A DNA stretch of 51,607 nucleotides from Nitrospira sp. SB0677_bin_15 (GCA_009842645.1 VYFB01000085.1:1-51607); one strand, 5' to 3'. Positions 1-51,607 are shown, counted from the stretch's first letter. Numbers and translations: made by a program. The notes: generated by a model not told the origin, from the sequence alone.

Positions 1-11
1 GTCCTCGACGC

Positions 12-58
12 CTGTCCCCGACGTTTTTAATCGGGGATCTAATCGGGGATCAGAGATT
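12..58. repeat. Family A palindromic repeat (REP-like), doubled
   Basis: The stretch reads TCCCCGACGTTTTTAATCGG followed by a second partial copy (TAATCGGGGATCAGAG). The same motif recurs near 1954, 2027, 12395, 12494, 15118, 20238, 29724, 40572 and 42920. It lies just 3' of lipB on the minus strand and could form a hairpin behind that gene. Confidence 0.8.
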
Positions 59-769
59 CCTCCAGTTCAGTCCGAACACGTTCCCGAAACATCGCACGAT
101 CCGGTCGCGGACTTCGTTCGGCTCGACTTTCCCGCCCAGCACTTCGGCCATTGACGTGACGCGGCAGCCTTCAATGCCGCACGGCACGATCCCGGCATAC
201 GGCGCGAGATCGACCGTGACGTTCAACGCAAAGCCGTGCAAGGTCACGCCGCGAGTGATTTTCACTCCCATCGCCGCGATTTTCGCCAACGGCCCATCCG
301 GTTCGACGGGGTCCCGCACCCAAACCCCGACGAACTTGTCCACGCGCCGTCCTTTGATCCCCCAGTCCGACAACACACGAATGATCACCTCTTCCAACAT
401 GCGCATGTACGCCTTCGGGCCCGGACAAAAGTGTTTGAGTTTCACGATCGGGTACCCGACTACCTGCCCGGGTCCGTGGTAAGTCACGGACCCGCCGCGC
501 TCACTTGCAATTACCCGAAGACCGTGAACCCCGGAGCCTGCGCCTGCCCCATTCCAATGCGCGTTCTTGGCAGTCCGGCCGAGCGTCAGCACGGGCTCGT
601 GTTCGAGCAACACCAACGTATCCGGTCGAACGTCTGAAACCCGTTCTTCGTGAAGACGCCATTGGAGCCGGCGAGCCTCGTCATAGTCCGTAAGCGGAAG
701 CGAGAGTACCTCACCGGGAAGCTCTGAACGAAAACCGGGGCGCGGCGGCAACGAAGACAAAGGATCCAT
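50..769 (-). CDS. lipB: Octanoyltransferase LipB (lipoate biosynthesis)
   Basis: LipB moves an octanoyl group from acyl carrier protein to the lipoyl domains of 2-oxoacid dehydrogenases and the glycine cleavage H protein in the cytoplasm. The 239-residue protein shows the family motifs in order: RGGSVTYHGPGQ near residue 90, KIAAMGVKI (the conserved lysine) near 165, LHGFALNV, and PCGIEGCRVTSM, whose first cysteine corresponds to the acyl-thioester nucleophile. Length is normal for the family. The extended N-terminus (MDPLSSLPPRPG) makes the exact start uncertain. No lipA is in the window. The gene ends inside a family A repeat, which may act as its 3' hairpin. Confidence 0.96.
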   Translation of the reverse strand: MDPLSSLPPRPGFRSELPGEVLSLPLTDYDEARRLQWRLHEERVSDVRPDTLVLLEHEPVLTLGRTAKNAHWNGAGAGSGVHGLRVIASERGGSVTYHGPGQVVGYPIVKLKHFCPGPKAYMRMLEEVIIRVLSDWGIKGRRVDKFVGVWVRDPVEPDGPLAKIAAMGVKITRGVTLHGFALNVTVDLAPYAGIVPCGIEGCRVTSMAEVLGGKVEPNEVRDRIVRCFGNVFGLNWRNL

Positions 770-878
770 GAAGGAGCGATCTTACGCCTGCTCCACTGCG
801 GGACGCAAAACCTGAAAACGGATCCAAGGGATTTTCAAAAACAACAGCGGAATCGAGGTGATGAGCCGGAGGGGCTGA

Positions 879-904
879 CTGGGAGTAGACGGATCTACTC
901 CCAG
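879..904. terminator. Perfect 11-bp hairpin downstream of the histone-like gene
   Basis: CTGGGAGTAGA, a four-base loop CGGA, then TCTACTCCCAG. It lies about 25 bases 3' of the histone-like stop codon on the minus strand. There is no clear T-run after it, so it may be a processing or stability hairpin instead of a full intrinsic terminator. Confidence 0.45.
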
Positions 905-929
905 CAGTGTCGTTAAGCGGAGAGAAGGG

Positions 930-1091
930 TTACTTCTTCTTGGCGGGAGCTTTTTTCTTCGCAGCCTTCTTAGCCGGTGCCTTTTTCTTGGCAGCCTTCT
1001 TGGCGGGAGCTTTTTTCTTCGCAGCCTTCTTAGCTGGTGCCTTCTTCTTGGCAGCCTTCTTAGCCGGTGCCTTCTTCTTTGCTGTTGCCAA
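930..1091 (-). CDS. Histone H1-like Lys/Ala/Pro repeat protein
   Basis: A 53-residue basic protein made almost only of the 10-residue unit AKKKAPAKKA, about five copies, encoded by roughly 30-bp tandem DNA repeats. Such tails occur in bacterial histone H1-like nucleoid proteins and bind DNA through charge. The ORF track starts ten codons upstream, but that stretch contains the ribosome binding site AAGGAGGTGA. Five bases after it lies a TTG, giving a start of (M)ATAKKKAPAKK. There is no folded domain, so it is either a stand-alone basic peptide or a detached tail. It lies about 80 bases downstream of, and co-directional with, a HARE-HTH gene, so the two may form one chromatin-related transcript. 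Copy number of the unit is likely to vary between strains. Confidence 0.85.
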   Translation of the reverse strand: MATAKKKAPAKKAAKKKAPAKKAAKKKAPAKKAAKKKAPAKKAAKKKAPAKKK

Positions 1092-1169
1092 AAGTCTCAC
1101 CTCCTTCCAGCGTTGCGGCAATGATGATGAACGACTCTCTTGTTCATCGAGTCACGTGTCCCGGACTTG

Positions 1170-1700
1170 TCATCCGGAAGCGTTCACGGACTTTTCGGTT
1201 GACTCCACGTTAGCAAAGGTATTCGGTCCAACTTTTTTGAAACGGGGATCTCGTTTGAGTGAGGTCGCAATCGACGTCACCGGTGTTTTTCCCCTGATCT
1301 GCATCCCGCCCTCAAGGAGACGCTGACACAATTCTTTGGCATGCATGGGTCCTCGCGTTTCCCGGAAAATGATGAACGCGGCGTCCGGAACGCTCATCCC
1401 GACGTATTTGCTGCGCCCCAGAAGGATTTCCTTGGATTGATCCGTGACATTCGTGACCGGTAGTGGTGGGACGCCTGTTTCATCCGAAATGATTTGGCTG
1501 GAGAGACTGGCCAATTTCGCTTTGTCAGCTTCAACTCGATAGAGCGTCTTTGCCAACTCCAAGTATTTCTCAATGGTCGCAATTTCTTCATTGAGCCTCT
1601 CCCTTTTTTTCTTGAAGTCTTTGAGCTTGGTTTCATACGCAGTTATGCGCTGCTCCAAGCCGACAATAATATCCTTGAGTTCATCTTTGATTTCTTCCAT
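1170..1700 (-). CDS. HARE-HTH domain protein with N-terminal coiled coil
   Basis: The 176-residue protein has two parts. Residues 1-75 are a charged heptad-like helix (EEIKDELKDIIVGLEQRI...) typical of a coiled coil, probably for dimerisation. Residues about 95-170 match the HARE-HTH/HB1 winged-helix fold: SVPDAAFIIFRETRGPMHAKELCQRL, then SIATSLKRDPRFKKVGPNTF. This fold occurs in RNA polymerase delta, in restriction enzymes and in eukaryotic chromatin proteins, and binds DNA or RNA polymerase. It is followed by the histone-like gene on the same strand. Its 5' side is an AT-rich region that probably holds the promoter. The regulatory target cannot be read from the sequence. Confidence 0.75.
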   Translation of the reverse strand: MEEIKDELKDIIVGLEQRITAYETKLKDFKKKRERLNEEIATIEKYLELAKTLYRVEADKAKLASLSSQIISDETGVPPLPVTNVTDQSKEILLGRSKYVGMSVPDAAFIIFRETRGPMHAKELCQRLLEGGMQIRGKTPVTSIATSLKRDPRFKKVGPNTFANVESTEKSVNASG

Positions 1701-1902
1701 GTCAAAAGCATGCTTTATTTTTGCTTGCTTTTAACAAAAATTGAAAAGCAAGTCAATATGAAAATTTTTAATCAATTCAGCAATTTCAAACTTGATTGTC
1801 TTTACACTACAATCATTTGCTATCATGCAATATTTATAAGCCTATATTTGGTGTTTTTTATCATTTATCCACAAAATAGAGTGTCTCTGTTTTCTCCCCC
1901 AG
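1701..1902. other. AT-rich intergenic region upstream of the HARE-HTH gene
   Basis: This stretch is markedly more AT-rich than its surroundings and has no convincing ORF. It contains an imperfect palindrome (AAAAGCATGC and GCTTGCTTTT around an AT core) directly upstream of the HARE-HTH start, a plausible promoter or operator for that gene. No consensus -35/-10 pair could be assigned with confidence. Confidence 0.4.
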
Positions 1903-1940
1903 ATTGTCGGATTACGCCTTCGGCTAATCCGACCTACTCC
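1903..1940. repeat. Family D repeat (GTCGGATTACGC..TAATCCGACCTAC)
   Basis: ATTGTCGGATTACGCCTTCG followed by GCTAATCCGACCTAC forms a short inverted repeat. Related copies are at 32015-32081 and 41317-41404. Confidence 0.7.
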
Positions 1941-1953
1941 GGCCACCTCCCTT

Positions 1954-2061
1954 CGTCATTCCCGACATTTTTAATCGGGAATCCAGGGCAGCAAGATGAA
2001 TGACAACAGCGCCAACGCCGGCCCTTCGTCATTCCCGACATCTTTAATCGGGAATCCAGGG
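1954..2061. repeat. Two family A REP-like copies in tandem
   Basis: TCATTCCCGACATTTTTAAT CGGGAATCCAGG at about 1956-1987 and TCATTCCCGACATCTTTAAT CGGGAATCCAGG at about 2029-2060, separated by about 40 bases that include the inverted fragment GAATGACAACAG. They fill the 5' region of rlmN. Confidence 0.85.
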
Positions 2062-2165
2062 TCTTTGTTTCGTCTTTGCCTTTTAGCTGTTTTGAAGTTT
2101 GATGTGTTGTCGCGCATTTCCGGCCTGTGATAGGGTTTTTTCTCAATCCTGAACTCCGCCTTGCC

Positions 2166-3239
2166 ATGACCATGCCCACCCCGACCAATCTCGTTGCGCT
2201 CGATTTTGCGCACGTGGCCTCCCTGGTGGAACGACTGGGTTGGCCCGCCTACCGAACACGGCAAATCCTTCAGTGGATCTACCAGCACCGTATTCACGAG
2301 ATCGCCGGGATGAGCAATCTTTCACTTATGGACCGGAAGACGCTGGGACGAGAAGCGGTTCTTGAGCGGTTGGCGTCGCCCACGCCGTTCCAAAGCACCG
2401 ATGGGACCAGGAAATTCCTGTTTTCCCTGAAAGACGGGCTCCCGGTGGAGAGTGTGCTGATCCCCGACGGGGAACGGTTGACTCAATGCGTGTCAACGCA
2501 GGTCGGATGCACCTTGGATTGCGGTTTTTGCGTGACGGGACAAATGGGACTCAAACGAAATCTGAAGGCGCATGAAATCGTCGATCAGGTTTTGACGGCC
2601 CAGGATCAACTCCGGCCCGGCGACCGGATCTCGTCCCTGGTGTTCATGGGCATGGGCGAACCGCTGGCGAATTTTGATGAACTGTCGGAAGCCCTCGCCC
2701 GGCTGACCGATACCGAATGGGGTGCGGGCTTTCCCAAACGACGCATCACGATTTCAACGGCGGGGTTTTCGCCACGGTTTCCCGACGTCGCCCGGCTCGG
2801 TGTAAACCTGGCCGTGTCGTTGAACGCCACCACGTCTGAACAGCGCGACCGGCTCATGCCGATGATGAATCGTTTACACCCCCTACCCGACCTTCTCGAT
2901 GCATGCCGCGCGTATCCCATTCCGGCGAACCGGCATTTGACGTTTGAATACGTGTTGTTACAAGGAGAGAACGATTCCGCTGCCGACGCCGTCCGCTTGA
3001 GCCGGCTGCTTCACGGCATTCGGTGCAAAATCAATCTCATTCCGTTCAATGAATTTCCGGATAGTCCGTTCCGCCGGCCGGCGGACCCCGTCATTGCGGC
3101 GTTCCAGACGATCCTCCGGCAAAAGGGCCACGACGTGTTCGTCAGACAGAATCGCGGGCGTGACGTCCTGGGCGCCTGCGGGCAACTTGGAACCCTGCCC
3201 GCGCGAACAGGACCCGCGCCCCTTTCAGTAGGAACCTGA
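2166..3239 (+). CDS. rlmN: Dual-specificity 23S rRNA/tRNA adenine-C2 methyltransferase RlmN
   Basis: RlmN is a radical SAM enzyme that methylates C2 of A2503 in 23S rRNA and A37 in some tRNAs. From the ATG at 2166 it has 357 residues, normal for the family. The radical SAM cluster motif CTLDCGFC (CxxxCxxC) is near residue 115. MGMGEPLANFDEL follows, as does the SAM-binding ISTAGFSPRF region. The C-terminal NRGRDVLGACGQL holds the cysteine that takes part in methyl transfer. The ORF track extends 13 codons upstream, but those residues do not look like the family N-terminus. No Shine-Dalgarno is evident; ATG at 2172 is an alternative start. The stop overlaps the larE start (TGATG), indicating translational coupling. 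Confidence 0.95.
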   Translation: MTMPTPTNLVALDFAHVASLVERLGWPAYRTRQILQWIYQHRIHEIAGMSNLSLMDRKTLGREAVLERLASPTPFQSTDGTRKFLFSLKDGLPVESVLIPDGERLTQCVSTQVGCTLDCGFCVTGQMGLKRNLKAHEIVDQVLTAQDQLRPGDRISSLVFMGMGEPLANFDELSEALARLTDTEWGAGFPKRRITISTAGFSPRFPDVARLGVNLAVSLNATTSEQRDRLMPMMNRLHPLPDLLDACRAYPIPANRHLTFEYVLLQGENDSAADAVRLSRLLHGIRCKINLIPFNEFPDSPFRRPADPVIAAFQTILRQKGHDVFVRQNRGRDVLGACGQLGTLPARTGPAPLSVGT

Positions 3240-4066
3240 TGCAGGACCTGCACCTGCTACCCATTTCCCGCGACCTGCGGAGCAAGACCGCGAACCTGTA
3301 TGACTTCTTTCAACGGTTGGACGGTGTCCTGGTCGCATTTTCCGGTGGCGTGGACAGTACACTGGTGCTCAAAATCGCCGCGGACGTGTTAGGCGATCAA
3401 GCGATTGCCGTGACTGCTGCGTCGCCGACTCTGCCGCGCGAGGAGTTGGACGCCGTTCATCAATTGAGTGACGAAATCGGCGCGCGGCTGATCGTGGCTT
3501 CGACGAATCAACTGGATCTCGAGGCATTCGTTCGAAACGACTCGATGCGCTGCTATCATTGCAAAACCGATTTGTACCGGCTGTTGGCCCCCGTCCAACA
3601 GGATACGGGCATTGCCACCATCGTCGACGGCGCCCACGTGGACGACCTGGGCGATGACCGCCCGGGGATTCAAGCGGCCCGGGAGTTCGGGGTCCGTAGC
3701 CCGCTGGTCGAAACCGGGTTTGGCAAAACCGACGTGCGTACCCTGGCCAAAAGCCTGGGCCTCTCCAACTGGGACAAACCCGCAGCCGCGTGCCTGTCCT
3801 CCCGGATTCCGCGAGGCACGAGGATTACCCAACAGAAATTACTGCGCGTAGAACAAGCCGAACGGCTGTTGAAGGAAGAAGGGTTCAGACATGTGCGCGT
3901 GCGCGATCATGAAGGCATCGCGCGCATCGAAGTGGATCGCCACGAACTTCCAAACATGCTCGATCCCGTCAGGCGCGACCGCATCACCCGGGGCCTGAAA
4001 GCCCTCGGATTTCAGTTCGTCACGTTGGACTTGGAAGGCTACCGCCTGGGAGGAAGTGTTTCTTAG
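3239..4066 (+). CDS. larE: LarE-like ATP-dependent sulfur transferase (PP-loop)
   Basis: LarE supplies the sulfur atoms of the nickel-pincer nucleotide cofactor of lactate racemase-type enzymes. This 275-residue protein has the adenylating PP-loop SGGVDST at residues 35-41 and the family motif KPAAACLSSRIPRG. Three conserved-looking cysteines are present: Cys105 and Cys108 in RCYHCKTDLY, and Cys185 in the ACLSSR motif. In the family, Cys185 corresponds to the position used as sacrificial sulfur donor, while a CxxC plus this cysteine is associated with variants that hold a 4Fe-4S cluster. I infer the cluster-type mechanism. No larB, larC or larA lies in the window, so the client enzyme is unknown. 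It overlaps rlmN by one base. Confidence 0.88.
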   Translation: MQDLHLLPISRDLRSKTANLYDFFQRLDGVLVAFSGGVDSTLVLKIAADVLGDQAIAVTAASPTLPREELDAVHQLSDEIGARLIVASTNQLDLEAFVRNDSMRCYHCKTDLYRLLAPVQQDTGIATIVDGAHVDDLGDDRPGIQAAREFGVRSPLVETGFGKTDVRTLAKSLGLSNWDKPAAACLSSRIPRGTRITQQKLLRVEQAERLLKEEGFRHVRVRDHEGIARIEVDRHELPNMLDPVRRDRITRGLKALGFQFVTLDLEGYRLGGSVS

Positions 4067-4096
4067 TTGTAGCCGCGGCACTTATGCCGTCGTCTT

Positions 4097-4381
4097 CTAG
4101 TTTCTGGAAGACTCGAAGCTGATTCTGAGCCGAGTGCCGGTAGCCTGTGCCACTTTTCCCAATGTTCTGGTGGAGGGGTGGATGCGCCCGCCCTCAAGCC
4201 GGGCCACAACGGACTGCGTGGTTCTCATGCGCTTCGCCAGTTGGGCTTGGGTGAGCCCTGCAGCCAAGCGAGCCTCAATCAGGGAGCGGGCCAAATCGAA
4301 CTCGGGTTTAAGCTCATCAAAAGCCGTCCGATAGTCCGAATCCCGGATCCATTTCTTATGCAAATCGACGACTTTGCTCAT
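4097..4381 (-). CDS. higA: XRE-family antitoxin (HigA-like)
   Basis: A 94-residue protein with a Cro/C1 helix-turn-helix at about residues 35-90 (AGLTQAQLAKRMRTTQSVVARLEGG). The N-terminal 30 residues probably contact the toxin. It is the second gene of a toxin-first pair: its ATG overlaps the toxin stop (ATGA), the order typical of higBA modules. Expected role: neutralise the HigB-like RNase and repress the shared promoter upstream of the toxin gene. Confidence 0.88.
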   Translation of the reverse strand: MSKVVDLHKKWIRDSDYRTAFDELKPEFDLARSLIEARLAAGLTQAQLAKRMRTTQSVVARLEGGRIHPSTRTLGKVAQATGTRLRISFESSRN

Positions 4382-4704
4382 TTCAGCACCTCTCTAGCGC
4401 GTTGCAGCGCCAAGTGAATCTCTTGCCGGGGCGTCTTACGAGTCTTCTTGACAAAGACCCGCACGACCACAACCCGTCTATCTCGGACGGCGACATACAG
4501 TGCTCGCGATATTCCGTCTCTGCCATGCATTCGCATCTCCCAGATCGGGCCGGTCAAATGCTTCACATACGATGCGTCGACATGCTCAAGCCCGAACTGT
4601 GCGATCAAGTCACAGATACGTACGAACCGTGCCCGCATATCGCCGGGTAGATCGTCCAGCTCTTTATCCACGGTTGCATTCAAGGTTTCTACGGTCCAAT
4701 TCAT
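4378..4704 (-). CDS. higB: HigB-like RelE/ParE-superfamily toxin (Gp49-like)
   Basis: A 108-residue protein from the ATG that gives MNWTVETLNA; the ORF track adds 13 upstream codons that do not fit the family. The core GPIWEMRMHGRDGISRALYV followed by VVVVRVFVKKTRKTP is the Gp49/DUF891 branch of the RelE fold. Members act as ribosome-dependent or free mRNA interferases. The last bases overlap the higA start codon, so the pair is translationally coupled. The module marks the left edge of a minus-strand accessory block. Confidence 0.87.
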   Translation of the reverse strand: MNWTVETLNATVDKELDDLPGDMRARFVRICDLIAQFGLEHVDASYVKHLTGPIWEMRMHGRDGISRALYVAVRDRRVVVVRVFVKKTRKTPRQEIHLALQRAREVLK

Positions 4705-5040
4705 GCAGATCAAGGATATAGCATAGTTGATATGTTCATGCAAAGTCGATCTTTTGCACGAAACCGTCCGGCATGATCAGAAACACCCCAATCCACCGAG
4801 CCGTCTCGGTGAAAGGCTATAGAACGTGGAGCGATATCACCGAAAAAGCTTGATGTCATTTCTGTATGTGTTCACTGATTCGCTAACAATTCCCACGGAA
4901 GAACGAGCAAGCAGAACAACCTTCACCGTTCTCGCCGCCACTTGCATCAGACAGTTAAGGTCATTGGCAGCTTTCGGTTTAGCCGAAAACCCGGCTCTGT
5001 ATAGTCAGCAGCGAAGGGAGGTATGTTTAATCAAAAGATA
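4705..5040. other. Intergenic, no supported gene
   Basis: Between higB and the Hsp90-like gene. The plus-strand ORF at 4826-5044 has no recognisable family and no ribosome binding site. The region is the 5' flank of higBA and must hold its promoter, but I cannot assign boxes with confidence. Confidence 0.5.
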
Positions 5041-6648
5041 TTAATGCTGGTTACGTGTCTGATGATCGATATGGAGAATATCGCATCTCACTCCGAATCG
5101 TTTCTTTTCACTCTGCTCCGGCATGAAACTTGCCTGTATGGCTGGCGGAATCGGGATAAAAATGCGATTTTTCATGACGATGGTACAAGAGATGACCGTC
5201 CTCCCACCGGACTGATCGCTAATCAGATTGCGTGTTTGCAGATCATAATACAAGCCGAATTCTCCTGAGTGAGGCTGAAAGATAAACAGGACTTTTTGAC
5301 CGCCCCAGACGACCGATGTGCTGTGAGGTTGGAGAAAAAAGTCTCCATGTTCATCACGGATACTATCGGTTATAGCCAGAAAGCATCTGTAATTTTTGAG
5401 AGGCGGCTCGTCGTCCCCAATCGTAAGTAACTTCTTCTCGGTCTTTATGTCAAGCCGCTGGATTGGCGGCATCGGACCATACTCCAAGCCGTTTTGTTGT
5501 TCGGTTGCAGACTGGTTGTCAACGACATCGCGCATCGCGCCAGCGTTAGCAGTATCAACAACTTGATAGCTCCGTGTTACGACTTTGTTAGAGCGGTCCG
5601 CTGCCTGTTGGAAACTTAGCTTACCGCTCATATAGTCCTTCCAAAGAGATAGATGAAGCGAAACAAACTCGTCAACTCGCGTAACGATCTTTTGCAGGAG
5701 TTGCATGCTCTCAGTCGTCAACGCTTCCCGGCCTGCGGTCGGCTGGAGGAACAAGAAATCAGCAATGCCGCCAAAATCATACACCGACGCAACACTTGTA
5801 GTTGCGAGACCAAAGCCACTACGAAAAGTCCGAAGGTTGCCAGTGCTTTGGCGCAACACCATGCGGCCATCGAATGTTTGGGAACCGGATTGCATATTGC
5901 GCAAAGCAATTCGAACCTCACCGTTTAGTGCGCCCGTGAGATCTACATCTGCCTTGAAACCGCCGCCCAGATCGACGCCCTCTTCCAATACGGACCATGT
6001 TTTGGTCAGCGCTGGCACTGACTCTTCGATAGATTGGCCACTGACCTTCTGGTCATTCACATAGACAGCTATAGGCAGGAAAGCAACGAACTGCGAAATA
6101 TAGGTTTGCGCTTTGGCAACATTGACGATGTTATCCTGTTGCATGATCGCCCTGACAGTCGTGCCGGTTCTTCCCGTCGGTAACTTCTTCTCGAACCTGA
6201 TGCAGTCTTCAGTGACGGATAGTGTTGACCTATAAGCCACACAGGCCGTCCGCTCATTCGTGTGAACACTTTCAGTTTCAACATGCAACTCCTCGGCCAT
6301 GCCGAAATTGGCCATAGCCCCAATGCCAAAGGTGCCGACGACACCAGCCGCACGTGCAGCTTCGGTGTTCTTACTACTGGAACCGGCGCGCCAAAAGTGA
6401 TTGCGCAAATCCTCCCGTGACATACCAATGCCGTTATCGGCAACGCATATGCACCGAGGTTCGATGGTGACATCGATACGAGCATCGAAATTTTGCCCTT
6501 CATGTTGGCGCTGTAATATCGCATCAAAAGAGTTCTGGACGTTCTCCCGTAGCAAGGCGAAAGGTGTTGGATAAATCTGAGCCGCAAGCACTTCAATCAC
6601 GCGGCTAATTTCGACAGCGAACGGAATCCTTTCCCAAGCCTCACTCAT
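5041..6648 (-). CDS. Hsp90-like GHKL ATPase, third ORF of the metallophosphoesterase operon
   Basis: A 535-residue protein with an N-terminal GHKL ATP-binding domain. The N-box ENVQNSFDA is at residues 35-43, where Glu35 is the likely general base and Asn39 the Mg ligand. DNGIGM is at 71-76 and GTFGIGAMANFG at 105-116, with TTVRA closing the fold further on. Beyond about residue 200 it resembles the middle part of HtpG-like proteins only weakly, and it lacks a clear HtpG C-terminal dimer domain, so it is not the housekeeping chaperone. Its ATG overlaps the preceding small ORF by four bases. Hsp90-like ATPases recur in predicted bacterial conflict systems. A defence role here is inferred from the island context. 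Confidence 0.8.
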   Translation of the reverse strand: MSEAWERIPFAVEISRVIEVLAAQIYPTPFALLRENVQNSFDAILQRQHEGQNFDARIDVTIEPRCICVADNGIGMSREDLRNHFWRAGSSSKNTEAARAAGVVGTFGIGAMANFGMAEELHVETESVHTNERTACVAYRSTLSVTEDCIRFEKKLPTGRTGTTVRAIMQQDNIVNVAKAQTYISQFVAFLPIAVYVNDQKVSGQSIEESVPALTKTWSVLEEGVDLGGGFKADVDLTGALNGEVRIALRNMQSGSQTFDGRMVLRQSTGNLRTFRSGFGLATTSVASVYDFGGIADFLFLQPTAGREALTTESMQLLQKIVTRVDEFVSLHLSLWKDYMSGKLSFQQAADRSNKVVTRSYQVVDTANAGAMRDVVDNQSATEQQNGLEYGPMPPIQRLDIKTEKKLLTIGDDEPPLKNYRCFLAITDSIRDEHGDFFLQPHSTSVVWGGQKVLFIFQPHSGEFGLYYDLQTRNLISDQSGGRTVISCTIVMKNRIFIPIPPAIQASFMPEQSEKKRFGVRCDILHIDHQTRNQH

Positions 6649-6938
6649 CGTCTCATGGCCTCTTGTGTGCTCGCCCTAGTACGAAGTTCCACTTCCAACG
6701 ACTTGGGAAACTTCAATGGCAGAGAAAAACGATTCAGGGCATCAATGGCTCCGCCGAAATCATCCAACTGGGAAAACGCATTGAACCGCTGCACTAGCTC
6801 ACTAATCGTCGCCGGTGGGTCCGTTACTTTCAAGATGCCGTCCCAATACTGTACCTCGGTTGCAGCCTTCAGATAAAGCTCGCGCTCATAGCTACCAGAA
6901 GGAAGGTCTAGTGCGCCAAGGAGAGTGATAGCTTCCAT
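6645..6938 (-). CDS. Small ORF, probably the C-terminal part of the metallophosphoesterase protein in another frame
   Basis: A 97-residue ORF (MEAITLLGALDLPSG...) with no recognised domain; it looks mostly helical. It begins immediately after a run of nine G bases (minus strand) in which the upstream metallophosphoesterase ORF passes into a short out-of-frame tail. Adding one G would join the two reading frames as ...AARGGGAPMEAITLL..., giving one protein of about 500 residues. Alternatively the G-run acts as a Shine-Dalgarno for this ATG and it is a separate subunit. Its stop overlaps the start of the Hsp90-like gene (ATGA). Confidence 0.6.
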   Translation of the reverse strand: MEAITLLGALDLPSGSYERELYLKAATEVQYWDGILKVTDPPATISELVQRFNAFSQLDDFGGAIDALNRFSLPLKFPKSLEVELRTRASTQEAMRR

Positions 6939-8128
6939 AGGTGCACCCCCCCCCTAGCTGCCACTTCCGCTTCATCGATGAGTTCGCGTCTTCGTCGGGC
7001 TTGAGTATTGATCACTGCTCCTACTGCATTGCGTGGCGGCGTCCAACTTAACTCTGCAAAACTCGCCCCACCAAGCTCCGTGAACTGCCCGCGCGAAAAT
7101 AGGTTCGCAACAATCATTGCCCTAACATGGACTCGAACCCTACAAAAATCTTCGGCTATTTCCAGAACATTGTACTGGCATGGAGTGCCCATCGGGAGTT
7201 CCTCGACACCAGCACATAGCGATCCTGCACTGACGACTGCCATTGTCTCACGGTCGGGCAGACAAATTTTTTGAGGCGTTACCTGCGCCCTATGCTGGTG
7301 GCCATGTAATCCTAGTCGGAATCCGCGGCCAATCATGCCGCGAACGACATCCACATCCATATAATCAGTACGATAGGGTGAGCCTTCAATGCTGTGATGC
7401 CAAACAGCCATACGCAAGTCATACATCTTTCCCGAATCATTCTGATCGAGATAGCTACGAGCCACGCTCTCTCGCCGAATCATGCCGTGAAATGCAAAGC
7501 AGTCATTGCCGTGACGTGAACTGTAAGCAGCAACTCCTATTCGATCGTTGCAGAGGCTGAAAAGGCGAACATCAGAAGGATTCTGTCCGGCGAGTAGACC
7601 AGACACACCTTCATAAAATCTGTCGAAAAATGTCCAGAAAGCGTTCATGCGCTTTTCATAGAGTTTAGGATCGGCAATGCGATACAAAGTACGGGTCTTC
7701 CAGGCCCAGCGAAATATAGCGTCCTTGGCATACAGCTTGGCTCTAAGATCGGTGGGAATATCTTTGACCTCAATGCTTTCAAGAGCACTCCGTGCCGTAT
7801 TCCAGTCAACATCATGATTGCCGGGAACCATGATAAGGCGAGACCTGTCACCTTCTAGGAAGCGCCCGACAAGCTCATCGAGAAATTCTTCTGCAACTTC
7901 ATACTGCTCATTAAGCTCAGTGGCGAAATTGTCCGTATTGAGAGGAATTCCCTGGATGATATCGCCGCTGACGACGATGGCTTCCGGAACCGCTATGGAA
8001 GGATCTTCATGAATGTAGCGGTCCCGGTCTTTTACGAGAGCAGAGATTAACTCACCATTGGAGATCGGAGCACCGGGCGAGCGATGGAGGTCAGATATGT
8101 GCAAAATGGAGAATGGTTTTGTGGTCAT
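6908..8128 (-). CDS. Calcineurin-like metallophosphoesterase (candidate defence operon, first gene)
   Basis: A 406-residue protein with all core motifs of the superfamily in order: HISDLH at residues 10-15, SGDI at 54-57, PGNHDVDW at 101-108, and LHGHQHRA near 275. These bind two metals and hydrolyse phosphoesters, either nucleic acid or nucleotide. The start is well supported: GGGGGAGAGG lies just upstream of the ATG. The last 12 or so residues (VHLWKLSLSLAH) follow a 9-G homopolymer and are probably an out-of-frame tail; see the 6645-6938 ORF. The operon order is phosphoesterase, small ORF, Hsp90-like ATPase, all overlapping. The substrate is unknown. Confidence 0.85.
   Translation of the reverse strand: MTTKPFSILHISDLHRSPGAPISNGELISALVKDRDRYIHEDPSIAVPEAIVVSGDIIQGIPLNTDNFATELNEQYEVAEEFLDELVGRFLEGDRSRLIMVPGNHDVDWNTARSALESIEVKDIPTDLRAKLYAKDAIFRWAWKTRTLYRIADPKLYEKRMNAFWTFFDRFYEGVSGLLAGQNPSDVRLFSLCNDRIGVAAYSSRHGNDCFAFHGMIRRESVARSYLDQNDSGKMYDLRMAVWHHSIEGSPYRTDYMDVDVVRGMIGRGFRLGLHGHQHRAQVTPQKICLPDRETMAVVSAGSLCAGVEELPMGTPCQYNVLEIAEDFCRVRVHVRAMIVANLFSRGQFTELGGASFAELSWTPPRNAVGAVINTQARRRRELIDEAEVAARGGVHLWKLSLSLAH
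6947..6955 (-). repeat. Homopolymer G9 tract at the frame junction
   Basis: Nine C bases on the plus strand (CACCCCCCCCCTAG), G9 in the sense of the genes. The tract sits exactly where the metallophosphoesterase ORF and the downstream 97-residue ORF change frame. Such tracts are prone to slipped-strand change, to transcriptional slippage and to sequencing error. Confidence 0.85.
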
Positions 8129-8329
8129 AACCTCTCCCCCAAATTAGATCCAGATCGAGCGTGAGGAAGTGGTCGTGTGGACCTGCTCCAGAAGTTGGTC
8201 CAGCTTCTATGCGATTTTTCTGGCCTCATGAGCCTGGCGCGCGAAGGCTCTCGGCGTCAAATTGAGTCAAGCTCCTAATCCGCGGTCGTATTGAGAGTTT
8301 CTGCGGCCCAATTTATACATCACGTGAAA

Positions 8330-9571
8330 CTACCTCCAGCGTGCTCTTACATCGAACTCAATCAATTCTTTCTTGGAGTTCCGTTTTCTGATGGGAATAC
8401 ATTTCACGTTGGAAAATCCGAGTTGTGACAACATTTCAGCATACACCCGCTCGACAGGGACGAGAACACTGTAGAACGTGGAGTTGCCGACGATATAGTG
8501 AAGCTTTGCACCATCGTTGAGTACATCGATTAGTGATTGAAAATGACTCCACATATCATCGAAATATTTCAACACGTAGTTTGCCAGAAGGGGGCCATTC
8601 TTGTTCTCACCGCCTCTGATTATCTTTGCCGTTTTTTGTAGAAGCTTCGATTTGAAACTGTTTGACTTGGGCTGCCACTCATTTAATCTGCTGGTAGCAA
8701 CGCCCCATGTTCCGCCAATCGCTTCCCAGTCCATTTCTCCCGCATCGCGACCATTCGTGATATATCCGAGCCAGTACATGTAGGGGCGAAGTTCACGAAT
8801 GTATGACATTCGGTTCACATACGGTGGAGAAGTAATGACGCAATCAATCAACCCAATGTCTTTCTTCAAAAGCCGCCGGGCGTCAGCGAGTGCGACTTTT
8901 CCTTGACCCGTTGGATTCTGTTCCGCTCCATCAAGAATGATGTCCAAATATCTGAGAAATATTCTTCTTAGATCAGTGTCGAAATCAAAAGTGATTTGGG
9001 AATTTGATTTGAAAGACATCGATTGGTGATTAAAAGCAGCATTGGAAAGATCAAGCAGCGTCCGACAAAACGCAATTAAGAGCAAAGAGCGTCGCTTGTC
9101 GTTATTGGTAAATCTGGCATCTATGGCTCCCTTTAATGCACAAAGAAAATCCCGGTCGACAGGGCTCCACCACCGCTCGATATTGTGTATGTGTGGGACT
9201 AGAACTTTTGGTGCTCTTTCATAGCGAATGTCGTCGCATATCGCATGGCCGACCTGTCTCAAATCAGCAATCAACTGTGAGGGATAAAAGTCGATCTTGG
9301 TGCGACTGAACCAAACCAAAAAAGGATTGATGTCTATCGTGACCGCAGTCTGGCCGTGGTAGGCCGCACAAAGAGCTGTTGTCCCGGTCCCGCAGAAAGG
9401 ATCGAGGACATTGACCTCGGAGAGATCGCTGTAGGTATCAAGAATTTCGTTCACGATCTTGAGCGAATATGCAGGAGTTAGACGAAGCCAGCCGTAACGT
9501 CCGGATTTGGCGTTATGCGTCTGTGTGTAGTCCGCCCTTTGGGTCAGTGAACGTCGAAGCGTTTCGGTCAT
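8330..9571 (-). CDS. DNA methyltransferase (N4-cytosine/N6-adenine class) of a type II R-M system
   Basis: A 413-residue protein from the ATG of MTETLRRSLT, which lies two bases after the endonuclease stop. The SAM-binding motif DPFCGTGT is at residues 57-64 and the catalytic motif TSPPY at 247-251. Motif I therefore precedes motif IV, with about 180 residues between them where target recognition could lie. SPPY marks amino-methyltransferases that act on N4 of cytosine or N6 of adenine. The ORF track extends 77 codons upstream into the endonuclease gene in another frame; that extension is spurious. Because the partner nuclease looks broken, this may now act as a solitary methylase. Recognition sequence not predictable by eye. 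Confidence 0.88.
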   Translation of the reverse strand: MTETLRRSLTQRADYTQTHNAKSGRYGWLRLTPAYSLKIVNEILDTYSDLSEVNVLDPFCGTGTTALCAAYHGQTAVTIDINPFLVWFSRTKIDFYPSQLIADLRQVGHAICDDIRYERAPKVLVPHIHNIERWWSPVDRDFLCALKGAIDARFTNNDKRRSLLLIAFCRTLLDLSNAAFNHQSMSFKSNSQITFDFDTDLRRIFLRYLDIILDGAEQNPTGQGKVALADARRLLKKDIGLIDCVITSPPYVNRMSYIRELRPYMYWLGYITNGRDAGEMDWEAIGGTWGVATSRLNEWQPKSNSFKSKLLQKTAKIIRGGENKNGPLLANYVLKYFDDMWSHFQSLIDVLNDGAKLHYIVGNSTFYSVLVPVERVYAEMLSQLGFSNVKCIPIRKRNSKKELIEFDVRARWR

Positions 9572-9573
9572 GC

Positions 9574-10292
9574 CTATGGCTCCAAAAGCCTCCTGAGTAC
9601 GGAATCGACTTCCTTCTTCAGTGCCTCCTGATTTCGGCTGAAAAACGCCGCCAAGTCGTAACCGACGACATCTTTTAGGAAGTCGTAGGTCGATAGCAGC
9701 GGCTCGGAAGTTCCAATTACGCCGGTGATGACTGCCCATTTCTCTGCCCGGTAGCGCAGCAAGATGTCCGAGTCGATCTGTGTGGAGAGGATGACGGCAC
9801 AAGGCAGGTAAGCTTTTGTATAGGCCGTCGCAGCATTCGCAATATCAGCATTCTGCCGCTTGGAATCTTTGCTCTTGCAGCCCTGACGAACTTCAAAAAC
9901 CGCACTCTTCAACGTTGAGAATACATCAGAATCGACCTGTATAAGACGTGCTGAATCTTTCATCCATTGACGAAAACGCCTGCGAGTGGCCTTGTCTTTA
10001 ATTTTGTCCAAGGGCACTCTCCCATCAAGGTGAGTTTTCTAATCCTACCATCAGCCGTGTGTACTTCATACGACCAGCTAGAATCCTCCACAGAAAGGCC
10101 GAGGCAGTCCTGTAAGATGGTACGAAACAACTTCTCACAACCAATTCCAATCTGTCTATACACACTCGTCATACCGCCAGACGCCTTATGGGCAGTGTAC
10201 ATCAGCGGGTTATCAAGACCAAACCAGCAGTAGAAAGGGTCGTTCCGGTAAAGACTTTGGAATTTTTTCAGAGACAACCCGCCCGGGTGCAA
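9574..10292 (-). pseudogene. Type II restriction endonuclease, split by a one-base frameshift
   Basis: Two overlapping minus-strand ORFs make one nuclease. The N-terminal part (from about 10292, TTG start, ending ...TADGRIRKLTL) and the C-terminal part (DGRVPLDKIKDKATRRRF... to 9574) join smoothly if one G is added at TTGATGGG (about 10023-10030). The C-terminal part carries a PD-(D/E)xK-like segment, FEVRQGCKSKDSKRQNADI. The repaired protein would have about 235 residues. The gene sits directly upstream of its methyltransferase, with a two-base spacer. Either the nuclease is dead or the base was lost in sequencing. Start uncertain, since a stop lies a few codons upstream. Confidence 0.7.
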
Positions 10293-10374
10293 TTGGCGGA
10301 TGGGTTTTCACCGCAACGGCACGGCAGGGTCCGGAGCCCCCGACACGCGCGCTCGATGAAACAATTGCAGGGAG

Positions 10375-10884
10375 TTACTTCCGGGATTCGCCGGCGGCGA
10401 CGGCTTGGACGGCTTCTTGGGCGAGGCGGCGATGATCGTCGTCCGAGAGACTGCGCGCCAGGACTTTTTCTGCCACCGTCAGCGCCAGGTCCGCGGCTTC
10501 GTTGCGAATGTCCTGAAGGGCTTTGCGCCGTTCCCGCTCGATTTCCTGGGTCGTCTCGGCCTGGATCCGTTCCGAATCAGCGCGTAGCCGTTGCTCGTTC
10601 TCTTCCAACAACCGTTGCGCCTTGGCTTTGGCTTCCGCCACGATCGCCTCGGCTTCCTGCGCGGCCCCGCTCAGTTTCGCTTCGTAGTCGGCCAAACGTT
10701 GTTCGGCCGTCAGCCGGTTCTGTTCCGCTTGTTCGATACTGTCGCGGATCTTGCGTTCACGTGTTTCCAGGGCCTCCAGGATCGGCGGGAATGCAAATTT
10801 GTACAGGACCCAGAGCAGGATGCCGAATGAGATGATTTCCCAAAAAATCAGGGACGAAAAGAAATGAACGTCAAATTGAGGCAT
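10375..10884 (-). CDS. atpF: ATP synthase F0 subunit b
   Basis: The 169-residue b subunit forms the peripheral stalk that links the a subunit to F1. It has one N-terminal membrane helix (about residues 8-30, FFSSLIFWEIISFGILLWVL), then a long charged coiled coil rich in Ala, Glu and Arg. Length is typical. It is the last gene of the F0 operon here; atpH and the F1 genes do not follow. Instead the restriction-modification block begins about 80 bases downstream. Confidence 0.95.
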   Translation of the reverse strand: MPQFDVHFFSSLIFWEIISFGILLWVLYKFAFPPILEALETRERKIRDSIEQAEQNRLTAEQRLADYEAKLSGAAQEAEAIVAEAKAKAQRLLEENEQRLRADSERIQAETTQEIERERRKALQDIRNEAADLALTVAEKVLARSLSDDDHRRLAQEAVQAVAAGESRK

Positions 10885-10896
10885 GGCGTGCGCGTC

Positions 10897-11127
10897 CTAT
10901 TTCCGCAGACCCATAATGATGAACGCGATCACCAGTCCGTAGAGGGCGATCGCCTCGACCAGCGCGAAGCCGATCCACATGTATTTGCCGACCCGGCCTT
11001 CGGCTTCCGGTTGACGGGCCACGGCCTCGATCATTTTGCCGAAAATATACCCGATGCCCACTCCGGCGCCGGCAAACCCCGCCGCAGCAAGCCCCATGCC
11101 CAATAATGCTGACGCTGCAGAATCCAT
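10897..11127 (-). CDS. atpE: ATP synthase F0 subunit c
   Basis: The 76-residue c subunit makes the rotor ring. It has two membrane helices: the Gly-rich helix AAAGFAGAGVGIGYIFG, a polar loop ARQPE, and a second helix GFALVEAIALYGLVIAF with the ion-binding glutamate. The residues after that glutamate are Ala-Ile, not the Ser-Thr found in sodium-binding rings, so proton coupling is inferred. It sits 12 bases upstream of atpF. Confidence 0.96.
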   Translation of the reverse strand: MDSAASALLGMGLAAAGFAGAGVGIGYIFGKMIEAVARQPEAEGRVGKYMWIGFALVEAIALYGLVIAFIIMGLRK

Positions 11128-11173
11128 GATCTGTTGTTCTCCCTGGTGAAATCGTTAATAAGAATATGGCAAA

Positions 11174-11220
11174 CCCTTCGACTCCGCTCCGCCTGTCCTG
11201 AGCTTGTCGAAGGGCTCAGG
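11174..11220. repeat. Family B repeat (CCTGAGCTTGTCGAAGG) between atpB and atpE
   Basis: CCCTTCGACTCCGCTCCGCC then TGTCCTGAGCTTGTCGAAGGG forms an inverted repeat. It separates atpB from atpE within the operon and might set differential expression or mRNA processing. Other copies: 12017, 19630, 20085, 32030, 38800, 41365, 45735. Confidence 0.8.
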
Positions 11221-11232
11221 GCAATCGGCGGG

Positions 11233-11958
11233 TTAATGGAGATGAAAGGCGTCTCCCATATAGACACACGTCAAAATGGTAAAGATATAGGCCTGAATAA
11301 ACGCGATCCCGACTTCCAACCCGTAGAGCGCCACCGTAAAGGAAAAGGGCAGCCACCCGATCAACAGCCCGCCGCTGATCGCCAATCCGAAAAGGACTCC
11401 GAGAATGACGTGTCCCGCGGTCATGTTGGCGAACAAACGAACGGACAAGGACACCGGCCTGGCCAGTTGACTGATGATTTCAATCGGAACCATGAGCGGC
11501 AACAGCCACCCCGGCGTGCCCGACGGGACGAGAATACTCAGAAACTTCATCCCGTGTATTTTGAGCCCGACCAGGATGCTGAGTACATACACACCCAAGG
11601 CAAACACGCCCGTCACCACAAGTTGACTCGTGACCGTATAGGCGCCGGGCATGAGCCCCAGCAGGTTGCAAAACAGGATAAACAAGAACAGGGTGGCGAT
11701 CAGCGGGAAAAACCGCATGCCTTCCGGGCCCATGGTGTCGTGAATCATCCCGCGAATGAACTCCACCAGCAGTTCGGCCATGCTCTGTAATTTCGTGGGA
11801 ACCAGGGAGCCGGACGAACGCGCTTTTGTCAGCAACAGGATGACCAGCCCCACCACGACAAACATCATGATCACGGCCTTGTTGATGGACACGTCCAGGC
11901 CGAACAGGGACAGCGGGACAATCGTGTGAAGCTCAAAAGGATGCAGGGGATCTTCCAA
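11233..11958 (-). CDS. atpB: ATP synthase F0 subunit a
   Basis: The 241-residue a subunit forms the proton half-channels. I choose the TTG start that gives MEDPLHPFELHTIVPL, because this matches the usual N-terminus and GAGG lies five bases upstream. The track start 45 codons earlier runs through a family B repeat. Five or six membrane helices are visible. The conserved helix MVPIEIISQLARPVSLSVRLFANMTAGH carries the essential arginine, and FIQAYIFTILTCVYMGDAF closes the protein. Confidence 0.95.
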   Translation of the reverse strand: MEDPLHPFELHTIVPLSLFGLDVSINKAVIMMFVVVGLVILLLTKARSSGSLVPTKLQSMAELLVEFIRGMIHDTMGPEGMRFFPLIATLFLFILFCNLLGLMPGAYTVTSQLVVTGVFALGVYVLSILVGLKIHGMKFLSILVPSGTPGWLLPLMVPIEIISQLARPVSLSVRLFANMTAGHVILGVLFGLAISGGLLIGWLPFSFTVALYGLEVGIAFIQAYIFTILTCVYMGDAFHLH

Positions 11959-12016
11959 CGGAACCTCGTCTTCGCGTGATCGGAAATGCTCTGGGGAAAC
12001 GCTACGATTGATCCCA

Positions 12017-12058
12017 GTCCTTCGACTGCGCGCTGCCGCGCTACGCTCAGGACAGGCG
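12017..12058. repeat. Family B repeat between atpZ/I and atpB
   Basis: CCTTCGACTGCGCGCTGCCG then CGCTACGCTCAGGACAGGCG. It overlaps the 3' end of the AtpZ/I gene, so the last codons of that gene come from repeat DNA. Confidence 0.75.
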
Positions 12059-12262
12059 TTGGGCAGTACGGTAGGCGTTTCGAATACCGGCAATCAGCCC
12101 GAGGACCAGACCGCCCACCAAACCCCACGGTTGAGTGGGCAAAACGTAGGAGTCGATACTCCACCCCACTCCTCCGCCCACCATCAAGGTTGCCAGCAAA
12201 TTCGTGCCGATCTGCACGGCTTGTCCCAACCCTGCAAACACTGGATCTGGTGACGACGGCAT
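12047..12262 (-). CDS. AtpZ/AtpI-like ATP synthase accessory membrane protein
   Basis: A 71-residue protein with two membrane helices (QIGTNLLATLMVGGGVGWSID and PWGLVGGLVLGLIAGIRNAYR), the form of AtpZ/AtpI proteins that help assemble the c-ring and may carry Mg or Ca. It is the first gene of the F0 operon. Its promoter should lie just upstream, beside the 253-bp mobile element at 12338-12590. Confidence 0.85.
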   Translation of the reverse strand: MPSSPDPVFAGLGQAVQIGTNLLATLMVGGGVGWSIDSYVLPTQPWGLVGGLVLGLIAGIRNAYRTAQRLS

Positions 12263-12329
12263 AGACCCGCTCTCTCGAATCCTAGCGGGCTATTCAAACA
12301 AAATCCCGATTCGACTGTCAAGGAACCTC

Positions 12330-12598
12330 AAGCAATGGTAGTGGGTCAGTTTGAATTCTGCTCTTTCACTCCGAGGTCGGGTCCTTCTTTCTGACATCCC
12401 CGACCCCGATCGGGGATCCAGAGTCTTTCCCCTCACCCCAGCCCTCTCCCTCAAGGGGCGAGGGAGTAAAAGCAAAGCAACGACACTGGATCAATCCCCG
12501 ACATCCTTAATCGGGGATCCAGTTCCTATTGTCGAGGATGACAAAAAAGGCATGACGGCGAAAAGGGAATTTCAAACTGACCCACTATCCAAGCAATG
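12330..12598. mobile_element. 253-bp MITE-like element with 8-bp target duplication
   Basis: The element spans 12338-12590. Its ends are inverted repeats: GTAGTGGGTCAGTTTGAATT on the left and, read in reverse, GGATAGTGGGTCAGTTTGAA on the right. It is flanked by the direct repeat AAGCAATG (12330-12337 and 12591-12598), a perfect 8-bp target-site duplication. It holds no ORF but contains two family A repeats (about 12395 and 12494) and a family C repeat (12429-12466). It lies between the atp operon start and the protease gene. The mobilising transposase family is not identified; 8-bp duplications are made by several IS families. Confidence 0.8.
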
Positions 12599-12608
12599 AC
12601 CTGCTTGC

Positions 12609-15002
12609 TCAGAAAGTCCAGCGCCAGCCTGACAACAAGGTCAAGGCCGGGCCTGCCGTGACACGGTGCCCAGGCTGGTGCGTGGCCACGGCACCCAAGC
12701 GCCACTCACCCACGGCCAGGGGCTGATACCAATGCGCGGCCACGTCGAGCTGCCGACCGCTCGGCGCCAACTGGGCCGTTACCGGAATGCTTACCACCTC
12801 CCCAGCCTTGGTTCGGCCCACGGGCACCATGAGCGCAGCGTGCCCTTGCTCGACGCGCAAGGGTTGTGAGACGGAAAAACGCAACAGACCTGCACCGGCG
12901 ACCCGGCGACTCACATGCAGCGTGAATGCGCTGGTGGTCAGGGACGAAAAGTCGTTGATCACGCCACCCCGCGCAGTCGGACTGACAGTCCCACTCTCCG
13001 CAGTGGCCCCCATGTGCCAGCCACCGAGCACCGCCTCCGCCTCGATCCCGACAAACGTGGTCCCGGCCGCCAAGCCGCCGAACGCACCTCGGGCCGTCCC
13101 GCCCAAGAGGGTCTGCCGTTCCCCAAGCCAGCCGGCACGCAGGCCCAGCGGGAAGCCGCTCGGCCACCAAGCCAGCGTTGCACCAGTGGTCGGCATCTGC
13201 CCGAACACCCCCTCCGTGGTGAAGGCGGAAGCGGTCAGGCTGGACCGAGGAGCCATGATCAGCGTCAGGGTGCGTTCATTCAGCGCCAAATGACTGACCC
13301 GGGCTCCTGCGGTTCTCGCCGCCAACCCCAGTTGCCACGGCACGGCCGCAGTGTCACGGCCAGGGCGAAACGCACTGCCCGTCAAGTCAATGCCTTGCGT
13401 CGAGGTGCCCCACGAATCCGTCGCCAGGAAATCCTGCAGCCGGCCCGTGGTCGACGGCCCGGGAGCGACCGTGGCGAATCCTCCGAGGTCGAACCAGAAC
13501 GGGGCACCCAGCCGATCGAAGGCCACAAATTCCCGGCCGGCAAAGGAGCGTTGGATTCCGTCACCGAATGCCACGCCCAGCCGCATCCCGCTCGTGCGCA
13601 AGTCGAGGCCCGGGCCGTCGACCTGGGTGTCGGGCACGACCTCCAGCACCCCTACGGGCGAGGTGGCTGCCTTGAGGTCCATTTTGCCCCGGCCGTAGAC
13701 GCTCCGGTTCGAGTACACGCCAGTGTTGTCGGCGGTGTCCAGCAACCGCGTAACCAGCGCCGTATTTGAAAGTTGATCGCGGAAAAGTTGTTTCATAATC
13801 GCCAATCCGCCCGATACCATGGGCGCAGCGTAAGAAGTCCCGCTGCCTCTCGCCGTCCCCCGGGCTCCGTCCTGACCTTCATGGGGTCCGTAGTAGGCTA
13901 ACCGTATCTGTTCACCGGGAGCCGCAAGGCAATAGTCAGCGGCAATACCGCAACGATTGGAAAAGCTGGCGATGGACGCGTCACTCGATCGCAGCGCCAC
14001 CACGGCGAGGGAATGGCCACGAAGTTCCGCAATGCGCGCGGCCAACCCGGGCATCACCTCCACGGAGACCGCATTGACCGTTCCATTTTCGCATTGCGCG
14101 ACCATGGCCGGGTCACAGGGGTCTCCGTGGGCATTGCCCGCGGCCCAGATCAGGACCGTCTTCTCACTGACGCCCGCTTGCGCCATGGCGGCGATGGCCG
14201 TGCCGAAATTGTTGCGCAGGTCCTGTTCGCTGTAGGAATTGATAATTCCGTTGAAGCCGACGCTCAGGTTCAGGAAGTCCACGGCCTGCTGGTTGGCCCG
14301 CCACGTGCGAACGGAATTGATCAGGCTTGCCCAACTGGAGTCCTGACCGGCTAGCCCGGTGAGTGAGATCGGACTGTACTGGCCACTCCCCGATCCGGCA
14401 GAGATCGCGAACATGGCGATGTCGGCGCCCCAAGCCACTCCATTCGCGGAAGAAGTCAGGGCCCCAGCTCGCAGGCCGGCTGCCACGCTCGCAACCGCGG
14501 TGCCATGAGAAAACAGATCGCTCGTCTCATCGGTCCCGGTGTCCACGAACACCTCGTTGATCGTCTTACCGGCGAACTGTGGATGGCCCGTATCGATGCC
14601 GGTGTCGATGAACCCGATGGTCACTCCGGCGCCAGGGTTGGCATCGCTTCCCTTGAGCAATTTCACGTGGGCATACGCCCAGTCGGCGTTGATCGTGCGC
14701 AAACCCCATTGATTGACAAAGCTCGGATCGTTAGTACGGAACTCCTGAGCAAGCCCCAACGCCTCGTTTTGAAAATCAGCACCTGACAAACAATTCCCTC
14801 CGTCGGTCCGGATACAGGGAGAGGGTGGTGGTAATGCCGGTGGTGGTGGATCGATCACAGGGTCGGGCGCGGGGGCAGACGGCTCCGGCGAAGGCGGCTC
14901 CGGACCTGTTATCACACTTCCGCCACCACCCCCACCACAGCCAGTGAGCACCATGAATACCGAAAGCACGGTGACGGACACGAACGTTGGCTTGCAGATC
15001 AC
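12609..15002 (-). CDS. Subtilisin-family (S8) serine protease, lipoprotein autotransporter-like
   Basis: A 797-residue protein from a GTG preceded by AAGGA. The signal peptide KPTFVSVTVLSVFMVLTGCG ends in a lipobox (LTGC). A Gly run and a long Pro-rich linker (PEPPSPEPSAPAPDP) follow. The S8 catalytic motifs are all present: GFIDTGIDTGHP (Asp), SHGTAVASVAAG (His) and GTSYAAPMVSGG (Ser). The last 280 residues have alternating strands and end in WRWTF, the terminal aromatic residue of an outer-membrane beta barrel. The plan resembles surface proteases such as NalP and SphB1, which are lipidated, autotransported and process other surface proteins. The track N-terminus (48 extra codons) is partly repeat DNA and is not used. 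Confidence 0.85.
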   Translation of the reverse strand: MICKPTFVSVTVLSVFMVLTGCGGGGGGSVITGPEPPSPEPSAPAPDPVIDPPPPALPPPSPCIRTDGGNCLSGADFQNEALGLAQEFRTNDPSFVNQWGLRTINADWAYAHVKLLKGSDANPGAGVTIGFIDTGIDTGHPQFAGKTINEVFVDTGTDETSDLFSHGTAVASVAAGLRAGALTSSANGVAWGADIAMFAISAGSGSGQYSPISLTGLAGQDSSWASLINSVRTWRANQQAVDFLNLSVGFNGIINSYSEQDLRNNFGTAIAAMAQAGVSEKTVLIWAAGNAHGDPCDPAMVAQCENGTVNAVSVEVMPGLAARIAELRGHSLAVVALRSSDASIASFSNRCGIAADYCLAAPGEQIRLAYYGPHEGQDGARGTARGSGTSYAAPMVSGGLAIMKQLFRDQLSNTALVTRLLDTADNTGVYSNRSVYGRGKMDLKAATSPVGVLEVVPDTQVDGPGLDLRTSGMRLGVAFGDGIQRSFAGREFVAFDRLGAPFWFDLGGFATVAPGPSTTGRLQDFLATDSWGTSTQGIDLTGSAFRPGRDTAAVPWQLGLAARTAGARVSHLALNERTLTLIMAPRSSLTASAFTTEGVFGQMPTTGATLAWWPSGFPLGLRAGWLGERQTLLGGTARGAFGGLAAGTTFVGIEAEAVLGGWHMGATAESGTVSPTARGGVINDFSSLTTSAFTLHVSRRVAGAGLLRFSVSQPLRVEQGHAALMVPVGRTKAGEVVSIPVTAQLAPSGRQLDVAAHWYQPLAVGEWRLGAVATHQPGHRVTAGPALTLLSGWRWTF

Positions 15003-15108
15003 GTTTTCCTTTTTCAATCCTGGCCCGTGGGTATGTTCACTCTTCCTGAGCGGTGCTGCAACCCCGGCACTTGCCTCCATGAAATCCAAACCGGCAAGGG
15101 GTTCCTTT

Positions 15109-15280
15109 AGGAACCTCTGATCCCCGATTAAGAACGTCGAGGACATGTTTATCGCACTATCGGGCGCAGGGCTGCGTTGTGTCCTCGCTCAACCCTCACC
15201 TATCTCGATGATACGCTTCGGGTTTCGCTCCGGGACGCCTTGCCCTGCATCCCGCTATCACACTGAATCAGGGGTTCCTT
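15109..15280. mobile_element. MITE family E, copy 1
   Basis: Shares about 120 bp with copies at 18194-18337 and 51534-51607 (CACTATCGGGCGCA, TGTCCTCGCTCAACCCTCAC, CGGGACGCCTTGCCCTGCAT). The ends are GGAACCTCTGA on the left and TCAGGGGTTCC on the right, flanked on both sides by TTTA, a likely 4-bp target duplication. This copy has an extra family A-like insert (TCCCCGATTAAGAACGTCGA) just inside the left end. It lies upstream of the protease gene. Confidence 0.8.
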
Positions 15281-15605
15281 TATCCCTGTTGAAGCCCTGA
15301 TCCGGAATAAGGAATCGGCGGTATTATAGATGACGACGTGGGCATTGGAAAGTAACCCCATGGAGCCGCTCCATCCCTGCTCAGGGGCAGGGACAAACCC
15401 CCTCCATCCCCCTTGTCAGGGGGACGTCAGCTTTGTGAGCCCGGTGTCGGGGCGGACCGTGACGGCCCTCCATCCCCCTTGTCAGGGGGCGTCAGCTTTG
15501 CGCATGCAAGGGTGACAGCAGGAGACGTTTCTCACGGAGGGACTTTCTCTCCTCTACCCGCTCCGCTATGATAGGCCCACAATCACCTGAACCCCATCCG
15601 ATACC
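15281..15605. repeat. Intergenic with a direct repeat (CCTCCATCCCCCTTGTCAGG)
   Basis: The unit CCTCCATCCCCCTTGTCAGG followed by GGG(A)CGTCAGCTTTG occurs at about 15411-15435 and 15467-15500, with a related CTCAGGGGCAGGGACA nearby (15380). The stretch has no supported gene. It is the 5' flank of the pabB/trpE-like gene. Confidence 0.6.
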
Positions 15606-17087
15606 ATGAGCCAGCCCGTTCTTTCTTCAGGTTCGTCCACTCGTCCCAATACCGGGCGATTCCCGCTGGTCCGGACCAAACCCTTTGTTGAAGAGAGTCC
15701 TTGGGACGTCTACCGACGGATCGCCATGTCGCACCGGCCTTCCGTTCTGCTGGAAAGCGGGAAGCCGCCATCGGGTCAGGCTCGCTATTCCTTTGTGGCC
15801 GCCGACCCGTATCTGATTTTCTCCGGGAATCCGGGTCGCTACACCCTGGAAACAGCGCGCGGCACAACACAACGTCGCGGCGACCCGCTTTCTGCCTTAT
15901 TCAGCACGCTGGGTCCGTGCCTCGTGCCTCGTTCCCCTGCCCTGCCGCCGTTTATCGGCGGTGCCATCGGATACGTGAGTTATGATGCCGTCCGGCACTA
16001 CGAAATACTGCCGTCGCTGGCCCGCCGTGACCTGCCCTTGCCCGACCTGGAGTTCCTGTTTTTCGATCTGGTGGTGGCGATCGATCACCGTACGCAGTTG
16101 CTGCATATGATGTTTACGCCGGCCCCCGAGCGGTTGCTGGCCGAATCCCATGAGGCCTTGCAGCGTGAAGGCAACGCCCGAATGGACGAACTGGACAGCC
16201 GCTTGAGTGCCCCGTATACGAACCCGTCGGGGTCGCCGATCGTCGCGTCCATGATGGAAGGCACGCATTCCGAACGTGAGTACGTCGAGCGCGTTCAACA
16301 GTGTCAGGCGTTTATCGGGGCCGGGGACATTTATCAGGCCAATCTCGCGCAGCGTTTTTCCGTCGCGTTCAATGCTGAGGAGAACCAGTCGCTGCACACG
16401 GTCAGTTCAAACCTGTATCACCGCCTGCGCGTGGTGAACCCCTCGCCGTTTGCCGGGCTGTTCGTCACCGGGAACCTCGCGTTGGTTTCATCCTCGCCCG
16501 AACGACTTGTGCAGGCCACCGGCAACCGGGTGACGGCCCGGCCCATCGCCGGCACGCGACCGCGAGGCCGCACGACGGGCGAAGATCACGTCCTCATGGA
16601 CAACCTGCGGCTGGACGCAAAAGAACGCGCGGAACACCTCATGCTGGTGGACCTGGCCCGCAATGACCTGGGCCGGGTCTGCGAATACGGATCGGTTCAC
16701 GTTGAGGAATTCATGACGATCGAGCAATATTCGCACGTGGCGCATTTGGTGTCCGAGGTCGAAGGCACGCTGAAGCCCGCGTGTTCTACCCTGGATCTCA
16801 TCCGGTCCGTGTTTCCGGGCGGCACGATCACCGGCGCACCCAAGATCCGCTGTATGGAGATCATCGAGGAACTGGAACCCGTTCGTCGCGGGCCTTATAC
16901 CGGGTCCCTGGGGTACGTGAGTTGGACCGGCGACGTGGACTTCAACATTCTCATCCGCACCATGGTCCTGACGCAGCAGCGGGCCTATCTGCAAGTAGGT
17001 GCCGGAATCGTCGCGGATTCCGATCCCCGTCGCGAGTACCAGGAAACCCTGTACAAAGCCCAGGCCCTGTTCGAAGCGTTACAATAA
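15606..17087 (+). CDS. pabB: Chorismate-utilising enzyme: aminodeoxychorismate synthase component I / anthranilate synthase component I
   Basis: A 493-residue protein of the TrpE/PabB family. It converts chorismate and ammonia to aminodeoxychorismate (folate) or anthranilate (tryptophan). Visible motifs are GGAIGYVSYD, GDIYQANLAQRF, SSSPERL, PIAGTRPRG, LVDLARNDLGRVC, HLVSEVEGTL, PGGTITGAPKIRCMEIIEELEP and VGAGIVADSDP. The motif reads PIAGT with alanine, as in TrpE; classical PabB has a lysine there (PIKGT). A pabC-like gene follows 19 bases later, which argues for folate synthesis. I favour PabB by context, but the residue leaves TrpE or a dual role open. Confidence 0.8.
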   Translation: MSQPVLSSGSSTRPNTGRFPLVRTKPFVEESPWDVYRRIAMSHRPSVLLESGKPPSGQARYSFVAADPYLIFSGNPGRYTLETARGTTQRRGDPLSALFSTLGPCLVPRSPALPPFIGGAIGYVSYDAVRHYEILPSLARRDLPLPDLEFLFFDLVVAIDHRTQLLHMMFTPAPERLLAESHEALQREGNARMDELDSRLSAPYTNPSGSPIVASMMEGTHSEREYVERVQQCQAFIGAGDIYQANLAQRFSVAFNAEENQSLHTVSSNLYHRLRVVNPSPFAGLFVTGNLALVSSSPERLVQATGNRVTARPIAGTRPRGRTTGEDHVLMDNLRLDAKERAEHLMLVDLARNDLGRVCEYGSVHVEEFMTIEQYSHVAHLVSEVEGTLKPACSTLDLIRSVFPGGTITGAPKIRCMEIIEELEPVRRGPYTGSLGYVSWTGDVDFNILIRTMVLTQQRAYLQVGAGIVADSDPRREYQETLYKAQALFEALQ

Positions 17088-17106
17088 GCCGCCGCGCGTG
17101 TGTTCC

Positions 17107-18093
17107 ATGTGGGTATATCTGAATAACCGGATCGTGCAAGCGGAACGGGCGCGGGTCTCCGTGTTCGATTCTGGGTTCCTGTACGGCGACGGCGTCTTCG
17201 AAACCGTCAGGGTTCATGACGGGCGACCGGTGTGGCTGGACCGCCACCTCGCACGGATCGCCGACGCCTGCAAACAGATCCGGCTGCCATTGCCTGACAA
17301 ACCATGGCTGGCGATTTTTCAGAAGGTCATCGACAAGAATCGCATGGACCATGCGTTGATCCGCCTGACGCTCTCCCGTGGACCAATGCGCCCCTCTCCC
17401 CTTTCCCCCTTCAGCGAGAAAGAGGGTAAGGGCCAGGCAATACTCCCCTCTCCCCTTTCCGCTTTCAGCGAGAAAGAGGGAGAGGGCCAGGCAATACTCC
17501 CCTCTCCCCTGGTGGGAGAGGGCCAGGGTGAGGGGGGCGAGAGGGGCCAGACCACCACGGTCGTCCTGTTTCACCGCCCCCTTCCGCACGTGACGCCTTC
17601 TCAACGGCGCAAGGGCATCAGGCTCACCCTCACGACAATTCGCAGGCTTTCGCCGCGTTCACATCCGACACAAGCCAAAACCCTGAACTATCTGAACAAT
17701 CTGTTGGCCAAACGGGAGGCGGCAGAATGTGGAGCCTTCGACGGGTTGATGGTCACAACGGACGGATACGTCGCCGAATGCTCGATGAACAACGTGTTTT
17801 TCATCAAGGACCGGACCCTGTACACGCCGTCACTGGCCTGTGGCGTCCTACCCGGGATTACCCGTGGAGTTGTGTTGGATATGGCCCCAGCCCTGGGGCT
17901 TCAACCCCGGGAAGGCCGCTACCGTCCGGCATTCCTGTACAAAGCAGATGAATGTTTTCTAACCGGCAGCGGGACCGGCATCCTTCCAGTCCAAGCCATC
18001 GACGGACATTCCTTCCCCGGACAAACAGCCCGTTCCCATGTCGCTGCCATTCAAACCCGCTACAATCACCTCCTGAAAGCACACGGTAGATAA
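17107..18093 (+). CDS. pabC: Class IV aminotransferase, 4-amino-4-deoxychorismate lyase (PabC-like), with repeat-derived insertion
   Basis: A 328-residue PLP enzyme of fold type IV. The start MWVYLNNRIVQAERARVSVFDSGFLYGDGVFETVR is typical. The catalytic lysine is in QAKTLNYLNNLLAKREA, and GYVAECSMNNVFF, LACGVLPGITR and ECFLTGSGTGILPV follow. In PabC it releases pyruvate from aminodeoxychorismate to give p-aminobenzoate; a branched-chain aminotransferase role is possible. Residues about 95-148 are foreign: a family C palindromic repeat has been inserted in frame, with an 18-residue tandem unit (PSPLSPFSEKEGKGQAIL), between two core strands. The enzyme otherwise looks intact, so the insert may form a surface loop. 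It follows the pabB-like gene by 19 bases. Confidence 0.82.
   Translation: MWVYLNNRIVQAERARVSVFDSGFLYGDGVFETVRVHDGRPVWLDRHLARIADACKQIRLPLPDKPWLAIFQKVIDKNRMDHALIRLTLSRGPMRPSPLSPFSEKEGKGQAILPSPLSAFSEKEGEGQAILPSPLVGEGQGEGGERGQTTTVVLFHRPLPHVTPSQRRKGIRLTLTTIRRLSPRSHPTQAKTLNYLNNLLAKREAAECGAFDGLMVTTDGYVAECSMNNVFFIKDRTLYTPSLACGVLPGITRGVVLDMAPALGLQPREGRYRPAFLYKADECFLTGSGTGILPVQAIDGHSFPGQTARSHVAAIQTRYNHLLKAHGR
17389..17546. repeat. In-frame family C repeat insertion inside pabC
   Basis: CCCTCTCCC..GAGAAAGAGGG arms are repeated with a 54-bp period (GGCCAGGCAATACT at 17431 and 17485), followed by a final half GGTGGGAGAGGGCCAGGGTG. 54 bp is 18 codons, so the reading frame is kept and no stop codon occurs. 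Confidence 0.85.
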
Positions 18094-18193
18094 ACCGGAA
18101 CGCTGACAGGGTAGGGCCGTCTACAGCGCTCGGAACAGAGTTTATTGGGGCTTATGGAAACAAGGCTATGCGCAGATCAGGCTGTGCCACTAA

Positions 18194-18337
18194 AGGAACC
18201 TCTGATTAAGTGCACTATCGGGCGCATGGTTGCGTTGTGTCCTCGCTCAACCCTCACCTATCTCCCTGATAAGCTTCGGGTTTCGCTCCGGGACGCCTTG
18301 CCCTGCATCCCGCTATCACACTTAATCAGAGGTTCCT
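18194..18337. mobile_element. MITE family E, copy 2 (complete, 144 bp)
   Basis: Terminal inverted repeats of 19 bp are perfect: AGGAACCTCTGATTAAGTG at the left and CACTTAATCAGAGGTTCCT at the right. TAAA flanks both sides of the GGAACC...GGTTCC core, consistent with a 4-bp target duplication. There is no ORF of note. It sits between pabC and the VapBC45-like genes. Confidence 0.85.
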
Positions 18338-18450
18338 AAAGGCTTTATTAGCGAGTGGTTACGGCACCGGGAGTTGATTGGGTGATTGGAGTTGAGTTAT
18401 TTTAATAGACTGACGGAAACGTTTTTGTTGAGAATAGAAAAGAGGGTGCC

Positions 18451-19146
18451 GTGGCAGAAAAGCAGTCCGGATACCGGGACTATAGCTCTGGAGATATTGC
18501 TGCGTATAGTGTGACCGAGGCGTCCAGATATGTGCGTATTCCCGCACCAACTCTCCGCACATGGGTCGACGGACAATCTTATGGCGAACAATCTATGCGG
18601 TCACCTTTTCTCCCGCTGCTTGATGCACCTGAATATAACCCTACCCGACTTTCCTTTAATAATCTCATTGAGGTGTTTACGCTACGGGCATTAAGAACAA
18701 AGCACGGAATCTCTATTGGAGCGGCACGTGAAGCAATGGGGGTGGCGCAACAGTACTATCAAATTGATCGACTATTCCTTCGGCCAGAGGACTTACGAAC
18801 CCAGGCTGGCAAGTTGTTTCTTAAGAAGTATGGAGAACTCGTTAATCTCAACCGGTCATGCCAGCTTGCCATGGAAAAAGTTCTCAATGACTCTCTCGAA
18901 CGGATTGAACTTGATGACTCCAACCTCCCCATCCGCCTTTTCCCTATGGCCGGCGATACCAACAGAGTGATCGCCATCGACCCTTCCATTGCTTTTGGTC
19001 GTCCATTTATTGTCCGCAACGGCATCTCAACAATAGCTATTATTGATCGTCTTAATGCCAATGAAGACGAGGAGGAAATAGCGGAAGATTATGGCTTGTT
19101 GCCTGAGGAAATGAAGCAAGCAATTATCTACGAACAGGCAGCATAA
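18451..19146 (+). CDS. DUF433/MerR-like HTH antitoxin (VapB45-like)
   Basis: A 231-residue protein, GTG start preceded by AGAGGG. Residues 18-45 (SVTEASRYVRIPAPTLRTWV) look like a MerR-type helix-turn-helix. A helical middle part follows. The C-terminal 55 residues match DUF433: IDPSIAFGRPFIVRNGISTIAIIDRL, then EEEIAEDYGLLPEEMKQAI. In such pairs the DUF433 protein is the antitoxin and DNA-binding repressor. The PIN-like gene starts two bases after its stop codon, so the two form an operon. The codon bias is more AT-rich than that of the neighbours, suggesting acquisition. Confidence 0.82.
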   Translation: MAEKQSGYRDYSSGDIAAYSVTEASRYVRIPAPTLRTWVDGQSYGEQSMRSPFLPLLDAPEYNPTRLSFNNLIEVFTLRALRTKHGISIGAAREAMGVAQQYYQIDRLFLRPEDLRTQAGKLFLKKYGELVNLNRSCQLAMEKVLNDSLERIELDDSNLPIRLFPMAGDTNRVIAIDPSIAFGRPFIVRNGISTIAIIDRLNANEDEEEIAEDYGLLPEEMKQAIIYEQAA

Positions 19147-19148
19147 AC

Positions 19149-19565
19149 GTGATCTTTTTTACGGACCGTGATTTGGGTTCGTTATTTCCCAAGATTCTCT
19201 TAGCCGCAGGCATTCAAGTCGAAACATACAACGACCATTTCAAAGACAACGACCTATCTGATGAAAGCTGGTTGTCAGAGGTTGGTCGTAACGAATGGTG
19301 TGCTGTCTCAAAAGATAAACGTATACGCTACAGGCCCAATGAAAGGGAGGCAGTGATGCGGGCCGGTGTCGGTCTTTTTATCGTCATAGGGACAAACGCC
19401 ACCCATAAAGAACTTGCAAATAACTTCGTGGCTACTTACCAAAAGATAGAGATCTTCCTGGAAAAACATCATCCCCCATTCATTGCAAAAGTCTATCGAC
19501 CGTCCGCTAAAGAATCGCAAGGCAGAAATAAAGCAGGGCGCGTCGAGTTGTGGTACTCACCTTAA
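19149..19565 (+). CDS. PIN-like toxin (VapC45-like)
   Basis: A 138-residue protein with GTG start. The first strand IFFTDRDLGS carries the acidic residues of a PIN-like nuclease core. VSKDKRIRYRPNER follows (second acidic site), then VGLFIVIGTNATHKEL. This is the PIN-like branch paired with DUF433 antitoxins, predicted to cut RNA. It lies two bases after the antitoxin gene. Its end runs into a stretch of family B and C repeats. Confidence 0.82.
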   Translation: MIFFTDRDLGSLFPKILLAAGIQVETYNDHFKDNDLSDESWLSEVGRNEWCAVSKDKRIRYRPNEREAVMRAGVGLFIVIGTNATHKELANNFVATYQKIEIFLEKHHPPFIAKVYRPSAKESQGRNKAGRVELWYSP

Positions 19566-19609
19566 TAGTCGGCATAGGGTCGAATGATCCAGCGTCTCTG
19601 GTTTTTTGC

Positions 19610-19693
19610 TCCCTCGCCCTCTGGGAGAGAGCCTGTCCTGAGCTTGTCGAAGAGCCTGCCCTGAGCCCGTCGAAGGGAGCCGTGGTGAGGGTG
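19610..19693. repeat. Family C repeat interrupted by two family B units
   Basis: The outer arms CCCTCGCCCTCTGGGAGAGA and CCGTGGTGAGGGTGCC are family C. Between them lie GCCTGTCCTGAGCTTGTCGA and GCCTGCCCTGAGCCCGTCGA, two tandem family B units. This is nested insertion of one repeat in another. Confidence 0.65.
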
Positions 19694-19887
19694 CCTTTCG
19701 TGTTTTCTGTCTTCATAGCCGCACAGTCCCTGCTCGGAGGCAGGGACACGCCTTAGGCAGCATAATCTGACAGATATCGAATAATTGATCTATGAGAAAA
19801 GCCCGCGGAAACCTTCAATGAAAACCTTTGCCCCTGGTGGAAGAGAACCTGCACCGGACTTGATCCAGGGGTTGGGTCCTGCTCGCG

Positions 19888-20001
19888 CAAACATAGCATT
19901 GCTATGTTTGCTATTTTTTTGCTATGCAATGCTATGATTCCGCTATGAATTGCTGTGCTTTTGCTATGATTCATGCTATGTCATGCTATGATTTTGCTAT
20001 G
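19888..20001. promoter_or_regulatory. Helically phased GCTATG array with flanking palindrome
   Basis: Ten GCTATG-like hexamers start at 19901, 19910 (GCTATT), 19921, 19931, 19942, 19952 (GCTGTG), 19963, 19975, 19985 and 19996. The steps are 9, 11, 10, 11, 10, 11, 12, 10 and 11 bases, mean about 10.6, one turn of B-DNA. The array is preceded by a perfect palindrome with 11-bp arms, CAAACATAGCA-T-TGCTATGTTTG (19888-19910), whose right arm is the first hexamer. The spacing is not a multiple of three, so coding is unlikely. It looks like an iteron or multi-operator array for a protein that binds one face of the helix. The binding protein and purpose are unknown. Confidence 0.6.
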
Positions 20002-20081
20002 TTCCGCAAAACGGGCGGACAACGGGGAGGAACAGGACACGATCGCGCCCGAAGCCAGCTAGATATTCTCTCAACGCTCAT

Positions 20082-20148
20082 CCTGCCTGTCCTGAGCGTA
20101 GTCGAAGGAAGCGTAGCGGAAGCGGAGTCGAAGGAGGCCTGTCGAAGA
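20082..20148. repeat. Family B repeat, extended copy
   Basis: GCCTGTCCTGAGCGTAGTCG then AAGGAAGCGTAGCGGAAGCG and GAGTCGAAGGAGGCCTGTCG, three overlapping versions of the unit. No gene is supported between the phased array and hicB. Confidence 0.7.
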
Positions 20149-20237
20149 GAATGACTGAACACATACAATCCCCGATCCTCATCGAATCAAGGACGGGCTC
20201 TGATCGGTATCCAGTGTCGTTGCCTTTCCTCTTTCTG

Positions 20238-20270
20238 TCATCCTCGACATTCATAATCGAGGATCCAGCT
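20238..20270. repeat. Family A repeat overlapping the hicB 3' end
   Basis: TCATCCTCGACATTCATAAT CGAGGATCCAGC. Read on the minus strand, its bases GATCCTCGATTATGA encode the last residues and stop of the HicB-like gene. Confidence 0.75.
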
Positions 20271-20454
20271 CGATTTCCCGGACTTCAGCGTCCTTCAAGA
20301 GGTCTTCGGCAACGCTGAAATACTCTCGGATGGCAACTTCAATATTCGCGAATGCCTCCGCTTCAGTTTTGCCCTGAGACCAACACCCGGGTAAGCCTGG
20401 CACGGACGCACTGTAGCCTTCGTCAGAGTGGTGCAGAGCGATTTTGTACTTCAT
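20251..20454 (-). CDS. HicB-like antitoxin, orphan
   Basis: A 67-residue protein, MKYKIALHHSDEGYSASVPG then LPGCWSQGKTEAEAFANIEVAIREYF, the RNase H-like fold of HicB. The start has a strong GGAGGT seven bases upstream; the ORF track extends further without support. No HicA toxin is found on either side. The C-terminal residues and the stop codon derive from a family A repeat, so the original C-terminus, where HicB often has a DNA-binding domain, may be lost. Confidence 0.75.
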   Translation of the reverse strand: MKYKIALHHSDEGYSASVPGLPGCWSQGKTEAEAFANIEVAIREYFSVAEDLLKDAEVREIELDPRL

Positions 20455-20651
20455 GAAAACCTCCATGCGGTTATGCACCCCGTTGCGGCATGACAGCGCC
20501 TGCTCACCGGTGGAGAAACCTCCCGTACGAATAAACCCAAAAGATGGAAGGGGTTCCTGACCGGTGTCAACATGCCGTGCTGAGAACAATCATACTGGTC
20601 GTACCCATTGGATTTCGTCGGCACCGGCTACCGTCACAATTCCCCCGGGGA

Positions 20652-21059
20652 CTATGTAAACGGATTGATCACACGCAGACCGTTATAATCCTGTTCCGCA
20701 CCGAGATCTTCGGAATAGACGGCATCGCATCGTAAGACGCGCGCCGCGGCAAGAATGGCGCTGTCCCAGTAGGAGAGACTGAACCGGTCGCAGATAACAA
20801 AGGCCGCGCGCATGATGTCGAGTGTGATTATCTGAACAGGGAAACGCTGCATGGCTTCGGCGAAAGCCACTGCTTCGTCATGGGTTAACGCGCCAAGGCG
20901 TGAAGGGCGGGTGGATTGCACATAAAATTCCTGGAGCACTTGCACCGACAGAGCGAGATCAGTCGTACCAAGCAGCTCAAGTGCGCGGCTTCGTTTTCCT
21001 GCATCCTCCTCCGCAGTGCTGACGGCGTAGATCAGGACGTTGGTATCAAGGAAACGCAT
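20652..21059 (-). CDS. vapC: VapC-type PIN-domain ribonuclease toxin
   Basis: A 135-residue PIN domain beginning MRFLDTNVLIYAVST. The first aspartate is in LDTNV, a central acidic residue is in LQEFYV, and SYWDSAILAAA followed by VYSEDL carries the last acidic sites. It overlaps the antitoxin gene by 14 bases, the usual vapBC layout. VapC toxins cut tRNA or rRNA. The track start 67 codons upstream is out of register with the family. Confidence 0.9.
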   Translation of the reverse strand: MRFLDTNVLIYAVSTAEEDAGKRSRALELLGTTDLALSVQVLQEFYVQSTRPSRLGALTHDEAVAFAEAMQRFPVQIITLDIMRAAFVICDRFSLSYWDSAILAAARVLRCDAVYSEDLGAEQDYNGLRVINPFT

Positions 21060-21309
21060 TACGCTCGTGCAATGCGTCACGCGGAAGATTATCGGCCGCT
21101 CGCAAGCCTCCGCCGCGAGTACGGATGGCCTCCAGCGTCTCGCCTTGAAGCCGGTGCAGGCGATCGAATTCCGTCTTGGGGATTTGCCCCCGAACCAGGG
21201 TAACAAGGTAAGCCCGAACAAGCGCCGAGACCGATGTTCCAGCCTCCGCCGCCTTGACACGGGACAGCCGATAGGTTTCCTCGTCGATAGATACGGTAAT
21301 GTTCTTCAT
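21046..21309 (-). CDS. vapB: VapB-type antitoxin (ribbon-helix-helix)
   Basis: An 87-residue protein starting MKNITVSIDEETYRLSRVKAAEAGTSVSALVRAYL, a ribbon-helix-helix DNA-binding fold. The C-terminal half (TEFDRLHRLQGETLEAIRTRGG) is likely the toxin-binding tail. First gene of the pair with vapC; both lie in the accessory block. Confidence 0.85.
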   Translation of the reverse strand: MKNITVSIDEETYRLSRVKAAEAGTSVSALVRAYLVTLVRGQIPKTEFDRLHRLQGETLEAIRTRGGGLRAADNLPRDALHERNAFP

Positions 21310-21512
21310 GTTCACGCTTTCACAGTTTCCGTATTTCACAACATACAAAATTTGAATCCACTACGCAATGACCAAAAAGGCCGGTGGGTAGCGTCCGTCC
21401 ATCTGATTGGGGATTATATATTTAACTTGACGACTACAATATCTTGTTGTCAAAAACTAGGTTCAACGGTATTACCTACTATATGTTATGTCTGTCTAGT
21501 TAAACATATAAG
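21310..21512. other. AT-rich junction upstream of the radical-SAM remnant
   Basis: No gene is seen. GC content drops sharply from about 21410 to 21510 (TATATATTTAACTTGACGAC). The open frame of the radical-SAM remnant starts directly after it, so this is a probable recombination junction. It also contains the vapB 5' region. Confidence 0.4.
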
Positions 21513-22432
21513 TCCCCAAACTTGAATGCGCTGGTAGACCGCCAGTCAAACGGCGCGTTGATTTTAATCAGGGCGTCGATGCACGAATTCTCGCCAAATC
21601 TCCAATGTTCCTCCGGGAGATGTCTAGCATCTGCATCAGTCCGTTGCGCATAGCCTTCGATCACCTCGGAGTCCGCAAGGTCTACGAAACTGCTATCCGC
21701 ATGGCGGCTGACAACGGGATTACTTCATTGTCTAACTACATGCTCTATAATTTCATGGACACCCCAGCAGACTTATACGTCCGAATGCAACTTAACATCG
21801 CCCTGAACGAAGCATTGGGCATCCGTATTTGGTCATTTCCGATGCGCTATCAACCCGTGACCTTGAAAGACAGATCGCATGTTGGGGAAAACTGGAACCG
21901 GTATTATTTGCGATCGTTTCAGATTATGCTGCAAGCGACTCGCGGGATCGTTAGCGGGAACCCGTCCTTCTTTATGCGTGCCTACGGAGAGGACCGGCGG
22001 GCATTCGAACGGTTGTTACGGCTTCCCCATGCGTTCATTTTTCATCGAGAATACCATGAAAATGGACCTGGGCGTCCCGTGCGTGATGAATACGAGACTA
22101 TTCTCAAACGCTTTTCGGCGAACCAGGAACGGGAGTTGGTCCATCTTCTTTCTGGTCCAACAGACGCGAAAGGGCTCAGACGAGACCATTTCCGTCGGCT
22201 CGCAAACGACCGTGCTATTGACCCGCTCCTTCGGAAAGTTATGCCATTCTATATGCTGGACATAAAGGACAATTTGAAGACTGGTAGTGGTCAGGGGTTG
22301 ACGCTCTTCCCGGCGCTGAACCCAGACCCAGTCATGCCCGCAGAGGATGAGGTCGTTGAAGATGCTGGTCTTTTTGACCATGACCCCATGCTACAGCGAA
22401 AAAACACGTCACTTGTGAAGACAGCCAACTGA
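21513..22432 (+). pseudogene. C-terminal remnant of a radical SAM protein
   Basis: The frame is open from about 21513 and reads ...VDFNQGVDARILAKSPMFLREM before the first ATG at 21605. VDFNQGVDARIL is a signature of the middle part of radical SAM Fe-S oxidoreductases. The continuation (GITSLSNYMLYNFMDTPADL, RMQLNIALNEALGIRIWSFPM) is the end of the barrel and its C-terminal extension. The CxxxCxxC cluster motif and the N-terminal half are absent, so the piece cannot be a working radical SAM enzyme. An Hsp90-like ATPase gene starts 21 bases after its stop, which suggests the two were once a functional pair. Confidence 0.7.
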
Positions 22433-22453
22433 ACATTGTTTCGAGGCAACAAA

Positions 22454-23932
22454 ATGCCAGACACAGACACGCCGACATCACTGGTGGGGAACAATCTTTT
22501 TAGCCTCGTCACCACTGGCATGTACGACAATCCTTTAGCTATTTATCGCGAATATATCCAAAATGCTGCAGACGCTATCGCCGACGCAAGAAGCACCACA
22601 GACAGGACGGTCGAGATCGCTATCAACCTGCCGGCCTTGAGTGTGAAGATTCGCGACAGCGGGCCGGGTTTGGATCATGAAGCAGCGGTCAAGGCATTGC
22701 TGCCAATTGCTCACAGCCAGAAGCGGCCAGGAACCGACAGAGGATTTCGCGGGATCGGACGTTTATCGGGACTCGCCTTCGCCGAGTCGGTTACGTTCCT
22801 GACGCGCTCCGATGGGAAACAGCCAGTCACCCACATTGTCTGGGATGGCCCCAAACTCCGAAAACGCATCCTTGAGACCAAACAGACGGAACGTGCGATT
22901 AGAGAATGTGTCAGTATTGAGATTCTATCGGGGAACGGATACCCCGATCATTTCTTCGAGGTTGAGGTCAGCGGTATTGGGCGGCACGCGGCAGGCTTGA
23001 TACTTAACAAGGAAGCAGTCCGAACATACATTGGGGAAGTTTGTCCTGTTCCGATGCCGTTAAATTTTCCATTCGCGTCAGAAATCGAAAATTGCTTTGC
23101 AGAAAACAAGTCTCCGCTGTCGCTGGAGGTTGTCTTAGACGGCGAACTCACACCCATAACGCGACCTTATGGCGAGATGATTCGTTTTTCGAGGGACCGT
23201 GAGGACCACTTCAAAGAACTGGAAAAAATCTATATCCCCTCGGTAGACAATAATGGAAGCGCTGCCATAGGCTGGATCGCCCATTCATCCTACCTCGGTG
23301 CGATACCAAAAGACACTAGGATTCGGGGCATTCGCGCACGTGCAGGAAACATCCAGGTCGGCAATGAGTTCATATTCGATCGCCTCTTTCCAGAGGAGCG
23401 GTTCAACCGCTGGTGCGTCGGTGAGATTCATATAGTGGACCCGCGCATCGTCCCAAACGGACGGCGTGACTATTTTGAACCTGGTCCGCATACACGAAAC
23501 CTTGAAAATCAACTTACCGCCGTGCTCCACAAAATAGTGGCTCGATGTCGCCAGGCATCGGCGACACGTCACAAAGAGAGACTGTTTTTTTCCGCACTAT
23601 GTCATATGGAAGAAACCTATGATCTTGCAGTCTCCGGTTATTTACATACTAAAGATGCCAAAGCTTTGGTTGGACAGGCGTTGAGCCGTATTCAGAGCAT
23701 CCGGGAAAGCATCGACACCAAAAACGGCTATAACAAAGCTGAACTTGAGAAGCTGGATGCACTGGAGATGAAGTTGGGCAATTTCAAGGCTCGGCGCAGC
23801 CGGTCGCTGGGCGGAGATATCAGGGCTTCTGAAGCAACAACCTACCGAAAAGTTTTCCAGACCTTGGCGAAAGTCTCGCAATCCCCACAGGCTGCAAAAG
23901 AAATGATCGAAGCTATCCTGTCGCACTCATGA
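22454..23932 (+). CDS. Hsp90-like GHKL ATPase (second in window)
   Basis: A 492-residue protein from the ATG with GAGGC upstream. The N-box REYIQNAADA is at residues 32-41, RDSGPGL at 67-73 and GFRGIGRLSGLAFA at 97-110, all hallmarks of the GHKL fold. Residues 200-330 look like an Hsp90 middle-type domain (GWIAHSSYLGAIP, RGIRARAGNIQVG, RFNRWCVGEIHI). The C-terminus is helical, with a Lys/Glu-rich coiled segment near 430. It is related in architecture to, but clearly divergent from, the 5041-6648 protein. It shares a transcript with the radical-SAM remnant. Role unknown; a conflict or defence role is inferred from setting. Confidence 0.78.
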   Translation: MPDTDTPTSLVGNNLFSLVTTGMYDNPLAIYREYIQNAADAIADARSTTDRTVEIAINLPALSVKIRDSGPGLDHEAAVKALLPIAHSQKRPGTDRGFRGIGRLSGLAFAESVTFLTRSDGKQPVTHIVWDGPKLRKRILETKQTERAIRECVSIEILSGNGYPDHFFEVEVSGIGRHAAGLILNKEAVRTYIGEVCPVPMPLNFPFASEIENCFAENKSPLSLEVVLDGELTPITRPYGEMIRFSRDREDHFKELEKIYIPSVDNNGSAAIGWIAHSSYLGAIPKDTRIRGIRARAGNIQVGNEFIFDRLFPEERFNRWCVGEIHIVDPRIVPNGRRDYFEPGPHTRNLENQLTAVLHKIVARCRQASATRHKERLFFSALCHMEETYDLAVSGYLHTKDAKALVGQALSRIQSIRESIDTKNGYNKAELEKLDALEMKLGNFKARRSRSLGGDIRASEATTYRKVFQTLAKVSQSPQAAKEMIEAILSHS

Positions 23933-24319
23933 CCTTGACTCATGCAACCTCATCGCTCCTTCAAGTATAAAGACCCCGAATCTCTGATCTGAATAGGAAA
24001 TTGCATGTGCTCAATAATACGTTGAAGGCCTTATATGCGTGAGCAACCATGTGGCAGATTCGACACAACAACCGTGTCGTTTTGCCTTTTTACCACACTT
24101 GCATAAAAGTCAACTTGTTGTAAAATCAAAAACCTTTCATAGTACAAAAATTGCATCATTATGAGATGTATAGGTTTGCCAAATATGTATGCTTGAGAAC
24201 GTCGCCGCACCAGTCTTGGGTAAACCACCAAAGCAGGGCCACGAGTGGGAGTATCTGAAGAATCGCAAGTGATGTTGTTCTATATTCTTTATTTTTAATC
24301 CTAAAAGGAGGAGGCCAAA
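23933..24319. other. Intergenic, AT-rich, 5' region of the fic module
   Basis: No supported gene on either strand. The last 20 bases contain a strong ribosome binding site (AAAAGGAGGAGGCC) for the fic-associated small gene. The promoter presumably lies in the AT-rich TTGTTCTATATTCTTTATTT stretch near 24275-24295, but the -35 box is unclear. Confidence 0.4.
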
Positions 24320-24511
24320 ATGTTTCCGGGAGGTAAGCAAATAAATGATAAGGGACTTGGGAAACAGCTCAAGAAAGCCTCTAGCAAGCCCATGACAAAA
24401 AAGGAACGGACAGCACAGCGTATCTCATTCGTCTATGGTCAGATCGCGCACAAAGATGGACGAACAAAAGAAGAAATAGAGAAATCTCTTCGTGAACAAG
24501 GGCTAATATGA
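24320..24511 (+). CDS. Small Fic-associated protein, putative antitoxin
   Basis: A 63-residue basic protein (MFPGGKQINDKGLGKQLKKA...TAQRISFVYGQIAHKDGRTK). It has an excellent ribosome binding site and overlaps the fic start by four bases (ATGA). Known Fic antitoxins carry the inhibitory helix motif (S/T)xxxE(G/N); here the corresponding helix seems to read SFVYGQ, without the glutamate. It is therefore either a divergent antitoxin or a partner of another kind. Confidence 0.65.
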   Translation: MFPGGKQINDKGLGKQLKKASSKPMTKKERTAQRISFVYGQIAHKDGRTKEEIEKSLREQGLI

Positions 24512-25137
24512 TTCTATTTGATTTGGTGGGATATAACGAGGGACATCCAGCCTATCAAAAACTACATGCCAGCAATATAAACAGGCAATATGATTTCTTA
24601 GAAGCGATTGTCCACGCTGCGCTCGCCGTGAAACGCCCAATGATTTCAACGGCGATTATCAAGGCATTAAACTATCATGCCATTGCCTGTCTTCATATCA
24701 ATGCAGGGGAATATCGGCCTAGTTCTATAGGCGTTCGCGGGAGTAGCCGTCAATTTCCAGAACACTATCAAGTACCGGAACTGATGAATGATTTTATCAA
24801 TGTCGTTAATCGTCATTGGGATTCTACGGATTATCTCATGTTATCCGCTTATTGTCTTTGGCGATTAAATCATATCCACCCATTCGTCAATGGGAACGGT
24901 CGAACGGCTCGCGCCCTTTGCTACTTTGTTGTTTGTGCTAAATTGGGGGTGTGGTTGCACGGTAGACCTATTCTCCCTGAGTTAATTCACAGCAATCGTG
25001 ACAAATATGTAGCTCTACTTGAAAGCGTTGATGAAGCAGCAATGCATACTGAACGCGCTTACAATGCAAGCTTAACGTTCTTGGGTCAATTCATTGGAGA
25101 ATTACTGAGACAGCAATTAGCGTCAATTCGTCGCTGA
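24508..25137 (+). CDS. fic: Fic-domain protein (nucleotidyl/AMP-transferase toxin-like)
   Basis: A 209-residue protein with the Fic core HPFVNGNGRTARALCYF near residue 130, preceded by a helix YLMLSAYCLWRLNHI. Fic proteins attach AMP or other phosphate-containing groups to target hydroxyls; the histidine is catalytic. The usual consensus is HPFx(D/E)GNGR; here the acidic metal ligand is replaced by asparagine, which may change the chemistry or lower activity. The flap region RPSSIGVRGSSRQFP lies upstream. It is coupled to the preceding small gene and followed by a hairpin. Confidence 0.85.
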   Translation: MILFDLVGYNEGHPAYQKLHASNINRQYDFLEAIVHAALAVKRPMISTAIIKALNYHAIACLHINAGEYRPSSIGVRGSSRQFPEHYQVPELMNDFINVVNRHWDSTDYLMLSAYCLWRLNHIHPFVNGNGRTARALCYFVVCAKLGVWLHGRPILPELIHSNRDKYVALLESVDEAAMHTERAYNASLTFLGQFIGELLRQQLASIRR

Positions 25138-25139
25138 TT

Positions 25140-25169
25140 GTCAGGATACTTAGGACGCCAAATCCTGAC
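25140..25169 (+). terminator. Hairpin after fic
   Basis: GTCAGGAT, 14-base loop, ATCCTGAC, then CACCTTCATTTTTCCC. The stem starts at the fic stop codon. The T-rich tail supports an intrinsic terminator, though the loop is long. Confidence 0.5.
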
Positions 25170-25302
25170 ACCTTCATTTTTCCCATTTTCTTATACATCA
25201 CGAGGGCTTTTTCGCTTTTTCACCTCGCTCTTCGCCTAGCAATCGACACACGGTTAGGCTATAGTAAGAAACACACAGAGAAATATGCCAACTCAAAACA
25301 AA

Positions 25303-25656
25303 GGGGGTGACTGGCTTCGACGGGGATCAGGAGGTCAACGGTGCGTGTCGAGCTCTCGGAGTCTCGTTAAACCTTCGGGAACCTTATAATTGCCAACGAA
25401 GAATTGGCTCTCGCAGCGTAATCACGACTGCGACGTCTCCCCATGCTTTGTCTGCGGGCATGGATGAGGCGCTACTTCAGCAGGCTGGTCCAATGTTGGT
25501 GCTCAGCAACGGCGGATGAGATTTTTCTGGGCTAGCGAACGTTCTAAGCCGGTCAGTGGGCGTGGACGGTTGCGAATCTTAAAACATTGACTACACACGT
25601 AGGACCGTTGTGCTGAATATCTTCGGACGCGGGTTCAAACCCCGCCACCTCCACCA
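25303..25656 (+). ncRNA. ssrA: Transfer-messenger RNA (tmRNA)
   Basis: The 5' end GGGGGTGACTGGCTTCGACG and the 3' end GGTTCAAACCCCGCCACCTC CACCA form the tRNA-like domain: GGGGGTG pairs with CACCTCC over seven base pairs (one G-U), and the T-arm sequence GGTTCAAACCCC is present. CCA is encoded. The tag frame reads GCC AAC GAA GAA TTG GCT CTC GCA GCG TAA, giving a tag ending ANEELALAA, close to the common AA(N/D)..ALAA form. tmRNA frees stalled ribosomes and marks the incomplete protein for proteolysis. The ORF called here by the track is not a protein. Confidence 0.97.
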
Positions 25657-25658
25657 AT

Positions 25659-25694
25659 AAGGCCTCTGGACTACTTGATCCGGAGGCCTTTTCT
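25659..25694 (+). terminator. Intrinsic terminator of tmRNA
   Basis: AAGGCCTCTGG, a ten-base loop, CCGGAGGCCTT and then TTCT. The 11-bp stem (one G-U) starts three bases after the tmRNA CCA end. Confidence 0.9.
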
Positions 25695-25732
25695 ATTGAA
25701 AGTGCATGGATGCACTCATTTGTTGACAATCC

Positions 25733-25772
25733 CCCCTCACCCCAGCCCTCTCCCACATAGGGGAGAGGGAGA
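25733..25772. repeat. Family C repeat directly upstream of the NCS2 permease
   Basis: CCCCTCACCCCAGCCCTCTC then CACATAGGGGAGAGGGAGAA. Its right arm, GGGAGAGGGAG, sits where the Shine-Dalgarno of the permease gene should be. Confidence 0.8.
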
Positions 25773-25778
25773 AATGCG

Positions 25779-27530
25779 ATGACGGCCAACAAATCCGACC
25801 TGCGTAAGGGGATTCGCTACCAGCCGGATGAAACGCCGCCGGTGCCGCTGGCTTTCGGGCTGGGGCTGCAACTGGTGGTGCTCTGCATCGCGGGGATTGT
25901 CCTGACCCCGGCGGTTGTCATCCGGGCCGGCGGCGGGAGCGAAAATTTTCTGTCATGGGCCGTGTTTGCCGCGATCCTGGTCAGCGGGACAACCACGCTG
26001 GTCCAGGCGGTCCGGGTTGGCCGGTTCGGCGCGGGGTACGTCCTCCTGATGGGTACCTCCGGGGCTTTCATCGCGGTCTGCGTCGCGGCGCTTGCCGAAG
26101 GCGGACCGGCGATGTTGGCTACCCTGGTCGTGATATCCTCGCTCTTCCAGTTCATCTTTTCCACGTGGTTGTCGCTATTCAGGCGTATTCTGACGCCGTC
26201 CGTCGCCGGCACGGTCATCATGTTGGTGGCGGTCACGGTGATGCCGATCATCTTCGGCATGCTGACGGACGTGCCGGAAGGCGTCCCTGCGCCGGCTGCC
26301 CCGGTCAGCGCCCTCGCCACGATCCTCGTCATTGTGGTGATCGCACTGAAGGCGACCGGCACGTTGCGCCTTTGGGCGCCGGTCATCGGCGTGGCCGTGG
26401 GTTCGGTGGTGGCCGCATTTTTCGGCCTGTACGACGTGGACCGTGTGGCCGAGGCGTCATGGGTCGGACTCCCTGACGGCGCATGGCCGGGCTTTGATCT
26501 GAATTTCGGGCCGGTGTTCTGGGGGCTTCTGCCGGCGTTCGTGTTCGTGACGCTGGTGGGCGCCATTGAAACCGTCGGCGATGCCGTCGCCATTCAGCGC
26601 ATAGCTTGGCGGCGGCCCCGGGCCGTGGATTTCCGGGCGGTGCAAGGGGCCGTGGCCGCGGACGGCCTGGGGAACCTGCTGTCCGGTCTGGCGGGAACCG
26701 TGCCGAATACGACCTATTCCACGAGCGTGTCCGTGGCCGAACTCACCGGCGTCGGCGCCCGTCGCGTGGGGGTGGCTGTGGGGGTCCTGTTCCTCGCGCT
26801 GGCGTTTTTCCCGAAGGGGCTTGCCGTGATCCTGGCGATCCCGGGTCCGGTGGCCTCAGCCTATCTCACCGTGTTGTTGTCCATGCTGTTTGTCGTCGGC
26901 ATGCGAGTGGTCTTCCAGGACGGGATTGACTATCGCAAGGGATTGGTCTGCGGCGTCGCGTTCTGGATCGGCGTCGGCTTCCAGACCGGCGTGATTTTCC
27001 CCGAGTATTTCTCGGAGTTCGCCGGCGGGCTGCTCCAGAATGGGATGACGGCGGGCGGGCTCACGGCCATCCTGATGACCCTGTTCGTAGAGTTGACAGG
27101 ACACCGGCGCAGCCGGATCGAGGTGGCGTTTGACCTGTCGGCCCTGCCGCAGATCAGCGAGTTTCTGCGTGCATTCGCCTCCCGCGCCGGGTGGGACACG
27201 GCAATGGCCGACCGCCTTGACGCCGTGGGCGAAGAGGGGTTGCTGACGCTGCTCCAGGATAAGAACGAAGCCGAACGCGGACAACGGCGCCTGCTGCTGA
27301 TTGCACACGAGGAAGACGGTGGGGCGCACATCGAGTTCATCGCCGCCACCGGCGAGGACAACATTCAGGACCGGATTGCTCTGCTCGGCGCTCGGACTAC
27401 TGGGGATTTCGTCGAGATCGAACAGGAAGTGTCCCTCCGGCTGCTGCGGCACCTCGCATCCTCAGTCCGCCACCAGCAATACCACGACACGGACATTGTG
27501 ACCGTCCGCGTGGACAGGCTTTCCGGTTAA
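25779..27530 (+). CDS. NCS2-family nucleobase permease with C-terminal RsbW-like domain
   Basis: A 583-residue protein. Residues about 25-450 form a 14-helix NCS2 uracil/xanthine-type transporter core: GLGLQLVVLCIAGIVLTPAV, then GTSGAFIAV, ETVGDAVAIQ (the conserved acidic substrate site) and GLAGTVPNTTYSTSVSV. Residues 453-583 are extra: FDLSALPQISEFLRAFASRAG then DRLDAVGEEGLLTLLQD and paired strands RRLLLIAHEEDGGAHIEFIA. This resembles the anti-sigma RsbW-type ATPase fold, but the N-box asparagine is missing, so it is probably a degenerate regulatory domain. Substrate (uracil, xanthine or urate) cannot be fixed by eye. The ribosome binding site appears to come from a family C repeat. Confidence 0.82.
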   Translation: MTANKSDLRKGIRYQPDETPPVPLAFGLGLQLVVLCIAGIVLTPAVVIRAGGGSENFLSWAVFAAILVSGTTTLVQAVRVGRFGAGYVLLMGTSGAFIAVCVAALAEGGPAMLATLVVISSLFQFIFSTWLSLFRRILTPSVAGTVIMLVAVTVMPIIFGMLTDVPEGVPAPAAPVSALATILVIVVIALKATGTLRLWAPVIGVAVGSVVAAFFGLYDVDRVAEASWVGLPDGAWPGFDLNFGPVFWGLLPAFVFVTLVGAIETVGDAVAIQRIAWRRPRAVDFRAVQGAVAADGLGNLLSGLAGTVPNTTYSTSVSVAELTGVGARRVGVAVGVLFLALAFFPKGLAVILAIPGPVASAYLTVLLSMLFVVGMRVVFQDGIDYRKGLVCGVAFWIGVGFQTGVIFPEYFSEFAGGLLQNGMTAGGLTAILMTLFVELTGHRRSRIEVAFDLSALPQISEFLRAFASRAGWDTAMADRLDAVGEEGLLTLLQDKNEAERGQRRLLLIAHEEDGGAHIEFIAATGEDNIQDRIALLGARTTGDFVEIEQEVSLRLLRHLASSVRHQQYHDTDIVTVRVDRLSG

Positions 27531-27994
27531 ACACGCGGCTGTCTTTTCCTCCCATTCTTCCCGATCGCCTTGCTCGTGTCCTTAAAAGGGTTTGTGATGG
27601 TTAACCCTTCGATTTGTTGATCATGCTTCAGGTCTTCGCTGTAGAGGGTATGACAGCCCGCTTCAAGCGCGGCGGCGACGATGAGAGAATCGTAGAAGCT
27701 GAATCGGTAGCGGGTTTGCAGATCGAGGCCGCGTTGATAAAGCGCCCGGGTCGGGTTGACCCGCCAAAGCGGTATCAACGTGTCGTCCAGTATCTGTCTG
27801 GCTTTCTCCGGCGTGGTCTTGAGTTTTCGGATTACGACGTTAATCGTCTCCTGAACAACCTGGTAACTGATGCAACCTGTTTCGTTCGCCAAAGACTCTT
27901 GAACCAGACGAACGGCTCTCCCGCGTTTATGGTCATTGGTTTCATCAAACAAGTAAACGAAAACATTGGTGTCAAGGAAGTGTTCAACGCTCAT
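27527..27994 (-). CDS. vapC: VapC-type PIN-domain toxin (second pair)
   Basis: A 155-residue PIN protein, MSVEHFLDTNVFVYLFDETN, with SFYDSLIVAAALEAGCHTLY then SEDL holding the distal acidic residues. The C-terminus has an added basic tail (KAIGKNGRKRQPRV) and its stop overlaps the permease stop on the other strand by four bases, so the two genes converge tail to tail. It overlaps its antitoxin by 11 bases. Confidence 0.9.
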   Translation of the reverse strand: MSVEHFLDTNVFVYLFDETNDHKRGRAVRLVQESLANETGCISYQVVQETINVVIRKLKTTPEKARQILDDTLIPLWRVNPTRALYQRGLDLQTRYRFSFYDSLIVAAALEAGCHTLYSEDLKHDQQIEGLTITNPFKDTSKAIGKNGRKRQPRV

Positions 27995-28208
27995 TCATTT
28001 CGTCCCGAGTAAACTTCCGCCCTCCGGTATATAGCTGACCTTGCAGTTCACGAATGGTTCGCATGGCCCGGGCCACCCGCTGTTCATGCCCAACGTAGTC
28101 CTTGAGCCACAACCGAAATTGCTCGTTCAAGGTCGTGCGCTCTTCCATGGCACGGCGACGGGCCGCTTCAATCAGGTTCTCGTCGGCGCTCAGGGTAATG
28201 TTTTTCAT
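27984..28208 (-). CDS. vapB: VapB-type antitoxin (second pair)
   Basis: A 74-residue protein MKNITLSADENLIEAARRRA, a ribbon-helix-helix start nearly identical in style to the other vapB. AAGGAGGGG lies six bases upstream of this ATG, so the track start (five codons earlier) is rejected. The tail VARAMRTIRELQGQLYTGGR likely binds VapC. Confidence 0.85.
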   Translation of the reverse strand: MKNITLSADENLIEAARRRAMEERTTLNEQFRLWLKDYVGHEQRVARAMRTIRELQGQLYTGGRKFTRDEMNER

Positions 28209-28363
28209 GATCCCCTCCTTCATTTATATCGGCAGCATTACACTGATGCAGTGTACACTATGTTCGTGCATATTTAAGCGAAAAACTTCGGACTGCGCGA
28301 TCCTTGACGCACGGATACCAGTGATCAGAGCAGGTACGACACCTCCTTGGAGGAAAGGCACGA

Positions 28364-28522
28364 TCAGGGCTTTATGGCTACGACTTTGCCGTCCTTCCAA
28401 ATATAGATCGGTGTGTTATGCATACGCGCGATTTTCCGGGCGGCTTTGGCAGCCCGACGCAACGCTCGGCCAACGCTACGCGCAAATGCTTGGGTTTCTT
28501 TTTGAGTTTTTATAGGTTTCAT
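28364..28522 (-). CDS. 52-residue basic protein coupled to the zeta-like kinase
   Basis: Not in the ORF track. Sequence MKPIKTQKETQAFARSVGRA, a basic helix LRRAAKAARKIARMHN, then TPIYIWKDGKVVAIKP. Its ATG overlaps the zeta-like gene stop (ATGA), so expression is coupled. The overlap, small size and clean frame support a real gene. It is a candidate antitoxin or accessory peptide, though classical epsilon antitoxins are acidic, longer and encoded upstream. Confidence 0.7.
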   Translation of the reverse strand: MKPIKTQKETQAFARSVGRALRRAAKAARKIARMHNTPIYIWKDGKVVAIKP

Positions 28523-29049
28523 GGCCCCTTCTCCAAGAGCCGAGGAATTTCCTCGGAATTGTCATACACTGTCCACGTATCGGCTAACGAACGATACACG
28601 GTGTGAAAATTCTTCCAGCCTCGATCAAACCGCCGTAATACTTCATGACGGGGAACATCATGACCACCTTGTCGTACACGCATTGCGATCCGCCGGAGAG
28701 CAACGTGTAGTGAAGGAAGCCAAAGAAAAATTATTTCGATGCGATATCCTGCCCATTTCAAATTCTTGAGCCGTTGCACATAAGTCAGCCCACTCAACGT
28801 GCTTTCAAAAGCAAAGTCCTTCCTTCCATGCGCGAGACGATCCAGTTCTTGTAGTACGAGTCGGCCCGCCGTTCGTTTGGCCAAGTTGGGATCAAGGGGC
28901 GAAAGGCCATTCGCAATGAGGTCAGCGTTTACGAAGTGAACCACACCTGCCTCCATAGGGAGAAATTCTTTTGCAAAGGTGGTCTTGCCCGATCCATTGG
29001 GTCCCGCAATTACAATGCAGCGGGGAGATTTGGTCGTTTGCTTTTTCAC
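28519..29049 (-). CDS. Zeta-toxin-family kinase
   Basis: A 176-residue P-loop protein, IVIAGPNGSGKTTFAKEFLP (Walker A), NADLIANGLSPLDPN, FAFESTLSGLTY, WLPSLHVALRRIAMRVRQGGHDVP and an arginine finger region. This is the short chromosomal zeta/PezT-like family that phosphorylates UDP-N-acetylglucosamine or a related target. No epsilon/PezA-like gene precedes it; a small basic gene follows and overlaps it. Confidence 0.85.
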   Translation of the reverse strand: MKKQTTKSPRCIVIAGPNGSGKTTFAKEFLPMEAGVVHFVNADLIANGLSPLDPNLAKRTAGRLVLQELDRLAHGRKDFAFESTLSGLTYVQRLKNLKWAGYRIEIIFLWLPSLHVALRRIAMRVRQGGHDVPRHEVLRRFDRGWKNFHTVYRSLADTWTVYDNSEEIPRLLEKGP

Positions 29050-29144
29050 GTCAGCATTGGCAAAACCCGTGGGGTTTTCCTTTCCTCATTCAAATCTCAG
29101 CAGATTATCCGTCTTTGAGAATGAAAAAGAAAGGCTCAACTTCC

Positions 29145-29356
29145 TCACCCTCACTCACCCTCACCTTAATCCTCTCCCATCAAGGGAGAGGAGACTGGGA
29201 GAAGAGAATTACCCTCATTTGTGCCTTGCCATGTGGGAGTCTATAATTCTTGTTGATAGTCACCCTCACCCCCTGCTTCCGCAGGGGCAGGCTTAATCCT
29301 CTCCCGTCAAGGGAGAGGAGACTGGGAAAAAGAATATCCCATCAAGGGAGAGGAAA
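29145..29356. repeat. Family C repeats, two to three copies
   Basis: CTCACCCTCACCTTAATCCT CTCCCATCAAGGGAGAGGAG at about 29145-29205, then CACCCTCACCCCCTGCTTCC followed by CTCTCCCGTCAAGGGAGAGG at 29261-29320 and a partial CCCATCAAGGGAGAGGAAAG. No gene in 29050-29374. The last fragment lies beside the ribosome binding site of phhB. Confidence 0.8.
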
Positions 29357-29374
29357 GTATACAGGAGGACGTTC

Positions 29375-29713
29375 ATGAGTTTGGCGGATAAGCAATGTGT
29401 GCCGTGTCGCGGGGGGGTGCCGCCGCTGGAATCGGCGAAGGTGCAGGAGTTGTTGGGCCAATTGGATCAGGGGTGGGCGTTGAATGGCGACGGGCATATC
29501 GAGCGCCTGTACGAATTCAAGGACTTTGCGGAAGCCCTGGACTTTGTGAATAAGGTCGGCGCGATTGCCGAACAGGAGGGGCACCATCCCGACCTGTATT
29601 TGGCGTGGGGCCGGTGCAAAGTGGAAATCTGGACGCATAAGATTCGCGGGCTCACGGAAAGCGATTTTTATCTGGCGGCCAAGGCCGACCGGGTTTTCGC
29701 GGGCCATGGCTGA
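29375..29713 (+). CDS. phhB: Pterin-4a-carbinolamine dehydratase
   Basis: A 112-residue protein. In its family this enzyme dehydrates 4a-hydroxytetrahydropterin, or acts in molybdopterin-related repair in bacteria without phenylalanine hydroxylase. The active-site signature EQEGHHPDLYLAWGRCKVEI is intact, followed by WTHKIRGLTESDFYLAAKAD. GGAGG lies just upstream of the ATG. Its stop overlaps the start of the radical-SAM gene by eight bases, so the two are translated together. No phenylalanine hydroxylase gene is in the window. Confidence 0.93.
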   Translation: MSLADKQCVPCRGGVPPLESAKVQELLGQLDQGWALNGDGHIERLYEFKDFAEALDFVNKVGAIAEQEGHHPDLYLAWGRCKVEIWTHKIRGLTESDFYLAAKADRVFAGHG

Positions 29714-31661
29714 GTCTCTCATCACGATTCCTCGATTAAAAACGTCGGGGACAGGCTTTCCGTCCACTCAAGCCGGCACCTCGCTCGCGGAGGAACCTTG
29801 GGGCGAACCGGACGGCATACCGCAGGTGGCCCTGGTCACCATGCCGTTCGGGTATTCCAAATTCCCGTCCATTCAACTGGGCACGTTGTCCCGGGTCTTG
29901 AAAAACCACGGCATCGGGTCCAGGAGTTATCACTTCAACCTGCTGTTTGCCCACCGCATCGGAGTCCCGCTCTACGAAGTGCTGTGTGAAAAACGCGGCA
30001 TGATCGGCGAGTGGTTGTTCTCGTCGATTCTCTTCCGCGACAACCCGAAGCACGCCCAATACCCCGACGTCTTCAAGCCCGTGTTCGAGAGTACGGCGCA
30101 GGAAGCCGGATGTTCCACGGGCTATCTGGAAGAGATCGCCCACACCATCGCGCCACAATTTCTCACCGAGACGTTGACCTCGTACGACTGGGGGCAATTC
30201 AGGGTCGTGGGGTTCACGTCCACCTTCGATCAGAACGTGGCCAGCCTGACCCTGGCCAAATTGATCAAGGACCTGTATCCCGACGTTCGCATCGTGTTCG
30301 GCGGGGCCAACTTCGACGGAGAGATGGGCTTGGAACATTTCCGGGCGTTTCCGTGGATCGACTACGTGGTGGTCGGCGAAGGCGAAGCCGTGTTTCCCGG
30401 TCTGGTGAAGAACGTGCTGCGCGGACAAGAAGGCGTGTTCCCCTCCGGGGTGGCCTTTCGCAAAGACGGAGAAATTCAGTTTCAGCCCAACGCGACGCTC
30501 TTTTCCGATTTTACCGAAGTAGGGCCGCCGGATTACGATGACTATTTTGACATGGTGCGAGAACTGGAGGGACAGGGCTCGACCGGGCTGAACCGGATTC
30601 TGCTGTACGAAGGGTCGCGTGGGTGCTGGTGGGGTGAAAAACATCATTGCACGTTTTGCGGGTTGAACGCGCAGTCCATGCAGTTTCGCGCCAAGACCTC
30701 CGATCAGGTGGCCCGGGAAATGGACGGGCTTTCCAGTCGCTATAACACCACGCGCTTCCGGCTCGTCGATAACATCATCGACTTGAAATACATCGACAAT
30801 CTATTCGGCCGGTTCGCCGCGGGTCATTATGACCTGGACGTGTTCATGGAGACCAAGGCCAACCTGACCAAGCAACAGATTCAGACCCTGGCCCAAGGTG
30901 GGGTGAAGTGCATGCAGCCGGGCATTGAAAGTCTGAGCGCCGCGCAGCTCAAGGAGATGGATAAAGGCGTCAGCCCGCTCCAGAACGTCCAGTGCCTGAA
31001 ATGGAGCCGCTATTACAACCTGGATATCAACTGGAACATCCTGCTGGGGTTCCCGCAGGAGACCAACGAGGATTATCAACGCCAGATTGCGCTCATCCCC
31101 TCACTGGTTCACCTGCAACCGCCGGAAAGCACCGGCAAACTGTGGCTGGAACGGTTCAGCCCGTATTTCATGCGTCCCGAAGACTATGGCGTGCGCATTA
31201 CCGGACCGGGCGCGGCGTATGAATACGTGTACGACGCGAGGAAAGTGGACCTGAACAAGATTGCGTATGATTTCGAATATGAGATCGACTGGAACGTGGA
31301 CCCGGCCCTTTATGACCAGTTGTGCAGCCTGGTGCAGGAATGGCGGGCCCGGTATTTCTCGCAGGACCGCCCGTTCCTGTTTTATGCCAAGGCCATGAGT
31401 TACGTGACCGTCTACGACGGCCGAACCGATCAGCCTACGAGCGAACGCTTCGATTGGCCACTCTCATCTGTCATCGAATTTTGCAATGAAACCCCGAAAA
31501 CGCTGGAGCAGATCAGGCGGGCTTCAGCGGACGATCCGGCAGCGGCACTCCCGGCGACTTCCATCGAAGACGCGGTTGCCGGGCTCGTAACCAAACGCAT
31601 TCTGATGGAAGACAAGGGCCGTTACTTTACTCTGGCCCTGCCGGTCAATCCGCACCTGTAG
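29706..31661 (+). CDS. B12-binding radical SAM protein, RiPP maturation type 1
   Basis: A 651-residue protein. The N-terminal part is a cobalamin-binding-like Rossmann domain (VALVTMPFGYSKFPSIQLGT, then IVFGGANFDGEMG and DYVVVGEGEAVFPGLV). The radical SAM motif is the unusual CX7CX2C: GSRGCWWGEKHHCTFCGLNA. FMETKANLTKQQI, GVKCMQPGIESL and NWNILLGFPQE follow in the barrel. This set is typical of the RiPP maturation radical SAM protein 1 family, putative peptide C-methyltransferases. The first 16 codons after the ATG (ITIPRLKTSGTGFPST) derive from a family A repeat, so a start nearer VALVTMPFGY is possible. No recognisable RiPP precursor lies beside it. Confidence 0.85.
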   Translation: MAESLITIPRLKTSGTGFPSTQAGTSLAEEPWGEPDGIPQVALVTMPFGYSKFPSIQLGTLSRVLKNHGIGSRSYHFNLLFAHRIGVPLYEVLCEKRGMIGEWLFSSILFRDNPKHAQYPDVFKPVFESTAQEAGCSTGYLEEIAHTIAPQFLTETLTSYDWGQFRVVGFTSTFDQNVASLTLAKLIKDLYPDVRIVFGGANFDGEMGLEHFRAFPWIDYVVVGEGEAVFPGLVKNVLRGQEGVFPSGVAFRKDGEIQFQPNATLFSDFTEVGPPDYDDYFDMVRELEGQGSTGLNRILLYEGSRGCWWGEKHHCTFCGLNAQSMQFRAKTSDQVAREMDGLSSRYNTTRFRLVDNIIDLKYIDNLFGRFAAGHYDLDVFMETKANLTKQQIQTLAQGGVKCMQPGIESLSAAQLKEMDKGVSPLQNVQCLKWSRYYNLDINWNILLGFPQETNEDYQRQIALIPSLVHLQPPESTGKLWLERFSPYFMRPEDYGVRITGPGAAYEYVYDARKVDLNKIAYDFEYEIDWNVDPALYDQLCSLVQEWRARYFSQDRPFLFYAKAMSYVTVYDGRTDQPTSERFDWPLSSVIEFCNETPKTLEQIRRASADDPAAALPATSIEDAVAGLVTKRILMEDKGRYFTLALPVNPHL

Positions 31662-31695
31662 GAGCGAATACGCCGGAAGCTGAAAAACAGACTTC

Positions 31696-31726
31696 AGGAA
31701 CCTCTAATCGGGGATCAGAGGTTCCT
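31696..31726. repeat. Minimal family E end-pair around a family A core
   Basis: AGGAACCTCT AATCGGGGATC AGAGGTTCCT: the two ends of the 144-bp MITE joined by part of a family A repeat. It forms a strong hairpin between the radical-SAM gene and the convergent 86-residue gene and could terminate both. Confidence 0.7.
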
Positions 31727-31985
31727 ACGCGGTTCCGCCGGCTTCCGTCGGTCCTTGCGCCAACATTTCCGAAAACCGTTTCCCCACGATGTCGGTGACT
31801 TTTCCCATAATGTCCGTCACCTCTTTCCATTCCTCCGGAGTCAATTCTTCTTTCAGTCTCGGATTGAGCCCCCATTTGGCGCTGACCTGTTGGCCTTCAC
31901 GCTCGACGTGGACCGTCAGAATTTCGGTGTCGAGAGGACCTTTTGATTGAGAGGACGATTTCCGCGATGAGGTTTCGCCTGCCAC
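31725..31985 (-). CDS. Hypothetical 86-residue protein, convergent to the radical SAM gene
   Basis: GTG start with AAAGG upstream. Sequence: a Ser/Lys-rich N-terminus, a strand pair (DTEILTVHVEREGQQVSAKW), a helix (LTPEEWKEVTDIMGKVTDIVGKRFSEML) and a Gly-rich end (GPTEAGGTA). No family recognised. It is small and next to a RiPP-type maturase, but its orientation and sequence do not match the known precursor classes (Nif11-like, NHLP), so a substrate role is only a thought. Confidence 0.6.
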   Translation of the reverse strand: MAGETSSRKSSSQSKGPLDTEILTVHVEREGQQVSAKWGLNPRLKEELTPEEWKEVTDIMGKVTDIVGKRFSEMLAQGPTEAGGTA

Positions 31986-32014
31986 AATGTGCGCCTTTCT
32001 GAACGTTCGTCGCT

Positions 32015-32081
32015 ATTGTCGGATTACGCCTGTCCTGAGCGTAGCGTAGCGAAGTCGAAGGGCTACGCTAATCCGACCTAC
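32015..32081. repeat. Family D repeat with a family B unit inserted
   Basis: ATTGTCGGATTACGCC, then TGTCCTGAGCGTAGCGTAGC GAAGTCGAAGGG, then CTACGCTAATCCGACCTACT. A nested repeat upstream of the DUF502 gene. Confidence 0.75.
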
Positions 32082-32222
32082 TGTGACGGGTTGTGAGGCC
32101 GAGTGTCAAATGATCCCCACAAGCCCTTGTCTCAAGGTCTTCTCTCCGGTTAGAGTCAGGGGGTTGAGCGATGCTCCCTATGAAGCGTCGCCGCTTCACG
32201 TCTTTATCCAAAGGCCGTTGCG

Positions 32223-32924
32223 ATGAGTGTTGACTGGAAAGAAGTTCTCAAATCCCTCAAAGAAGAGGCCATTCCCAAACGCTGGGACGTGCAGGAATTC
32301 GTCCAAAATTTCTTTAATGGCCTGTTTCTCGTAGTCCCGGTGGCCGTTACCATCTACGTCGTCTTCGTGGTGTTCAATTTCGTCGACGGCTGGCTGAATA
32401 TCCCCATTCCGGGTATCGGGTTTCTCATCACCATCGGCATGCTCGTCCTGATCGGCCGCCTGGCCTCGAACGTGTTCTTTCGCGGGGCCATGGGTTCTCT
32501 GGAAAAAATCCTGACCCGCACGCCCTTTGTCAAATTGGTCTATACGTCGCTCAAGGATCTCATCGAAGCCTTCATGGGTGAAAAAAAGCGTTTCGATCAA
32601 CCTGTCCTCGTCACGCTGACCCCGGGTGGTCACGCAGAAGCGATCGGATTCGTCACGCGCCGGAACCTGGACCTGTTGGGGCTGGAAGACCGGGTCGCCG
32701 TGTACTTTCCGCAATCCTACAACTTTGCCGGCAACCTGCTGGTCGTACCGCGCAATCAGATCCGCCCGCTCCACGCCGACAGCGCAGACATCATGGCCTT
32801 CATTGTCTCGGGCGGGGTCTCGGGCGGTACGGTCAATGGGAAAACCGGCAAAACACCCCCGAGCGGCACCCCGGCGTTACCATCTCCGGTCGAGTCTAAA
32901 AAACCTCCCGATTCGTTTCAATAA
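32223..32924 (+). CDS. DUF502 family membrane protein
   Basis: A 233-residue protein with two membrane helices (FLVVPVAVTIYVVFVVFNFV and GIGFLITIGMLVLIGRLASN) and the conserved DUF502 segments TPFVKLVYTSLKDLIEAFMG, FVTRRNLDLL and VYFPQSYNFAGNLLVVPRNQIRPL. A poorly conserved Gly/Pro tail follows. The family's function is unknown; it is a widespread inner-membrane protein. It stands alone between the radical-SAM operon and the RND operon. Confidence 0.88.
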   Translation: MSVDWKEVLKSLKEEAIPKRWDVQEFVQNFFNGLFLVVPVAVTIYVVFVVFNFVDGWLNIPIPGIGFLITIGMLVLIGRLASNVFFRGAMGSLEKILTRTPFVKLVYTSLKDLIEAFMGEKKRFDQPVLVTLTPGGHAEAIGFVTRRNLDLLGLEDRVAVYFPQSYNFAGNLLVVPRNQIRPLHADSADIMAFIVSGGVSGGTVNGKTGKTPPSGTPALPSPVESKKPPDSFQ

Positions 32925-32986
32925 CCGATGCCGTGGCGCATTTCTTTGTAGCGGGAGTTGCAAAAACCTGACTGCGTGTTCTAATT

Positions 32987-33014
32987 TTGACGCGGTGTTT
33001 TCATATAGTAGAAT
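32987..33014 (+). promoter_or_regulatory. Putative sigma-70 promoter of the RND operon
   Basis: TTGACG, 16 bases, TAGAAT. Located about 55 bases upstream of the adaptor gene in an AT-rich patch. It matches the consensus well at the -35 box; the spacer is one base short. Confidence 0.45.
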
Positions 33015-33037
33015 ATCCTTATTATTGACGGAGAGAC

Positions 33038-33160
33038 ATGATTCTCAGCTTCATTGATCGTTTTCGTTATGATGATCCCATACCCATGTCAGCAAGTATT
33101 TCGCAGGACTTGCAGTCCCCTTTCCCTGATCCTCTGCCTGTTCATCCTTCCGGCATGTAA
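33038..33160 (+). CDS. Possible 40-codon leader ORF overlapping the RND adaptor start
   Basis: The only ATG with a good ribosome binding site in the leader (GGAGAGAC-ATG) begins MILSFIDRFRYDDPIPMSAS and ends at a TAA inside the adaptor signal-peptide region, in a different frame from the adaptor. It could be a coupling or leader peptide, or mark an error in the adaptor's 5' end. No family recognised. Confidence 0.35.
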   Translation: MILSFIDRFRYDDPIPMSASISQDLQSPFPDPLPVHPSGM

Positions 33161-34193
33161 CGAACAGCAAGCCGCACCGCCTCCCTCTGGTCCTCCGCCG
33201 TCGCCGGTCCGCGTCGCCCAGGTTCTGCAACAGGAAGTGAAGCGAACCGTCACCTTGGTCGGAACCGTCGAGCCATGGAAACGAAGCGTCGTGGCCAGCG
33301 AAGTCGAAGGGTTGGTCCGGTCCTTTACGGCTGAAGAAGGCATGAAGGTCAAACGCGGGGACCTGCTGGCCCGGTTGCGCACCAGGACCTTGCAGATCCG
33401 GCTCGATTCAGCCATCGCCATCTATCGAGAGTCCGGCGCCCGCTATGAACGGGCCAAACGGGACCTGAAGCGGGTCCGTGTCCTCTTTAAACGAGAACTC
33501 GTGACCCAGAAAGACTTCGACGACGCCGTGGCCGAGGAAGCGGCGCTGAAAGAGCGCCTGTCACAATTGAATGCCGAAATCCGGCAGGTCAGAGACTCCC
33601 TGAACAAGTCGACGGTCGTCGCGCCGTTCGACGGGTGGATTACGCAGGAATTTACGGAGATTGGGCAGTGGTTGGAAGAAGGCGGGCCGGTCGTCGAGGT
33701 GGTTGACCTGTCGCGCGTGCAAGTTGAAATTCCCCTTCCGGAACGCTACGTGAGCCATATTCAAATCCATGATCCCGTCACCGCCACCTTCGACGGCCTG
33801 CCGGCGTTCGAGGCTCAGGGGCAAGTATTCTCCCTTGTGGCCCAGGCAGATCGAACCGCGAGAACGTTTCCGGTCAAGGTGGAAATTCCGAATCCCGCCC
33901 TGGCGATCAAAAGCGGCATGGTGTCCCGCGTCACGCTCCGGATCGACCGGCCCCATCAAGGGCTCGTGGTCCCGAAGGACGCCCTGGTCCTTCGGGGAGG
34001 CAAAGCGTTTGTGTTTCGCGTGAACGAAGGGACGGTCGATCAAATCCCGGTGACCGCCATCCTGCACGTCGAAGATCTCGTGGAAATCGAAGGGCCGGTC
34101 CAAGCGGGGATGGACGTCGTGGTGGAAGGGAACGAACGCCTGTTCCCCGGTCAACCCGTGCGTATCCTGGAGTCCCCAGACAGCATCCCATGA
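33069..34193 (+). CDS. RND efflux periplasmic adaptor (membrane fusion lipoprotein)
   Basis: A 374-residue protein that links the inner-membrane pump to the outer-membrane channel. The signal peptide SPLSLILCLFILPAC ends in a lipobox, so it should be lipid-anchored. The order is a lipoyl half (VTLVGTVEPWKRSVVASEVE), a coiled-coil hairpin (about residues 105-165), the second lipoyl half (VVAPFDGWITQEFTEIGQWL), a beta-barrel and a membrane-proximal domain (VVPKDALVLRGGKAFVF). ATG at 33069 or 33072 or an upstream TTG may start it; none has a clear ribosome binding site. The stop overlaps the pump start by four bases. Confidence 0.9.
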   Translation: MMIPYPCQQVFRRTCSPLSLILCLFILPACNEQQAAPPPSGPPPSPVRVAQVLQQEVKRTVTLVGTVEPWKRSVVASEVEGLVRSFTAEEGMKVKRGDLLARLRTRTLQIRLDSAIAIYRESGARYERAKRDLKRVRVLFKRELVTQKDFDDAVAEEAALKERLSQLNAEIRQVRDSLNKSTVVAPFDGWITQEFTEIGQWLEEGGPVVEVVDLSRVQVEIPLPERYVSHIQIHDPVTATFDGLPAFEAQGQVFSLVAQADRTARTFPVKVEIPNPALAIKSGMVSRVTLRIDRPHQGLVVPKDALVLRGGKAFVFRVNEGTVDQIPVTAILHVEDLVEIEGPVQAGMDVVVEGNERLFPGQPVRILESPDSIP

Positions 34194-37100
34194 ACGTCAT
34201 CCGATTCTCCATCCGGTATCCGGTCACTACGAGCGTAGCCGTGATTCTCGTGGTTCTCTTCGGGCTCGTGTCGCTCATGCAGCTTCCCATCCAGCTCACG
34301 CCCGACGTCTCCAAACCGGAAATCACGGTCTCGACTCCATGGCAGGGAGCCAGCCCCAAGGAAGTGGAACGCGAAATCGTGGACAAACAGGAAGAGCAAC
34401 TGAAAGGGGTCGAGGGGCTGGAGAAAATGTTCGGCGAAAGCGCCTACGACTCCGGGGAAATCATCCTCCGGTTTCCCGCCGGAACCAATACCGACACGGC
34501 GTTGCTTCGCGTCTCCAACCGGCTCAACCAGGTCAAGGAATATCCCGATGAAGTCGATGAACCCGTCATCAGCAGCGCCGACACGCGCGGCATGGCCATG
34601 GGGTGGTTCATTTTTGAACCGTTGGCGGGCAACCCCGTTGCCATCGACACCCTGCGGGATTTTGCGGAAGACGTGATCAAGGCCCGGTTCGAGCGCATTC
34701 CGGGCGTGGCCGCGTCGAACGTCTATGGCGGCCGCAAACGGGAACTGCGCGTACTCGTGGATCCCTTGAAACTGGCCACCCGCTCCCTGACGGTCCTGGA
34801 TCTGGCGCGCGCACTGGACCAGGAAAACCGTGACTACAGCGCGGGAGACTTCGATGAGGGCAAACGATCGTACGTCGTCAGAACCACCGGCGAATACCAA
34901 AGCCCCGAAGACGTGGCGAACGTCATTATTGCCAGACGGGACGGCGCGCCGGTGTACGTGCAGGACGTGGCGACCGTCAGCGTCGCGTATCAGGAACCTT
35001 CACACGTCGTCCGGGAAATGGGACGAAACTCCATTGCCGTCAATGCCATCCGCGAGACGGGAGCCAATACCCTGAACACGATGGAACAGCTTCGAACAGC
35101 CGTTCGGGAATTGAACGACGAGATCCTCCAACGGCAAGGCTTCAAACTGTTTCAGGTCTATGACGAAACGGATTACATTTACAGTTCCATCGACCTGGTG
35201 CAAATAAACCTGGTCATCGGCGGCATCCTCGCCGTGACGGTCCTCTTCCTGTTCCTGCGCACGGCGAGCACGACCTTTGTCGTCGGGTTGGCCATTCCCA
35301 TCAGCATCATGGGCACCTTCATCGCCCTGTGGGTACTGGGCCGAAACGTGAACGTGATCAGCCTCGCTGGGATGACGCTGGCCGGGGGCATGTTGGTTGA
35401 CAATTCCATCGTCGTCCTGGAAAACATCTACCGTCACCGGGAGTCGGGCAAACCGTTGTGGCAGGCCGCCTATGACGGCACCGTTGAAGTCTGGGGCGCG
35501 GTGTTGGCCAGTACGCTCACGACCATCGCCGTCTTCGTGCCCATCGTGTTCATCGAGGAACAGGCAGGACAACTCTTTCGGGACATTGCCATTGCCATCA
35601 GTGCCGGCGTCGGGCTGAGCCTTCTGGTCTCCATTACCGTGATTCCATGTCTGTCCGCCCGCCTGCTGACGACGAACCGTGAAACGGGACGGCGGCGTTT
35701 CGTCTCCCATGCAAAACGTCCGGAAGATGCGGCCGGTCAAGAGGATCGGCCGGCTGGCCGGAAGAGAAACGTTTCCGACCGGATCGGCAAGTTCGTGTAC
35801 CGGATGTGCGGCAGCACCCGCTGGCGCATGGGGATCGTCTTCGGACTCACGGCGTTCGCCCTCGGCATCATCACGCTGTTCCTGCCGAAAGCCGAATACC
35901 TGCCGAGTGGGAATCGAAATCTGATCTTCGGCATTGTCCTGCCCCCGCCCGGCTATAACACGGAGAAGTTCATTCACGTGGGCGAATCCATCGAGCACGT
36001 CCTCACTCCGCATTGGGAGGCCGAACCCGGGTCACCGGAGGAAGCCGCACTGGATGGCCCCAGTATTCGCAATTTCTTCTACGTGGCGCGCGGACGTTCC
36101 GTGTTCATGGGCGGACGCACCAATGACGATGCCGACATCCGGGACTTGATCCCGGTGTTTCGCCGGGCACTCGCCGATATCCCCGGGATCATCGGAATCG
36201 TGACTCAAAGCAGTTTATTTCAACGCGGGTTGGGCGGAGGGCGAAACATTGACATTGAAATTACCGGACCGGGTCTCGACAAACTCCTCGCCTTGGGCGG
36301 GCAGGTCTTCGGACAGGTTCGAGCCATTCTCCCGGGCGCGCAGGTTCGACCGAAACCCAGTCTTGACCTGGGAAGTCCCGAAGTGCGAGTCCACCTGAAA
36401 CGGGACAGAGCGGCCGACGTGCAGATGACGAATCAAGAGCTTGGTTTTACCATTGACGCCCTGGTGGACGGAGCCAAGGCGAGTGACTATCAATTTGAAG
36501 GGGACGAGATCGATCTCACAATCCGGGGCATCGATCAGTATGCCGATCGCACGCAGGACCTAGGGAACCTGCCCATATTTACCCCGGGCGGCCGCCTCAC
36601 CACGGTGGGTGACATTGCCGATATCGCGCTCATGGCAGGTCCCGAACAGATCAACCACATCGAACGGGAACGGGCCATCACCATCCAGGTCATTCCGCCA
36701 AGCGACGTACCCTTGGAGACGGCCATGGACCTGATCCAACGGCAAATCGTCAACCCGATCGCGCAGGCGGGCACCCTCGGGCGGCTCTATCACATTCACT
36801 TGGCGGGCACGGCTGACGACCTCACAAAAACCTATGACGCCCTGAAATACAACCTGCTCATGGCCTTGCTCATTACCTATCTGCTCATGGCTGCCCTGTT
36901 TGAAAGTTTCCTGTATCCGTTTGTGATTATCTTCAGCGTGCCGTTGGCCGCAGCCGGCGGCATTCTCGGACTCTCGATCGTCAACCGTTTTATCGCCCAG
37001 CAACCCATGGACGTGTTGACCATGTTGGGCTTTATCATCCTGATCGGCGTGGTGGTCAACAATGCCATTCTGGTCGTGCACCAGGCCCTGAATTTCATGG

Positions 37101-37408
37101 ACCCGCAACGGCTCAACCTGTGGACGTCCGATGAAGACCGGGCGACGAGCGGCATGCCGGCCCGTCAAGCCATTGCCGAATCCGTGCGATCCCGGGTCAG
37201 GCCCATCATGATGAGCATGCTGACCACGACCTTCGGCCTCCTGCCGCTGGTCCTGGCCTCGGGTGCCGGATCGGAATTGTACCGGGGTATCGGCAGCGTC
37301 GTGCTCGGCGGGCTGATGCTCTCGACCATGTTTACGCTCCTCCTGGTCCCGGCGATCTTCAGCCTCATGATGGGCTGGAAACTCAAAACACGGAGCGGGT
37401 CGTTATGA
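34190..37408 (+). CDS. RND multidrug/solute efflux permease (AcrB/HAE family)
   Basis: A 1072-residue pump with the RND repeat layout: a helix at residues 8-30, a large periplasmic loop, helices 2-6 (from about 335), a second periplasmic loop from about 560 and the final six helices from about 880. The proton-relay helix reads AGGMLVDNSIVVLENIYRHR, with Asp kept and Asn in the second position. GASPKEVEREIVDKQEEQLKGVEGL near residue 45 is characteristic. An extra cytoplasmic loop (RETGRRRFVSHAKRPED) of about 40 residues sits between the two halves. Substrates cannot be predicted. Middle gene of a three-gene operon with ATGA overlaps on both sides. Confidence 0.93.
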   Translation: MNVIRFSIRYPVTTSVAVILVVLFGLVSLMQLPIQLTPDVSKPEITVSTPWQGASPKEVEREIVDKQEEQLKGVEGLEKMFGESAYDSGEIILRFPAGTNTDTALLRVSNRLNQVKEYPDEVDEPVISSADTRGMAMGWFIFEPLAGNPVAIDTLRDFAEDVIKARFERIPGVAASNVYGGRKRELRVLVDPLKLATRSLTVLDLARALDQENRDYSAGDFDEGKRSYVVRTTGEYQSPEDVANVIIARRDGAPVYVQDVATVSVAYQEPSHVVREMGRNSIAVNAIRETGANTLNTMEQLRTAVRELNDEILQRQGFKLFQVYDETDYIYSSIDLVQINLVIGGILAVTVLFLFLRTASTTFVVGLAIPISIMGTFIALWVLGRNVNVISLAGMTLAGGMLVDNSIVVLENIYRHRESGKPLWQAAYDGTVEVWGAVLASTLTTIAVFVPIVFIEEQAGQLFRDIAIAISAGVGLSLLVSITVIPCLSARLLTTNRETGRRRFVSHAKRPEDAAGQEDRPAGRKRNVSDRIGKFVYRMCGSTRWRMGIVFGLTAFALGIITLFLPKAEYLPSGNRNLIFGIVLPPPGYNTEKFIHVGESIEHVLTPHWEAEPGSPEEAALDGPSIRNFFYVARGRSVFMGGRTNDDADIRDLIPVFRRALADIPGIIGIVTQSSLFQRGLGGGRNIDIEITGPGLDKLLALGGQVFGQVRAILPGAQVRPKPSLDLGSPEVRVHLKRDRAADVQMTNQELGFTIDALVDGAKASDYQFEGDEIDLTIRGIDQYADRTQDLGNLPIFTPGGRLTTVGDIADIALMAGPEQINHIERERAITIQVIPPSDVPLETAMDLIQRQIVNPIAQAGTLGRLYHIHLAGTADDLTKTYDALKYNLLMALLITYLLMAALFESFLYPFVIIFSVPLAAAGGILGLSIVNRFIAQQPMDVLTMLGFIILIGVVVNNAILVVHQALNFMDPQRLNLWTSDEDRATSGMPARQAIAESVRSRVRPIMMSMLTTTFGLLPLVLASGAGSELYRGIGSVVLGGLMLSTMFTLLLVPAIFSLMMGWKLKTRSGSL

Positions 37409-38724
37409 TGGGCATCTTTTTCGCCGTCATCATTTGGGTGACAGGACCCGCGAGCTTCTCCTGGGCCCAGGATGAGCCCGCGTTCCGTCAACGCTCGCCC
37501 GAACTCCGGTTGAGCATGCGCGACGCCATGCAGGCAGCGATCGAGAAGAACCCCACGGTGCAGATCTTCAAAGAGCGCGTGACCCAGGCAGAAGAACGGG
37601 CCTTTACCCGGCTTGGCGCTATGCTGCCGAACCTGTCCGCCCGGGTCAGCGGCGCAAGACGGCGCTTCTTTCTCGGCGCATTTGGCGGACTTGCTGCCGG
37701 TGTGTCTCCCCCCATAGATTTTTACGAAAGCCGTGTTGCAGTGACCCAGAATCTGTTCAGCCTGAGTCTGATCCAGAGATGGCGTGCGGCCCGAACGAAC
37801 ATCGAAGTGGCCGGCCTGGACTCGGAAACCCGGAAAATGGACACGATGGCGTTAGTGGCCCTGGCCTATCTGGAAGCCTTACGGGTGAAAAAATCCGTCA
37901 AAGCCCGCTTGGCCGGCGTCAAGCTCAATCACGAACTGTTGCGCCTGGCCATGGAACGCAAGTCGGTCGGCATGGCCACTCAATTGGACGTCACCCGGGC
38001 GAAGGTGCAGCTCGAAAATGAAAAACAACGCCTGCTTGTCGCGAAGAACGACTTCGGCAGCGCCAAACTCAACCTGAGCCGCGGCATCGGGTTCTCCTTC
38101 GACGTCAAGCTGATTCTCACGGACAAACTGAAACTCGTTCCGGTCACCCATCAGTCCGTGGACGAAGCCTTGCAGGTCGCCAGGGAACACCGGGTCGAAC
38201 TCAAAGCTCAGAAGAAACGGAAACGGTTGGCTGAACTGACGTTGAGTTCGGTGGTGATGGAAAGAGTGCCCTCGCTCTCGGGTACCGGAGACGTGGGCGT
38301 CATCGGGAATCAACCCGGCAATGCGTTAACCACCAACAACGTCCAGGTCCTGCTCTCCGTTCCCCTGTTCGACGGAGGCCAGCGTGAAGGCCGCATTTCC
38401 GAGCAGCGCAGTGTGGTTCGCCTGGAAGCCCTCAGAACAAAAGACGTCGAAAAACAAATCGGGTTGGAAGTCCGGGACGCCATGTTGACCCTGAAATCGA
38501 CCCAACAACAGGTTGCCGTGGCCAAGGAAGGGCTTCGTTTGTCGTTTCAGGAACTCTACCTCGCCAAGCAGCGTTTCTCGGTCGGCCTGGCGACCAATAT
38601 CGAAGTCACGGACGCCCAAACCCGGGTGGCCCAAGCCAGGGACAACCTCATTGAAGCGCTGTTCAATTTCAACGCGTCACGCGTCGATCTTGCCAGGGCC
38701 CAAGGGCGACTCGAAGACCTCTAG
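37405..38724 (+). CDS. TolC-family outer-membrane efflux protein
   Basis: A 439-residue protein with a signal peptide (IFFAVIIWVTGPASFSWAQ), then two OEP repeats of helical hairpins and strands, e.g. LRLSMRDAMQAAIEKNPTVQ and VGMATQLDVTRAKVQLENEK, VPLFDGGQREGRISEQRS and VGLATNIEVTDAQTRVAQAR. This forms the exit duct of the RND system. It overlaps the permease by four bases. No repressor gene is adjacent, so control may be constitutive or distant. Confidence 0.92.
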   Translation: MMGIFFAVIIWVTGPASFSWAQDEPAFRQRSPELRLSMRDAMQAAIEKNPTVQIFKERVTQAEERAFTRLGAMLPNLSARVSGARRRFFLGAFGGLAAGVSPPIDFYESRVAVTQNLFSLSLIQRWRAARTNIEVAGLDSETRKMDTMALVALAYLEALRVKKSVKARLAGVKLNHELLRLAMERKSVGMATQLDVTRAKVQLENEKQRLLVAKNDFGSAKLNLSRGIGFSFDVKLILTDKLKLVPVTHQSVDEALQVAREHRVELKAQKKRKRLAELTLSSVVMERVPSLSGTGDVGVIGNQPGNALTTNNVQVLLSVPLFDGGQREGRISEQRSVVRLEALRTKDVEKQIGLEVRDAMLTLKSTQQQVAVAKEGLRLSFQELYLAKQRFSVGLATNIEVTDAQTRVAQARDNLIEALFNFNASRVDLARAQGRLEDL

Positions 38725-38758
38725 CCCCCCGCCGTCACCCATGATAGATAAAGCGTCC

Positions 38759-38868
38759 CCCTCTCCCTTGGCGGGAGAGGGCCGGGGTGAGGGGGAAACT
38801 CTCAGCGCCTGTCCTGAGCGTAACGATAGTGAAGGCGAAGGAAGCGTAACGGAGTGAAGGCGAAGGGA
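38759..38868. repeat. Family C plus family B repeats leading into prfC
   Basis: CCCCTCTCCCTTGGCGGGAG AGGGCCGGGGTGAGGGGG (family C) is followed by GCCTGTCCTGAGCGTAACGA, GTGAAGGCGAAGGAAGCGTA and CGGAGTGAAGGCGAAGGG (family B variants). The final GAAGGG serves as the likely ribosome binding site of prfC. Confidence 0.8.
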
Positions 38869-40497
38869 ATGAGCGAACACAGACAACCCATGGTCACGTC
38901 CGACCCGCACAGACAGAACGATATCCGGGTCCAGGCCCAAAAGCGCCGGACCTTCGCCATCATCAGTCATCCCGACGCGGGAAAAACCACCGTCACGGAA
39001 AAACTGTTGCTCTATTCGGGGATGGTCCGGACGGCAGGCATGGTGGGTAGCCGGAAAAGCGCCAAAATGGCGACCTCCGACTGGATGGACATGGAACAGG
39101 AACGCGGGATCTCGATCACCGCGTCGGCCATGCAGTTCCAATACAAGCAAACCGTCATCAACGTCCTCGACACGCCGGGCCACCAGGATTTCTGTGAAGA
39201 TACCTACCGGACGCTGACCGCGGCGGACAGTGCCGTGATGGTCATCGACGCGGCAAAAGGCGTTGAGGCTCAAACCCGGAAATTGTTTGAGGTGTGCCGG
39301 TTGCGCAATATCCCAGTGCTGACGTTGATCAACAAAATGGACCTGCCGGGGCGCCCGCCACTGGATCTCATGGCCGATGTCGAAGACGTCCTCCGCATTC
39401 ACGCCAACCCGGTCAATTGGCCCGTGGGGTCAGGACAACAATTCACGGGCGTCGTGGACCGCGCCTCCCGCCGGGTCTCGCTGTTCAAAAAAATGGCGGC
39501 GCAGGGCGCAGCCAAAGCCGACCGCACGGAAATTTCTTTGGACGGTCCCGAAGTCACGACCCTGATTGAGGAAGACGTCCTGCAGGAAGTCAACCACGAT
39601 TTGGAACTGTTGGACGTGGCCGGGAATCCGTATTCGCAAGAAGCTTTTCTTCGCGGTGAAGTCACCCCCGTATTTTTTGCCTCCGCGCTCACGAATTTCG
39701 GCATTGAAAATTTCTTTGACGCCTTCGTGGAGATGGCACCCGCGGCTATGCCGCGCATGGCCGACCGGCCTAACGGCACGCAAATCACCGTGGACCCCGT
39801 GGAGCACCCGTTCAGCGCCTACATCTTCAAAATCCAGGCAAACATGAATCCCCGGCATCGCGACAGCACCGCCTTCCTCCGCGTCTGCTCCGGCCGGTTC
39901 GAGCGTGACATGGTGGTCAAACATCATCGCCTGGGGCATGACGTGCGCCTGTCACGGCCGCACAGTCTCGTGGCCAAGGGCCGCCACACCGTGGACGAGG
40001 CGTATCCCGGAGACATCATCGGCGTGATCAACCCGGGACAATTTGCCATCGGCGATACCATTTCATTGAGTGACGGATTCAATTATCAATCCCTCCCCCA
40101 GTTTCAACCGGAAGTGTTCGCCCGGATTCAACCCACCGACGTGGGCAAACGCAAAGCCTTTGACAAAGGCATGGAGCAAATGGCCGCCGAAGGCACGGTC
40201 CGGATTCTGCGGAGCCTCGATGAGTTGGATTTCCTCGTGGCCGCGGTGGGGCGCCTCCAGTTCGACGTGCTGGAATTTCGCCTCCGCAATGAGTACCGGG
40301 TGGAGACCCGGCTCGAACCGTTGAGCTATGCGTGCAGTGCCTGGGTAGTCGGAGACCTCGACACCTTTCGCGCCCCGAGCGACGCGATGATCGTCAAAGA
40401 CCACCGGGACCGTCCCATCGTGCTCTTCTGCTCTCCCTGGTCCAAAACCTTCACGAAAGAACGCAACCCCGACCACGACCTGCTGGAGATGGGGTAA
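38869..40497 (+). CDS. prfC: Peptide chain release factor 3
   Basis: RF3 is a GTPase that recycles RF1/RF2 from the ribosome. From ATG 38869 it has 542 residues. G1 is SHPDAGKTTVTEK, followed by the switch region MEQERGISITASAMQF, G3 DTPGHQDF, G4 NKMD, and the RF3-specific C-terminal part (LQFDVLEFRLRNEYRVE). The strict start may also be the ATG at 38890, because residues before DPHRQNDIRVQAQKRRTFAI are not conserved in the family. Its 5' leader is made of repeats B and C. Confidence 0.94.
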   Translation: MSEHRQPMVTSDPHRQNDIRVQAQKRRTFAIISHPDAGKTTVTEKLLLYSGMVRTAGMVGSRKSAKMATSDWMDMEQERGISITASAMQFQYKQTVINVLDTPGHQDFCEDTYRTLTAADSAVMVIDAAKGVEAQTRKLFEVCRLRNIPVLTLINKMDLPGRPPLDLMADVEDVLRIHANPVNWPVGSGQQFTGVVDRASRRVSLFKKMAAQGAAKADRTEISLDGPEVTTLIEEDVLQEVNHDLELLDVAGNPYSQEAFLRGEVTPVFFASALTNFGIENFFDAFVEMAPAAMPRMADRPNGTQITVDPVEHPFSAYIFKIQANMNPRHRDSTAFLRVCSGRFERDMVVKHHRLGHDVRLSRPHSLVAKGRHTVDEAYPGDIIGVINPGQFAIGDTISLSDGFNYQSLPQFQPEVFARIQPTDVGKRKAFDKGMEQMAAEGTVRILRSLDELDFLVAAVGRLQFDVLEFRLRNEYRVETRLEPLSYACSAWVVGDLDTFRAPSDAMIVKDHRDRPIVLFCSPWSKTFTKERNPDHDLLEMG

Positions 40498-40530
40498 TTT
40501 TTCTCTGCCGGTTCCGTCCCCTCCGCCGTC

Positions 40531-40551
40531 ATGCCGGACCTGATCCGGCAT
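40531..40551 (+). terminator. Hairpin after prfC (REP-like)
   Basis: ATGCCGGA CCTGA TCCGGCAT, an 8-bp perfect stem about 35 bases after the prfC stop; a family A repeat (40572-40599) follows. No T-run, so function as a terminator is only probable. Confidence 0.4.
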
Positions 40552-40621
40552 CCAGAAGAAACCCGGCTTCTTCCCCAACATCTTTAATCGGGGATCCAGT
40601 CTATATGGTCGGGAATGTAAA

Positions 40622-40824
40622 TGTTCACTAATTCGTTGACACGTTCAGTTGATGGGTTGAGGAAACACCATTCGTAAGAACACACGCCAGTTGTCATTCT
40701 GAACGAAGTGAAGAATCTGCTTTTATGGGTGCTTGTTGTCGCAATGACGAGATTCTTCGCCTTCGGCTCAGAATGACAATTCTGGCGGGGCCAGCCCTTC
40801 ACTTTGTCAACGAATTACTGAACA
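40622..40824. mobile_element. 203-bp inverted-repeat element (MITE-like), carrying a nested palindrome
   Basis: The ends TGTTCACTAATTCGTTGACA and TGTCAACGAATTACTGAACA are inverted repeats with one mismatch. Inside (about 40691-40780) lies another large palindrome, TTGTCATTCTGAACGAAGTG AAGAATCT facing AGATTCTTCGCCTTCGGCTC AGAATGACAA. No ORF. No clear target duplication was seen. The rest of 40498-40914 holds only family A and REP-like repeats and the VOC gene's leader. Confidence 0.7.
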
Positions 40825-40914
40825 CCTACAGGAATGACGGATTGGGCGTATCATTTCTCTCGTGTTATCATCATCGAAGACACTGCTGCTGACTCATGAC
40901 AAAGGAGATGGATC

Positions 40915-41319
40915 ATGGCCGTTCAAGTCTATGGATGCAACCACGTCGTCATCGAAGTGGACGACGCGCAGAAAGCCGTGGAATTTTATTCAGACGTGTT
41001 CAACCTGGAAATGCTGCGGGGAGGCGAGGGTGCCGCCTGGTGTAAACTGGGGGAGCATCAGTTCCTGGCCATCTTCGAAGTCGACACCTTGCAACCCGAC
41101 CGGACGAAACACTTCGGCCTCATGGTCCGGGACGAAGCGCAGGTCAATGAAGTGCGGGACAAACTCGTCAACAAATACGGCCTGACGTTGCAGCCGCCGT
41201 TCCGGTGCGACTTCCGCGACCCCTGGGGCAACCGCATCCAGGTCGTGGACATCCACGATGAGTCTCTCGTCTGGCTACTCCCCTACCGCGAAGTACAGGA
41301 CACGGGAATTAAGATGTAG
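40915..41319 (+). CDS. VOC (glyoxalase/bleomycin-resistance) superfamily protein
   Basis: A 134-residue protein with the beta-alpha-beta-beta-beta repeat of the vicinal oxygen chelate fold: NHVVIEVDDAQKAVEFYSDV then KHFGLMVRDEAQVNEVRDKL and DPWGNRIQVVDIHDESL. His and Glu residues at these sites fit metal binding. AAAGGAGATGG precedes the ATG. The substrate is unknown (dioxygenase, lyase or resistance protein). The stop codon TAG and following bases belong to a family D repeat, so the C-terminus ends exactly at a repeat insertion. Confidence 0.82.
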   Translation: MAVQVYGCNHVVIEVDDAQKAVEFYSDVFNLEMLRGGEGAAWCKLGEHQFLAIFEVDTLQPDRTKHFGLMVRDEAQVNEVRDKLVNKYGLTLQPPFRCDFRDPWGNRIQVVDIHDESLVWLLPYREVQDTGIKM

Positions 41320-41404
41320 GTCGGATTAGCGAAGCGTAATCCGACGGCTCGGCCAATTGTCGGGTTACGCCCTTCGACTACGCTCAGGACTAACCCGACC
41401 TACT
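41317..41404. repeat. Family D repeat, double, with family B unit
   Basis: TAGGTCGGATTAGCGAAGCG TAATCCGAC, then ATTGTCGGGTTACGCCCTTC GACTACGCTCAGGACTAACC CGACCTACT. Starts at the VOC stop codon. Confidence 0.8.
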
Positions 41405-41441
41405 GAACTTGTCGCTCCTTCTTCAACAACGACCGTATATT

Positions 41442-41633
41442 TCATGAGACTTGTAATTCGCCAACTCTTCGGACGCAGGGAATGGGACCACTCGTCAGTT
41501 CGTGGTAAATATCCGTCAGGTTCTTTTCTAATGCTCCTCTCGTTTCGCCTTGCGTCCAGTAGTCGGGATACTCTGCAAAGAATCCGAGCCACATGTCCCC
41601 ATCTTGCCAATAGACGTACTTTTGCGTCTGCAT
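41442..41633 (-). CDS. HicB-like antitoxin, no toxin partner
   Basis: A 63-residue protein, MQTQKYVYWQDGDMWLGFFA then EYPDYWTQGETRGALEKNLTDIYHELTSG, the HicB fold. AAGGG lies eight bases before this ATG. No HicA gene adjoins it. It follows a Phd/YefM-like antitoxin gene by 60 bases on the same strand, so two antitoxin-type genes stand together without a recognisable toxin. Confidence 0.7.
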   Translation of the reverse strand: MQTQKYVYWQDGDMWLGFFAEYPDYWTQGETRGALEKNLTDIYHELTSGPIPCVRRVGELQVS

Positions 41634-41693
41634 TGTTTTAGCCCTTTTCGTTACAGACAATCATTATAATCAGCGGTAGCCCGTGCGAACACT

Positions 41694-41948
41694 CTAACCA
41701 TCAATCGTGGCTCGTTCAGTGACCTGTCCTGTCTTAAATTGCTCGATGGATTGAGCCAGATGGGCAGCATTGGCCGGTGATTTCAGCAAATGGACGGTTT
41801 CCATCAAACTGTTGTAATAATCCATGGACATCACCACGGCATCTTTTGCATCCCGACGCGTGATGACCGCACAGTCGGCATCATTCGCAACTCCATCAAG
41901 TACTGATTTCAACCGATTCCTGGCTTCAGTAAATGAGACAATACGCAT
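41694..41948 (-). CDS. Phd/YefM-family antitoxin
   Basis: An 84-residue protein: [20 protein letters not shown] then CAVITRRDAKDAVVMSMDYYNSLMETVHLL, the Phd/YefM N-terminal DNA-binding fold, with a disordered toxin-binding tail. A YoeB- or Doc-like toxin is expected downstream but is not there; a HicB-like gene occupies the position. Confidence 0.85.
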   Translation of the reverse strand: MRIVSFTEARNRLKSVLDGVANDADCAVITRRDAKDAVVMSMDYYNSLMETVHLLKSPANAAHLAQSIEQFKTGQVTERATIDG

Positions 41949-42035
41949 GGTAACCTCTTTTCAGTTGTACATTTTGTTGAACAAGTATATCGAAAAACTT
42001 TAGAATGTATAATTTATGGATTAAGCAGACGACGC

Positions 42036-42803
42036 TTACTCGCCAAACAATCCCTTCAACAATTCCTTGCCCATCCTGCCGATGGATTTGCCGAGTTGCT
42101 TGATGCCCTGGGGCAGGAGTAGCCCCGGTTTCATGACGGCCTTGTCAATGGCGTCGTAGATCTGCTCGAAGATGAGGGCTGAGGCTTGTGAGAACGTGGT
42201 GCCGCCTGACGGGTTCCCGATGTCACGCAATTCGAGATCGGGTAACGGCAATTGCGTGACTTCGCTCTGTCCGCCGACGAAGCTCACGTTGATGATCGCG
42301 TCTTTGACCGTCACTTTCTTGACGTGAACGGACTTATCGAATTCCTGTCTTTCCTCAGGTTCTGCGTCCTTTTCTTGATCGTCATCGGAACCGGACCCCG
42401 TATTTCGCTTGACGTTCTCATGGATCGTGGCGAGGTTGCTGCCCCGTAACGACCATTCAAACGTCACGGCCGGTTTGACGATCAGCACCTCCTCGACGAT
42501 CACGGTATCCGTCAACAGCGAGTTCCAATCGACCTTGATCCGAATTTCCGGAAGGGATACGGCAGAGGAGGTCTCATACCCTTCAGGGTTGTTGACCGTG
42601 AGTCCGGTCAATCCGGCGTGCATGCTTGTGCCGGACAGGAGAGTCACGTTCACGTCTTCCAGCGTGACAGGTACGCCCAGTATTCGTGGCCCCACGGTCT
42701 CGATGCCGCCTTTGACCAGGGCATTCAACGACAGGCTGACAAAAACCAGTGCCAGCAGTCCGATGACTCCAACGAGAACGAGAAACCTCACAAACACTTT
42801 CAT
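42036..42803 (-). CDS. AsmA-like membrane-anchored protein
   Basis: A 255-residue protein from MKVFVRFLVLVG. One N-terminal membrane helix (FLVLVGVIGLLALVFVSLSL) is followed by a periplasmic part with AsmA-family features: VGPRILGVPVTLEDVNVTLL, GLTGLTVNNPEGYETSSAVSL, VDWNSLLTDTVIVEEVLIVKP. An acidic linker (GSGSDDDQEKDAEPEERQE) splits it in two. AsmA-like proteins affect outer-membrane assembly and lipid transport. This one is short and a stand-alone gene. The first eight track residues are not used. Confidence 0.72.
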   Translation of the reverse strand: MKVFVRFLVLVGVIGLLALVFVSLSLNALVKGGIETVGPRILGVPVTLEDVNVTLLSGTSMHAGLTGLTVNNPEGYETSSAVSLPEIRIKVDWNSLLTDTVIVEEVLIVKPAVTFEWSLRGSNLATIHENVKRNTGSGSDDDQEKDAEPEERQEFDKSVHVKKVTVKDAIINVSFVGGQSEVTQLPLPDLELRDIGNPSGGTTFSQASALIFEQIYDAIDKAVMKPGLLLPQGIKQLGKSIGRMGKELLKGLFGE

Positions 42804-42859
42804 GGGAATGCTGTTTTTACAGGCCACGATTCAATCAGAAAAACTGCGATCAAACTGAA

Positions 42860-42955
42860 GTCTCTAAAACATATCGGGGATCCGGAGGCTTTTCGTTTTC
42901 CCTTTGTGAAGAGGAAAACCCTGGATTCCCGATTACAAATGTCGGGAATGACGGA
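42860..42955. repeat. Family A repeat and fragments between recR and the AsmA-like gene
   Basis: ATATCGGGGATCCGG near 42873 and CTGGATTCCCGATTACAAAT GTCGGGAATGACGG at about 42920-42953. Read on the minus strand, the latter hairpin follows the recR stop and may terminate the dnaX-ybaB-recR operon. Confidence 0.75.
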
Positions 42956-42976
42956 AAAAGGCGGGGAAATTGTCAA

Positions 42977-43582
42977 CTACAATTCACGGCGGCCTTCGAT
43001 GGATTTGGTCAGGGTCACGTCGTCGGCGTATTCGATGTCCATGCCCACGGGAATCCCGTACGCGATGCGTGAAACCGTGACCCCGTAGGGCTTCAGGAGT
43101 TTCGTGAGGTAAATGGCCGTGGCTTCGCCTTCAATGGTGGGGTTTGTCGCCACAATAACCTCCTGTACTCCGCCGTCCCGAACGCGCGCTTCCAATTCCT
43201 GGGCCCGAATGTCGGACGGCCCGACCCCATCCAGCGGTGAGAGCGAGCCCATCAGGACGTGATACAAGCCCTTGTATCCGCGACTTTGATCGATCGCATG
43301 TAACGTGCTCGGTTCCTCCACGACCAGAATCCTGGTGCGGTCCCGTTGCGGGTCCTGACAGATGTCGCACAACGGGCTTTCCGCAATATTGCGACATTGC
43401 TCACAAAACACCACAAATTCCTTCACGTCGCGAATGGCATCGGCCAGACGCAGAGCCTCTTCCTTGCTGACCTTCATCATATGAAACGCGAGTCGTTGCG
43501 AGGTCTTTTGCCCGATGCCGGGCAATCGAACAAACTCTTTGGCCAGCTTGGCCAATAGCCCCTGACGCTGTTGTACGCTCAT
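42977..43582 (-). CDS. recR: Recombination mediator RecR
   Basis: RecR loads RecA at gaps together with RecO and RecF. From MSVQQRQGLLAKLAKEFVRL it has 201 residues, the family norm. The N-terminal helix-hairpin-helix (RLPGIGQKTSQRLAFHMM), a four-cysteine zinc finger (CEQCRNIAESPLCDIC) and the Toprim domain (LVVEEPSTL, NPTIEGEATAIYL) are intact. The conserved YGIPVGMDIEYAD closes it. Last gene of dnaX-ybaB-recR; the track start 12 codons upstream is rejected. Confidence 0.96.
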   Translation of the reverse strand: MSVQQRQGLLAKLAKEFVRLPGIGQKTSQRLAFHMMKVSKEEALRLADAIRDVKEFVVFCEQCRNIAESPLCDICQDPQRDRTRILVVEEPSTLHAIDQSRGYKGLYHVLMGSLSPLDGVGPSDIRAQELEARVRDGGVQEVIVATNPTIEGEATAIYLTKLLKPYGVTVSRIAYGIPVGMDIEYADDVTLTKSIEGRREL

Positions 43583-43614
43583 GACGGTGTTGTGGATTTT
43601 TGATTGTGGATTCG

Positions 43615-43938
43615 TCACATTCCGGGGATGCCGAGACCTCCGGTCAACCCCTTTACCTCATCAGCCATTAACTCCTTGGCCTTGCGCAATGCTTCATTGG
43701 TGGCAGCCACAAGGAGATCCTGCAACATGTCGGGGTCATCAGACTTCAAGACTTCGGGATCGATCGCCACGCTGGTGATTTGCATCCCGCCGTTGGCCGT
43801 GACCGTCACCATCCCGCCACCGGCAGACGCCTGGACGGTCTTCGCGGCGGCTTCCTCCTGAATTTTTCCCAGTTTCTCCTGCATGGCCTGGGCCTGTTTC
43901 AACAGGTTTCCCATATTGCCAAAAGGATTCTTGGACAT
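43615..43938 (-). CDS. ybaB: YbaB/EbfC nucleoid-associated protein
   Basis: A 107-residue protein with the family's helical start (NMGNLLKQAQAMQEKLGKIQ) and beta core (ASAGGGMVTVTANGGMQITS). It forms dimers that bind DNA. It lies between dnaX (two-base gap) and recR, the classical gene order. Confidence 0.95.
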   Translation of the reverse strand: MSKNPFGNMGNLLKQAQAMQEKLGKIQEEAAAKTVQASAGGGMVTVTANGGMQITSVAIDPEVLKSDDPDMLQDLLVAATNEALRKAKELMADEVKGLTGGLGIPGM

Positions 43939-43940
43939 GC

Positions 43941-45689
43941 TTACGCCTCCTTCTTTCCACTCGGGCGACTGGCCTTCACCACTTCGCCGCCAAACAGTTC
44001 CATCGCGTGTTTCACCATGGGATTCGCTCGTACCTGCGACAACAAGGCCTCGTCATCCTCTTCCCGCCGTTTATTTCGCACCTGCCTGATCGTGAGCCCG
44101 TCGTCCGGCTCTCCGGTCAATTCGACCACCCGAAGGCGAATGCTCACCCCTGCAACGGTTTGGCAGACCTTTGCAATCAATGCGCGGGTCTCTTCTTTCT
44201 GGATTCTCGAACAGGCCACCGCTGCGGTTTTGGGAAACCCCACGATGACCTGATTGCCTTCGATTTTCACCAACGTTCCCATTTCCAAATGGGTTCCAAT
44301 GTTGGGGGCATCCTGAATCACGGAATCGACGACCCGCTGCCAATCTTCTTCCCGGATAGCCGGGGAACTCCCTGGAGACGCCGGTCTCGGTTGAGGCGTA
44401 GATTTCACCTCGACCGCAGGCCGTGCGGCGCGCGGCGCGCGCGCGGCGTGGGAAGCAGGGGGCCTTTGCGCCGGAGGAGAGGGGCGTTCGGCCTGACCGG
44501 GTGCCGGCCGGGGTTTTTCTGCTGGCGCGCTTGCAGTTTGAGGTTGTGCTCCTCGTCCCGTTTCGGCTTGCCGTAACACCTGTGCGCCGGTCTGCAGCAA
44601 CCGCGCCGCGCGAACGGCGGCGACTTCAAAGACAAACCGGGGATGCGCCGTTGACCGGAGGCGATCTTCGGCTTGGGCAAAAAGGTGAAAGATTTCCTGT
44701 ACCTGCTCCACCGAGAACGACTTGGCTTCAGTCAACAAGTGCTTCACGTCTTCGTCCGGCAAATCCATCAAGCCCTGCGCTTGCTCGAATCCCGGCACCA
44801 CGGCTGCGATCATCAGGTGACGCATACGCTCCACCACCGCGCCGCAATAGGCCCGCAGGTCGTACCCGTGATCGACCACCTCGCCGACCAGGGCCACGGC
44901 CCCGGCCGGATCTTGAACCACGACTGTCTGCACGAGGCGGCCCACCAGTTCATCCGGAACGGCCCCGAGCATCTCATCCACGTCGTGCTCGGCAATCGAC
45001 TGGCTGCCGAACGCCACGGCCTGATCCAACAGACTGAGCGCGTCGCGCATACTGCCTTCACTCGCCCTGGCCATCGCCCCCAGACTTCGTTCATTGATCG
45101 TGACGCCGACGTGTGTCACGACTTCCTGGAGACGCGCAATGATCTCCCGCCGGGGAATCCGGCGAAAGTTGAAATGTTGGCAGCGAGACGTGATCGTGGG
45201 CGGGATTTTGTGGACTTCAGTCGTCGCAAAGATAAACACCGCGTGCGACGGGGGCTCTTCCAGTGTCTTCAACAGCGCGTTGAACGCCGAATTGGAGAGC
45301 ATGTGGACTTCGTCGATGATGTAAATCCGATAGGTGCCCCGGAACGGCGAAAATTTGACGTTTTCGCGAAGCTCCCGGACGTCGTCCACGCCGGTATTCG
45401 AGGCGCCGTCGATCTCGATGACGTCAACCGAATTCCCGCGCGTAATTTCCAAACAACCCTCGCACTGCCCGCAGGGTTCCGGAGTGGGCCCTTTTTCGCA
45501 GTTCAGCGCCTTGGCCAGAATTCGGGCGGCCGTGGTTTTGCCCACGCCGCGCATGCCGGAAAAGAGATACGCATGGGCAACCTGTTGCCGGAGAATGGCG
45601 TTCCGCAACGTCTGCACGACGTGCGGCTGTCCGATCAACTCTTCAAACGTGCCCGGACGAAACTTTCTGGCGGAAACCTGATATTCCAT
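43941..45689 (-). CDS. dnaX: DNA polymerase III subunits gamma/tau
   Basis: The clamp-loader ATPase, 582 residues from MEYQVSARKFRPGTFEELIG. Walker A is GMRGVGKT at 45-52. The zinc-binding cysteines are 64, 73, 76 and 79 (CGQCEGC). Walker B is IIDEVHML at 124-131, with sensor TSRCQHF. A Pro/Ala-rich linker of about 90 residues leads to a C-terminal tau-like domain. I looked for the A-AAA-AAG slippery site used for the short gamma form and did not find a convincing one. Seven codons of track N-terminus are dropped; AGGAA precedes this ATG. Confidence 0.95.
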   Translation of the reverse strand: MEYQVSARKFRPGTFEELIGQPHVVQTLRNAILRQQVAHAYLFSGMRGVGKTTAARILAKALNCEKGPTPEPCGQCEGCLEITRGNSVDVIEIDGASNTGVDDVRELRENVKFSPFRGTYRIYIIDEVHMLSNSAFNALLKTLEEPPSHAVFIFATTEVHKIPPTITSRCQHFNFRRIPRREIIARLQEVVTHVGVTINERSLGAMARASEGSMRDALSLLDQAVAFGSQSIAEHDVDEMLGAVPDELVGRLVQTVVVQDPAGAVALVGEVVDHGYDLRAYCGAVVERMRHLMIAAVVPGFEQAQGLMDLPDEDVKHLLTEAKSFSVEQVQEIFHLFAQAEDRLRSTAHPRFVFEVAAVRAARLLQTGAQVLRQAETGRGAQPQTASAPAEKPRPAPGQAERPSPPAQRPPASHAARAPRAARPAVEVKSTPQPRPASPGSSPAIREEDWQRVVDSVIQDAPNIGTHLEMGTLVKIEGNQVIVGFPKTAAVACSRIQKEETRALIAKVCQTVAGVSIRLRVVELTGEPDDGLTIRQVRNKRREEDDEALLSQVRANPMVKHAMELFGGEVVKASRPSGKKEA

Positions 45690-45728
45690 CACTCGTTCCT
45701 TCGACTCCACCTAGAGTTGCCAGGGCGG

Positions 45729-45760
45729 ACACCCGTTCGCTTCGCTCAGGGCAGGCTCCG
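45729..45760. repeat. Family B-like repeat between dnaX and the SRP RNA
   Basis: ACACCCGTTCGCTTCGCTCA GGGCAGGCTCCG. A degenerate copy. Confidence 0.5.
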
Positions 45761-45790
45761 GTCCGCCCCTATTCATGAAGATCGTCAAAA

Positions 45791-45893
45791 CCGGGGCCGG
45801 GTGATCCTGTAGCACACAGACTCGCTTGCTTACCGTTGCTTCCTTCCGGACCTGGCGGGGTTCACAAGATTCTGCTGCACAGGGCCCAGCCCC
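45791..45893 (-). ncRNA. ffs: Signal recognition particle RNA, small bacterial type
   Basis: On the minus strand it reads GGGGCTGGGCCCTGTGCAGC, then GTGAACCCCGCCAGGTCCGG AAGGAAGCAACGGTAAGC (the conserved Ffh-binding loop), and ends GGATCACCCGGCCCCGG. Outer sequences pair over about ten bases. It guides ribosomes making membrane proteins to the membrane with Ffh. It lies about 100 bases upstream of dnaX in the same direction, the common arrangement. Confidence 0.95.
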
Positions 45894-46216
45894 TTTTCGT
45901 TGTCAGTGCGGTCAAACGAATACTGAATCTTTGCTACTCCAGACCCACAGCCGTCCACCATAGTAGCAGCATTCCTATCGAAAGGGCTACATGAAAACCG
46001 TCTTTCGATCGCAAACTGTTGTCCTGCCCGCCATCGAAACCATGACAGCAGAATAGAGATTCCTGGACGGCTTCATAACCGTATTGTGGACGTTCGAGAA
46101 AACAATTGGACCATTCATGAAAATCTCATTGCCGTTTTCGTGTATTCGGCTAGGTTGCATCTGCCAATAAGCAGGATCGTCGAGTTGGGAAAATGTTTGA
46201 ATAGAAAGGGGCAAAT
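45894..46216. other. Intergenic between the SRP RNA and cobW
   Basis: No gene is supported. It should hold the divergent promoters of ffs (minus) and cobW (plus). The cobW ribosome binding site AAAGGGG is at 46205-46211. I see no Zur-type palindrome that I would trust. Confidence 0.4.
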
Positions 46217-47188
46217 ATGAAAGTCGAAGAGCAAGCTCAAGTCCCGGTCACGGTGTTGACGGGATTTCTTGGTGCGGGCAAAACCACCTTGTTGAATCGT
46301 ATCCTGACCACCGAGCACGGGAAACGGGTGGCGGTGATTGTGAATGAATTCGGTGAAGTCGGCATTGACAATCAACTGGTGGTAGGGGCGGACGAAGAAA
46401 TCTTTGAAATGAACAATGGGTGCATCTGTTGCACCGTTCGCGGAGACTTGATCCGGATCATTTCCAATTTGCTCAAGCGGAAAGAGCAGTTCGACTATAT
46501 GGTTATCGAGACCACGGGGCTGGCCGATCCGGCACCCGTCGCACAGACCTTTTTCGTCGATGACGACATGAAGCGCCGGTTGATGCTGGATGCCATTGTG
46601 ACGGTAGTGGATGCCAAGCATATCTGGGAACACCTGGATACCAGTCCGGAGGCCAAGGAGCAAATTGCCTTTGCGGATGTCATTCTTCTGAACAAGATCG
46701 ATCTGGTGGACGAAGGGGAAGTGGAGCGGCTGGAGAGCCGTGTTCGGGCCATCAATGTCATGGCCAAAATCTACCGGACCCGTGATGCCCGGTTGGAAAT
46801 CGAACGGTTGTTAAATGTAGGGGCGTTTGACCTGAGCCGGAAACTGGAAATCGATCCGAATTTTTTAGGCGAGGAAGCGCATGAGCATGATCCGTCGGTC
46901 TACTCCGTGTCGCTTGCGGAGGCCGGACAGGTGGACGAGGCCAAAGTCAATGATTGGCTGCGGGAGGTCCTGTCGGGGATGGGCACCGATATTTTTCGCA
47001 TGAAAGGGATTTTGAACGTGAAAGGGCAAGATGAGCGCTTCGTGTTTCAGGGAGTGCACATGCTGTTCGACGGTCGCCCTGATAGGCCATGGCGGGACAC
47101 GGAGCCGAGGGGGAACCAATTGGTGTTCATCGGCCGCAACCTCGATCGCGACCGGCTGGCCGAAGGATTTCGATTGTGCCTCGTTTAG
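46217..47188 (+). CDS. CobW/ZNG-family G3E GTPase (metal chaperone)
   Basis: A 323-residue GTPase with [15 protein letters not shown] (Walker A), the metal-binding motif [11 protein letters not shown] (CxCC), [24 protein letters not shown] (G4) and a C-terminal CobW_C domain ([25 protein letters not shown]). A short EEAHEHDPS is a weak histidine patch. G3E GTPases of this branch deliver zinc or cobalt to client proteins. A WD40 gene follows in the next frame, sharing one base (TAGTG); a MoaB and a ZIP transporter lie further on. Confidence 0.9.
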
Positions 47189-48243
47189 TGCGGCCTCGGG
47201 CAGGAGTTCGATTACGGCCGATCGGGACGTTTGTATTGGATGAATACATCCATGCCGTCATGTTTTCGCCGGACGGCAGCCAATTGGCGGCTGCGGATGC
47301 GAGCGGTCAGGTTGCGGTGTGGGACGTGGAATCCCAGCGATGTGTCTTCCGTAACCCGAGCCATCAAGGCGCGGTACTGGCGGAGGAATGGCATCCCGGA
47401 GGGGAAATTCTCGCAACCGCCGGTGAAGACGGAGTGGGGCGCGTGTGGGACGTCAATTCCGGAGAAGAGCGCGCCGTGATTCCGGTTGGAGATGGAAAGG
47501 GCTGGGTGGACCATCTGACATGGGAGCCCGGCGGCGAACGGTTGGCGATGACCGCGGGAAAAACCCTGCAAGTCCTGAAGTGGTCGGAGTCGGGCGGGTG
47601 CTCTGTGGAATGGGAGACCTCTGATCATAAGAGTTCTGTGTCCGATCTTTGCTGGCGAAAGGGGTATCCGGGACAAATTTTTTCCTCCTGTTTCGGAGGA
47701 GTCACATTATGGCAGGTCGGGATGGATTCCCCCGTGAATACGTTTCCCTATGAGGGGGCACTCCTGTCGTTATCAATCAGTTCGGACGAGCAGTATCTGG
47801 CCGCGGGGAATCTGGACGGATCGGTCCATTTATGGAGTCTCTTGACCGAACAGAGCTGGCATATGGCCGGTTATCCCTGCAAGGTCGGGCACGTGGTCTT
47901 CGATCCCTATGGAGAATCTTTATGGACAGCAGCCGGTCCTGATTTGGTGACGTGGTCGGCCCAAAAATTCGAAGGATCCAGTGGTCGGCTTTTGAGCAGC
48001 CACTTGGGGTGGATTCAAGCCATTGCCTGTCACCCTCGCCAGCAGGTGGTGGCGACAGTGGGAGAAGACGGGTTGCTTTGTTTGTGGAAGCCCGGGAAGG
48101 CGAAACCGATGGTGAGTCAGGAACTGCGTGTGTCGGGAGGATTGTCTTGTGTGGCTTGGAGTCCGACTGATGCCTGTCTGGCGGTGGGCGCCGATGACGG
48201 AACGGTGGCGCTCTTTGCCGTGGAAGGCGTGGGGGAGCCATGA
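47188..48243 (+). CDS. WD40-repeat protein coupled to cobW
   Basis: A 351-residue protein of about seven WD-type blades: IHAVMFSPDGSQLAAADASG, VLAEEWHPGGEILATAGEDG, LLSLSISSDEQYLAAGNLDG, IQAIACHPRQQVVATVGEDG and VAWSPTDACLAVGADDGTVA. It should fold as a beta propeller that binds a partner protein. The GTG start overlaps the cobW stop; the track start 33 codons upstream lies inside cobW. The gene pair suggests the propeller is a client or adaptor of the GTPase. Overlaps the next gene by four bases. Confidence 0.85.
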   Translation: MRPRAGVRLRPIGTFVLDEYIHAVMFSPDGSQLAAADASGQVAVWDVESQRCVFRNPSHQGAVLAEEWHPGGEILATAGEDGVGRVWDVNSGEERAVIPVGDGKGWVDHLTWEPGGERLAMTAGKTLQVLKWSESGGCSVEWETSDHKSSVSDLCWRKGYPGQIFSSCFGGVTLWQVGMDSPVNTFPYEGALLSLSISSDEQYLAAGNLDGSVHLWSLLTEQSWHMAGYPCKVGHVVFDPYGESLWTAAGPDLVTWSAQKFEGSSGRLLSSHLGWIQAIACHPRQQVVATVGEDGLLCLWKPGKAKPMVSQELRVSGGLSCVAWSPTDACLAVGADDGTVALFAVEGVGEP

Positions 48244-48527
48244 TGAATTTATTTGGAGGGCGCCCCCGCGTCGATCCGAACCAGGCGGATCGCATCAAAT
48301 CCTGGGCTCGCTCAGCTTGGTCTTTGCCGGAAGAGACCACGGTTATGGTGACCGAATTGGAGTGCCGGGAGCCCGGTTGTCCGCCCATTGAAACGGTCAT
48401 TGCGCTTTTGGAAGGGCCGGGAAAGACGACCCAGTTCAAGATTCATAAAACGGCGGATAACGTGACGCAACTGGACGTGGAAGCCCTGACGCAGGATGGG
48501 GAACATCAGCATGATATCGAACCATGA
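48240..48527 (+). CDS. Hypothetical 95-residue protein of the cobW-WD40 operon
   Basis: No family is recognised with confidence. It shows a helix (NQADRIKSWARSAWSLPEET), then VMVTELECREPGCPPIETVI with a Cys pair (CREPGC), strands, and a His-containing end (DGEHQHDIEP). Cysteines plus His would fit a metal-binding role, perhaps a client or acceptor of CobW. It overlaps the WD40 stop (ATGATG) and is nine bases before the moaB-like gene. Confidence 0.7.
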   Translation: MMNLFGGRPRVDPNQADRIKSWARSAWSLPEETTVMVTELECREPGCPPIETVIALLEGPGKTTQFKIHKTADNVTQLDVEALTQDGEHQHDIEP

Positions 48528-48536
48528 GGTGATGGA

Positions 48537-49115
48537 ATGAATCAGGCAGACAGTGTAACCGGGGAAACATCGGACCTGAAAAGAGCCGGCCTCAGCGTGG
48601 CGGTGGCGGTCTTGACGGTTTCAGATTCCAGAACGATCGAAACGGATACGAGTGGGACCACCATCGTTGATCGATTGACGCAGGCCGGGCATCGCGTGGC
48701 CGACCGCAAGCTGTGTCCGGATGAATATGAGACCATTCGGGAAACGATTGCCGCCTGGGTGGCTGACCCGGCGGTGGACTTCGTGATCGTGACGGGCGGA
48801 ACCGGCGTGACCCAACGGGACGTGACGCCGGAGGCCGTCCGTTCGCTGTTTTCCAAGCCGATTCCGGGCTTCGGTGAATTATTTCGCTGGCTGAGTTACC
48901 GTGAAATCCAGACTTCTACCATTCAATCCCGGGCGGATGCCGGAGTATGCGGCGACACCATTGTGTTTCTGCTGCCGGGGTCGACCGGAGCCTGCCGCTT
49001 GGGCATGGAACAGATTATCCTTCCCCAGATCGACATAGATCATCGCCCTTGCAACCTCACCGAATTATTGCCACGTGTCAAACATGAACAGCCACCGGTT
49101 CATGGACGTGGCTAA
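48537..49115 (+). CDS. moaB: MoaB/MogA-family molybdenum cofactor protein
   Basis: A 192-residue protein with the MoCF fold: [20 protein letters not shown], a strand [34 protein letters not shown] and [20 protein letters not shown]. The family adenylates molybdopterin or has a related role before molybdate insertion. Length and motifs fit MoaB. It continues the cobW operon with a nine-base gap, so metal and molybdenum cofactor handling appear to be linked here. Confidence 0.9.
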
Positions 49116-49178
49116 CACCGAGGGGAGTTCAATGTATCACGGTCAGGTCCGTGGCCCTGACCGGATCGGGCCAAGCGC

Positions 49179-49973
49179 GTGAGTCTGCCTCAAGAATCCA
49201 CATGGATGTTTGTCATCCTGATGGGGTTATTGGGTAGCCTGGGCGCCTTATTACCTGCCGGTCTGGTTCTATTTATTCCGGACAGGTGGCGGCAGTGGAT
49301 GATGCCGAACCTGCTGGGGTTTGCAACCGGCACGATGCTGGCGACGGCGACCATCGGGCTGCTTCCCGAGGCACTCGAAGACATTTCGATTAATGAGGCG
49401 GGCATCGCGTTATTGGCCGGGCTGGTCCTGTTCTTTGTTCTGGAATGGATGGTGATCTGGCGTCATGCGCACGGGGAGACTGCTCAGTTCCAGCCCCACG
49501 GGCATGCAAAGGGCTCAATGGTTCGCCGAGAAGCCGGAACATTGATCCTGGTCGGCGATGCTGTTCATAACTTTGCCGACGGTATTGCTATCGGCGTGGC
49601 TTGTGTCGTATCCCCTGCCCTGGGCCTGGTCACGACGTTGGCGGTTCTGGTTCATGAAATTCCGCAGGAGTTGAGCGACTTCACCATTCTGCTATCGAGC
49701 GGATTTTCCCAGTGGCAGGCGTTTTGGGCCAATACCCTGTCCGGTATGGCGACTCTCGCAGGGGTGACGTTGGCGTTTGGGGGCTTGGCCTATGCGGAGC
49801 CGATCGTGCCCTATGCCCTGACGTTGGCCGCCGCCAGTTTTTTGTATATTGGTCTTGCCGATCTGGTTCCCGACTTACATGGCCGACACGGGGCGGCCAG
49901 TGGGGCTTGGCCGTTTGCCATGATGCTGACCGGTATGCTAACCATCGGAATGCTGACTATGCTCCCGCACTAG
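49179..49973 (+). CDS. ZIP-family divalent metal transporter
   Basis: A 264-residue membrane protein with eight likely helices. The metal site motifs are VGDAVHNFADGIAIG (helix 4) and LVHEIPQELSDFTILLSSGF (helix 5). A His-containing loop (RHAHGETAQFQPHGHAKG) lies between helices 3 and 4. ZIP proteins carry zinc, iron or manganese into the cytoplasm. GTG start as in the track; ATG 49206 is an alternative. It lies about 60 bases after moaB in the same direction, so metal uptake and CobW delivery may act together. Confidence 0.9.
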   Translation: MSLPQESTWMFVILMGLLGSLGALLPAGLVLFIPDRWRQWMMPNLLGFATGTMLATATIGLLPEALEDISINEAGIALLAGLVLFFVLEWMVIWRHAHGETAQFQPHGHAKGSMVRREAGTLILVGDAVHNFADGIAIGVACVVSPALGLVTTLAVLVHEIPQELSDFTILLSSGFSQWQAFWANTLSGMATLAGVTLAFGGLAYAEPIVPYALTLAAASFLYIGLADLVPDLHGRHGAASGAWPFAMMLTGMLTIGMLTMLPH

Positions 49974-50085
49974 GGAGACCCTTGAACCGTCCTGCCGACC
50001 CATTCGTCATCTCAGGCAGTTGGGTTATCGGCCCTGGACGGCGGAAGTATCCAACGGGAATCGCAGAAGCAAGAGGTGAAATCCG

Positions 50086-50325
50086 ATGACCGAACAACTC
50101 CAGGAAGGTAACCCTCCGGCACGCCAAGCAGGAGTGGTTTCATCCTTTGCCGACTTCTTGCCCCAGGAATATCAATCCGGATTTTCCCCTGATTGGTTGA
50201 TGGGGCTCTCCCCCTTTGAGGATCGAACCTGCGCATTCTGTTATTCGGTCAAAGATGGGAAATGGGTGGCTTTCGGACAGAAGAAAGCCGACGAACGGTT
50301 CCTGATTTGTCAAAGAACGGGCTGA
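50086..50325 (+). CDS. Hypothetical 79-residue protein
   Basis: Sequence MTEQLQEGNPPARQAGVVSS... with a short CAFCYSVKDGKWVAFGQKKA segment (CxxC) and a final cysteine (LICQRTG). No family recognised. It follows the ZIP gene by about 110 bases and precedes a zinc-ribbon gene; a metal link is a guess. Codon use and GC fit the neighbours. Confidence 0.55.
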   Translation: MTEQLQEGNPPARQAGVVSSFADFLPQEYQSGFSPDWLMGLSPFEDRTCAFCYSVKDGKWVAFGQKKADERFLICQRTG

Positions 50326-50378
50326 GCCGTGAGTGGTTTGATGTGTCTTGCTCAATCGGCTCAAGCAAAGGGAAGCGC

Positions 50379-50678
50379 ATGCCCATCTATGAATATCAAG
50401 CCGAATATTGTTTGAAATCGCTGTTTTGTCCCAAGCGGTTTGCCTTTTGGCAGAACATGCGTGATGCCCCGGTGACGGCCTGTCGCGAATGCGGGGCACC
50501 GTTGGAGAAGACCCCGTCGGTGTTTTCGGCAGGGGCCGACGTTATGGCCCAAAGCCGGGCGGCATCGGATCCCCCACCGGGCTCGGCCGCTCCTGCTCCC
50601 ACGCTCAAAAATATTTACGGCGGCGGGTTGGGCATACAGGGCTGTGGACATGATTGCCGTTCGCATGGCAAGACCTGA
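50379..50678 (+). CDS. FmdB-like zinc ribbon protein
   Basis: A 99-residue protein starting MPIYEYQAEYCLKSLFCPKR, the FmdB/CxxC putative regulatory protein form, with a second pair CRECGAPLEK. The first CxxC is stretched (CLKSLFC), so zinc binding may differ. A Pro/Ala linker and a C-terminal Gly/His/Cys end (GGGLGIQGCGHDCRSHGK) follow. AAAGGGAAG lies just upstream of this ATG; the track start is 39 codons too early. Confidence 0.72.
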   Translation: MPIYEYQAEYCLKSLFCPKRFAFWQNMRDAPVTACRECGAPLEKTPSVFSAGADVMAQSRAASDPPPGSAAPAPTLKNIYGGGLGIQGCGHDCRSHGKT

Positions 50679-50800
50679 CCTCGTTTCCAAGCCCTGATTG
50701 ACCCATTCGTACCATCCTGGCTACTTTCCGGTCCAAGCAAAAAAGCCTTTTAAATTTCCTGTTCCCAGACCCAGGCCTACGGTCGCGGGTAAAAAAACCC

Positions 50801-50832
50801 TTGACTCCGTACTCAGGTACGGAGTGTATACT
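50801..50832 (+). promoter_or_regulatory. MerR-type promoter/operator with 20-bp spacer
   Basis: TTGACT at 50801-50806 and TATACT at 50827-50832 are separated by 20 bp, the over-long spacer used by MerR-family activators. Between and overlapping the boxes is a perfect 9-bp inverted repeat, ACTCCGTAC TCAG GTACGGAGT. This is very close to the mercury operator (CTCCGTAC..GTACGGA). The merR ATG begins seven bases after the -10 box. Confidence 0.85.
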
Positions 50833-50838
50833 CCAGAT

Positions 50839-51273
50839 ATGAAAAAGACCGATAAAGAACTGATGACGATCGGAACCTTAGCCAAGGCAGCCGGGGTTGG
50901 GGTAGAGACAGTCCGTTTTTATCACAGGAGGGGTCTTCTGGAAAAGCCAACTCGAACGTCAGGTTTTCGAAAGTACTCGGAATCTGACGTACAGACAATC
51001 AAGTTTGTCAAGAGAGTTCAGGGGCTTGGATTTTCCCTCAAAGACGCCCAGGATCTCCTGGACCTTGCTCTTTGTTCCCGAGAAACACGACCCTTTATTG
51101 CAAAGACTTGTCACGAGAAGATCGATCAAATTGAACGGAAGATAGCCGATTTAAATAAGATGGCGGAAATGCTCCACGAGTTTTCCCTGATCTGCGGAAG
51201 TGAAGCGTCGGATGATTCTGAATGCAGGCTCCTGGATTGCTTTGAAAACAATTGGGAGTGCTGCGAAAAATGA
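50839..51273 (+). CDS. MerR-family metal-responsive regulator
   Basis: A 144-residue protein from MKKTDKELMTIGTLAKAAGV. The winged helix (TIGTLAKAAGVGVETVRFYH RRGLLEKP) is followed by a dimerisation helix (IDQIERKIADLNKMAEMLHE) and a cysteine-rich end. MerR binds Hg(II) through Cys82, Cys117 and Cys126. Here CHEKIDQ precedes the long helix and LICGSEASDDSECRLLDC follows it, giving a similar set of cysteines with one extra residue in the metal loop, plus CFENNWECCEK at the tail. Ligand may be mercury, cadmium, lead or copper. It is transcribed with the downstream Cys-rich gene from the operator above. Confidence 0.85.
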   Translation: MKKTDKELMTIGTLAKAAGVGVETVRFYHRRGLLEKPTRTSGFRKYSESDVQTIKFVKRVQGLGFSLKDAQDLLDLALCSRETRPFIAKTCHEKIDQIERKIADLNKMAEMLHEFSLICGSEASDDSECRLLDCFENNWECCEK

Positions 51274-51286
51274 GGAGGAGAAAGCC

Positions 51287-51442
51287 ATGAAGGATTCCTG
51301 TGGATGCTGCAAAAATGGCAACTGTGCCTGCAAGACAACGACGTGTGACTGCTGTTGTGGAACTCAAGTTTGTCGCTGTGATGCGTCATGTGCATGTGGT
51401 GATTGCTGTAGTGGATGCTGCAAGTCCTCGAGCCGCGTCTAA
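51287..51442 (+). CDS. Cys-rich metallothionein-like protein (17 Cys in 51 residues)
   Basis: MKDSCGCCKNGNCACKTTTC continuing DCCCGTQVCRCDASCACGDC and CSGCCKSSSRV. Cysteines: 17 of 51, in CxC, CC and CCC clusters, no aromatic residue and no His. This is the composition of a metallothionein, but the pattern does not match the cyanobacterial SmtA/BmtA type, which has histidines, fewer cysteines and a small folded core. A strong AGGAGGAG lies upstream of the ATG. The gene follows merR by 13 bases, so it should be induced by the metal sensed by that MerR. The track start 29 codons upstream is inside merR and out of register. Confidence 0.8.
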   Translation: MKDSCGCCKNGNCACKTTTCDCCCGTQVCRCDASCACGDCCSGCCKSSSRV

Positions 51443-51533
51443 CGGCAACTGAGTTTCAATCCGCGCGCAGGTTACGCGATAAATGCCGGAGTGCCTCCTG
51501 CGAAGATGTGCTGACCGGCCCATCTTTTGCTAT

Positions 51534-51607
51534 AGGAACCTCTGATTTAGTACACTATCGGGCGCATGGCTGCGTTGTGTCCTCGCTCAACCCTCACCTA
51601 TCTCGAT
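51534..51607. mobile_element. MITE family E, copy 3 (cut by the window end)
   Basis: AGGAACCTCTGATTTAGTAC followed by ACTATCGGGCGCATGGCTGC and GTTGTGTCCTCGCTCAACCC, the same order as copy 2. The right half lies outside the window. Confidence 0.85.

Follow-up and report, generated by a model that had tools for sequence, protein, structure and literature searches.

The locus studied here raises the question of whether a run of nine G bases, located at a break in the reading frame of a metallophosphoesterase (MPE), serves to turn a two-gene defence system on and off, as had been proposed in an initial annotation. The window, that is, the whole stretch of DNA that was analysed, comprises 51,607 nucleotides from Nitrospira sp. 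SB0677_bin_15, and coordinates refer to it unless another locus is named.

Operon layout

The three overlapping minus-strand open reading frames that had been described were recovered, together with the nine G bases at the junction of the first two. The features of the operon are as follows:

6908-8128, minus strand: MPE frame, 406 residues, of which about 394 are homologous to relatives and the final 12 are out of frame
6946-6954, minus strand: G9 tract (C9 on the plus strand); it marks the frame break and falls in a turn predicted between tail helices one and two
6645-6938, minus strand: frame of 97 residues, corresponding to the TPR-like C-terminal tail of the MPE, here out of frame (identity to the homologue L017, profile, model helices)
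5041-6648, minus strand: Hsp90-like (GHKL) ATPase, 535 residues (HATPase_c_3, PRK14083, identity to L017)
5647-5652, minus strand: approximate junction of an in-frame internal deletion in the ATPase, between ...DEFVSLHL and SLWKDYMSGK

With nine G bases, the MPE frame ends in the 12 residues VHLWKLSLSLAH, and the 97-residue frame is open from just ahead of the tract. The ATPase was indeed found to be the next gene and to share an ATGA with the tail, its start overlapping the tail stop.

Relatives of the operon

At all nine related loci where both genes could be seen, a single frame encodes the MPE together with its tail, directly upstream of the ATPase. The closest relative is a Latescibacterota MAG (L017), with an ATPase of 771 residues, 74% identical to that of the window. 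The others are conjugative plasmids of P. aeruginosa (L018) and Rhizobium (L019, whose MPE forms one open frame despite lacking annotation as a single gene), three IMG/VR contigs (L044-L046), a genome of the same order (G105, locus L079) and two more distant relatives (L020 in G013, a genome of the same genus, and L080 in G228). The fused MPE has 482-498 residues in seven of these and 596-608 in two, and the ATPase 753-781. At seven of the eight homologue junctions inspected the two genes overlap, usually at an ATGA; in L044 they abut.

Homologues that carry the 97-residue part fused in one frame, for which the initial annotation had suggested a search, were thus found in every case. Since all nine relatives are fused, the split in the window is derived and the fused form ancestral. 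The 97-residue frame was also considered as a separate gene; this was rejected, as it is part of the fused MPE in 9/9 relatives. Neither a split MPE nor an ATPase without the internal segment was found among the relatives compared. Among phage sequences, no relative of the window MPE was detected, and the ATPase matches were short domain ones only. In another genome (G467, L082:2751-5649), a more distant Hsp90-like ATPase of 716 residues follows a 256-residue gene that is not an MPE, an arrangement that suggests partner exchange.

The phosphoesterase and its tail

The MPE frame matches Pfam Metallophos (E 6.6e-9) and is 66% identical to residues 1-394 of the L017 MPE, and the 97-residue frame is 49% identical to residues 393-493. 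In relatives, a single uninterrupted protein aligns with both frames, and at the level of homology the frame break is therefore genuine. The 97-residue part alone scores 25 bits against the fused-MPE profile. The metal-binding motifs DLH, GD, GNHD, HH and GHQH (GHxH) are all intact in the window; an otherwise invariant cysteine, at position 205, is replaced by arginine.

A structure model of the L017 MPE (mean pLDDT 69.6) matches SMPDL3A with Z ~20 and an rmsd of 3.6-3.7 Å over ~280 aligned residues. Other likenesses were to acid sphingomyelinase, Lmo2642 and Rv0805, with YydB of B. subtilis (an integrative model entry) ranking first; a sequence search of the PDB using the MPE profile returned no match. 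The tail forms TPR-like helices in the model, and its Foldseek matches are TPR proteins. The G9 tract maps to a predicted turn between the helices at residues 375-392 and 396-404. An MPE with a fused TPR-like tail is a trait of the family as defined from the nine relatives; the window has the tail, but out of frame.

The ATPase and its internal deletion

The window ATPase matches HATPase_c_3 (E 4.1e-11) and the HSP90 family model PRK14083 (E 3.8e-26). The Bergerat motifs ENxQNxxDA, DNGIGM and GxFGIG, which form conserved alignment columns, are retained, as is a PTAGRE motif that we read as corresponding to the catalytic arginine loop of Hsp90.

A second lesion, absent from the initial annotation, was found in this gene. 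Adjacency to the MPE and the ATGA overlap are kept, but at 535 residues the protein falls below the ~750-780 of its relatives, and every full-length homologue (~770) exceeds it by about 236 residues. The profile match is split accordingly, with 5647-6648 aligning to model positions 1-335 and 5059-5649 to positions 574-774, so that the missing segment corresponds to about residues 334-571. A further gap, of four residues and later in the protein, distinguishes the window from close relatives. As a check for misassembly, the missing segment was searched for in the rest of the genome and was not found, in a search without a positive control.

An AlphaFold2 model of the L017 ATPase (six sequences, mean pLDDT 74, pTM 0.53) is of moderate quality, and the domain borders taken from it are approximate. 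Its residues 11-537 follow the N, M and C domains of Hsp90, aligning with residues 106-698 of TRAP1 (Z ~20, rmsd 8-10 Å, 437-460 aligned), and the N-terminal and large middle parts alone (11-357) give Z 21.1 with an rmsd of 3.5 Å over 288 residues. On this model, the window ATPase would keep approximately the N-terminal ATPase domain, the large middle domain and the C-terminal extension, and would lack the small middle and C-terminal dimerisation parts.

The genomic neighbourhood

The operon lies in a region whose content varies within the genus:

4060-10374: variable defence slot, from a larE-like gene to the ATP-synthase region, recognised from an empty site in relatives
8330-9802, minus strand: DNA methyltransferase (N6_N4_Mtase and type II MTase models; the limits are those of the open reading frame)
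4097-4743, minus strand: HTH antitoxin-like gene (4097-4381, HTH_3, E 8e-12) and Gp49/HigB-like toxin gene (4378-4743, Gp49, E 2e-23)

The slot was compared at loci including L100, L101, L103 and L106. In G001, the equivalents of positions 4059 and 10375 are only 11 bases apart, which constitutes the empty site; the slot is empty in four genomes of the genus (G001, G004, G005 and G010). In G011 no similarity was found between these positions, and ~2.4 kb of other DNA is present. The same methyltransferase is present in G012 and G013, where an Abi_alpha gene (PF14337, E 6.5e-21 for the G013 copy, the one tested) takes the place of the MPE and ATPase. G006 has DNA similar to the toxin-antitoxin pair of the window, along with an integrase-like gene and a gene with a P-loop-like motif.

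The methyltransferase DNA has counterparts of 86-89% identity at this site in G013 and G012, and the true start of the gene probably lies inside the open reading frame, the gene of the relatives encoding 413 residues. The methyltransferase was rejected as a member of the operon, because it remains in G012 and G013 alongside Abi_alpha without the MPE and ATPase. The toxin-antitoxin pair adjoins the operon on the side opposite the methyltransferase, and similar DNA occurs in G006. Elsewhere, the operon copy of G105 is placed between hsdS and hsdR, and nSTAND3, ABC-3C and GmrSD genes neighbour other copies or remnants.

The slot is a high-turnover defence setting. Concerning the proposal of a switchable two-gene defence system, its defence half gained from the fused pair at nine loci, from the hsdS/hsdR context and from a slot that is empty or filled with Abi_alpha or other cargo. 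The pair of TPR-tailed MPE and Hsp90-like ATPase is thus a well-supported candidate anti-phage system, its putative function resting on conservation and context. Beside the hotspot, a subtilase of 845 residues (Peptidase_S8) was observed at 12609-15146; genomes of the same genus share both of its flanks and have almost no similar DNA there.

Comparison with known systems and proposed mechanism

No description of an MPE and Hsp90-like pair was found in the open-licence literature, and none of the defence models searched matched the intact operon. Two anti-phage systems are the nearest comparisons for the MPE. DS-8 has been reported to be homologous to SMPDL3A; the first gene of DS-9 carries a metallophosphatase domain homologous to that of DS-8, and defence by either system is abolished in catalytic mutants (PMC13092281). 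The two systems show that anti-phage defence can depend on an MPE of this sort as its essential enzyme. The window MPE shares with them the calcineurin-like metallophosphatase domain, intact metal motifs and the SMPDL3A fold. The NCBIfam model of the first DS-9 gene, NF053862, matches its residues 6-310 with E 1.1e-14 and 54 bits, far under the cut-off of 420. In DS-9, however, the partner is a HAD phosphatase instead of an Hsp90-like ATPase, and in DS-8 the MPE is fused to a NACHT domain, which is lacking in the window MPE and its homologues. The TPR-like tail sets the family apart from both.

A TPR-bearing metal-dependent phosphatase that works with an Hsp90 ATPase is known in eukaryotes (PPP5C/PPH-5). 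PP5 is held inactive by its own TPR domain, an auto-inhibition that Hsp90 binding relieves, and contacts are made at the interface of the Hsp90 middle and C-terminal domains (PMC4655416). PP5 belongs to another phosphoesterase subfamily, however, and its TPR is N-terminal, whereas that of the present family is C-terminal. The MEEVD motif at the Hsp90 C-terminus, bound by the TPR in PP5-Hsp90, is absent from the ATPase C-termini of eight relatives. The resemblance lies in the parts, and the two are not homologous systems.

With HtpG, TRAP1 and Hsp90, the operon ATPase shares the fold of the N-terminal ATPase and middle regions; intact relatives also have a part like the C-domain. It differs from them in its C-terminal extension of ~230 residues, its ~14% identity and its pairing with an MPE in the close clade; the window copy differs further in lacking the small middle and C-terminal domains. 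The BbrUII/HgiDII type II restriction enzymes (NF050001) likewise have an N-terminal Hsp90-like ATPase domain (E 1.4e-9), and a methyltransferase gene adjoins the operon here. The match is, however, confined to residues 16-131, and the methyltransferase persists in relatives with no MPE/ATPase at the slot.

From these likenesses a mechanism may be proposed. In the intact family, the phosphoesterase, calcineurin-like and with a TPR-like tail at its C-terminus, would be co-translated with an Hsp90-like ATPase. The ATPase would most likely be a dimeric clamp, driven by nucleotide, whose task is to sense or bind a cue of infection and, via the TPR tail, to dock and release the phosphoesterase or to activate it; the phosphoesterase would then cleave a nucleotide signal or nucleic acid. 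In the window, the MPE would have lost its TPR tail through a changed length of the G run (G7 or G10 would keep the frame, G9 does not), and the ATPase its small middle and dimerisation region by the in-frame deletion. If this coupling is correct, both lesions strike it, which suits a broken and an uncoupled copy alike; the TPR coupling in the family and the loss of function in the window copy are both conjectural.

A more specific reading may be put forward, though it is rather unlikely: the intact family would be a bacterial immune module resembling PP5-Hsp90, in which an ATPase clamp controls a TPR-tailed, SMPDL3A-like phosphodiesterase acting on a nucleotide signal or nucleic acid, and the window would hold a version uncoupled by nature, without either of the coupling parts. 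If the intact pair is an immune system, it would contribute an Hsp90-type ATPase as the regulator of a defence phosphoesterase and offer a counterpart in bacteria to PP5, a phosphatase under chaperone control. The natural lesions point to the TPR tail and the Hsp90 dimerisation part as candidate coupling segments.

The G tract

The run at 6946-6954 is the only homopolymer of at least eight bases in the whole 51.6-kb window. In the genome of 2.55 Mb, ~16 distinct tracts of G9 or longer were found, or ~0.3 per 51.6 kb, so that one in the window is unsurprising and one within this 3.1-kb operon is about a 2% event at the genome density. One extra G fuses the two frames, as had been stated (494 residues), but this is not the only repair, since removing two bases fuses them as well (493 residues). 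When the window MPE was scored at different tract lengths against a profile of seven close MPE homologues, 491.2 bits were obtained with G7, 488.0 with G4, 486.8 with G10 and 451.3 with G9. Both in-frame alternatives, G7 and G10, yield the full conserved protein over the whole profile. Judged by sequence, G7 suits the relatives slightly better than G10: it aligns without gaps at R-x-G-x-P-x-x-A, where L017 has K-T-G-K-P-E-R-A and L018 R-S-G-E-P-S-A-A.

The proposed switch would work by slippage in the tract: at G7 or G10 the fused MPE would be made, at G9 it would not, and the population would thereby hedge its defence. Nine G bases fall within the slippage range known from other bacteria, and defence genes are plausible contingency loci. 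Moreover, the tract sits exactly at an intragenic frame break, the two frames together make up the ancestral protein, and constraint still acts on both genes. Several observations argue against this proposal. A G run at the equivalent position is absent in all seven close homologues. The other tracts of G9 or longer in the genome lie mostly outside genes or long frames, or are in frame; few are intragenic, and a few cases with overlapping frames were flagged by a simple test. The window tract is the clearest gene-breaking one in the genome, and no clear genome-wide tendency of G tracts to disrupt coding regions was found among the ~16. In addition, the ATPase deletion looks irreversible and cannot be switched. 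The on/off switch is consequently considered unlikely. When it comes from a single draft genome, a homopolymer located where two frames join is only weak evidence of phase variation, and the finding is of more interest as a gene family than as a switch.

The G count rests on a single draft assembly of 156 contigs, and the true tract might be in frame, with the MPE intact. The assembly carries poly-G artefacts, as indicated by a run of ~48 G bases beside N's in contig C153 (14997-15044; L043, source genome G000), itself probably an assembly or sequencing artefact, and the MPE shows no decay besides the tract. On the other hand, another G9 of the same assembly, in a gene named mreB-like by motif (context IVLTGGGALLRG), reads in frame, so nine-base runs can be read correctly. 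A length error would also leave the ATPase deletion unexplained, and the missing piece was not found elsewhere in the genome. Such an error is given a low probability. A fixed recent break and an assembly length error are each at least as likely as a switch.

State of the window copy

In order to estimate the age of the lesions, differences from outgroup-majority residues were counted in the window and in L017, giving 18:13 for the MPE (p 0.47) and 6:13 for the ATPase (p 0.17). Neither window gene is evolving faster than its closest relative, and there is no decay beyond the two lesions. This absence of accelerated change implies that any break is recent, or that the parts still work. An old pseudogene under relaxed selection receives no support from the relative rate; in pairwise dN/dS with L017, synonymous sites are for the most part saturated. 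Within the MPE, conservation is lowest in the tail in all pairs (identity 0.12-0.48, against 0.28-0.66 for the body), and the lower identity of the tail is for this reason no sign of decay.

That the parts still work is the basis of another explanation, in which translation of the tail begins independently at 6938, the G run being a candidate ribosome-binding site, or the tail arises by slippage on the G9, and the shortened ATPase is functional in a remodelled form. The tail frame has a possible independent ATG at 6938, with the G-rich stretch ~8 nt upstream, the ATPase deletion is in frame and roughly at Hsp90 domain borders, and the Bergerat and PTAGRE motifs are kept. Against it, the MPE is unsplit and the ATPase segment present in all relatives compared, and bacterial slippage is best documented on A and T runs, the kind studied in PMC1088944. 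A working variant of this kind seems very unlikely.

The reading that we prefer, and to which we would give an even chance, is that the window operon is a recently broken or uncoupled copy of a candidate anti-phage system, residing in a fast-turnover slot and having no dedicated switch. Some observations fit it less well: the ATPase deletion is in frame, which would occur by chance in 1 in 3 cases, and falls roughly at domain borders; neither a stop codon nor a lost catalytic motif is seen, and both genes still look constrained; and with a single draft assembly, the G count may be wrong. A stub (~100 residues) of a second MPE was found at another site, in contig C41 of the source genome (L111:2848-3153) and in G011 (L115:1544-1870). 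It follows a Fic gene, precedes a GmrSD-type gene in the source genome and is common to two species of the genus, which indicates that such genes are being lost in the genus.
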